Source of the DNA: Pseudomonadota bacterium | Lineage (GTDB): Bacteria > Bdellovibrionota_B > Oligoflexia > Oligoflexales > CAIYRB01 | NCBI GenBank assembly: GCA_026390435.1 | Contig: JAPLFY010000101.1 | Location: forward strand, 1 to 33,467 | DNA length: 33,467 nt | Reading direction: 5' to 3' | Shown: positions 1 to 33,467 of the stretch, in pieces | Numbering within the stretch: the first letter of the stretch is position 1 | How the letters are laid out: each line of letters starts with the position of its first letter | Notes under the pieces: model-generated | What the model was told of the DNA's origin: nothing | Database searches by the model: none | Seen by the model: the letters and a program-made list of their open reading frames with translations, nothing else | Made by a program: the position numbers and the translations under genes

Positions 1-83
1 TTATGAGAACAACCCACGGAAACCTGCAGGAGCAAACTGTCTGCCTCACTGGGAGGCCGAATGATCATACCCCCGTATTTCAT
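1..83 (-). CDS. Radical SAM protein, N-terminal fragment (runs off left edge)
   Basis: Reading leftwards from an ATG at 81-83, the first 27 codons give MKYGGMI followed by [20 protein letters not shown], with no stop before the window edge. The [20 protein letters not shown] segment is the characteristic N-terminus of a family of radical SAM enzymes. The Cys near the edge would be the first of the CxxxCxxC cysteines that hold the 4Fe-4S cluster. Only this start is visible, so the reaction cannot be assigned. An AAGGAAA stretch lies about 10 nt upstream of the ATG. A second in-frame ATG at 66-68 is possible but would cut into the conserved block. It lies downstream of tRNA-Asp on the same strand, but a terminator separates them. 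Confidence 0.75.
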
Positions 84-140
84 AGGCTGAACGCTTTCCT
101 TTTCTGCTGTGGTGTATCGGCCAGATTTACTTCCCGTTCC

Positions 141-181
141 TGAATAACGAAAAGGGGGTTAACCATTGATGGCCAACCCCC
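141..181 (-). terminator. Rho-independent terminator after tRNA-Asp
   Basis: On the minus strand the arms GGGGGTT (175-181) and AACCCCC (154-160) pair, with an inner CCAT/ATGG helix. A TTTTCGTTATT tail follows (about 141-153). It begins a few bases past the tRNA 3' end, so it most likely ends the tRNA transcript. Confidence 0.8.
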
Positions 182-189
182 TGGGTTAT

Positions 190-266
190 TGGCGAGGTCG
201 GCGGGACTTGAACCCGCGCCCTCCGGCGTGACAGGCCGGCGTTATAACCAACTTAACTACCACCCC
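190..266 (-). tRNA. tRNA-Asp (anticodon GTC)
   Basis: The reverse complement folds as a cloverleaf. The anticodon stem CCGGC/GCCGG encloses a loop with GTC. The T arm is GCGGG-TTCAAGT-CCCGC, and the D arm has a GTTA/TAAC stem. The acceptor helix has one G-U pair and one G-G mismatch. Discriminator G and an encoded CCA end the gene (CCA is complementary to 190-192). It has its own promoter and terminator and looks monocistronic. Confidence 0.93.
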
Positions 267-276
267 GCATAGATGG

Positions 277-304
277 TTCCGAACGGTTGTTATGTCGTTC
301 GGAA
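277..304 (-). other. Perfect 9-bp hairpin in the pre-tRNA leader
   Basis: TTCCGAACG (277-285) and CGTTCGGAA (296-304) form a perfect inverted repeat around a 10-nt loop. It lies between the -10 box and the mature tRNA, so it would form the 5' leader of the tRNA-Asp precursor that RNase P removes. It has no U-rich tail, so it is not a terminator. Confidence 0.5.
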
Positions 305-309
305 GCAGG

Positions 310-338
310 AAATTAGCAAGACTCATCCGGGGTGTCAA
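310..338 (-). promoter_or_regulatory. Promoter of tRNA-Asp (TTGACA-N17-TAATTT)
   Basis: On the minus strand a perfect -35 TTGACA (complement of 333-338) is followed after exactly 17 bp by TAATTT (complement of 310-315), a good sigma-70-type promoter. Transcription would start near 303, just ahead of the leader hairpin. Confidence 0.75.
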
Positions 339-446
339 CGGCCTTGTAAAAAAAATTGCATATCGTTCTATCTTCGCGACGGGACAAATGGTTCCACCTT
401 GGGCTAACCTAGTGTAAAGAGGTCCTGTCTATAGGGGAAACACTCT

Positions 447-1766
447 GTGAATTTGACGCGTACCGTCTTTGTTGTCGACGATCAGGAATCTATTCTTTCG
501 GCCGTTGCTTCGGTGCTCAGCGATGAGTCCTACCATGTGCAAACTTTCACCAGTGCTGAGGCACTGGCGCAGGGGCTTAGCGAAGGGTTGCCGGACCTGA
601 TTCTTCTCGATATTTGGCTGCCCGGAGTTGATGGCCTCGAGGCCCTGGTCAATCTGAAGCATACTCATCCAAATCTTCCAGTCATTCTCATGAGTGGTCA
701 CGCGGGCGTCGATATCGCCGTCAAAGCGATGAAGATCGGAGCCAGCGATTTTCTTGAGAAGCCGCTAAATTTAGACCAGCTTTTGGAAAAGATTGCCACC
801 CACTTGCCGCCAATCGATGGTGGCAAAGCGGCTCCTACTAAGTCGGCCGCAGCGCCGTCTTTGGCCAGCGATAATGTCGGGGCGGTGTCGTTAAGCTCGT
901 CGCAACATCGGCAGCGGACGTTGCGTGGTAATGCCGTATTGAACGGAGTGGGTCTACTCAGTGGTCGTCCGACTGGAATTATCATCACGCCGGCGCCAGT
1001 CGACACTGGGATCGTCTTTCGCACCCTAGACGGTGTGGTTATTCCAGCTCACATCACCGCCCTAGAAAACTTCGATAGCATGACCGGGCAGGCTAAGACC
1101 TTCACGGCGAATTCGACGACTTTAGCCAAGGGCGGACGGCACATCCGGACCGTCGAGCACCTGCTGGCTGCTTTGCACATGATGGGAATCACTAACGCTC
1201 TGATCAAAGTCGATGAAGAAATCCCCAACGTAGACGGTTCGGCTGCTGATTATTGCCGCATTATTGCTGCAGCCGGTATTGAGGAGCAAGAGTCGCCTCG
1301 CATCGACCTTGTGGTGAATAAAAAAATCGGTGTCGGCAACGAAGACCTGGCGGAAAAACATGTTTATGTTGAGCCATTTGCAGGCTTCGAGGTGATCCTG
1401 AGAGTGGATTATCCAGCGCCGATTGGTGAGCAACGCTTCCGGTTCAATCCCAGTAAACAAAGTTTTACCGATGAGATTGCCCCGGCTAGGTCGTTCAATA
1501 CATTTGAAAATATCGATATGGCGCAGCAGCGCGGCATGGTTGGATCGGGCTACCTCAATTCCCATATCATCATTCATGACGGCAAAGTGATCAACACCAA
1601 GCTCAATTTTCCGGATGAGTTTGTGCGCCATAAGATCCTGGACTTATTGGGGGATCTGTTTTTGCTCGGGCACAATTTGCGCGGCCGGGTGGTCGGCAAC
1701 ATGACATCCCATGGGCTCAACCAGTCTTTAGCGCTGAAAATTCATCAGGAACTGTCGCAGCGCTAG
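447..1766 (+). CDS. lpxC: Response-regulator receiver domain fused to LpxC deacetylase
   Basis: A 439-aa two-domain protein. Residues 5-120 are a CheY-like receiver of the NtrX/DctD style: acidic pair D11-D12, phospho-acceptor D55 in LILLDIWLPG, S83 in LMSGHA and K105 in FLEKPL. A Gly/Ala/Ser-rich linker (about 121-155) leads to a complete LpxC domain (156-439). LpxC is the Zn-dependent UDP-3-O-acyl-GlcNAc deacetylase that catalyses the committed step of lipid A synthesis. Its key residues are present: E237-H238 in RTVEHLLAAL, H395/K396/D399 in RHKILDLLGD, D403, and H422 in TSHGLN. LpxC alone is about 300 aa, so the receiver is an addition. The start is GTG with AGGGG at 434-437. No partner kinase gene adjoins it. 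Phosphorylation control of the enzyme is inference; the fusion itself is read directly. Confidence 0.93.
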   Translation: MNLTRTVFVVDDQESILSAVASVLSDESYHVQTFTSAEALAQGLSEGLPDLILLDIWLPGVDGLEALVNLKHTHPNLPVILMSGHAGVDIAVKAMKIGASDFLEKPLNLDQLLEKIATHLPPIDGGKAAPTKSAAAPSLASDNVGAVSLSSSQHRQRTLRGNAVLNGVGLLSGRPTGIIITPAPVDTGIVFRTLDGVVIPAHITALENFDSMTGQAKTFTANSTTLAKGGRHIRTVEHLLAALHMMGITNALIKVDEEIPNVDGSAADYCRIIAAAGIEEQESPRIDLVVNKKIGVGNEDLAEKHVYVEPFAGFEVILRVDYPAPIGEQRFRFNPSKQSFTDEIAPARSFNTFENIDMAQQRGMVGSGYLNSHIIIHDGKVINTKLNFPDEFVRHKILDLLGDLFLLGHNLRGRVVGNMTSHGLNQSLALKIHQELSQR

Positions 1767-1782
1767 TCCGCCCGGACAGAGA

Positions 1783-1812
1783 TTTAGCTAAGTATGCAGT
1801 TTGCAATATAAT
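1783..1812 (+). promoter_or_regulatory. Possible promoter of the ZIP transporter
   Basis: A perfect TATAAT at 1807-1812 lies 60 bp before the ZIP start codon. The -35 region is weak: TTTAGC at 1783-1788, 18 bp upstream. This suggests the transporter is transcribed separately from lpxC. Confidence 0.4.
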
Positions 1813-1871
1813 CATAGGTCGAGTACTAAGGTGCCGCCGTCCCAAGGATTCACAGCCGACAAGGCTCGCCG

Positions 1872-2654
1872 ATGTTACTCATTCAAAGCATACTTTTTAC
1901 TCTGATCGGAGCCGTCGGTGCGGCTGTGCCGCTACTCATTGGGCGGCAACGCGGCATCCCTCTATGGCTCTTGCCCTTGGCGACGGGCGTCATGATCGGG
2001 CTCTGCGGCTTCGGGCTGCTACCAGAGGTGCTGCACGAGGGCGGCAGACTTAGTGCCGAGGTCGTGCTGACTGTGGCAGTGGTGTACTCGATTGTTCATC
2101 TACTGCACGTAAGTCAACATGCTCACCTCACGCATGACCATACCTCCGGTCATTGCGATCACCACCATAAGGGTGAATCAGATATCCCATCTGGCGACAA
2201 TGCTAAGCCGCTGCTTGTATTCTTTTGCTCGATTTTGCTGCATTCGCTGTTTGATGGCGCGTTGCTAGTCATTTCCAATAATTTGGTCAGCACAGCTTTT
2301 CTCACGGTCATATTTTCGCTGGCGATTCATAAACTTTTTGAAGCGATGTCCGTTTCGTCGATTGTCCTTGGGCGTCGGGGTAGTGTGAATCAAGCATTGC
2401 CTTTGATTGGGCTTTATTTACTTAGTTTTCCTTGCGGTGTGGTCGTGGCGACCGTGCTGAAACTTTTTGTTCGTGAGGAGCTACTGCACCCTTTTGCTCT
2501 GGTCGTTATGGCTGCTGCGATTGGGAATTTAGTTAGTTGTCTGCTTTACGACTTCGTCCTGCCGAGTCTGCGTCGATTCCGTCAGGCTAGGGTAGAACTA
2601 GCTTGGCTCGCTTTTGGAATTGCAGCCGCTGCCGCACTTTTGTCGCAGCTTTAA
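1872..2654 (+). CDS. ZIP-family divalent metal (zinc) transporter
   Basis: A 260-aa polytopic membrane protein with about eight hydrophobic segments. The paired ZIP signatures are present: HSLFDG in the fourth helix and HKLFEA in the fifth, the metal-binding centre of the family. A His-rich loop (HAHLTHDHTSGHCDHHH) lies between the third and fourth helices, as is typical. ZIP proteins move Zn2+ or similar ions into the cytoplasm. The ribosome-binding site is weak, but the start sits just before the first helix. It stands alone between lpxC and a convergent lipoprotein gene. Substrate specificity cannot be read from sequence, though zinc is most likely. Confidence 0.88.
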   Translation: MLLIQSILFTLIGAVGAAVPLLIGRQRGIPLWLLPLATGVMIGLCGFGLLPEVLHEGGRLSAEVVLTVAVVYSIVHLLHVSQHAHLTHDHTSGHCDHHHKGESDIPSGDNAKPLLVFFCSILLHSLFDGALLVISNNLVSTAFLTVIFSLAIHKLFEAMSVSSIVLGRRGSVNQALPLIGLYLLSFPCGVVVATVLKLFVREELLHPFALVVMAAAIGNLVSCLLYDFVLPSLRRFRQARVELAWLAFGIAAAAALLSQL

Positions 2655-2672
2655 TGCTCCAAACGTCAAGAA

Positions 2673-2703
2673 GCCCTGCCCGCAATTAGCGGTCAGGGCC
2701 TTT
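2673..2703. terminator. Terminator between convergent genes
   Basis: GCCCTG (2673-2678) pairs with CAGGGC (2694-2699), extended by CCGC/GCGG across one mismatch and closed by an AATTA loop. A short T run follows on the plus strand. It lies between the ZIP gene and the convergent lipoprotein gene and could serve both. Confidence 0.6.
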
Positions 2704-2764
2704 AAAGGAACCATGTTGATTTAGGAGCCGAGAGATCCCACTTGCATGGGACCCCATTTTCTTA

Positions 2765-3925
2765 TTACTCAGCGAGCAGCGGGGTGGTTTGACGCAGCCC
2801 GAGTTGGAAGACTAACTGAGCTTGCTGGTTAGCTTGGTTTTGGGTCAAGCCGCGGATCTCTTGGATAACAGTCACTTCGAGCATGCTGCTGTTACGGTAT
2901 GGGTTGCCTGCAATCCCGCATTCGCTGCCACTCCAACCGTTGTTGAAGCAGACTAGGTTAGGTAGCGCTGTTGCACTGACGTAGAAGGTGGTGATGTAGG
3001 CGTTAACCCAAGATGAACCAGCTGCAGTTAGACCACCGACGACCACTGGCGCTTGGCAGCTTAGCATCACGGTGTGTACCGCTTTACCCCAGAAGCTCGG
3101 CATGATTGGGATCACTGGAGTAGCTTGAATCAGTTGTCCGGCGCAAAGAAAGTCGAATTTGCTTCTGCCCTTCTCTTCACCGTGTTCGTAAGGGAGCGTT
3201 TCGTCGAACAGGTTAATGTCGATGCTGTTCCACGAGGTGCCTGGATTTGAGGCAACCAAGATATGATTCAGTGCTTGATGATTCGACATGACCCAGTTTT
3301 GCATCCCGAGAAGGTCAGTCGGGGGAGCAGTGTAGCAGTAAGATAGCGGATCATGCACAGCGTTCGGGATGATTTGAGCGATATCGAACGGTCCTGCACA
3401 ACGGTAGTTACCGATATAGGAAGGATCGTTGTGCACCATGTAGAATTGTGGTGAACCTTGAACGTTCCAGTTGGTGGTGTACTCTTGCATGTGCATGCTT
3501 TGCGGCACGGTAAATGCGTAGTAGCGACCGACACTGAAAGTTTGTGGCAGTGCGGGAGGAGGAGGTGTTGCGGCAACCGCTCCACCTGCTACCGTGACCG
3601 ATCCGCCACTGACGACTACGCCGCCACCACCACCAGCTGCAACGTTTGCACCTTGTGCAGCGATAGAAGCAACAGCATTTGCTGCAATGTTTGCCCCGAT
3701 AGGTTGCTCAAGTGGCGCACCTGGGATGTTGGCGCCGATCGGAGCACCATTGAAGTTTTGGCTAACCGGACCAGCGCCGGCGGGTACATTTGCCGTCTGG
3801 TTAAGGGGAGCCGTTAGCGGCGAAGTAGCAGGCGATTGGCTGCTGCTTTTGCTGCCACAAGCAATGCTAAGAACCGAAAAACCTACAAACACGGAAAGAC
3901 GGGTTAGGTTGGTTTGAATGCTCAT
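2765..3925 (-). CDS. Secreted lipoprotein of unknown function, Ala/Gly/Val-rich N-terminal part
   Basis: A 386-aa protein with a lipoprotein signal peptide: hydrophobic stretch, then LSIAC with the lipidated Cys at 23. Residues 24-135 are low-complexity, with a repeated PIGANI unit, a VxGG run and a PPPP stretch. This looks like a flexible stalk from the membrane. Residues 135-386 look globular, with several Cys residues (for example GNYRCAGPFDIA and SECGIAG) and many aromatics. I do not recognise the domain. The start is supported by AAAGGAG 6 nt upstream. It is monocistronic, with an AT-rich upstream region. Confidence 0.82.
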   Translation of the reverse strand: MSIQTNLTRLSVFVGFSVLSIACGSKSSSQSPATSPLTAPLNQTANVPAGAGPVSQNFNGAPIGANIPGAPLEQPIGANIAANAVASIAAQGANVAAGGGGGVVVSGGSVTVAGGAVAATPPPPALPQTFSVGRYYAFTVPQSMHMQEYTTNWNVQGSPQFYMVHNDPSYIGNYRCAGPFDIAQIIPNAVHDPLSYCYTAPPTDLLGMQNWVMSNHQALNHILVASNPGTSWNSIDINLFDETLPYEHGEEKGRSKFDFLCAGQLIQATPVIPIMPSFWGKAVHTVMLSCQAPVVVGGLTAAGSSWVNAYITTFYVSATALPNLVCFNNGWSGSECGIAGNPYRNSSMLEVTVIQEIRGLTQNQANQQAQLVFQLGLRQTTPLLAE

Positions 3926-3935
3926 GACAGGCTCC

Positions 3936-3954
3936 TTTAGTTAGGGAAACTAAA
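3936..3954 (-). promoter_or_regulatory. Inverted repeat touching the lipoprotein ribosome-binding site
   Basis: TTTAGTT (3936-3942) and AACTAAA (3948-3954) are perfect 7-bp arms around AGGGA. In the mRNA the 3' arm runs into the AAAGGAG Shine-Dalgarno sequence (complement of 3932-3938). The hairpin could limit ribosome access, or the DNA could be an operator. Confidence 0.4.
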
Positions 3955-3973
3955 TCATGGTTCGGCTTGGCTA

Positions 3974-3979
3974 TGTCAA
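3974..3979 (-). promoter_or_regulatory. Possible -35 box for the lipoprotein gene
   Basis: TTGACA on the minus strand, about 50 bp upstream of the start codon. The sequence 17 bp downstream (GATTTA) is a poor -10. The surrounding 3990-4095 stretch is strikingly AT-rich and holds no gene; it separates this gene from the ABC exporter gene upstream. Confidence 0.35.
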
Positions 3980-4111
3980 TCAACGAAAGCCATCTTATGA
4001 CAACTTTTTATTAAAAGCAATAGAAACTCTATAAAAATTATTAAATTTTTAAAATTAATATAGATACTATTGATATTGCTGGTTTTTATTAATGGCTTTG
4101 TGGGCGGGAGG

Positions 4112-5929
4112 CTAAACGAAGGCGCTATATAACTGAAAATAAGCCCCGTTTGCCGCGAGTAGTTTCTCGTGGGTGCCACTCTCTACGATCTGGCCCTTAT
4201 TGATCACAATGATCTGATCGCATTGACGAATGGTGGAAAGACGGTGGGCGATCACAATGACAGTTCGGTCTTTTAACAACCTAGTCGTCGCCTCTTGGAT
4301 GACCGCTTCTGACTCGGGATCAATCGATGACGTGGCCTCGTCCAATACCACTAATGCAGGATTCTTTGCCAGCGCCCTAGCGAAGGCCAGTAGTTGTTTT
4401 TGTCCTTGTGACAGATTACTTCCATGCTCTCTGATTTCGAAATCGTAGCCGCCTGGTAGGCGCTCGATGAATCGTGCAGCCCCAATCTCGCGTGCGGCTT
4501 TTATCACTTGTTCGCGAGTGATGCCGGGCGTGCCTAAGCTAATATTAAACTCAACGGTACCGTCAAATAGCACAATGTCCTGCGGTACGATGGCAAGATG
4601 CTGGCGTAGCGACTTAGGTTCGATATCTTTTAGATCGCAGTCGTCTATGGTGATGGTGCCTGAATAACCATCGTAGAGCTTGGTGAGAAGTTTGATGATC
4701 GTCGATTTACCGCTTCCAGTCGCTCCCACCAGAGCGACTGATTTACCTGGCTCTAGGACAAACGAGATGTCTTTTAAGACAGGGCCTTGTTGATGATTGG
4801 CAGAGTAACTAAAGCCGACATAGTCGAAAGTAACTTTGCCTGAGATGTCGCGTACGATGGTCTGGCCAGTGACTTTTTCGTCTTTATCTAGGATGCCAAA
4901 AATTCGGTCTATAGAGCTAAAGGCGCCTTGAAGCATCGCCATTTTGTTCCCGAGCTGTTTGAGAGGCTCGAACAATTGCTGGATATATTGCACAAAGGCT
5001 ACCAGAACTCCGGCGGTTAATGCTGAGCCCCAACTCCCCATGCCGCCTGCTGAGTCGACGACGCCACCCACGATCAACCAAAGGACCAGCCCTAACGTGA
5101 TTGAGGCAATGCCATCAAGCACCGCAAACATCACGGCATCGAGCACCACGCTCTCCATCTGTGCATCGCGGTAATCGGTGTTCAGTTGGTTGTATTGCTT
5201 GATTGCAGCTTGCTCGCCATTGAGCAACTTGACGGTGGCATGACCGTAAAAGCACTCCTGCGTGTAACCATTTAAAGCGGCGATTTTCACCCTCGCCAGA
5301 GTCATCGAAGATTTGAGGCCTTTGGAGAACCATTGGACGATCCAGGTCACCACCGGCAGTACTAAGATCGCTGTAAGCGCCAATTGCCAGTTAAGTAGGA
5401 ACATACCTATGACGCAGCCGAGGAGTACGGCGATATCGACGATCGAGTTCAGAACGCCCAGGTTGAGCGATTCGCTCAGATTATCGAAGTCCCCTGTGGC
5501 GCGGGTGACTAGGGCACCACTCAAGGCCCGGTCATGGTAAGCGGCTTTTAGATCGAGCACATGATCTATGAGTTTCATTCGCATGATCCGAATCATGTTT
5601 AAGACAGCTCTTGAGCTCGCAATCGACTGCCCAGCCCTGGCAAGATACTCCGCAATCACCACCATTAAATAACATGCCGAGCCAAGGAACAGATTGGTCA
5701 TGTTGCCGCTTAGTACGCCCTTGTCGATGGTCAGCCTAAGGAGTAGGGGTAGGGCCATCTGTAGTCCAGAGATGAGCGGAATCAAGACTGCTGCGGCCAG
5801 AATCATACTCTTGTCTTGGACTAAATAGGGCCAAAGTTTGCGCAGACCAGCAATGTCCGCCATAAAGCCGCGACTTTTATCGCTGGGGTGTTCAACCTGG
5901 GCGCTGCTAACTTTTGCTGTATGTCTCAT
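4112..5929 (-). CDS. ABC exporter half-transporter with canonical ATPase site (MsbA/BmrD type)
   Basis: A 605-aa fused membrane/ATPase half-transporter. The transmembrane domain (about 35-330) has six helices. In the nucleotide-binding domain: Walker A GATGSGKST (402-410), Q-loop Q450, signature LSQGQ (506-510), Walker B LVVLDE with catalytic E531, and H-loop H562. The LSQGQ-plus-Glu combination resembles the consensus-site subunit of heterodimeric exporters (TM288/YheH type). The exporter encoded at 8034-9782 carries Asp where the Glu should be, so the two are likely partners although a sensor gene separates them. It is the last gene of a five-gene minus-strand block, 73 nt after the SpoIIE gene. 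Substrate unknown; drugs or lipids are the usual cargo. Confidence 0.9.
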   Translation of the reverse strand: MRHTAKVSSAQVEHPSDKSRGFMADIAGLRKLWPYLVQDKSMILAAAVLIPLISGLQMALPLLLRLTIDKGVLSGNMTNLFLGSACYLMVVIAEYLARAGQSIASSRAVLNMIRIMRMKLIDHVLDLKAAYHDRALSGALVTRATGDFDNLSESLNLGVLNSIVDIAVLLGCVIGMFLLNWQLALTAILVLPVVTWIVQWFSKGLKSSMTLARVKIAALNGYTQECFYGHATVKLLNGEQAAIKQYNQLNTDYRDAQMESVVLDAVMFAVLDGIASITLGLVLWLIVGGVVDSAGGMGSWGSALTAGVLVAFVQYIQQLFEPLKQLGNKMAMLQGAFSSIDRIFGILDKDEKVTGQTIVRDISGKVTFDYVGFSYSANHQQGPVLKDISFVLEPGKSVALVGATGSGKSTIIKLLTKLYDGYSGTITIDDCDLKDIEPKSLRQHLAIVPQDIVLFDGTVEFNISLGTPGITREQVIKAAREIGAARFIERLPGGYDFEIREHGSNLSQGQKQLLAFARALAKNPALVVLDEATSSIDPESEAVIQEATTRLLKDRTVIVIAHRLSTIRQCDQIIVINKGQIVESGTHEKLLAANGAYFQLYSAFV

Positions 5930-6002
5930 GGCTTTAACCTAGCAGATCACCTTTGCCGCAGCCAAGTAAAGCTGAAGAATTGCTTGGGGCGAGCCGCCAG
6001 TC

Positions 6003-7916
6003 TTATGCCACCTTTGCCGCAGTCTCTGCTCTCTTGCCGATAACCACGAGGCAGATATCATCCTCAGCCGGTACATCCAGCGTGTGATTTTTGAAGAGTG
6101 TGAGGATTTCATCACGGAGCTCACTAGCGGTCCTGTGAGAATTAATTTTTTGTACATAGCGGTGAAAGGGGCGGGCGAAACTGCGTCCGTCCTTGCCCAC
6201 CGCTTCCGTTAGGCCGTCCGTGTAGACCACAAGTAAGTCGTCTAATCCCAGGGTGTAGATGGCGTCGGTGTATTGGTGGGGCACGCTGCCGTGGGTACTG
6301 TCATCACCAAGCATGTACTGCTGTTTGCGTGCGAGAGCCTCGATTTTGCGATGGCCGTCAGATCCCTGTCTTAAGATCAGCGGAAATGTGTGGCCAGCAT
6401 TACATATGGCAAGTCGACCGCTTTTAAAGTCAATCTGGGCTGCAACACATGTCATGCGTAAATTACTAGTGCCTATGAGTTTGAGAATGACGTTATTTAG
6501 CTGACTTATAATTGCTGCCGGAGTCATGATCGATGTGTTGTTGAAATCATGAATGAGCGACTCTACTAAGGTCATAGCTCCAGCCATTGCAGTCGTAATA
6601 AGTCCCTGCGCAAGGCCATGCCCTGTAACGTCTCCCATGATGACGTAGACACTGTTGCCATCGCGTGACTCGATCACGTTAAACCAGTCGCCACCCACGC
6701 GCAGGACAGGTGCGTAGTGATAGGCAATGACGGCACTGCGCGGTGGTTTGCTTTCTTGGTCTACCAGCATTGAGCGTTGAACCGTCTCAGCAACCTGAAG
6801 TTCAGCTGCAATAAAGGCGCTCTCGCGGATGAATGATTGGCGAATTAAAGCCTGCGTCGACAAGGACATTAGTGAGCGCAGAAGGGCGGTAATCGTGGGG
6901 TCGGGGACAGAAGCAAATGAAATAGTGATACTGCCAATCGTCTGAAATCTTGATTTGATCGGGAAATTGAACACGCGCCGGTCGTCTGCAGGCTCTCGAT
7001 TTAGTTCAATACCCGCTTCATGAGCCAAGAATACTTGCCCACGTACGGCTACTAAAGGAGAGAGAGAGGGGGCTCCGTTATCTGAGGTTAGCTCGGGGGT
7101 GCTGCTAAACTCAGCATGCTCGGCACCGCAAACACGGAATGCCAAGGTCATCGTCTGCTTGATTAAACTTTCGGTGTCTGAACAAGAAAAAATGTCCAAA
7201 ATTGCCTGGTTCAAAATCTTTAGTTTGCTGCGATTGCTCTCAAGTGCCGATTCGCGTTTGGCAATCTCGCGCGCCATAATCATTATTTTTTCCGACATAT
7301 CGCTTATTTCAAGCTGTCTAGCCGCTGGCAGCTGATGCTGGTAATCGCCCTGAGAGATGCGACTGAGGCCTTCAGATAGGCTAGCCAGAGGCTCTTTTAG
7401 AAAACGGCGCAACAGGATTGCGGTACCAAAGATTAGGGCGATGGTGATGATGGCAAAGACAGCAGTTGAGTATAGGGCCGTGTGGATCTGTCTCTGCGCA
7501 CTTTCGGGGTCAGTAAAAAGTATCGTAACACGGCCGATAGGCGTCTCATTGTGGGTGATGGTGCGGGTCAACTTAAGCTGGACCTGGGCAGAAGTTCGTG
7601 TAAATGGGATGAGTTCGCCGCTGTCATCGGCCACCGAAATATCAGCAACCACACCAGACTGGCGATAGATCGCAACTATCTTCTTTAATTCGTCTGTATT
7701 GAGGTTCCACACCGGCGTCGCCAGAACCGAGGCCAAATTATCTGCCGTCTCCACCGCTTTATCATTCAAAGCGTGCGTGTCACGGTTGACCGTAAATAGG
7801 TAGTTAGCGATACCCGCTAAGGCGAAAACCAAAGTAACAGCACGAATCAACCCAAGCGCCAGGTCGCGAACGATCGTTTGGCGGTGGAGATTTAGTGCTT
7901 CGAGAAACGGCTTCAT
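6003..7916 (-). CDS. Membrane sensor with HAMP and SpoIIE/PP2C phosphatase domain
   Basis: A 637-aa signalling protein. A transmembrane helix (about 22-42), an extracytoplasmic sensor region (43-147), a second helix (148-170), a HAMP region (171-225), a GAF-like region (about 230-360) and a C-terminal SpoIIE/PP2C-type phosphatase domain (395-630) follow in order. The metal-binding acidic residues are visible: D410 in VGGDWF, D429 in GDVTGHG, D567 in VYTDGL and D620 in AEDDICLV. Such proteins dephosphorylate partner-switch anti-sigma-antagonist (STAS) proteins in response to an outside signal. No STAS or anti-sigma gene lies nearby. It sits between two exporter halves transcribed in the same direction, suggesting a link to their control or to sensing their cargo. 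That link is inference. Confidence 0.88.
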   Translation of the reverse strand: MKPFLEALNLHRQTIVRDLALGLIRAVTLVFALAGIANYLFTVNRDTHALNDKAVETADNLASVLATPVWNLNTDELKKIVAIYRQSGVVADISVADDSGELIPFTRTSAQVQLKLTRTITHNETPIGRVTILFTDPESAQRQIHTALYSTAVFAIITIALIFGTAILLRRFLKEPLASLSEGLSRISQGDYQHQLPAARQLEISDMSEKIMIMAREIAKRESALESNRSKLKILNQAILDIFSCSDTESLIKQTMTLAFRVCGAEHAEFSSTPELTSDNGAPSLSPLVAVRGQVFLAHEAGIELNREPADDRRVFNFPIKSRFQTIGSITISFASVPDPTITALLRSLMSLSTQALIRQSFIRESAFIAAELQVAETVQRSMLVDQESKPPRSAVIAYHYAPVLRVGGDWFNVIESRDGNSVYVIMGDVTGHGLAQGLITTAMAGAMTLVESLIHDFNNTSIMTPAAIISQLNNVILKLIGTSNLRMTCVAAQIDFKSGRLAICNAGHTFPLILRQGSDGHRKIEALARKQQYMLGDDSTHGSVPHQYTDAIYTLGLDDLLVVYTDGLTEAVGKDGRSFARPFHRYVQKINSHRTASELRDEILTLFKNHTLDVPAEDDICLVVIGKRAETAAKVA

Positions 7917-7942
7917 AACGTCCCGGACTTTGGGTCTAAGGT

Positions 7943-7959
7943 GTGGGCAAAAAGCCCAC
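7943..7959. other. 6-bp hairpin between the exporter and sensor genes
   Basis: GTGGGC (7943-7948) and GCCCAC (7954-7959) pair perfectly around a five-base A loop (T on the minus strand). It lies in the 117-nt gap of the minus-strand block. No T run follows on the minus strand, so it is at best a weak terminator or processing site. Confidence 0.35.
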
Positions 7960-8033
7960 GGTCTTATCCCTCTATCGGAGAAGTATGGCGATTTCTATAG
8001 CTCTTGCGCTGGCGCGATTTCAGAAGCGGTCGA

Positions 8034-9782
8034 TTATTGTGCCGAAATTAGTTCTGGATGATTTTTTACCAAACTCTGATAGGTACCTCGGTCCACAATA
8101 TACCCGTCGTCCAGAATCAAGATCTCGTCACATCGGACCAATGCTGATCCGCGATGGGAGGCTATGATTAGAGAGGATTTCATTTGGTAGAATTCGTCGA
8201 TAAGTCGCCTCTCTGTGGTGTGATCCACAGCAGAAAGAACGTCGTCTAATAGCAATAGTGGAGGCATCCGGAGTAGCACGCGAGCGAGAGCAAGGCGCTG
8301 CTTTTGACCTCCGGAAAGGCGGACACCTCGCTCCCCGATCTCAGTGTCCCAGCCGCGATCAAAAGTCTCTATTTCGGCGAGTATTTGGGCCTGCCGCGCT
8401 GCCTCAATTAATGCGGCCATAGGTGGCTCTGGGGTGATGCCAAATGCGAGATTAGCTCGAATCGTTGACGAGAATAAGTGCACTTGCTGTAGGGCCAGGC
8501 CAATGTCGCGGCGTAACTCTGACGGAGGGATATTCAGGATATCCTCGCCACGCCAGAATACAGTTGCAGGCGGTGGATCGTACAGCCGCGTTAAAACTTG
8601 GAATAGAGTGGACTTTCCACTGCCTATGCGACCAAAGAGTCCAAGGCTCTGTCCTGCCATCAGGCGAAGGTTGATCCCTCGAAGTGCTGGTGAAGCTGCA
8701 TCTGGATAAGAAAAATGTAGATCTCGGATCTCAAGCATGGGCTTGTCGTCTTGCTGAATGCTAGCGCGAGGCGCCTCTGGGTGCGGCGAGCTCTGTAGTT
8801 CAGGCGTTGCCCTGTCGATGGCACTGATTCTCTCCAGTGCAGTGCGCGCACGTTGTAGCAACGATAAAATGATCCCCATAGCTGTGAGGGGGAAGGTGAG
8901 CAAGCCGATATACACATTAAAGGCTAAAATATCACCGACAGATAGTCTGCCAGCTATGACCTCCTGGCCACCATAAAGCAGCACGACTAGTTGCGATACG
9001 CCGGCGAGACAGGTCATAAGAGGCCAAATTAGCGTTCTAATGTAGACCATCTTCATCGCGGTCTGGAACACTTCCTGGTTTTTCTCGGCAGCGCGATCTA
9101 CGAAAGTAGCTGTGGCAGCGTTAGCTTGAATGACGTGAACATTTACGAATGCCTCGGTCACGCGATTAGTCAAGGCGCCGATGGCTTGTTGATTTGAGCT
9201 TGAATATTGATGCATCCGCGGCATGGCGAAGCGGGTGATCACGAAAGTTAGGGTGAGTGGTATCAGTAGAAGCATCGTCAGCGTGGCGTGCACGGATGCC
9301 ATCTTGGCGAGGGTAAATACGGTTAGAAAGGCGACGTTTAGTACTTGTAGCACGCCAAATGCATAAAATGCTCGCAGTTGGCTCACGTCATTTGACAGTC
9401 TTGAAATGAGGTCGCCCATGCCAAAGCGAGCGTAAAAAGTCTCTGGCAAGAGCATGGTGCGGGCAAATAAGTGGGATTTGATAGCTGTTTCCACCTGCCT
9501 GCCGGGCCAAAATATGAGGACGCGAGATAGGGAACGGATGATAATAGTTAAAATACCGAGACCAATGATGGCAAGTGCGGTACCCCGCTCGCCACTAAGG
9601 TCATTGGCTGCTACCAAGCGGTTGATGATCTCCTTGGCTAGCTGGGGGATTTGGAGGTTGATCAAATTGATGGCTGCTAGCAGCACGGTGCCGCTAACAT
9701 ACCAAGGCCACAAGCGAGCAACGAAGCGGCGTGAAAATTCACCAAAGCCCAAAGTCGTTTGGGTGTGCTCACTTGCTGTCAA
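8034..9782 (-). CDS. ABC exporter half-transporter with degenerate Walker B (BmrC/TM287 type)
   Basis: A 582-aa half-exporter. Six-helix membrane domain (about 22-310), then Walker A GRIGSGKST (384-392), signature LSGGQ (489-493), Walker B LLLLDD and H-loop H543. Position 514 is Asp instead of the catalytic Glu, and the following LSAVD is typical of the degenerate-site subunit of heterodimeric exporters. Its likely partner is the LSQGQ/Glu half at 4112-5929. The start codon is TTG (complement of 9780-9782): AGGAG lies 6 nt upstream, and TTGA overlaps the stop of the preceding ATPase gene, indicating translational coupling. Cargo unknown. Confidence 0.9.
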   Translation of the reverse strand: MTASEHTQTTLGFGEFSRRFVARLWPWYVSGTVLLAAINLINLQIPQLAKEIINRLVAANDLSGERGTALAIIGLGILTIIIRSLSRVLIFWPGRQVETAIKSHLFARTMLLPETFYARFGMGDLISRLSNDVSQLRAFYAFGVLQVLNVAFLTVFTLAKMASVHATLTMLLLIPLTLTFVITRFAMPRMHQYSSSNQQAIGALTNRVTEAFVNVHVIQANAATATFVDRAAEKNQEVFQTAMKMVYIRTLIWPLMTCLAGVSQLVVLLYGGQEVIAGRLSVGDILAFNVYIGLLTFPLTAMGIILSLLQRARTALERISAIDRATPELQSSPHPEAPRASIQQDDKPMLEIRDLHFSYPDAASPALRGINLRLMAGQSLGLFGRIGSGKSTLFQVLTRLYDPPPATVFWRGEDILNIPPSELRRDIGLALQQVHLFSSTIRANLAFGITPEPPMAALIEAARQAQILAEIETFDRGWDTEIGERGVRLSGGQKQRLALARVLLRMPPLLLLDDVLSAVDHTTERRLIDEFYQMKSSLIIASHRGSALVRCDEILILDDGYIVDRGTYQSLVKNHPELISAQ

Positions 9783-10528
9783 TTTGTACTCCTGACTCCG
9801 AAGAAGCGAGACTCTATTTCGGCCTCGCGTGCTTCCAAGGAAAGCGCATCCCAGGGAGCAACCTTAGACCATTTTCCATCGGCAAGAATTAACACCTCTG
9901 TACAAAGGCGCGCACAAAAACTTAGGACATGAGTGCTTAGTATAGTGATATGCCCACGCCGCGTCCTGCCGGCGATCATGCCCTCAAGGGTTTTTATATG
10001 ATTAAGATCTAATCCAGAGAATGGCTCGTCGAGTATCAGGTACGCTGGGTCATGCAGCGTGGCGAGGGCGAGTCCGACCCGCTTTTGCATTCCGTAAGAA
10101 AGTGTGCCCAGAGGTTTGCGTTTATAACTAGCGCAGTCCCAGAGGTCTTCGGCTGACGTCACTCGTTCCTCTATATGGGGTAGACCATACAATCGTGCTG
10201 CGTAACTTAAGACTTCATGACCGCTGGCCCACTCAGGCAGTACGGGGTCCTGGGGCAAATAACCAACTTCGCGTTTCAGTTCAGCGGTGTCTGGGGTCAG
10301 CCTGCGGCCTGCCAGTCTGATCTCCCCGGCAGTTGCATCAAGATTGCCGGTCAACAGCTGAAAGCTGGTGGTTTTGCCGGCGCCATTTTTACCGACCAGG
10401 CCTATCGTTGCGCCGCTGCCTAGAGTGAAATCCAAGGGGCCGAGGACAAATCCGCTCGCAAACTCTTTTTTTAGCCCAGAAATGGCTAGTTGTGGTTCGC
10501 TTACTGCGGGTGTGATCGTTGAGCTCAT
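9779..10528 (-). CDS. ABC-2 type transporter ATP-binding protein
   Basis: A 249-aa stand-alone ATPase starting MSSTITPAVSEPQ. Motifs: Walker A GKNGAGKTT, Q-loop in YLPQDPVLP, signature LSYGMQKRVGLA, Walker B AYLILDEPFSGLD and H-loop STHV. The length and the LxYGMxKR signature match ATPases of ABC-2 exporters. The ATG at 10526-10528 overlaps the stop of the upstream permease gene as ATGA. A longer reading frame to 10603 would run inside that gene and is unlikely. It pairs with the membrane protein upstream. At its 3' end it overlaps the exporter gene by TTGA, so three genes are tightly coupled. Confidence 0.9.
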   Translation of the reverse strand: MSSTITPAVSEPQLAISGLKKEFASGFVLGPLDFTLGSGATIGLVGKNGAGKTTSFQLLTGNLDATAGEIRLAGRRLTPDTAELKREVGYLPQDPVLPEWASGHEVLSYAARLYGLPHIEERVTSAEDLWDCASYKRKPLGTLSYGMQKRVGLALATLHDPAYLILDEPFSGLDLNHIKTLEGMIAGRTRRGHITILSTHVLSFCARLCTEVLILADGKWSKVAPWDALSLEAREAEIESRFFGVRSTN

Positions 10529-11670
10529 GCGCGATAAAACCTCCCAGCTTGACTCGGGCCTGCTGCGCCGATGAGTAACGGTATAAGTAGCACACCTAAC
10601 CAATGGGCGAATACTGCTGTGCCAATAAACAGCGACACAATCAAGATTAGCAGTAAATTGACGGCTAGACGTCGACCATCAATTTGCAGCAGTAGACAGG
10701 GGGCCGTAACCGCCGGCACGGCGGCAACTGCGAGCACTTTTGCTGCGGTAAGAATAGTCGCTTCCATAGTGGGGCTGACTGACCCTGCTCCTATCCCAAC
10801 TAAGTAGGCAATAGCTACACTGCATCCTACTAGGAGTCCCAGAATTCCACCGGTGTAATGATAGGCCCTGATAAATTCATCATGGGTGACGCCGACACCG
10901 CGCTCCAGCCACGCATGTTTTAAATCGCTAGCCATTTGTACGCAAAGGGTAGCAGCAGTGCAATATCCGGCGGCAAGTCCGGCTGTCGCGGCAACAAATG
11001 GCGGTGCTGAACGCGCTGCGGCTAACGCGACTAAGGTCAAGAAGCCAACTGATAGTGCTAAAAATATGCGACTCAGTCGGCTGCGGCTCAAGATCTGCTG
11101 TAATCGCCATTGAGTTAGCACGCTGATTTTGGTTTGCGCACGAGCAACCTGCCGTTGCTTGGTTTTAGGCTCAAGACCCTGCCCCTCCTGGCTCTTTGAA
11201 ATTTCCGGCAGAATAAAGGTGATGATGAGCATACCCCCCTCGGCGACTACGAGGGAAAGGACTGGCCATGGCTCCAGCCAGCGTAAGATCAGATACCAGG
11301 CACCACCGTGCCACGCAGAAAGTAGGGTTCCTGCATGCAGGTAACGGTAGGTGCGGAGAGTATTGTCTGACTCGCCCAGCTGTGCGGCCATTTGCATCAC
11401 GCTCCGAGCAGCCTGTTTTCTCACATAGAATGCTCCAGCTGCGGTGCAAATCAGCAGCACTACAATTGCTAACGTCCGAGCAAAAGCGTGCCGCATGTTT
11501 AGAGCAATTTCAGCTACCTGGACATTTAGGAAATCATTGAAAACATAAAAAAACGTGGCAAACATCACGCAACTTGCGGTGAGTATGGACAGCTCGCGCC
11601 CTAGGTCATGGCGTAGTCGATGGCCGAGGGTAAGCCACCACATGCGGTATAAATAAAAGGCACGTCTCAT
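10525..11670 (-). CDS. ABC-2-like multi-pass permease subunit
   Basis: A 381-aa membrane protein beginning MRRAFYLYRMWW, with about ten hydrophobic segments (for example LSILTASCVMFATFFYVF and TLAIVVLLICTAAGAFYV). A charged cytoplasmic loop in the middle (KSQEGQGLEPKTKQRQVARA) divides them. I see no family motif beyond the general ABC-2 permease look; the role comes from its ATGA overlap with the ATPase gene. The ATG at 11670 has AGGA 8 nt upstream and is preferred over the GTG at 11733, which would add 21 residues lying over the likely promoter. It heads the five-gene block. Confidence 0.75.
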   Translation of the reverse strand: MRRAFYLYRMWWLTLGHRLRHDLGRELSILTASCVMFATFFYVFNDFLNVQVAEIALNMRHAFARTLAIVVLLICTAAGAFYVRKQAARSVMQMAAQLGESDNTLRTYRYLHAGTLLSAWHGGAWYLILRWLEPWPVLSLVVAEGGMLIITFILPEISKSQEGQGLEPKTKQRQVARAQTKISVLTQWRLQQILSRSRLSRIFLALSVGFLTLVALAAARSAPPFVAATAGLAAGYCTAATLCVQMASDLKHAWLERGVGVTHDEFIRAYHYTGGILGLLVGCSVAIAYLVGIGAGSVSPTMEATILTAAKVLAVAAVPAVTAPCLLLQIDGRRLAVNLLLILIVSLFIGTAVFAHWLGVLLIPLLIGAAGPSQAGRFYRA

Positions 11671-11771
11671 CGTCCGGTTCCTAAAGAAGCAAGAGGTTGC
11701 GAGAGGGTATCCGTAATTTACAATCCGGGGCACAATTGACCTAGTGTAAATCTTAAGGGGAGACGGTCTTA

Positions 11772-13673
11772 ATGTTATTTAAGAGCAGATCGAGCCAATC
11801 CTCATGGACAGCTACTCCCGCATCTAAGCTAATCGTATCCGCGACCAGTGCCCTCATATCCTTAGCCGCATTGACTACGAACAGTAATGCCGCAGCCCCG
11901 TCTGCCCCGTCTGCAGAGCACGATGCCGGCATCGCCATGCGCGCCATGCCGAAATATAAACCAGATTTCAAAGTTTTTGATTATGCCAACCGGGACGCCC
12001 CCAAAGGCGGCACCCTGGTGATTGGGATGGAAGGAGGCGTTGATACCGCCAATCCCTTCGCTATCAAAGGTGACACTTCACTTGACATTCAGGGTCTGGT
12101 GTTTCAGGAGCTCGGAGAGGCATCGCTAGACGAACCGTTTACCAGGTATCCATCAGTTGCGGCCAGCTTTCTCCTGGCACCCGATCAGTTGTCCATGATC
12201 GTTCAGTTGCGGCAGGACGCGAAGTTTTCCGACGGCAAGGCACTCACGGCAGACGATGTGGTGTTTAGTTTTGACACCTTCCATTCGGCAAAAGTTGCAC
12301 CTTTTTATAAATCTTACTGGGCTGACATTAAGGCTGTGCAGGCCATTGACAAGCACACGGTAAAATTCACCTTTGTGAAAGAAAACCCGGAACTGGCATT
12401 GATTTGCACCGAGTTGGCTATTCTGCCCCAGCACGTCTATGCGCACGGAGATTTTCCCACCCAGGCGATTGGCTCAGGGCCATATAAGCTCAAGGATTTC
12501 CGGCCAGGTTCATCGCTGACCCTGGTGCGTAATCCAGACTGGTGGGGGAAGGATCTCCCGATCAATCGCGGCCGGTTCAATTTCGATACTATTGTGATTA
12601 AGTACTATAAGGACTCAACAGCCATGGTTGAGGCATTTAAACGCGGTGACTTCGATGTTTATGACGTGCGCATGGCGAAGGTCTGGGCTAAGGATCTGGT
12701 CGGATCCAAGTTTGAGCAGCTTAAATATATTAAAAAGGAGTTGTTGCCGAGCCGGAATACCCAAGGCGGTCAGGGCTTTTTATTCAACTTAAGACTGCCG
12801 AAATTCCAAGATGTGCGGGTGCGGCAGGCCTTGGCCCTAGCATTTGATTTTCCCTGGTCAAACAAAAATCTTTTTTATGATCAGTATGCGCAAAACGAGA
12901 GCTTCTTTCAGAATACGCCGCTAGCAGCTAAAGGATTGCCGACGCCGGAAGAGCTAGCAGTGTTGGAACCACTTAAGGCTGATTTGCCAGAGGACGTCTA
13001 TTCTAAGCCGATGGGTTGGCTGGGCAGGGGAGTGCCGATCACAGATCGTCTGCGTCAGGCTATGCAGCTGCTTAAGGCAGCTGGATATGTGGTTAAGGAT
13101 GGCGTCGCGCAGGGTCCCGGAGGCAAGCTGGAGTTTAAATTTTTGCTCCAGCCGGGCGGGCTGCAGCGGGTTATTGAGCCGTATTTCCAAAATCTTCGGA
13201 AGATCGGTGTCAACGTCACGATTGAAGAAAAGGAGCAGAGCATCTACATCAAGAGGCTCGACCAGCGTGAGTTTGACATGACGAGCCTGATTTTTGGACA
13301 ATCACAGTCACCTGGCAATGAGCAGAGAACCTACTGGGCATCTGCCTCAGCTGACGAGCGATACTCGCGGAATTATGCCGGGCTTAAAAATAAGGCCATC
13401 GATATTCTGGTTGATAAAGTGATCTATGCTAAGACCAGGGACGAGCTGGAGCTTATGACTCGGTGCTTGGACAGGGCCCTATATCACCAGCACTTGTTGG
13501 TCCATAATTGGCACTCGCCTAATTTTCGGTTGGCTTACTGGCATAAATTTGGTCATCCCGAAAAGCTGCCAGACTATTATGCAGTCCGTCAGTTTTATGA
13601 GCTGATGTGGTTTGATCCAGTCAAAGCTGCGCAGCTTTCTCAGGCGCAGTCCAAGGGAGCGCCCGCGCCCTGA
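11772..13673 (+). CDS. yejA: Periplasmic oligopeptide-binding protein, YejA type
   Basis: A 633-aa extracellular solute-binding protein (family 5) with an N-terminal signal region (about 1-40). Residues 55 onwards, AMPKYKPDFKVFDYANRDAP then KGGTL, match the hallmark start of YejA, the receptor for peptides and microcin C-like compounds. Typical later elements include LTADDVVFSF and YKDSTAMVEAFKRGDFD. It would bind peptides in the periplasm and pass them to YejB/YejE. The start has AAGGGGAG 9 nt upstream. TGATG overlaps the next gene by one base. It diverges from the ABC block across 100 bp. Confidence 0.92.
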   Translation: MLFKSRSSQSSWTATPASKLIVSATSALISLAALTTNSNAAAPSAPSAEHDAGIAMRAMPKYKPDFKVFDYANRDAPKGGTLVIGMEGGVDTANPFAIKGDTSLDIQGLVFQELGEASLDEPFTRYPSVAASFLLAPDQLSMIVQLRQDAKFSDGKALTADDVVFSFDTFHSAKVAPFYKSYWADIKAVQAIDKHTVKFTFVKENPELALICTELAILPQHVYAHGDFPTQAIGSGPYKLKDFRPGSSLTLVRNPDWWGKDLPINRGRFNFDTIVIKYYKDSTAMVEAFKRGDFDVYDVRMAKVWAKDLVGSKFEQLKYIKKELLPSRNTQGGQGFLFNLRLPKFQDVRVRQALALAFDFPWSNKNLFYDQYAQNESFFQNTPLAAKGLPTPEELAVLEPLKADLPEDVYSKPMGWLGRGVPITDRLRQAMQLLKAAGYVVKDGVAQGPGGKLEFKFLLQPGGLQRVIEPYFQNLRKIGVNVTIEEKEQSIYIKRLDQREFDMTSLIFGQSQSPGNEQRTYWASASADERYSRNYAGLKNKAIDILVDKVIYAKTRDELELMTRCLDRALYHQHLLVHNWHSPNFRLAYWHKFGHPEKLPDYYAVRQFYELMWFDPVKAAQLSQAQSKGAPAP

Positions 13674-14719
13674 TGCAATCCTATATTCTAAAGCGTTTGC
13701 TGCTGTTTCTACCGACTCTACTTGGGGTGGTATTCATTAACTTCGTCCTGATTCAATTTGTACCCGGTGGGCCAATTGAACAGTTCGTAGCTAAGGCTCG
13801 GCATGACAGTGTCGGAGAGGTCGCGACTGGTGATGTGAATAAGGCGATGCGTAAAGGACTAGATGAAGAGCAAATTAATGAGCTAAAGCAGCTATACGGT
13901 TTCGACAAGCCCTGGCCGATGCGCTTAGCAAGTTGGACCTATAAGCTCTTTACCTTTCAATTTGGTGAATCGTATTTTCATCACAAAAAAGTGATCGACT
14001 TGGTACAGGAAAAGCTGCCCGTTTCCCTTTGGTTAGGCGTCAGTTCGTTTTTTCTGACTTACCTGATGTGCATTCCTCTCGGTATGGCCAAGGCGGTGCG
14101 TGAAGGTACCTCTTTTGATGTGGTGACGAGTGTAGTCGTCTTGGTGGGGTATAGCGTTCCTGGTTTTGTGTTAGGTGTCTTACTCATCTGGTTGTTCGGT
14201 GGCGGCAGCTTCTGGGACGTATTTCCTATTGCCGGGCTGCACAGTGATAACTTTGAGGCGTTGAACAATTGGGAGAAATTTAAGGACACCCTCCATCACT
14301 TGGTATTGCCGCTCATTTGCCTTAATATTGGTAGCTTTGCCGTCATGACTACGCTGACCAAAAATACTGTGGTCGATAACATGCGGCAGCAATACGTGCT
14401 CACGGCACGGGCCAAAGGCGTAAAGGAACGGTGGGTGATCTGGCGCCACGTGTTCCGAAATTCTATGATTCCGCTGGTGACCGGGTTTGCCGGTAGTTTC
14501 CTGACTATGTTCTTTACTGGCAGTCTTTTGATCGAAACCTTATTCAGTCTGGATGGTCTAGGTCTGCTTTCCTATAAGTCGGTGATGGCTCGCGATTACC
14601 CGGTGGTGATGGCCAGCCAATTTTTCTTCTCCGTGCTCTTTGTGTTGGGCAATCTATTTAGTGACATCATGTATGTGGTGGTGGATCCGCGGATTACTTT
14701 TGACCAGGTAGCGGAGTAA
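13673..14719 (+). CDS. yejB: Peptide ABC transporter permease, YejB type
   Basis: A 348-aa inner-membrane permease. The N-terminus MQSYILKRLLLFLPTLLGVV and the FVPGGPIEQ segment are typical of YejB/DppB proteins. The EAA loop that contacts the ATPase is visible around TARAKGVKERWVIWRHVFRN. About six membrane helices. It shares one base with the yejA stop and is followed after 6 nt by yejE. It forms half of the inner-membrane channel for peptide uptake. Confidence 0.92.
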   Translation: MQSYILKRLLLFLPTLLGVVFINFVLIQFVPGGPIEQFVAKARHDSVGEVATGDVNKAMRKGLDEEQINELKQLYGFDKPWPMRLASWTYKLFTFQFGESYFHHKKVIDLVQEKLPVSLWLGVSSFFLTYLMCIPLGMAKAVREGTSFDVVTSVVVLVGYSVPGFVLGVLLIWLFGGGSFWDVFPIAGLHSDNFEALNNWEKFKDTLHHLVLPLICLNIGSFAVMTTLTKNTVVDNMRQQYVLTARAKGVKERWVIWRHVFRNSMIPLVTGFAGSFLTMFFTGSLLIETLFSLDGLGLLSYKSVMARDYPVVMASQFFFSVLFVLGNLFSDIMYVVVDPRITFDQVAE

Positions 14720-14725
14720 ATCCTG

Positions 14726-15754
14726 ATGCGTCCTAATCACGCCCTCGCTCGCCGCCGGCTGGCAATTTTCCGCGCCAATCGCCGCGGTTATTGCAGTGCC
14801 TGGATCCTGATGATCACCGTGTTACTCTCATTATTCGCCGAATTCCTCTGTAACAACCGACCTCTACTTGTGAAGTACGAGGGGCATTATTTCGTGCCAG
14901 TGCTGGTGAGTTACCCCGAGACCACTTTTGGTGGGGTTTTCGATGCAGAGGCCGATTACCATGACCCTACTGTGGCTGCGGCTCTCAATGGGAATGGCAA
15001 TTGGGCTATATTTCCTCCGATTAAGTTTGACTATCAGTACATAGATACCAGACTTAGCCTCCCAGCGCCGTCACCACCAGACGGTGATCACCTCCTGGGT
15101 ACTGATGATCGTGGTCGTGACGTTCTGGCGCGACTGATTTACGGCTTCCGGTTATCGGTAGTCTTTGGGGTCACACTGGCGATATTGGGCTCCGTATTGG
15201 GAATCGTATTAGGTTCGATCCAGGGCTATGTGGGCGGTAAATTTGATTTGATCTGCCAGCGTTTTATTGAGATCTGGTCGGCCCAAAACGATCTTTATAT
15301 GCTAATCATCTTGAGCTCGATTTTTGACCCATCAGTTGGGCTCATTTTCTTACTATTGTCGCTATTTGGCTGGATGGGCCTAGCGGCTTATGTGCGGGCC
15401 GAATTTTTGCGGGCTAGACAATATGAGTATGTCCAGTCCGCGATCGCTTTGGGTAGTAGCCGCATGCGGGTGATTGTCACTCACGTCCTGCCAAATACAC
15501 TAACTCCTGTGATCACTTTTTTCCCGTTTCGTATCGCTGACGGCATAATGGGCCTGACGGCTTTAGATTTTCTATCGCTTGGAGTGCCGCCGCCAACACC
15601 GAGCCTCGGTGAGTTGCTGAGCCAGGGCAAAGGTAATCTTACCAGCTGGTGGATTATCGTATCGGTGTTCACCGTCATCATTCTGCTGATCACGATGCTC
15701 AATTTTATTGGCGAAGCGGTGCAAAAAGCCATGGATCCGAAAGCTGTGGCCTAG
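14726..15754 (+). CDS. yejE: Peptide ABC transporter permease, YejE type
   Basis: A 342-aa permease of the DppC/YejE family. The LLGTDDRGRDVLARLIYGFR segment and the EAA loop (YVQSAIALGSSRMRVIVTHV) are diagnostic. A periplasmic insert between the first and second helices (about 45-110) is as in YejE. It completes the receptor-channel set begun by yejA and yejB. No yejF ATPase gene follows: the next gene is convergent and starts 4 nt after the stop. The ATPase must be encoded elsewhere or shared. Confidence 0.92.
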   Translation: MRPNHALARRRLAIFRANRRGYCSAWILMITVLLSLFAEFLCNNRPLLVKYEGHYFVPVLVSYPETTFGGVFDAEADYHDPTVAAALNGNGNWAIFPPIKFDYQYIDTRLSLPAPSPPDGDHLLGTDDRGRDVLARLIYGFRLSVVFGVTLAILGSVLGIVLGSIQGYVGGKFDLICQRFIEIWSAQNDLYMLIILSSIFDPSVGLIFLLLSLFGWMGLAAYVRAEFLRARQYEYVQSAIALGSSRMRVIVTHVLPNTLTPVITFFPFRIADGIMGLTALDFLSLGVPPPTPSLGELLSQGKGNLTSWWIIVSVFTVIILLITMLNFIGEAVQKAMDPKAVA

Positions 15755-15758
15755 GACT

Positions 15759-16910
15759 TCAATTCGTCATTTCTGTAGCCGGTGGCTTGGTCCCTGCCGA
15801 TGGCGTCGTCGGCGCTTTACAGGCCGAATTATTTTCCTGCGCCAGTGCTAAGTTAGCGGAGGAACTGCCAGTGCTAGAGTCTGCGATAGCGTTGATCTGG
15901 CCGTTTTTTGCGCTGTCTTTCTTGGTACAGCTAAGTTCGGAGTTTTTTTGTCGGCTGTCCGTAGCTTGTTGGTTTTTATTCTGAGCTTGCGCGTTCTCTG
16001 GCAGTTTCGAGCTAGAAGAGTTGTCGTCGCCACTTGCGCCGATGCCGCCGCCCGAGCCACCGCCACCCGAGCCACCACCACCCGAGCCACCAGCTCCTTG
16101 ATAGACGCCTGCAGAGTTAAACGACGCACTGCTGAGGTTAGGGACGAAATTAGGGCTCTTAGTCAGCCCAAGTATCGGGCCGCCGTTAAAGTTCTGGTTG
16201 TTCGCTTGAGTGATGTCGGCACCGATCGATCCGCCAACGTAGTCTGCTAGCCAATTTGCTAGCTCAGAGTTTTGGGCTGTAGTTTTAATGCCACTGGCAG
16301 CGGCACCTTCGCTGGTGGTTGGATCGTCGATCAGAGAGATTTTTTGTTCAGCCATGTCTTCGTTAACGTCGAAGCCTGCTAATGCATTAGCCTGAGTCAC
16401 AGTTGGGATGGATTTGGCGTAAATTGCCGCCTTACCTAATTTGTCCCGGACTGAGAGCTGGAGAGTGCAAGGTAGCTCTGTAGGTTGTAGAGAAGCGACC
16501 AGTGGTAAATTTGCCACAGGCGATGCTGTGGTTGCCAGTTTGCGTAGCGGTCTTTTGACGCAGCTCACCGCTGCGGTGGTTTGTAGATTAGCCAGACTGG
16601 CTGGTTGGATAGATTTAATTCCCCGTTTGAATAGGCCGCAGCCCAATGTAATTGCCTTTCCATTCACCGCGCTTTGGCCAACGTCTGGTTTGCTATCAAG
16701 AAACGCACAGGTTAGGTAAGCGCCGGCGACTTGTTGTGGCGGATCGGCTTTCTCAGACTCATTGCCTCCACCGTTACCGTTTTCTCTTCCGAAATTGAAA
16801 TCAAGTCCGGGCACGCTTAAAGCGCCGCTACCGCTCGGGTTACATCCCAACAGTCCACTGAGTACCATGGAGGCAGACAAAGGCGATAACAGTGCCAAGA
16901 TGAACCGCAT
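15759..16910 (-). CDS. Secreted lipoprotein with Gly/Ser linker, function unknown
   Basis: A 383-aa protein from the ATG at 16908-16910, with AAGGA 8 nt upstream. The signal peptide ends at a lipobox LSGLLGC with Cys 23. A longer frame to 17057 adds 49 residues that would bury the signal peptide, so it is rejected. Residues 60-200 contain regularly spaced Cys (LTCAF, LGCGLF, VSCVKR, LPCTL). Residues 273-290 are a natural (GGGGS)-type linker, and the tail is rich in Ser, Asn and Gln. No known domain is recognised. It shares a QNFNGxPI motif with the lipoprotein at 2765-3925. It converges on yejE with a 4-nt gap. Confidence 0.8.
   Translation of the reverse strand: MRFILALLSPLSASMVLSGLLGCNPSGSGALSVPGLDFNFGRENGNGGGNESEKADPPQQVAGAYLTCAFLDSKPDVGQSAVNGKAITLGCGLFKRGIKSIQPASLANLQTTAAVSCVKRPLRKLATTASPVANLPLVASLQPTELPCTLQLSVRDKLGKAAIYAKSIPTVTQANALAGFDVNEDMAEQKISLIDDPTTSEGAAASGIKTTAQNSELANWLADYVGGSIGADITQANNQNFNGGPILGLTKSPNFVPNLSSASFNSAGVYQGAGGSGGGGSGGGGSGGGIGASGDDNSSSSKLPENAQAQNKNQQATDSRQKNSELSCTKKDSAKNGQINAIADSSTGSSSANLALAQENNSACKAPTTPSAGTKPPATEMTN
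16051..16095. repeat. Three tandem 15-bp repeats encoding a (GGGGS)-like linker
   Basis: Three units beginning CCCGAGCCACC at 16051, 16066 and 16081 differ at only a few bases. They lie in frame in the lipoprotein gene, so gain or loss of a unit would change linker length by five residues without breaking the gene. Confidence 0.75.
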
Positions 16911-17065
16911 GGACTCGTTCCTTCCAGGGACCGGTAATCCCCAAGGTTGCTTAGAAAGGCTCTTCCTGTCTCTTATAAGAAACTCATCGGCCTGTTTGTC
17001 TAAGAACTTGAGACAGAACGAAAAGTTGCGCTTTTTTTGGGGGTTAGCCATGGTCATAGCGGGAT

Positions 17066-17094
17066 TTGCTTTTAAGGGCTGTCTCCGCTATAGA
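17066..17094 (+). promoter_or_regulatory. Promoter of folE2 (TTGCTT-N17-TATAGA)
   Basis: TTGCTT at 17066-17071 and TATAGA at 17089-17094 are separated by exactly 17 bp and lie 27 bp before the folE2 start codon. No obvious Zur-type palindrome is seen around it. Confidence 0.7.
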
Positions 17095-17121
17095 GGGAGG
17101 CTTGGTCTATCTGGGGGAGCC

Positions 17122-17910
17122 ATGATCGACGTTCAGTCTAGCGGGATTACGTCTCGTTTCGGTATCGATTCCGTGGGGATAACGGGACTTAAATATCCTC
17201 TTTTGGTGCGTGATAGTGTCTCCGGCGAGCAACAGGCTACCATTGCTCACTGGAACTTGGGTGTGGACCTCTCGGGGTCGCGGCGCGGGACGCATATGTC
17301 GCGTTTTATCACTGCGTTAGACAATATTAGTGGAGTGCCATTAGATCTCGATGGCCACTATCAATTTGCGACATCCATCGCGACTTTGCTAGATGCGACG
17401 AGCGCTAATATACAGGCGGAATTTTTGTGGTTCCGCCGCATAGCAGCCCCGATCAGCGGACATAGCGCTCAGTTGGAGAGCACGGTAGTATTCTCGGCGG
17501 TAACGGGCCCCAAGGCGAAGAAGACTTTGACTGTGCGGGTTGCCGCCAAATCTCTTTGCCCGTGTTCAAAAGCCGTGTCCGACCGTGGTGCACACAACCA
17601 AAGGTCAGATCTGACCCTGCGGGTCCATCTTGATCCGGGCCAAAGCACACCAGCGATCAATCATCTGCTCGAGATACTTGAGGGGAGCGCTAGCTCGCCT
17701 GTCTATCCTGTACTCAAGCGTGAAGACGAAAAATACGTGACCGAGTATGCCTACGATCACCCCGTCTTTGTTGAAGACATTGTCCGGTTAGCGGCCGAAA
17801 AGGTGTCGGTTCTGGCTCAGAGCAATCAGATCAGTGGCTTTGAGGTCGAGGCGATTAATCGCGAGTCGATCCATGCCCATGATTGCTTCGCTAAAATTGT
17901 CTTCCCTTAG
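17122..17910 (+). CDS. folE2: GTP cyclohydrolase FolE2 (type IB)
   Basis: A 262-aa enzyme converting GTP to 7,8-dihydroneopterin triphosphate, the first step to folate (and to queuosine precursors). Family blocks are clear: DLSGSRRGTHMSRF (49-62), SLCPCSK with the catalytic/metal Cys 146, GAHNQRS with H158, and ESIHAHD (248-254). The start follows GGGGGAG by 2-3 nt; the reading frame is open back to 16762, but those extra residues are not FolE2-like. In many bacteria FolE2 replaces zinc-dependent FolE under zinc limitation. Here it is a lone gene with its own promoter; folK lies about 10 kb away in the window. Confidence 0.95.
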   Translation: MIDVQSSGITSRFGIDSVGITGLKYPLLVRDSVSGEQQATIAHWNLGVDLSGSRRGTHMSRFITALDNISGVPLDLDGHYQFATSIATLLDATSANIQAEFLWFRRIAAPISGHSAQLESTVVFSAVTGPKAKKTLTVRVAAKSLCPCSKAVSDRGAHNQRSDLTLRVHLDPGQSTPAINHLLEILEGSASSPVYPVLKREDEKYVTEYAYDHPVFVEDIVRLAAEKVSVLAQSNQISGFEVEAINRESIHAHDCFAKIVFP

Positions 17911-17920
17911 GGATTTTCAC

Positions 17921-17961
17921 AAAAAAAAGCCGGCTGCCACGAGCTCTCTGGCAGCCGGCTT
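17921..17961. terminator. Strong bidirectional terminator between folE2 and the histone-like gene
   Basis: GCCGGCTGCCA (17929-17939) pairs perfectly with 17949-17959 around a 9-nt loop. An eight-base A run on the left (17921-17928) gives a U8 tail for the minus-strand gene. TTAATT on the right serves folE2. Confidence 0.9.
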
Positions 17962-18004
17962 AATTCGTTGGTAATGAAACCAAGAATCAGCAAATCAGCG
18001 GAAG

Positions 18005-18226
18005 TTATTTCTTCTTTTTTGCTTTCGCTTTTGCTTTCACTTTTACTTTAGCGGCCGTTTTTTTCTTACGACGAGCTTTTTTCTTGACGACGGCGCCAGC
18101 GGTGCCAGCAGCAGCTGCTACTTTTTTCTTCTTCTTGCGCGCGCCGACTTTTTTCTTAGCAGTGCCAACTTTTTTGGCTTTTGCTGCCGTCTTCTTCTTA
18201 CCAGCTTTCTTTTTTTTCTTAACCAA
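18005..18226 (-). CDS. Small histone H1-like Lys/Ala-rich DNA-binding protein
   Basis: A 73-aa protein made almost wholly of Lys, Ala, Val and Arg (KKKKKAGKKKTAAKAKK at the start, KAKAKAKKKK at the end), with no acidic residues. This composition matches bacterial H1-like proteins such as chlamydial Hc1/Hc2 and the AlgP tail, which compact DNA non-specifically. The start is TTG (complement of 18224-18226), supported by AGAGGAG 7 nt upstream; there is no in-frame ATG. A U8 terminator follows. A repetitive non-coding stretch could mimic this, but the ribosome-binding site and terminator argue for a real gene. Confidence 0.8.
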   Translation of the reverse strand: MVKKKKKAGKKKTAAKAKKVGTAKKKVGARKKKKKVAAAAGTAGAVVKKKARRKKKTAAKVKVKAKAKAKKKK

Positions 18227-18539
18227 GGCGAATCTCCTCTGACTAACGTTAAAGCTTACCCGAACATTCGGGGAACCCTATCCACACTCTCCGCAACACT
18301 TCTGTCGCATGTATGTTCTCAGTATATCATGACACGCGACAGTGTAGAAAATTTTTTACCGAATGTAGCTTGCGTTTTCAAACTATTTCGCACATCCGGC
18401 TCTTCTTCTTTTGTCCGACCGCGATTTTTTGTCCACCAAGCGGTAAGAATTTCTTCGTCATATTTCCGTTACACCTCGCTGATACCAACGCCTTCAACCC
18501 TCTTATCGGTAGTTTTTGAAAAAACATAACACCCGATGA
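18227..18539. other. 313-bp intergenic region with inverted repeats
   Basis: No gene is seen. It holds a near-perfect palindrome CCCGAA-CA-TTCGGG (18259-18272) in front of the histone-like gene, perhaps an operator. It also has 7-bp arms CTGTCGC (18302-18308) and GCGACAG (18336-18342). At the right end an AT-rich hairpin GTTTTT-GA-AAAAAC (18512-18525) lies within ATCGG/CCGAT arms (18505-18537), a possible terminator for the outer-membrane gene. I see no convincing promoter. Confidence 0.45.
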
Positions 18540-19670
18540 TTAAAATTTTCGTCCCAGTCCACCGTGGACCAAATAAAGACTGCTGGTAGCCTGACTGAAA
18601 TTTTGACACGTAGCGACCGCGCAGCTCTGATCGCTTGTGAATTTAGCCCACTGCCAAGACGCACCAAAGTCACTAAACCAGCCATTGTCCCACGACCAGC
18701 GCCAAGCGCTGTCAGCCATGGCGCCCAAGGCTTTCGGGTTGCCGTTAAAGGCCGGCGGTTGATAGCTTGCGGTGCTGACGAACGCATGTTTTGGGTTCAC
18801 TGCGAGTGCAACGTTGACGGCAATGACTAGTCCTGTTGAAGCTTGCTCACGGAGCGTGGCACTTCCCGAGAACTGATCAGTTGTACCCAAAACTGGCATC
18901 TGGGAGTGTGCCAGTCCAAGTCCAAGTCCGATGCCGCTCCCCGAACTATCCCGTGATTCGGGATTTAAATCGTAAAAGACGATGGTTCTTGCTGTAGCTC
19001 TCAGGAACTTAGGTCCGGTCTGAGCGTTACTTGAATCTACCGTTTGAAAATTGTGCGCCTCGATGGCGGCAAATAAATACCAAGTTGCACCTGCTGGCTG
19101 CCATTCCCCCCTTAACTCGGTACTGCCAATATTGGCTGAACCTTGGAATGAATCGATACCGCCTTGCGCGGTGATGGTTTCGCTGCCTAGCCCCAAATTC
19201 AGCCGTAGGTATGCTCGTGTTGGCCGCTTGTACAGGCCGAGTTGACCATTGCTACCATTGCCGCCGTCACCGTCACCGCCTGCATCATCGTCCGTTAATG
19301 GATCCCAATCGGCAGTGCTAGGCTGGACTTGCTGAGGCATCCCACTCAAGTTCGTGGTTGATTTTTGGGCCGGTGGTTTGGTCCGGCTAATGCGCACAGG
19401 CCCCAAGGATTGACCACTGGCGTCAAAAGCTGTGATCGTAATGTTCGCTACGGGCCTAAGTATCAGCCAAGAAGTGGTCGTACGAAAAGTGGTCGTTACG
19501 CGGTGAAAGCGGTAGCTTCCTTGGTAGTAAGCTGCTTTCGGCACGGTTTGCCACTGATAGCGCGTCTGGCTGTAGCTGCTAGTGGTGCAAAGGCTAAAAA
19601 AACAAGCACCCACTGTCACTAAAAGGCGCTGGGTGCACCGAGTCGTGTGTCGAGCGGATTTGGCAATCAT
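18540..19670 (-). CDS. Probable outer-membrane beta-barrel protein, unknown family
   Basis: A 376-aa protein from the ATG at 19668-19670. A signal peptide (basic residues, then LLVTVGACFFSLC) ends near SYSQ. After a Pro- and Asp/Gly-rich linker (DDDAGGDGDGGNGSNGQ), the C-terminal two-thirds show alternating polar/hydrophobic strands with aromatic girdles (AYLRLNLGLGSETI, TWYLFAAIEAHNF). The chain ends in Phe (HGGLGRKF), the usual C-terminal signal of outer-membrane barrels. The VGAC in the signal region could alternatively be a weak lipobox. An upstream TTG (19719-19721) in frame is possible but would precede the signal peptide. No family recognised. Confidence 0.7.
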   Translation of the reverse strand: MIAKSARHTTRCTQRLLVTVGACFFSLCTTSSYSQTRYQWQTVPKAAYYQGSYRFHRVTTTFRTTTSWLILRPVANITITAFDASGQSLGPVRISRTKPPAQKSTTNLSGMPQQVQPSTADWDPLTDDDAGGDGDGGNGSNGQLGLYKRPTRAYLRLNLGLGSETITAQGGIDSFQGSANIGSTELRGEWQPAGATWYLFAAIEAHNFQTVDSSNAQTGPKFLRATARTIVFYDLNPESRDSSGSGIGLGLGLAHSQMPVLGTTDQFSGSATLREQASTGLVIAVNVALAVNPKHAFVSTASYQPPAFNGNPKALGAMADSAWRWSWDNGWFSDFGASWQWAKFTSDQSCAVATCQNFSQATSSLYLVHGGLGRKF

Positions 19671-19762
19671 ATAAGTTATCCAACAAAGTAAAGAGCTGCA
19701 AAAATTCAGGCTCCTTATCAATCATGTTGGAAACATGCCGCTCTTGCAAGTCTGCTCAGGCT

Positions 19763-20104
19763 TTACTTCAGGCAACCAAATTGTGTGAATAATTGTTCTA
19801 GGTCGAGGCTAGAATCAGTCGCTACTAATCCGTACCGCATGGAGTCTTGCTTGCCGAAGTCCGGAGCACTCCACGCTACACGCAGGTCTATCTCGCTGTC
19901 GGTCACGACCAGCTTTAATTCGGTGCCGATCGGCAGCGTTTTTTTCTCGCCGGTGATGACGATCCCGATGCCATGCGCGGAAATGTCCACGGGGCGGCAC
20001 GAAACTGAGCCCCTGCCATCCGCGCGAACTAAGCTTCCTGGTAAAATTCCGGTGAGATTTTTCCGCTCTGCCAAGCGTCGTTCTTTAAAAAGTGCCAATC
20101 CCAT
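19763..20104 (-). CDS. PilZ-domain protein (probable c-di-GMP receptor)
   Basis: A 113-aa single-domain protein. ERRLAERKN near the N-terminus fits the RxxxR half of the PilZ motif. VDISAHGIGI matches the (D/N)xSxxG half. Both halves bind cyclic di-GMP. The rest forms the expected beta-barrel strands (TELKLVVTDSEIDLRVAW). The start is preceded by GAGGGGG at a good distance. It lies downstream of the glycosyltransferase gene on the same strand, 114 nt away, so it could be co-expressed, but a TATAAA (complement of 20144-20149) suggests its own promoter. The target it controls is unknown. Confidence 0.85.
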   Translation of the reverse strand: MGLALFKERRLAERKNLTGILPGSLVRADGRGSVSCRPVDISAHGIGIVITGEKKTLPIGTELKLVVTDSEIDLRVAWSAPDFGKQDSMRYGLVATDSSLDLEQLFTQFGCLK

Positions 20105-20218
20105 GACATCCCCCTCAAAAAAGGATCCGACCTAGACTCTCGCTTTATAGAGACACCGTCGGCAATTGCTGGGATTTCCTGAGCGACACTTCTAAGTTTT
20201 AATGAATTCAGGTATTTA

Positions 20219-21373
20219 TCACCTGCTTTTAAAATCACTTTCGGCAGCTACATGGCGCCATAGGTCGCCCCAGAGGGAGGCTACGACAGTATTTGTATAG
20301 TGCTTCTGGGCGCGTCTGCTACCACGCTCCCGGAGTGTGAGCTGCAAATTTTCATCTTGGGCAAGATTGACTAGATGGCGCGCGAGGCTGTCGCTGTCGC
20401 CCTCTGGAAAGATTAGGCCAGCATCGGCGATCACACGGGGAATCTCCCCCGATGAGGAGCCTACGACGATGGCAGATGCCGCCATCGCTTCGACCAAAAT
20501 ACGGCCAAATTGCTCTTTCCAGTTGCTGCGAGTGCGTGAGGGTAAACAAAGTACATCTAGTGCTTTGAGGTAGGTAGCAACTGCTGTTGATGGCACTTGC
20601 ATGTGCCAACTGATGCGGTTTTCGATGCCAAGAGCTCGTGATTGTGCTTGTAACTTTGGTAAATGGGGACCGCTTCCCAAGATTACCAGGCGCAGCCTTG
20701 GTACCTGTTTTAACGCTTGGGCTGCTGCTGACAGTAGAGTGTCCAGGCCCTTTTCTTCCACAAGTCTACCGGCGAAGCCGATGTGGAAGGCATCTGGTTC
20801 CAGGCCGAGGTCTCTTTTGCGGATGCGCCGACCCGATGTGTCTGCCGGCTGTGCCGCAAACCAGTCAAAATTCACCCCCATTTGCGGTATCTCGGCTATG
20901 TGACCCCGGTAGCCTTTCACGCGCAAGACCTGTGTCGCCTCGTCATTGCCAGTCACGGCAGCAGCGCTTCGGTTCAGCACGGCTTGTTCGGTCCAGGAAA
21001 AGGGCGGTGGATATTTTTTGTAAATATTTTGCCAGGTATAGAACAGAAATTTGGCACCGCTGGACTCAGCCGCCTGCAAACACTGACGTGTCACTAGCGA
21101 GTAGTGCTCCTCCTCACAGTTAATGATATCCGGCTTAAACTCGCGCACTGCGGCGGTAAGCCCACGGTAAAAGTGCAGATGATTTTTGCCATTGGCCACG
21201 ATCGGGAGCCGCTTCAGCCAGTACTGATCACCTTCAGCATCGGGCTCAAATACTTGCGATCCCCATGCCGGTGGACAAATCAGGCCAACGGTAAAGCCTT
21301 GCTCGGCCAAGATGGTCAACTTTTGCCTATAAGCAGCAGCCACGTAAGGTTTGGAAATTGTCAGAACCCGCAC
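20219..21373 (-). CDS. Glycosyltransferase family 4 (GT-B fold)
   Basis: A 384-aa transferase beginning (M)RVLTISKPYVAAAYRQKL. The C-terminal nucleotide-sugar domain shows GFAGRLVEEKGLDTLL, LVILGSGPHLPKL, VLCLPSRTRSNWKEQFG and the E-x7-E pair in KEQFGRILVEAMAAS, all typical of GT4. It would transfer a sugar to a surface polysaccharide or lipid. I choose the GTG at 21371-21373, since GGAG lies 5 nt upstream and it gives the normal N-terminus. The ATG at 21395 would add eight atypical residues. It stands alone and diverges from the ImmA/IrrE-like gene. Substrate cannot be predicted. Confidence 0.88.
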   Translation of the reverse strand: MRVLTISKPYVAAAYRQKLTILAEQGFTVGLICPPAWGSQVFEPDAEGDQYWLKRLPIVANGKNHLHFYRGLTAAVREFKPDIINCEEEHYSLVTRQCLQAAESSGAKFLFYTWQNIYKKYPPPFSWTEQAVLNRSAAAVTGNDEATQVLRVKGYRGHIAEIPQMGVNFDWFAAQPADTSGRRIRKRDLGLEPDAFHIGFAGRLVEEKGLDTLLSAAAQALKQVPRLRLVILGSGPHLPKLQAQSRALGIENRISWHMQVPSTAVATYLKALDVLCLPSRTRSNWKEQFGRILVEAMAASAIVVGSSSGEIPRVIADAGLIFPEGDSDSLARHLVNLAQDENLQLTLRERGSRRAQKHYTNTVVASLWGDLWRHVAAESDFKSR

Positions 21374-21492
21374 TGTAGCTCCACAAAAAGCAAGCATATT
21401 TTTAGGCGTTGCTGGAGGTTAGCGGCTCTACCAGCTGCCGAAGAAAAAGTATCGTACAATAGAGTCACTTAGGTAATCCACCTAGACATCGG

Positions 21493-21522
21493 AGCTAACC
21501 ATCACGGTAGCTAACCATCACG
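21493..21522. repeat. Two 14-bp direct repeats, period 16, upstream of the ImmA/IrrE-like gene
   Basis: AGCTAACCATCACG occurs at 21493-21506 and again at 21509-21522, in the 5' region of the operon. A TACAAT at 21455-21460 could be its -10. The repeats would lie in the mRNA leader or act as tandem regulator sites one and a half helix turns apart. Confidence 0.6.
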
Positions 21523-21549
21523 CGGACTCCCGCCGCTGGAGGTCGACCA

Positions 21550-22494
21550 ATGATAGCCATATTCCCAGAAATAGTTGCCACGTCGTCTGCCGGCGATGTC
21601 GAACGGCTGGCGATTTTAGTGCGTCGCTACTTTGGTGGTGCCCAGACTTTTGCACCGAAGCCTGATCTTGCAGGGTTGGTGGAAACCGCTGGGCTATCTC
21701 TTAGATTTCTCGGCCTGGGCTCCGAGGGTGCCTTGCTTGCAAAGGACGAGCGCGGTGCGTTTAGTATCGTCATGGTCGTCAATCAGCGTCTTGATATTCA
21801 GGCTACTCAGTTCATGATCGCGCATTTGCTCGGACATTATTTGTTAGACATACAGCCGATTATTGCGCGTGGAGAGTGGCAGGTCAGTGGCTATCAGGAG
21901 GAGATTTGTGCTCTGACGCGCTACTGCAAACAAAGCAACGGTAAAGCCGCCACGCGCAAGGAAGAGGCGCGCGAGATGCGTGCAGATGCATTTGCCGCGG
22001 CATTGCTGCTGCCGCGCGCCATGGTGATGCGTGCGATGGAAAAATTGCAGGATCCAGCCAAGATCGCCACCTTCTTTGGTGTGTCGCGAGCTTGTCTCCA
22101 GCGTCGGCTGAGTGATCTCGGGTTAGTTATCAACGATCCCGTTAACTTTCTTGATGCCGAGATCCGGGCTGGGGTAGGCGAAGTAAATTCTGCGTCGGCC
22201 GAAGCTGATGCGGGCGAGTCTCAATTAGTTTCTCCTGAGGGTTCGATGCCGCGAGCTTATGCCGCATCGACCTATGGTACGACTGAAAAAATGACTCGCA
22301 ATCAGCCCACCGTTGCTGCTCCACTAACGGCTCCAAATGCCCATTCTAACTCAGGTATCACCCCTAAATTAGAAGTCAACAGCGCTCCAGCTCCCGGTGC
22401 GGCGTCTTCGTCTTCGTCGTCGTCTCTACGAGGAATGGACCGACTGCGTGAGATCGCTCGCAAACTAGATAAGGGTGTACCGCCCCAGCGTTAG
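21550..22494 (+). CDS. ImmA/IrrE-like protein lacking the catalytic Glu
   Basis: A 314-aa protein. Residues 15-200 fit the ImmA/IrrE metallopeptidase family: the zinc helix lies at 88-100 and RADAFAAALLLPRAM at 144-158. The HExxH motif reads H92-L-L-G-H96. Both His are kept but the catalytic Glu is Leu, so ordinary peptidase activity is unlikely. The following FGVSRACLQRRLSDLGL (176-192) resembles the helix found after this domain. Residues 205-295 are a low-complexity Ala/Ser/Pro tail with a six-Ser run. The start has GGAGGT 7 nt upstream. It leads an operon with acetoacetyl-CoA synthetase (7-nt gap) and two exporter genes. It may act as a regulator by binding rather than cutting. Confidence 0.75.
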   Translation: MIAIFPEIVATSSAGDVERLAILVRRYFGGAQTFAPKPDLAGLVETAGLSLRFLGLGSEGALLAKDERGAFSIVMVVNQRLDIQATQFMIAHLLGHYLLDIQPIIARGEWQVSGYQEEICALTRYCKQSNGKAATRKEEAREMRADAFAAALLLPRAMVMRAMEKLQDPAKIATFFGVSRACLQRRLSDLGLVINDPVNFLDAEIRAGVGEVNSASAEADAGESQLVSPEGSMPRAYAASTYGTTEKMTRNQPTVAAPLTAPNAHSNSGITPKLEVNSAPAPGAASSSSSSSLRGMDRLREIARKLDKGVPPQR

Positions 22495-22501
22495 TAAAAT
22501 A

Positions 22502-24532
22502 ATGGTTTCGGTGTTCGAAAATTTCGGCTTAGATGCGGGCTGCATGACAGCCTACGGCGACATACTTTGGCACCCAACTGCGCAGCGACTTCAAGACAGC
22601 CACATGGGGCGGTTTTCGGTTGCTATTGAGAAGCGCTATGGCCACGCTTTAGCCGATTTTCCGGCACTGCACGAGTGGTCGGTGCGCCATATTCCGGAAT
22701 TTTGGCAGGCTGTAGTTGAGTACACCGGCATTGAATTCATGACCCCGCCGGTCTCGGTTTATCAGCCGCCGGTACACGGTGGGATGTTGGGTGCAGAGTG
22801 GTTTTCTGGCGCCACTCTTAATTATGCAGCAGCTCAGCTTGCGGGTCCCGAGCGACGTGAAGCTATCATCGCCGTGGCTGAAGGGGCGCCCATTCGTCGG
22901 CTGACCATGGCTGCGCTGCGCACCGAGGTCGCTCGCTGTGCGGCGGCGCTGCGGCAACTTGGGGTCGGGCCTGGCGACCGAGTCGCTGGCGTGGTGGCGA
23001 ATATTCCCGAAGCTATCATTGCTATGTTGGCGACCACGTCGCTTGGGGGTGTTTGGTCCTCGTGTTCGCCAGATTTCGGTGCTGCTGCAGTGACTGATCG
23101 CTTGCGTCAGATTGAACCAAAAGTAGTTTTTTTCACCGAAGCATATGTATATGGCGGCCGACTTTGTGACTGCGCCGAGCAAATCAAAGCTACGATGGCA
23201 GAATTGCCAACCGTGCAACGCGCAGTCCTGATCGATCACTTGGCTCGCGGAGTTGATGGATCCGGCACGATAGGTCTTGGGGTAACTTGGAAAAAGTTTG
23301 TATCCTCGGCACCCCACGAGCCACTGCAATTTACTCCGAGAAAGTTCTCTGATCCTTTAGTTATTCTTTTCTCATCAGGCACCACCGGTGTGCCCAAAGC
23401 CATTGTTCACAGTGTCGGCGGGACTCTGATTCAGCATAAAAAAGAACTTATGCTGCACTCAGACGTCGGACCAGGTTCGCGTCTGCTGTTCTACACGACC
23501 TGCGGCTGGATGATGTGGAACTGGATGGCCTCGGCACTGTCCACGGGGGCCTCATTAGTTCTTTTTGAGGGATCTGTGGGCGCGCCAGACCTGGGAGTAC
23601 TCTGGCGGACAGCACGTGAGCTTGGCGTCACGGCTTTGGGCACCAGCCCTAAGTTTATTGCGACATGTATGGCGCAACATCTCGACGTCAAATCCCTGCT
23701 GCAGGGCTATGCACCGAAAACGCTGCTAGCTACAGGGGCCCCACTTCTGCCCGAGCATTTTGCCTGGCTCTACCAACAGGTCGCACCAGCAGATGGTGAT
23801 ATGCATGTGGCTTCCATCAGCGGTGGCACGGACATTATTTCCTGCTTCATGCTGGGGACGCCGACGTTGCCTGTGCGCGCTGGTGAGATCCAATATGCCG
23901 GCCTTGGCATGGACGTAGACGCCTGGGATGATCATGGGCAGTCGCAGCGTGGTCATAAGGCTGAGTTGGTCTGCAAGCAACCATTTCCAGCCATGCCTAT
24001 AGGTTTTTGGCATGATCCTGAGGGCAAGCGTTATCACGCGGCTTATTTCGAACATTTTCAGAATCCGCAGGTATGGCGACACGGCGACTTTATTGAAATC
24101 ACCCCGCACGGTGGTGTGATTGTCTACGGTCGGTCCGATGCCACGCTAAATCCAGGTGGTGTGAGAATTGGGACTGCTGAACTATATCGGCAAGTCGAGA
24201 CTGTTACTGGCGTGATCGATGCTATTGCTGTCGCCCACCGCAGCGACGGCGACGAGTCTATTGTGCTTTTTGTAAAATTGGCGGAAGGCCTACAACTCAC
24301 GGAAGCACTTGCTCGTGAGATCAAGACAACCTTACGCCAACGCTTAACTCCCCGTCACGTGCCGCGTCAGGTTATTCAGGTGCGTGACATTCCATATACG
24401 CGTAGCGGCAAGAAAGTGGAGCTGGCGGTGACGCAGGCTATCCACGGTGAGCCGGTCGCTAATATGTCGGTCTTGGCAAATCCAGAGTCTATGGCTGAGT
24501 TCTTTGCTTTAGCGAAGGCGTGGCCGGAGTAG
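22502..24532 (+). CDS. Acetoacetyl-CoA synthetase
   Basis: A 676-aa adenylate-forming enzyme converting acetoacetate, CoA and ATP to acetoacetyl-CoA. The N-terminus (ILWHPTAQRLQDSHMGRF, LHEWSVRHIPEFW) is characteristic of this branch rather than of acetyl-CoA synthetase. Motifs: ATP loop FSSGTTGVPKAIVHS, CGWMMWNWMASAL, YGRSDATLNPGGVRIG, and the lysine region IPYTRSGKKVELAV. Length is normal. The start is uncertain: ATG 22502 is used, but ATG 22544 (MTAYGD) and an overlapping GTG at 22475 are possible. It is co-directional and almost contiguous with the ImmA/IrrE-like gene and the exporters, suggesting ketone-body or polyhydroxybutyrate carbon use in the same operon. Confidence 0.93.
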   Translation: MVSVFENFGLDAGCMTAYGDILWHPTAQRLQDSHMGRFSVAIEKRYGHALADFPALHEWSVRHIPEFWQAVVEYTGIEFMTPPVSVYQPPVHGGMLGAEWFSGATLNYAAAQLAGPERREAIIAVAEGAPIRRLTMAALRTEVARCAAALRQLGVGPGDRVAGVVANIPEAIIAMLATTSLGGVWSSCSPDFGAAAVTDRLRQIEPKVVFFTEAYVYGGRLCDCAEQIKATMAELPTVQRAVLIDHLARGVDGSGTIGLGVTWKKFVSSAPHEPLQFTPRKFSDPLVILFSSGTTGVPKAIVHSVGGTLIQHKKELMLHSDVGPGSRLLFYTTCGWMMWNWMASALSTGASLVLFEGSVGAPDLGVLWRTARELGVTALGTSPKFIATCMAQHLDVKSLLQGYAPKTLLATGAPLLPEHFAWLYQQVAPADGDMHVASISGGTDIISCFMLGTPTLPVRAGEIQYAGLGMDVDAWDDHGQSQRGHKAELVCKQPFPAMPIGFWHDPEGKRYHAAYFEHFQNPQVWRHGDFIEITPHGGVIVYGRSDATLNPGGVRIGTAELYRQVETVTGVIDAIAVAHRSDGDESIVLFVKLAEGLQLTEALAREIKTTLRQRLTPRHVPRQVIQVRDIPYTRSGKKVELAVTQAIHGEPVANMSVLANPESMAEFFALAKAWPE

Positions 24533-24570
24533 AGTGGAAACTTGCGACCACAAAAGGGGCGATTAGCGCA

Positions 24571-26316
24571 ATGGCAACCACGGCAGGGAAACTTTATCTA
24601 GGGACGCTCCGTCGGCATTGGCTGCCTTATGCCACCGGCATCGTAGCGCTATTCTCCTGTAGTATTTCCGAAGTTATGATTCCGAAGTTCGTGCAGTGGG
24701 CGCTCGATCTGATCGGCGGTCGCATGTCGATGCTGCCTGCATGGATTGGAGCTGAGCGCAGTGTTGCGACCCTGAATATGCTTATTCTGAGCCTGCTTTT
24801 GGTACTGCTACTCGGATTACTGGGACGATTTGGCTGGCGTCAGCTTTTGGCTAGGCAGACGCACGTGTCTGGTCGCGATCTAAAGGTACATTTTTGGCAG
24901 GTGCTGCGACATTTGCCGCTAGCTACCTTCCATGAGTACTCGCTAGGCGACCTCATGAATAGGGCGACTGGCGATTGGAATGCGACCCGGGCGATTCATG
25001 GGTTCACCCTGGTTCAGAGCTTAGATCTGATCTTTTTTTCCGTGCTCAGTATCGCGTCCATGATTGCTATCGACTGGAAATTGGCGCTAGCGTGCCTGGT
25101 GATCCTCCCATTTCTGCCACGCACAATCCTCAAACTGGCGCGACGCGAACGCGACCAGCATGAGGTCGCTCAAGATAAATTAGGCGAGCTGTCTGATGCC
25201 GTGACGCAATCACTGAGTACGATTCGTTTGCAAAGAGCCACTCACAGCGAAGCTTTGTGGGAAGAACGTCTCCACCGTGAAGCTCGTGAGTACTCAGAGC
25301 GCCGCTTTGCCGTGGTCAAAACGGGCTGGAAGATCTATCCCCTTGCCGCTCTACCAACTTTGGGGGCGTATGCAGTACTTTTATATTGGGGGGTCCATCT
25401 GGTGCAGATTGGGCAGCTAAGTATTGGTCAGTTTGTTGCCATGCAGTCTTATGTACTGATGCTCCAAGGGCCATTAGCCGATATGGGAGATTGCATTGCC
25501 GAGTGGCAACGTGGTTTTGCTAGTTTCGGGCGCATGGTCGAGATTTTTAATCTACAGGCCCTAGCAGAACGCTTTCTCGGCAAGAATGCTCTGCCTGAGG
25601 ATCAGTCCCCGCGACTGAGCGTCAATCATTTGACGTTTTCCTACGGCGATAACTCTCGTCAGGTCCTGAAGGATGTCACGTTGCACGTGGCTCCAGGAGA
25701 GCACATCGGAATTTTTGGACCCATCGGAGCGGGTAAGTCGACACTTCTGGCTATTAGCGCTGGTTTGGTCGAGGTTGCACCGGGCTTTGTCTCGCTCGCC
25801 GGGGTCGATGTGCATGATCTAGATCGTACTTGGTTGGCTCAGCATGTGACCATGGTACCGCAAAGGGCATTTCTGTTTGCCGGTAGCATTCGCTACAACC
25901 TTGAGCTCGACCAGGAATTTGGCGAGGCCGAGTTGTGGCGTGTTCTGAGTCTGGTGCGCTTGGACGCAGATGTGCGCAGCTTTCCCGGTGGCCTGGACAC
26001 ATGGGTCGGAGAGTGGGGAATCAATTTATCCGGTGGTCAAAAACAACGCTTGGCGTTAGCGCGCGCACTGCTGCGTGAACGTTCTGTGATTCTGCTCGAT
26101 GACTGCTTGAGTGCGGTGGATGCTGTGACTGAAGAAGAGATCCTCCGCGGACTGAGAGATCGTCTCCGAGGGGCAACCGTGATTTGGGTGGCGCATCGGA
26201 TGTCGACACTTAAACTCTGCGATCAGGTTTACCAACTTGACGCGGGTGTGTTGAGTCCGTTTGACCTGACCAATGCAGCTCATCAAAACGGCATGCGTCC
26301 TGGAGGGGCACCGTGA
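24571..26316 (+). CDS. ABC exporter half-transporter with degenerate Walker B (BmrC/TM287 type)
   Basis: A half-exporter of 581 aa from the ATG at 24571; a GTG at 24520 would add 17 residues and overlap the synthetase gene. Six-helix membrane domain, then Walker A GPIGAGKST, signature LSGGQKQRLALARALL, and Walker B VILLDDCLSAVD with Asp in place of the catalytic Glu. This marks the degenerate-site subunit of a heterodimer. Its partner is the next gene, whose GTG start overlaps this stop (GTGA). H-loop VAHR is present. The pair is paralogous to the halves at 8034-9782 and 4112-5929. Confidence 0.9.
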   Translation: MATTAGKLYLGTLRRHWLPYATGIVALFSCSISEVMIPKFVQWALDLIGGRMSMLPAWIGAERSVATLNMLILSLLLVLLLGLLGRFGWRQLLARQTHVSGRDLKVHFWQVLRHLPLATFHEYSLGDLMNRATGDWNATRAIHGFTLVQSLDLIFFSVLSIASMIAIDWKLALACLVILPFLPRTILKLARRERDQHEVAQDKLGELSDAVTQSLSTIRLQRATHSEALWEERLHREAREYSERRFAVVKTGWKIYPLAALPTLGAYAVLLYWGVHLVQIGQLSIGQFVAMQSYVLMLQGPLADMGDCIAEWQRGFASFGRMVEIFNLQALAERFLGKNALPEDQSPRLSVNHLTFSYGDNSRQVLKDVTLHVAPGEHIGIFGPIGAGKSTLLAISAGLVEVAPGFVSLAGVDVHDLDRTWLAQHVTMVPQRAFLFAGSIRYNLELDQEFGEAELWRVLSLVRLDADVRSFPGGLDTWVGEWGINLSGGQKQRLALARALLRERSVILLDDCLSAVDAVTEEEILRGLRDRLRGATVIWVAHRMSTLKLCDQVYQLDAGVLSPFDLTNAAHQNGMRPGGAP

Positions 26317-28100
26317 AGGATGACTCTTTGGCTGAGTCTGACGATAAAGTCCTTGCTGCTGCCAGCGATCTCATCGGCATGCTGCAAGTTTTGCGCATGG
26401 GTAGTCATGTCTATAGGCAGCTTTTTTCCGCTCTAGCGTTGATTATCGTAGCGGCTATGTCAGTGATGTACTCTGCTCGACTTCTTGGCCGCATCGTTGA
26501 GTCCTTGGTCGGTGGCCGCGACGCGTCCGAAATCTGGCCAATTTCAGCAGCATTCCTCGCACTTGAGGCGAGCGCTGTCGCCTGCCAATACTTTGGTCGG
26601 GTGATTTTGGCGCATGCCACCATTGAGATCACCTATAAATTGCGCAGTGAACTCTTCGCCAAAATGCGGCGCCTGCCGATCGCTTATTTTGACTCCCAGC
26701 CGCTCGGGCGGACAATCACAAGGCTGACTTCAGATGTCGAGGGCATCGAGAATTTTTTCACCGGTACCCTCGCCAGGGTGTTAATTGCGGTCATCAACAT
26801 CTTGACTGTGCTGACGGCCATGTTGGTGACTGATTTGCATTTTGGCGCTATCATCGTCGCCGTATGCTTTCCGGCACTAATGTTTTCGGTCGCTCTACGC
26901 CGTCCAGTGGTATTTTGGCTACGCACTTACAAGCGCCGCTCAGCGCATCTGAACGCAAAACTGGCCGAGTATTTGAATGGGTTGCCGGTGATCCGCATCT
27001 TTGGTCTCGAGATTTGGAGCCAGCGACAATTTGATGAGTCGGCGGCCGAGCTTTTACAGGCGGGAATTGCCACTTTAAATTGGAACAGCGTCATTCGCCC
27101 TGTGGCAGTGTTTCTATGCTCTTTGCCAACTGTGCTTGTGCTGTGGCTTGGCGGTCAGCGAGTGATTGATGGCGCCATGGAGCTGGGGCTTTTGGTTGCG
27201 TTTGTGCGCTTTAGCGAACGTTTTGTGTCCCCGATTCGAGTGATTTCGACAGAAATTCAGAATATTCAAGAGGCCGTCGTGTCGAGTGAACGCGTACGCC
27301 GCATGCTCACAGAAACTGAAGAGCACGATGTGCTTGGTCGCGATGGTTCGCTGTTGCCGACGCTGCGCGGCGCGATTGAGTTCCGCGATGTTTGGATGAG
27401 CTATAAACCGGGGACACCGGTGCTTAAAGGAGTATCGTTTAAAATTACTCACGGAATGAAGGTTGGTCTTGTGGGAGCCACTGGCTCGGGCAAGAGTTCG
27501 ACAGTGAATCTGATCCCCAGACTGTATCCGCTGCAAAGTGGACAAATTTTTCTCGACGACATCAATATTGCCGATATCAAAAGCGCTCATTTACGTCGCC
27601 AGCTTGGTTACGTAAGCCAAGATGTGATTGTATTTGCCGGAAGTCTGCGAGCAAATTTACTCGCATCAGGAGCGGGACAGGGACTGAGTGACGAGCTCAT
27701 TCTCGCAGCCTGCGCACGCACTGGTCTCAGCGAAGTCATCGCAAATGTCGAGGATGGTCTGGACTACCAGTTGGTTGAAGGCGGCGAAAATCTGAGTGCA
27801 GGAGAACGTCAGTTGGTGGCATTCACCCGCATGCTCCTGCGTGATCCTGCCATTTTGATTTTGGACGAAGCCACCGCGAATATCGATGAACACTGTGAGC
27901 GTATGATTCAGGCGGCGACTTTCGAACTCATGGCCGGTCGCACATGTTTAGTGATCGCACACAGGCTGAGTACAATTATTCACTGCGATTTAATTTTAGT
28001 TTTTGCCGATGGTCAGATTGTCGAGCAGGGCACGCACAGCGAGTTAATGGGCCGCGGTGGTTACTATGCCCAGCTCGCGGGCAAGCAGTTGCTCAGTTGA
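26313..28100 (+). CDS. ABC exporter half-transporter with canonical Walker B (BmrD/TM288 type)
   Basis: A 595-aa half-exporter starting at GTG 26313, with GGAGGGG just upstream and a GTGA overlap with the partner gene. Walker A GATGSGKSS (388-396), a non-consensus signature LSAGE (494-498), Walker B ILILDE with catalytic E519, and H550. The variant signature plus real Glu complements the partner's normal LSGGQ plus Asp, the arrangement of asymmetric exporters with one active ATP site. Substrate unknown. Its last 57 bp overlap the convergent folK gene. Confidence 0.92.
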   Translation: MKDDSLAESDDKVLAAASDLIGMLQVLRMGSHVYRQLFSALALIIVAAMSVMYSARLLGRIVESLVGGRDASEIWPISAAFLALEASAVACQYFGRVILAHATIEITYKLRSELFAKMRRLPIAYFDSQPLGRTITRLTSDVEGIENFFTGTLARVLIAVINILTVLTAMLVTDLHFGAIIVAVCFPALMFSVALRRPVVFWLRTYKRRSAHLNAKLAEYLNGLPVIRIFGLEIWSQRQFDESAAELLQAGIATLNWNSVIRPVAVFLCSLPTVLVLWLGGQRVIDGAMELGLLVAFVRFSERFVSPIRVISTEIQNIQEAVVSSERVRRMLTETEEHDVLGRDGSLLPTLRGAIEFRDVWMSYKPGTPVLKGVSFKITHGMKVGLVGATGSGKSSTVNLIPRLYPLQSGQIFLDDINIADIKSAHLRRQLGYVSQDVIVFAGSLRANLLASGAGQGLSDELILAACARTGLSEVIANVEDGLDYQLVEGGENLSAGERQLVAFTRMLLRDPAILILDEATANIDEHCERMIQAATFELMAGRTCLVIAHRLSTIIHCDLILVFADGQIVEQGTHSELMGRGGYYAQLAGKQLLS

Positions 28101-28628
28101 GCTGAGTGAATGTAACTGACTGTATTCATGATTGCCTACTTCTTGCTGTAAGCTGCGGCCACTGAGCGGATGGATCCAGTCGGGGGCAATCACCGCTGCT
28201 GGTATCATGACAAAGGCGCGCTTTAGCATCTCGGGATGTGGCACAGATAGGGTAGGGCTGGCCCACGAGGCGCTCTCCCAACGGCCGTCAGTGTCGAGGC
28301 GTTGCCAAAGCAGTACATCTAGGTCAATCAGACGATTGCCCCAACGTTCCGCGCGGATTCTTCCTAATTTGGTCTCAATGTGCAGTAGCTCGCTCAGCAC
28401 CGCCTCTGGGTCTAGACTGGATGCCACGGTCACAGCAGAATTCAGGAATGTCTGATCGGCTGCGCCGATTGGCTCAGTGACATAAAATGGTGCAGTTGCA
28501 AGCACCGGACCGATGCTGCTGTTGACAGCGCTGACGGCGGCGCGTAATTGGGCGGAGCGGTCTCCAAGATTGCTGCCAAGAGCGACCAGATAACGATGAT
28601 TGAGGTTAGGATGTCTAAGGTTCAACAT
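28044..28628 (-). CDS. folK: HPPK, 6-hydroxymethyl-7,8-dihydropterin pyrophosphokinase
   Basis: A 194-aa enzyme from the ATG at 28626-28628 (an ATG at 28643 would add five residues). It transfers pyrophosphate from ATP to hydroxymethyl-dihydropterin in folate synthesis. Family motifs: YLVALGSNLGDR, the GRIRAERWGNRLIDLDVLLW block, and VPHPEMLKRAFVMIPAAVIA. It is a little longer than usual because of a C-terminal tail (from GNHEYSQ) that overlaps the end of the exporter gene on the other strand. No good ribosome-binding site is seen for either start. Its 5' end overlaps the divergent oxygenase gene. Confidence 0.9.
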   Translation of the reverse strand: MLNLRHPNLNHRYLVALGSNLGDRSAQLRAAVSAVNSSIGPVLATAPFYVTEPIGAADQTFLNSAVTVASSLDPEAVLSELLHIETKLGRIRAERWGNRLIDLDVLLWQRLDTDGRWESASWASPTLSVPHPEMLKRAFVMIPAAVIAPDWIHPLSGRSLQQEVGNHEYSQLHSLSSTEQLLARELGIVTTAAH

Positions 28629-29834
28629 AGCGGGGCGAAGCATAACAGGAAGTCAAAGGCAGCGCTCACTCTTTTAGGGGGGATGAGCCCAGCGCAGTTT
28701 CTCGCCGATTACTGGCAAAAGCGTCCCCTGCTGATCCGCGGCGCCATGCCTAACTTCTCGGATTTATTGACCCCAGATGAGCTGGCTGGTTTGGCCATGC
28801 AGGATGGTGTCTCAGCTAGGCTAGTTCTGGAGCGAGGCGGTCGCCGCCCTTGGCAGCTAGAACACGGTCCTTTTAGCGAGGAACGACTGACGGCCTTGCC
28901 TAAGTCGCATTGGAGCCTACTGGTATCCAACGTCGAGCAATGGCTAGAATCAGGGGCACTAATTCTTGATCAGTTTAGCTTTGTGCCCCATTGGCGGGCC
29001 GATGATTTAATGGTCAGTTTTGCTCCGACCGGCGGCAGTGTCGGACCGCATGTCGACTCCTACGATGTGTTTTTATTACAAGGTATGGGGAGTCGTCGCT
29101 GGCAAATCGCTGAGCAAGGTGACCGTACCCTAGTGTCAGGCGTGGATTTAAAAATCCTCAAAAAATTTCAGCCCGAGTCCGAGTGGGTTTTGGAATCTGG
29201 CGATATGCTCTATTTACCACCAGGAGTGGCGCACTACGGAGTGGCATCCGCGGATTGTATGACCTACTCGATTGGCTTTAGGGCGCCGGCGCAGCGTGAT
29301 TTGCTCGAAGATTTCTACAATTTACCGAAAAATTTAATGGATCTGGTCACTACCGATCAAATGTATAGCGATCCAGATTTAACCCTTCAGTCGAGTCCTG
29401 GTGAGATCACTCAATCAGCGCTCATTCGGGTTGAGGACATACTTCGTGCCCCATTGGCGCATAACGACTTACTTGGGCGTTGGTTTGGGGTGCATGTAAC
29501 ACGCCTACCGGGAGCCAATAAAGAGCCTTCGCGTCGACGCATGCCAGCCGAGTCAAAGCTGAACGACTTGCTTAAGTCTGATCGTAAAGTGTGGCGTAGC
29601 GACCGCAGCCGTTTTGCTTTTTTTGCTCCTGCTGGAGCAACGATCTATTTCTATGTGGACGGCGATGAGTTGGCAGTACCGCAAGCTTTAAAGCCTCTGT
29701 TAGAGGCTCTGTGTGCTACCCGCTGCAATCCCGGTCGCGCGTTGGCTGCGGCCCTGCCTCGCGGTAAAGCCCGCGAACAGGCCGTGCTAATGCTGCGCCA
29801 AATGCTGGCGCATGGGTCCCTATATATGGGATGA
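28611..29834 (+). CDS. JmjC/cupin ribosomal oxygenase, YcfD/RoxA type
   Basis: A 407-aa 2-oxoglutarate/Fe(II) oxygenase. MSPAQFLADYWQKRPLLIRG (25-44) and FSFVPHWRADDLMVSFAPTG (122-141) are typical of YcfD/RoxA, which hydroxylates an arginine in ribosomal protein L16. Iron ligands: H147 and D149 in GPHVDSYDVFLLQ, and H208 in LPPGVAHYG. The C-terminal half (about 230-407) fits the dimerisation and winged-helix parts. The ATG at 28611 has GAGG at a good distance; a start at 28548 would lie inside folK. The two genes diverge with start codons about 18 bp apart and overlapping. Confidence 0.88.
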   Translation: MSKVQHSGAKHNRKSKAALTLLGGMSPAQFLADYWQKRPLLIRGAMPNFSDLLTPDELAGLAMQDGVSARLVLERGGRRPWQLEHGPFSEERLTALPKSHWSLLVSNVEQWLESGALILDQFSFVPHWRADDLMVSFAPTGGSVGPHVDSYDVFLLQGMGSRRWQIAEQGDRTLVSGVDLKILKKFQPESEWVLESGDMLYLPPGVAHYGVASADCMTYSIGFRAPAQRDLLEDFYNLPKNLMDLVTTDQMYSDPDLTLQSSPGEITQSALIRVEDILRAPLAHNDLLGRWFGVHVTRLPGANKEPSRRRMPAESKLNDLLKSDRKVWRSDRSRFAFFAPAGATIYFYVDGDELAVPQALKPLLEALCATRCNPGRALAAALPRGKAREQAVLMLRQMLAHGSLYMG

Positions 29835-29907
29835 TTTAAGGAATCTAGTAAGCTTGCCTGAGACCTTGCGCTAGGTTCAATCGTTAAAATTTGGGAAGAG
29901 GTAGCAA

Positions 29908-31017
29908 ATGGAATCTGCCGCTGTCTTGCGTCGTCCGGCCGTTAGCGGCAAGGCGCCTAAGCCCAGCTCGCTACTGTCGCCCTCCGTCGATGTGCTGATG
30001 ATCGGGGGCGCCTCGATTTTACTTTTTGTTTTAGCTTACTTCGGCATCGACAAGAATGCCGATACGTCGCAGATTTCCTGGGCCGCTTTCTATCTGGCGT
30101 TCGCGGTAAATAATCCGCATTTTATGGCATCTTACCTGCTGCTTTACCGCGACAAGCGTAAAGAGATCTTCACCAACAAACGCTTTCTTTGGGCGGGCAT
30201 AGTCGCTCCTACTTTAATCTTCGGCTACATGGCTGCATGTATCGCACTACAGTCGCCGAAGTATTTAAGTTATGCGGTCAACCTCATGTATTTTACTGTT
30301 GGTTGGCACTACATCAAGCAGATCTATGGCACGATTGTGGTGACTGCAGCCCGCCGTGGTTATTACTTCACTGTCAACGAGTCGCGTCTGCTTAAGGCGA
30401 ATTTGTTTCCCGTTTGGTTTATGTCCTTCATCAACGGCAACCTTGGTATCCGCGAAATTTTGCATTACGGGATCGGTTATCATACCTTCAATTTCCCGCC
30501 GCAGCTTCTTGACGTTAATTATGGATTAATGGCTGTGAGCCTAGCCGTCGTGGCATTTGTCTTGTTTCGCAAATGGCTTAATGACGGGCGTCTTCCTGGA
30601 TGGCCAGCCATGGCGTCTTTTGCTGCGATTTATGTCTGGTATTTGCCGAGCTTCTATCATTCGGTCTTCTGGTACTTGATTCCGTTCTTTCACTCATTGC
30701 AATACCTACTGTTTGTGACAACTTTGAAAAAGAACCAGTACACGGTCGAAGCCGAGGCAAAGGCAGCCGACCCAGTGGCTCGCCGGACTTTCTTCGCCAA
30801 GCACTTTTTTGGATTTTTTGCGACGATCTTGGTACTTGGCTTTCTGACCTTCGATGGCATTCCGTTTATGCTGGACCAGGTACTCCCATATAACAAAGAA
30901 GTGTTCGGTCCCCAGTTGGCGATGTTTGTCTTCGTTACCTTCATCAACATTCACCACTACTTTGTCGACAACGTCATTTGGCGCCGGGACAATCCAGCCC
31001 TGAAGGCTTATTTGTAG
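29908..31017 (+). CDS. Multi-pass membrane protein of unknown function, His-rich
   Basis: A 369-aa protein with about eight hydrophobic helices (for example VLMIGGASILLFVLAYFGI and FGFFATILVLGFLTF). Histidines recur near helix ends: NNPHFMASY (H71), GWHYIKQIYG (H134), H186/H192, FYHSVFW (H251), FFHSLQY (H262) and INIHHYFVDNVIWR (H349-H350). Clustered intramembrane His and the terminal HHYFVDNVIWRRDNP suggest a membrane enzyme with a metal or cofactor site, but I recognise no family; this is inference. GAGG lies upstream of the ATG. It is co-directional with the oxygenase gene, 73 nt away. Confidence 0.78.
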   Translation: MESAAVLRRPAVSGKAPKPSSLLSPSVDVLMIGGASILLFVLAYFGIDKNADTSQISWAAFYLAFAVNNPHFMASYLLLYRDKRKEIFTNKRFLWAGIVAPTLIFGYMAACIALQSPKYLSYAVNLMYFTVGWHYIKQIYGTIVVTAARRGYYFTVNESRLLKANLFPVWFMSFINGNLGIREILHYGIGYHTFNFPPQLLDVNYGLMAVSLAVVAFVLFRKWLNDGRLPGWPAMASFAAIYVWYLPSFYHSVFWYLIPFFHSLQYLLFVTTLKKNQYTVEAEAKAADPVARRTFFAKHFFGFFATILVLGFLTFDGIPFMLDQVLPYNKEVFGPQLAMFVFVTFINIHHYFVDNVIWRRDNPALKAYL

Positions 31018-31306
31018 CCTGGGGTCGGGCACTTTCAGTAAACTCCTGAAAATACTGGTATCAGCCGATACTTATCCAAGATTGGGGCGGCTCCCGCTGC
31101 CCGGACTTTAAGCTAAGTCACCGTATTTAAATGTCTTTACCCCCAAGTGGTAGTCGCGAGGCTGGCTGCGGATTTAGGGTGCGAGGTGACCGTAATCCAC
31201 CGAAATTTTTGAATAAAAAAAGCACTAAAGAATTATCGCTGCCGTGACGATTACCTACAGAGATGAATAAGAAAGGGTCACAATTTTGCCATGAGTTAGG
31301 CAGCCA
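31018..31306. other. Intergenic region with three tandem hairpins
   Basis: No gene is seen. Three perfect or near-perfect stem-loops lie in 70 nt: TTTCAG/CTGAAA (31033-31051), GTATC-AGCC-GATAC (31058-31071) and GGGCGGC-TCCC-GCTGCCC (31085-31102, one G-U pair). None has a U tail. The second contains GCCGATA, which resembles the -10 of flagellar sigma-28 promoters, without a properly spaced -35. TTGAAT at 31209-31214 followed by TTATCG could be a weak promoter for the fibre gene. It may be a small structured RNA or mRNA 3' end. Confidence 0.4.
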
Positions 31307-31456
31307 ATGGCTAGATTTTCGAAAAAAATCTACTTCGCAACTATAGCTTGCTTGTTTAGCGTGTGGATTACCACAGCGCAAACAGCATTGGCTCAGAGCG
31401 GAAGCTATTCTCTATCTTACTCCGGGCGTTTAACTCAGGCCGATGGTGCGCCATAC
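31307..31456 (+). pseudogene. Fibre/adhesin-like secreted protein, N-terminal fragment
   Basis: ATG at 31307 begins MARFSKKIYFATIACLFSVW, and the signal peptide ends near TALAQS. SYSLSYSGRLTQADGAPY follows, the usual first strand of secreted fibre-like proteins (YxGRLTxxxGxPx). After codon 50 the sequence changes to a transposase fragment in another frame, and this frame stops at 31501. Later pieces of the same kind of protein lie at 31966-32466 and 33051-33467. The gene is broken. Confidence 0.7.
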
Positions 31457-31839
31457 CGATGCTCGAAGAGCATGCAAATTTATTCGGCAGCGGCGCACTG
31501 AAATCTGCGGGCGCGGACAAGGGTTATTGGACGGCCAACAATCTGCGTGCATTCACCAAGCGAGGCATTCAGGAGTGCGGCTTGCAGTGCCCTGGCAATG
31601 TCAAACGCCGAAAGGGTCTGCCAAGTCCAAAAGTTCAAGAGCGCCTCCGCCATCGCCGGGCCGGAATCGAGGCGTTGATTGGTCACACGAAACTGGGAGG
31701 TCAACTCGGCAAAAGTCGAATGAAGAGCGATGCGGCGACGTTAGCCGCCGGGTACGCGTCTGTGCTCGGCTTCAATTTGCGGCAAATTTCTCGGTATCAG
31801 AAGCAAAGGCTGAGCGGGGCAAAGGCGAAGGTGGCTTAA
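31457..31839 (+). mobile_element. Truncated transposase (C-terminal part), ISNCY-like
   Basis: About 127 codons ending at TAA. ALKSAGADKGYWTANNLRAF, RRAGIEALIGHTK and KSRMKSDAATLAAGYASVLG are typical of the C-terminal catalytic half of a DDE transposase (ISNCY-like; the family call is tentative). The catalytic Glu would be in RRAGIEALIGH. The N-terminal half and left inverted repeat are missing, so it is a remnant. It is fused directly to codon 50 of the fibre gene; no ribosome-binding site or start of its own is seen. Confidence 0.75.
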
Positions 31840-31935
31840 GGGTGAGCAACATTACAGGCTACGCGACACTACGGTGTCACTATGCCAGAAGTACGCTATG
31901 GGTAGTGCGTCGCGATCCTTCGCTATCGCTCAGGA

Positions 31936-31965
31936 TAGTCGCTGGCGCTTTCGCGCCAGCGACTA
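31936..31965. repeat. 13-bp perfect palindrome, REP-like or IS end
   Basis: TAGTCGCTGGCGC (31936-31948) pairs without mismatch with 31953-31965 around TTTC. It lies between the transposase remnant and the next fibre fragment. There is no U tail, so it is not an ordinary terminator. A second inverted repeat, TTAACACCA (31967-31975) and TGGTGTTAA (31992-32000), follows at once. Confidence 0.65.
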
Positions 31966-32466
31966 ATTAACACCAACTTGGGGACGTTAACTGGTGTTAA
32001 TAACAATACCAACCCAACTGGTGCCGCCATTGATACCTCGGCCTATTCTGGAGAGACCGTTTATCTGCAACTCGAGGACAACGACGTGGGTGTCACCTGA
32101 GGATGGATTGCATTGTTCTTAAACTCGGTGTTTGTCGAGCCTTAATGTGTGGGGTCGACCCAGGGCATGGCAAACCTAAACAGCATGTTCACGACGCCAG
32201 ACGCAAGTGGTTCTTGGGTTCTGGTTTCATCGCCGTTAGCAAAACTCTCCGAGCTCTGATTTTGGTTCAAATCGTAACCGCAAAAATCCTGTCGGCTTGT
32301 CGGGATGGGGGCGGTAATGCGTGCGGGCTCCAAACTCGAAGGCGCAAGCGTTTCCCGAACGGATAGCGTCAAGTTTCCGGATGGAATGATCCAGACAAGT
32401 GCTCAGATGGGTATAGCTGATTTATGGGCCCTGGACGCAAGTTATACCCAGGTCCCTATCAACGTC
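31966..32466 (+). pseudogene. Fibre-like protein, decayed middle fragment with four in-frame stops
   Basis: One frame can be followed through the stretch, from INTNLGTLTGVNNNTNPTG to SVKFPDGMIQTSAQ and ending YTQVPINV. FPDGMIQTSA is a recurrent motif of tail-fibre-like proteins. Stops interrupt it at 32098 (TGA), 32143 (TAA), 32257 (TGA) and 32275 (TAA). The frame is interrupted on the right by the toxin-antitoxin cassette and resumes after it. Coding is certain only near the right end. Confidence 0.6.
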
Positions 32467-32746
32467 AACCGGCGCGCTTCTTTGTCTCCATTTCAAGTCG
32501 TTCGGCAATCCAGATCTTGATTAGAGTCTGGTAACCGATGTCACCCTTCTTGGCCGCAATCCGACGAAGCTTCTTAATCATGTCGGAGGGCAGCCGAATA
32601 CTGGTAGAAACACCGCTAACAGGACGAGGCTCGGGAGTCACGGCCACCGCTCGTGATTCATCCCATTCACTCGGATCGTACTCGCGATCTGTCGGCGCCG
32701 GACGCGGCCGGCGCGATGTCGATTTCTTTGATGCGGTCTTTTTCAT
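32465..32746 (-). CDS. BrnA-like antitoxin (ribbon-helix-helix type)
   Basis: A 93-aa protein from the ATG at 32744-32746, whose ATGA overlaps the toxin stop. The N-terminus is basic (KKTASKKSTSRRPRP). DPSEWDESRAVAV is the typical BrnA-like middle. The C-terminus GVSTSIRLPSDMIKKLRRIA plus GYQTLIKIWIAERLE is the ribbon-helix-helix DNA-binding fold, as in CopG/BrnA antitoxins that bind the toxin and repress the operon. The toxin-first order is that of brnT-brnA. The stop codon lies on the 7-bp repeat that borders the cassette. Confidence 0.82.
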   Translation of the reverse strand: MKKTASKKSTSRRPRPAPTDREYDPSEWDESRAVAVTPEPRPVSGVSTSIRLPSDMIKKLRRIAAKKGDIGYQTLIKIWIAERLEMETKKRAG

Positions 32747-33003
32747 ATATCCCACCCCGTAATAACTCGGGCCGTATTCTTGCCAAAGTCTTCAAAAATC
32801 AAACGAATATACCGGCCTTGGTCCGTCAAACCGTCGATCCGAAATCGTCGCGCGCCATGCCGTTTCTTGTTCGGAGTAATAACATAAGGATTAAAGAAAA
32901 CCTCTTCGGCCTCGAATGGCGTGATCTTGTGGGTTTCCAAGTGATCGGTATTGTGATCATCCCAGATAAAAAAATACCAACGCTTTTTGCTAAGGTTAAC
33001 CAT
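32743..33003 (-). CDS. BrnT-like toxin (RelE-fold ribonuclease)
   Basis: An 86-aa protein. FIWDDHNTDHLETHKITPFE (12-31), AEEVFFNPY, RRFRIDGLTDQGRYIRLIFE and the final ARVITGWDI match the BrnT pattern (D/E-W-D-x-x-K/H-N...H-K-I-x-x-x-E-A...G.T..GR). The usual ...RxISARxA ending is replaced by RVITGWDI, so it is a divergent member. These toxins cut RNA and are neutralised by BrnA. The ATG at 33001-33003 is only 7 nt from the -10 box, so the mRNA would have essentially no leader. It overlaps the antitoxin by ATGA. Confidence 0.8.
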   Translation of the reverse strand: MVNLSKKRWYFFIWDDHNTDHLETHKITPFEAEEVFFNPYVITPNKKRHGARRFRIDGLTDQGRYIRLIFEDFGKNTARVITGWDI

Positions 33004-33009
33004 GTGCCT

Positions 33010-33038
33010 AGTGTAGCTACCATGTAGCTACATGTCAA
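33010..33038 (-). promoter_or_regulatory. Toxin-antitoxin promoter with two palindromic operators
   Basis: On the minus strand TTGACA (complement of 33033-33038) is followed after 17 bp by TACACT (complement of 33010-33015). The spacer and -10 carry two identical palindromes, GTAGCTAC at 33013-33020 and 33024-33031, 11 bp centre to centre. Paired short palindromes over the promoter are what a ribbon-helix-helix antitoxin would bind for autorepression. Confidence 0.75.
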
Positions 33039-33050
33039 GAAATGAGATTA

Positions 33051-33467
33051 GGCAACGTCGGGATTGGCACTACCGGTCCTGGATTGCCTCTTCATGTCGC
33101 CGGTACACCTGGTGTTCCTGCATCTTCAGGAACGACTCAAACTAATGGCTCACTACGACTCGCTACGAATACAGGAAACACATCTGTATTGGATATTGGA
33201 ATACCCAATGCTGCTCCTTACGGTGCCTGGCTTCAGACAGGCCAATCGACGTCACTCGGTAACCCGGGAACGAGTTATCCGCTAACGTTGCAACCATTAG
33301 GCGGCAACGTCGGGGTTGGCACGACAGCGCCAACTGCTAAGCTGACGGTGGCTGGCACAACAGGCGTCGATGGCATTGCTTTTCCCGATGGTAGCCTTCA
33401 GATCCGTGCTGCGAAGGGCACTCGCTACTGCGGCGTCACAGCAAGCAGCTACGATGGGCTGGGGGTT
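33051..33467 (+). pseudogene. Fibre/tail-fibre-like protein, downstream fragment (runs off right edge)
   Basis: 139 codons open to the window end with no start of their own. GNVGIGTTGPGLPLHVAG and GNVGVGTTAPTAKLTVAG are two copies of the NVG(I/V)GTTxPxxKLxVAG motif seen in bacterial and phage tail-fibre-like and adhesin proteins, and GIAFPDGSLQIRAA follows. It is the continuation of the fragment ending at 32466. The C-terminus is not in the window, so whether it carries an intramolecular chaperone domain is unknown. Confidence 0.7.

Follow-up and report, generated by a model that had tools for sequence, protein, structure and literature searches.

Fusion of an NtrX-type receiver domain to LpxC in three bacterial phyla points to a probable direct signaling route from NtrY to lipid A synthesis

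The window, by which we mean the whole stretch of 33,467 nucleotides analyzed here, comes from an Oligoflexales genome. Near its start, a single uninterrupted open reading frame (447–1766, forward strand) encodes a protein of 439 amino acids that contains a complete receiver domain and a complete LpxC, the gatekeeper of lipopolysaccharide synthesis, which carries out the committed step of lipid A synthesis and serves as an antibiotic target. The frame opens with GTG, and a putative ribosome-binding-like AGGGGA lies 8 nt 5′ of this start (433–438). The protein matches Response_reg (PF00072) over amino acids 7–116 with 100.9 bits (cut-off 30.2) and LpxC (PF03331) over amino acids 156–433 with 244 bits (cut-off 27). 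These two are its only Pfam matches, with no AAA or HTH domain found in it. The lpxC equivalog model TIGR00325 is also passed, at 209 bits against a cut-off of 187. As the sole LpxC of its 4.28-Mb source genome, the protein is predicted to be the working UDP-3-O-acyl-GlcNAc deacetylase of the cell, and LpxB was found in all fusion-only genomes searched. The gene has a divergent tRNA-Asp gene just 5′ of it (190–266, reverse strand), also present in G002 and G004. Directly 3′ of this zinc-enzyme gene stands a ZIP-type metal transporter gene (1872–2654, forward strand), a neighbor that no genomes but the closest relatives (G002, G004 and G005) share.

The receiver domain spans amino acids 6–119 (462–803, forward strand, as for all features of the gene that follow) and is intact, as the preliminary description stated. 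It holds the acidic pair D11/D12 of the Mg2+ site (477–482), the predicted phospho-acceptor D55 (609–611) within the NtrX-like motif LLDIWLPG.DG, the switch residue S83 (693–695) in an SGH as in NtrX, and K105 (759–761). A flexible Ala/Ser/Pro linker (amino acids 120–153, 804–905) leads into the deacetylase domain (amino acids 154–434, 906–1748), and here too the claim of a complete LpxC with its zinc and catalytic residues holds. The catalytic Glu E237 and the zinc His H238 sit in TVEHL (1155–1160), the zinc ligands H395 and D399 in RHKILD (1629–1643), and the catalytic His H422 follows at 1710–1712. We take these residues, invariant in nine Oligoflexales fusions, to be the equivalents of E78, H79, H238, D242 and H265 of the Escherichia coli enzyme; K396 is also present. 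The AlphaFold model, built from a 28-sequence alignment, displays two confident domains (mean pLDDT 88.5, pTM 0.77) joined by a linker that is disordered, with pLDDT below 50 at amino acids 126–138. Among 40 fusions, this linker ranges from 27 to 64 residues and is variable in sequence. The best Foldseek matches of the LpxC part are the LpxC structures of Pseudomonas aeruginosa, E. coli and Aquifex aeolicus, with which the protein has in common the full deacetylase fold and every catalytic and zinc residue.

The source assembly is fragmented and of metagenome type (153 contigs), and an assembly or frameshift artefact could in principle have joined a response-regulator gene to lpxC. The probability of this is negligible, as the same fusion occurs in independent assemblies of many species from three phyla and forms one LpxC clade, and we rejected the artefact on the strength of these independent orthologues. 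Among 56 relatives, the five other genomes of the genus all carry the same long open reading frame, rather than separate genes or a frameshift at the junction, and no second LpxC was found in any of the five. Both parts of the gene are under purifying selection, with dN/dS of ~0.03–0.08 for the receiver and ~0.01–0.035 for LpxC in pairs for which dS could be estimated. One congener, G001, has an in-frame deletion of ~180 bp within the LpxC part (L032:3120-4265, L046), which removes amino acids 194–253 including the zinc-binding EHL motif. The deletion may be real or an assembly error; the protein would be inactive if it is real, and no second LpxC was found in this genome. A fusion of the LpxC-FabZ type, known from Bacteroidetes (PRK13188/NF009667), was ruled out by score and domain content. 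It likewise holds LpxC within a larger natural fusion, but its partner is a C-terminal dehydratase, and the window protein covers the LpxC part only, with 175.7 bits against a cut-off of 465.

Examination of related genomes for the same domain order, as the preliminary description had suggested, revealed that receiver-bearing LpxC spans at least three phyla, so that an initial view of the fusion as confined to Oligoflexales was dropped. Fusions are present in ten Oligoflexales genomes, in 12 of 296 sampled Nitrospirota (7 of these 12 lacking any other LpxC), and in 27 of 118 sampled Desulfobacterota. The Desulfobacterota fusions comprise 19 REC-LpxC proteins and eight whole NtrX-LpxC proteins of the order REC-AAA-HTH-LpxC, the latter encoded by open frames of 630–820 amino acids, one of which, L322, is interrupted by a frameshift close to where its receiver ends. 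Within Oligoflexales, genus g20 carries the fusion together with an ordinary LpxC in three genomes and the fusion only in one, and G006, from the same family as the window genome, has an ordinary LpxC. The catalytic LpxC residues are all kept in 48 of 48 fusions. D11/D12 and D55 are conserved in 46 of 47 fused receivers, the exception having a damaged N-terminus (L298/L328), and all 47 carry Ser or Thr at the position of S83 and Lys at that of K105. A literature search for a receiver-LpxC fusion found none described, although subscription papers or annotations in databases may mention one.

In an LpxC tree of 121 rows, all 48 fusions group as a single clade (SH-aLRT 100), distinct from the 73 ordinary LpxCs, which include the ordinary copies from fusion-bearing genomes. 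Support for the fused clade in an earlier tree of 101 rows was 100/97. Since this clade unites sequences from Oligoflexales and Nitrospirota, it indicates spread by horizontal transfer. Viral spread was also considered and set aside, as a scan of viral contigs found no relatives.

The fused enzymes differ from ordinary LpxC also at the other end of the chain. The C-terminal tail of E. coli LpxC carries the degron through which the enzyme is degraded via FtsH/LapB, the textbook mode of LpxC control. Ordinary LpxCs have a median of 44 residues past the last catalytic His, whereas the fused ones have 16–24 (medians 19 and 17); the window protein ends 17 residues after H422 (1713–1763), without a degron-bearing tail. 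The fused family thus acquired a receiver and gave up its degradable tail, probably in a single event in the common ancestor of the clade, and absence of the tail suggests that control through an FtsH/LapB-type degron was probably replaced as well. In ordinary Oligoflexales LpxCs (e.g., L042 and L043), the C-terminal tails are long and, with their small hydrophobic end residues (SYA, SSL), recall the degron of E. coli.

Several lines of comparison bear on the origin of the receiver. Against curated families, its best matches are FixJ, NtrX and NtrC. A receiver tree places those of the fusions together with NtrX and other response regulators outside, at a moderate SH-aLRT support of 84–87 from few alignment columns. 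The window receiver is 38–45% identical to NtrX receivers versus 25–34% to other receivers of its own genome, and it carries SGH and LLDIW motifs of the NtrX type. Taken together, the fused receiver apparently descends from NtrX. The window protein itself, judged by its domains, is NtrX-derived but not an NtrX, as it has neither the sigma-54 AAA domain nor the HTH output.

Gene order connects the fusion to the cognate kinase of NtrX. In Thermodesulfovibrionia G058 and G059, the REC-LpxC gene, which encodes the sole LpxC there, overlaps the upstream ntrY by 4 nt, with a DUF4390 gene before ntrY; the NtrY proteins of these genomes consist of NtrY_N, HAMP, PAS, HisKA and HATPase domains. The same ntrY-[REC-LpxC] pair is present in Desulfobacterota (L311, L312, L313 and L316), and ntrY-[NtrX-LpxC] is found in L319–L322 of this phylum. 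Separate genes in the order lpxC-ntrY-ntrX occur in more than 20 loci, which were chosen by the receiver scan, with L338 and L340 as unselected examples. The Desulfobacterota sample is less biased; of its 23 NtrX-bearing genomes, 7 have lpxC and ntrX on the same strand no more than ~5 kb apart (G427, G378, G363, G394, G390, G464 and G379). These arrangements can be ordered into four states: separate lpxC-ntrY-ntrX (A), ntrY-[NtrX-LpxC] (B), ntrY-[REC-LpxC] (C), and the orphan REC-LpxC that is the case of the window (D). The order from A to D is one that we infer from the sequences. All eight whole NtrX-LpxC fusions (L319–L325 and L329) lack GAFTGA, the motif of sigma-54 contact, and have an altered Walker B, whereas Walker A is kept. 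Loss of the contact motif implies that transcriptional output is probably gone, and the AAA domain has the appearance of a decaying sigma-54 activator fused to an enzyme. State B is placed inside the REC-LpxC diversity of the LpxC tree, a position compatible with, though no proof of, the AAA-HTH part having been lost several times.

Stand-alone NtrX tends to be missing where the fusion is present. Within Desulfobacterota, it is found, at 519 bits or more, in 24 of 25 genomes with ordinary LpxC versus 0 of 27 fusion genomes (Fisher 6e-14, kinship ignored); as the fused clade has one origin, both NtrX loss and the short tail represent fewer independent events than such genome counts suggest. Neither of the two Thermodesulfovibrionia genomes has it, and these and the fusion genomes contain nothing above 417 bits. 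In the Oligoflexales set, NtrX is present in G006, G007, G008, G010, G011, G015, G022 and, among the four fusion genomes of g20, in two. It is missing from G027, from G033 and from each of the six members of the window's genus. In G033, where the only LpxC detected is the fusion, a 112-aa NtrX remnant lies directly after ntrY (L231:4664-5002), a pseudogene by its sequence and a vestige of the lost NtrX. The DUF4388 gene that comes after ntrX in G006 directly follows ntrY in the window's genus, and ntrX is thus cleanly missing there.

NtrY, in turn, was kept in every genome searched, among them all of the Oligoflexales genomes just named, and the HEIKNP motif is intact where aligned. This phospho-acceptor region is almost unchanged between G006, which has NtrX, and the window's genus. 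The window genome carries an intact ntrY (G000:C73:23000-25183), away from the REC-LpxC contig. By these comparisons, fusion genomes tend to have lost NtrX yet keep NtrY. A stronger statement, that NtrX is lost in every fusion genome, was dropped: NtrX coexists with both the fusion and an ordinary LpxC in G036 and G039, and the majority of the ten Nitrospirota genomes with orphan fusions keep an NtrX-like regulator (480–507 bits), which adjoins NtrY only in G358. Ordinary LpxC is present in five of these ten. Replacement of NtrX is, therefore, not universal.

A link between NtrYX and lpxC is known at the level of transcription. Deletion of ntrYX in Rhodobacter sphaeroides raised the lpxC transcript 8.8-fold and increased LPS, an effect judged to be indirect (PMC7240162). 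A 2025 review gives the LPS rise as approximately two-fold, reports that NtrYX also inhibits lpxC transcription in Caulobacter crescentus, and names transcription as the only level at which two-component systems act on lpxC (PMC12444477). In Desulfovibrio vulgaris, from the phylum in which fusions are frequent, lpxC is the single target of the response regulator DVU2934, and the orthologous operon of Syntrophobacter fumaroxidans is immediately preceded by lpxC (PMC3333781). DVU2934 resembles the fusion in being a response regulator aimed at lpxC, but it controls the gene by promoter binding (PMC3333781). The window protein shares with the NtrY-NtrX system the receiver type and a kinase that lies directly upstream of the fusion in several phyla and is retained in the window genome. 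It differs in that NtrX is a transcription factor composed of receiver, sigma-54 AAA and HTH domains, with reported control of lpxC being transcriptional (PMC7240162, PMC12444477), whereas in the window protein the enzyme itself is the output and ntrY lies outside the operon.

We consider it quite likely that REC-LpxC is at once LpxC and a response regulator, to which NtrY signals directly in place of transcriptional control through NtrX. The preliminary description had proposed direct two-component control of this enzyme, and comparative genomics lends weight to that reading, in which the regulatory step itself is an inference from sequence. NtrY would be the most likely input kinase of the window protein even though the gene is an orphan, and phosphorylation of D55 by NtrY would most likely set LpxC output directly, substituting for an ancestral NtrYX control of lpxC transcription. 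The output might be exerted by allostery, receiver dimerization, stability or membrane recruitment; a rigid interface between fixed domains is made less likely by the disorder of the linker. In alphaproteobacteria, NtrYX is reported to lower lpxC expression, and by analogy one may speculate that phosphorylation restrains LpxC. The broader account, which we hold to be fairly probable, is that of a widespread and previously undescribed class of response regulators with LpxC as output. Its evolution would have begun with NtrX controlling lpxC transcription, passed through whole NtrX-LpxC fusions in which the AAA domain decayed, and led to a minimal REC-LpxC that receives its signal directly from NtrY and has displaced both NtrX and the degradable tail.

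The output step could also take a form in which catalysis is left unaltered and the receiver acts as a conditional module for stability or localization, through phospho-controlled proteolysis via an N-terminal degron or docking on membrane-bound NtrY. This is a credible, if less probable, explanation. The linker, long, disordered and variable in sequence and length, predicts no fixed domain interface, and N-terminal control may have replaced the E. coli degradation route, the C-terminal tail being absent from every fusion. On the other hand, neither a degron nor a tether motif was identified, and the input, from NtrY to the receiver, is the same as in direct control of LpxC output, with only the output step being different.

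The identity of the kinase is the second point at which explanations diverge. No kinase gene adjoins REC-LpxC in the window, in any Oligoflexales fusion locus or in most Nitrospirota fusions. The neighbors of the Oligoflexales fusions are kept only among close relatives, and no conserved neighbor qualified as a kinase, the ZIP transporter being common to the closest relatives only. Together with the moderate identity of the receiver to NtrX (the 38–45% given above), this leaves some room for another histidine kinase or acetyl phosphate to drive the orphan in Oligoflexales. We regard this as unlikely, given that the receiver is NtrX-type and that NtrY has been kept, its phospho-acceptor region nearly unchanged relative to G006, throughout a genus that lost NtrX, so that it needs some partner. 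Even more improbable is an inert receiver, either a leftover or a merely structural N-terminal domain with no role in signaling. The presence of an ordinary LpxC in some genomes could be read in this manner, but the phosphorylation residues are retained in nearly all receivers across three phyla, the receiver is held under the low dN/dS reported above while the linker diverges freely, and linkage to ntrY is repeated.

Receivers and enzymes are likewise joined in one chain in the methylesterase CheB, the HD-GYP protein RpfG and the diguanylate cyclase PleD, by analogy with which phospho-control of REC-LpxC would be expected. To our knowledge, the outputs of such enzymatic response regulators are mostly signaling enzymes, whereas that of REC-LpxC is an essential biosynthetic one. 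REC-LpxC would then add to the known response regulators with enzyme outputs a form that acts through an essential biosynthetic enzyme, and for which sequence comparison points to both the kinase family and the evolutionary source. If direct signaling from NtrY holds true, the receiver in LpxC would constitute a signal-to-enzyme route that sets outer-membrane synthesis while bypassing gene expression, and would explain the recurrent position of NtrYX beside lpxC or envelope genes. NtrY and REC-LpxC together would offer a simple system for how NtrY signals are read, and the series of arrangements documents with unusual completeness how a transcription factor was turned into the regulatory domain of an enzyme.

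Elsewhere in the window, a gene for a protein with HAMP and SpoIIE-type phosphatase domains (6003–7916, reverse strand) is flanked by ABC exporter genes at 4112–5929 and 8034–9782. Further downstream, an IrrE-like peptidase gene (21550–22494) precedes a group on the forward strand (22475–28100) in which an AMP-binding gene resembling those of acyl/acetyl-CoA synthetases comes before two ABC exporter genes that overlap each other.
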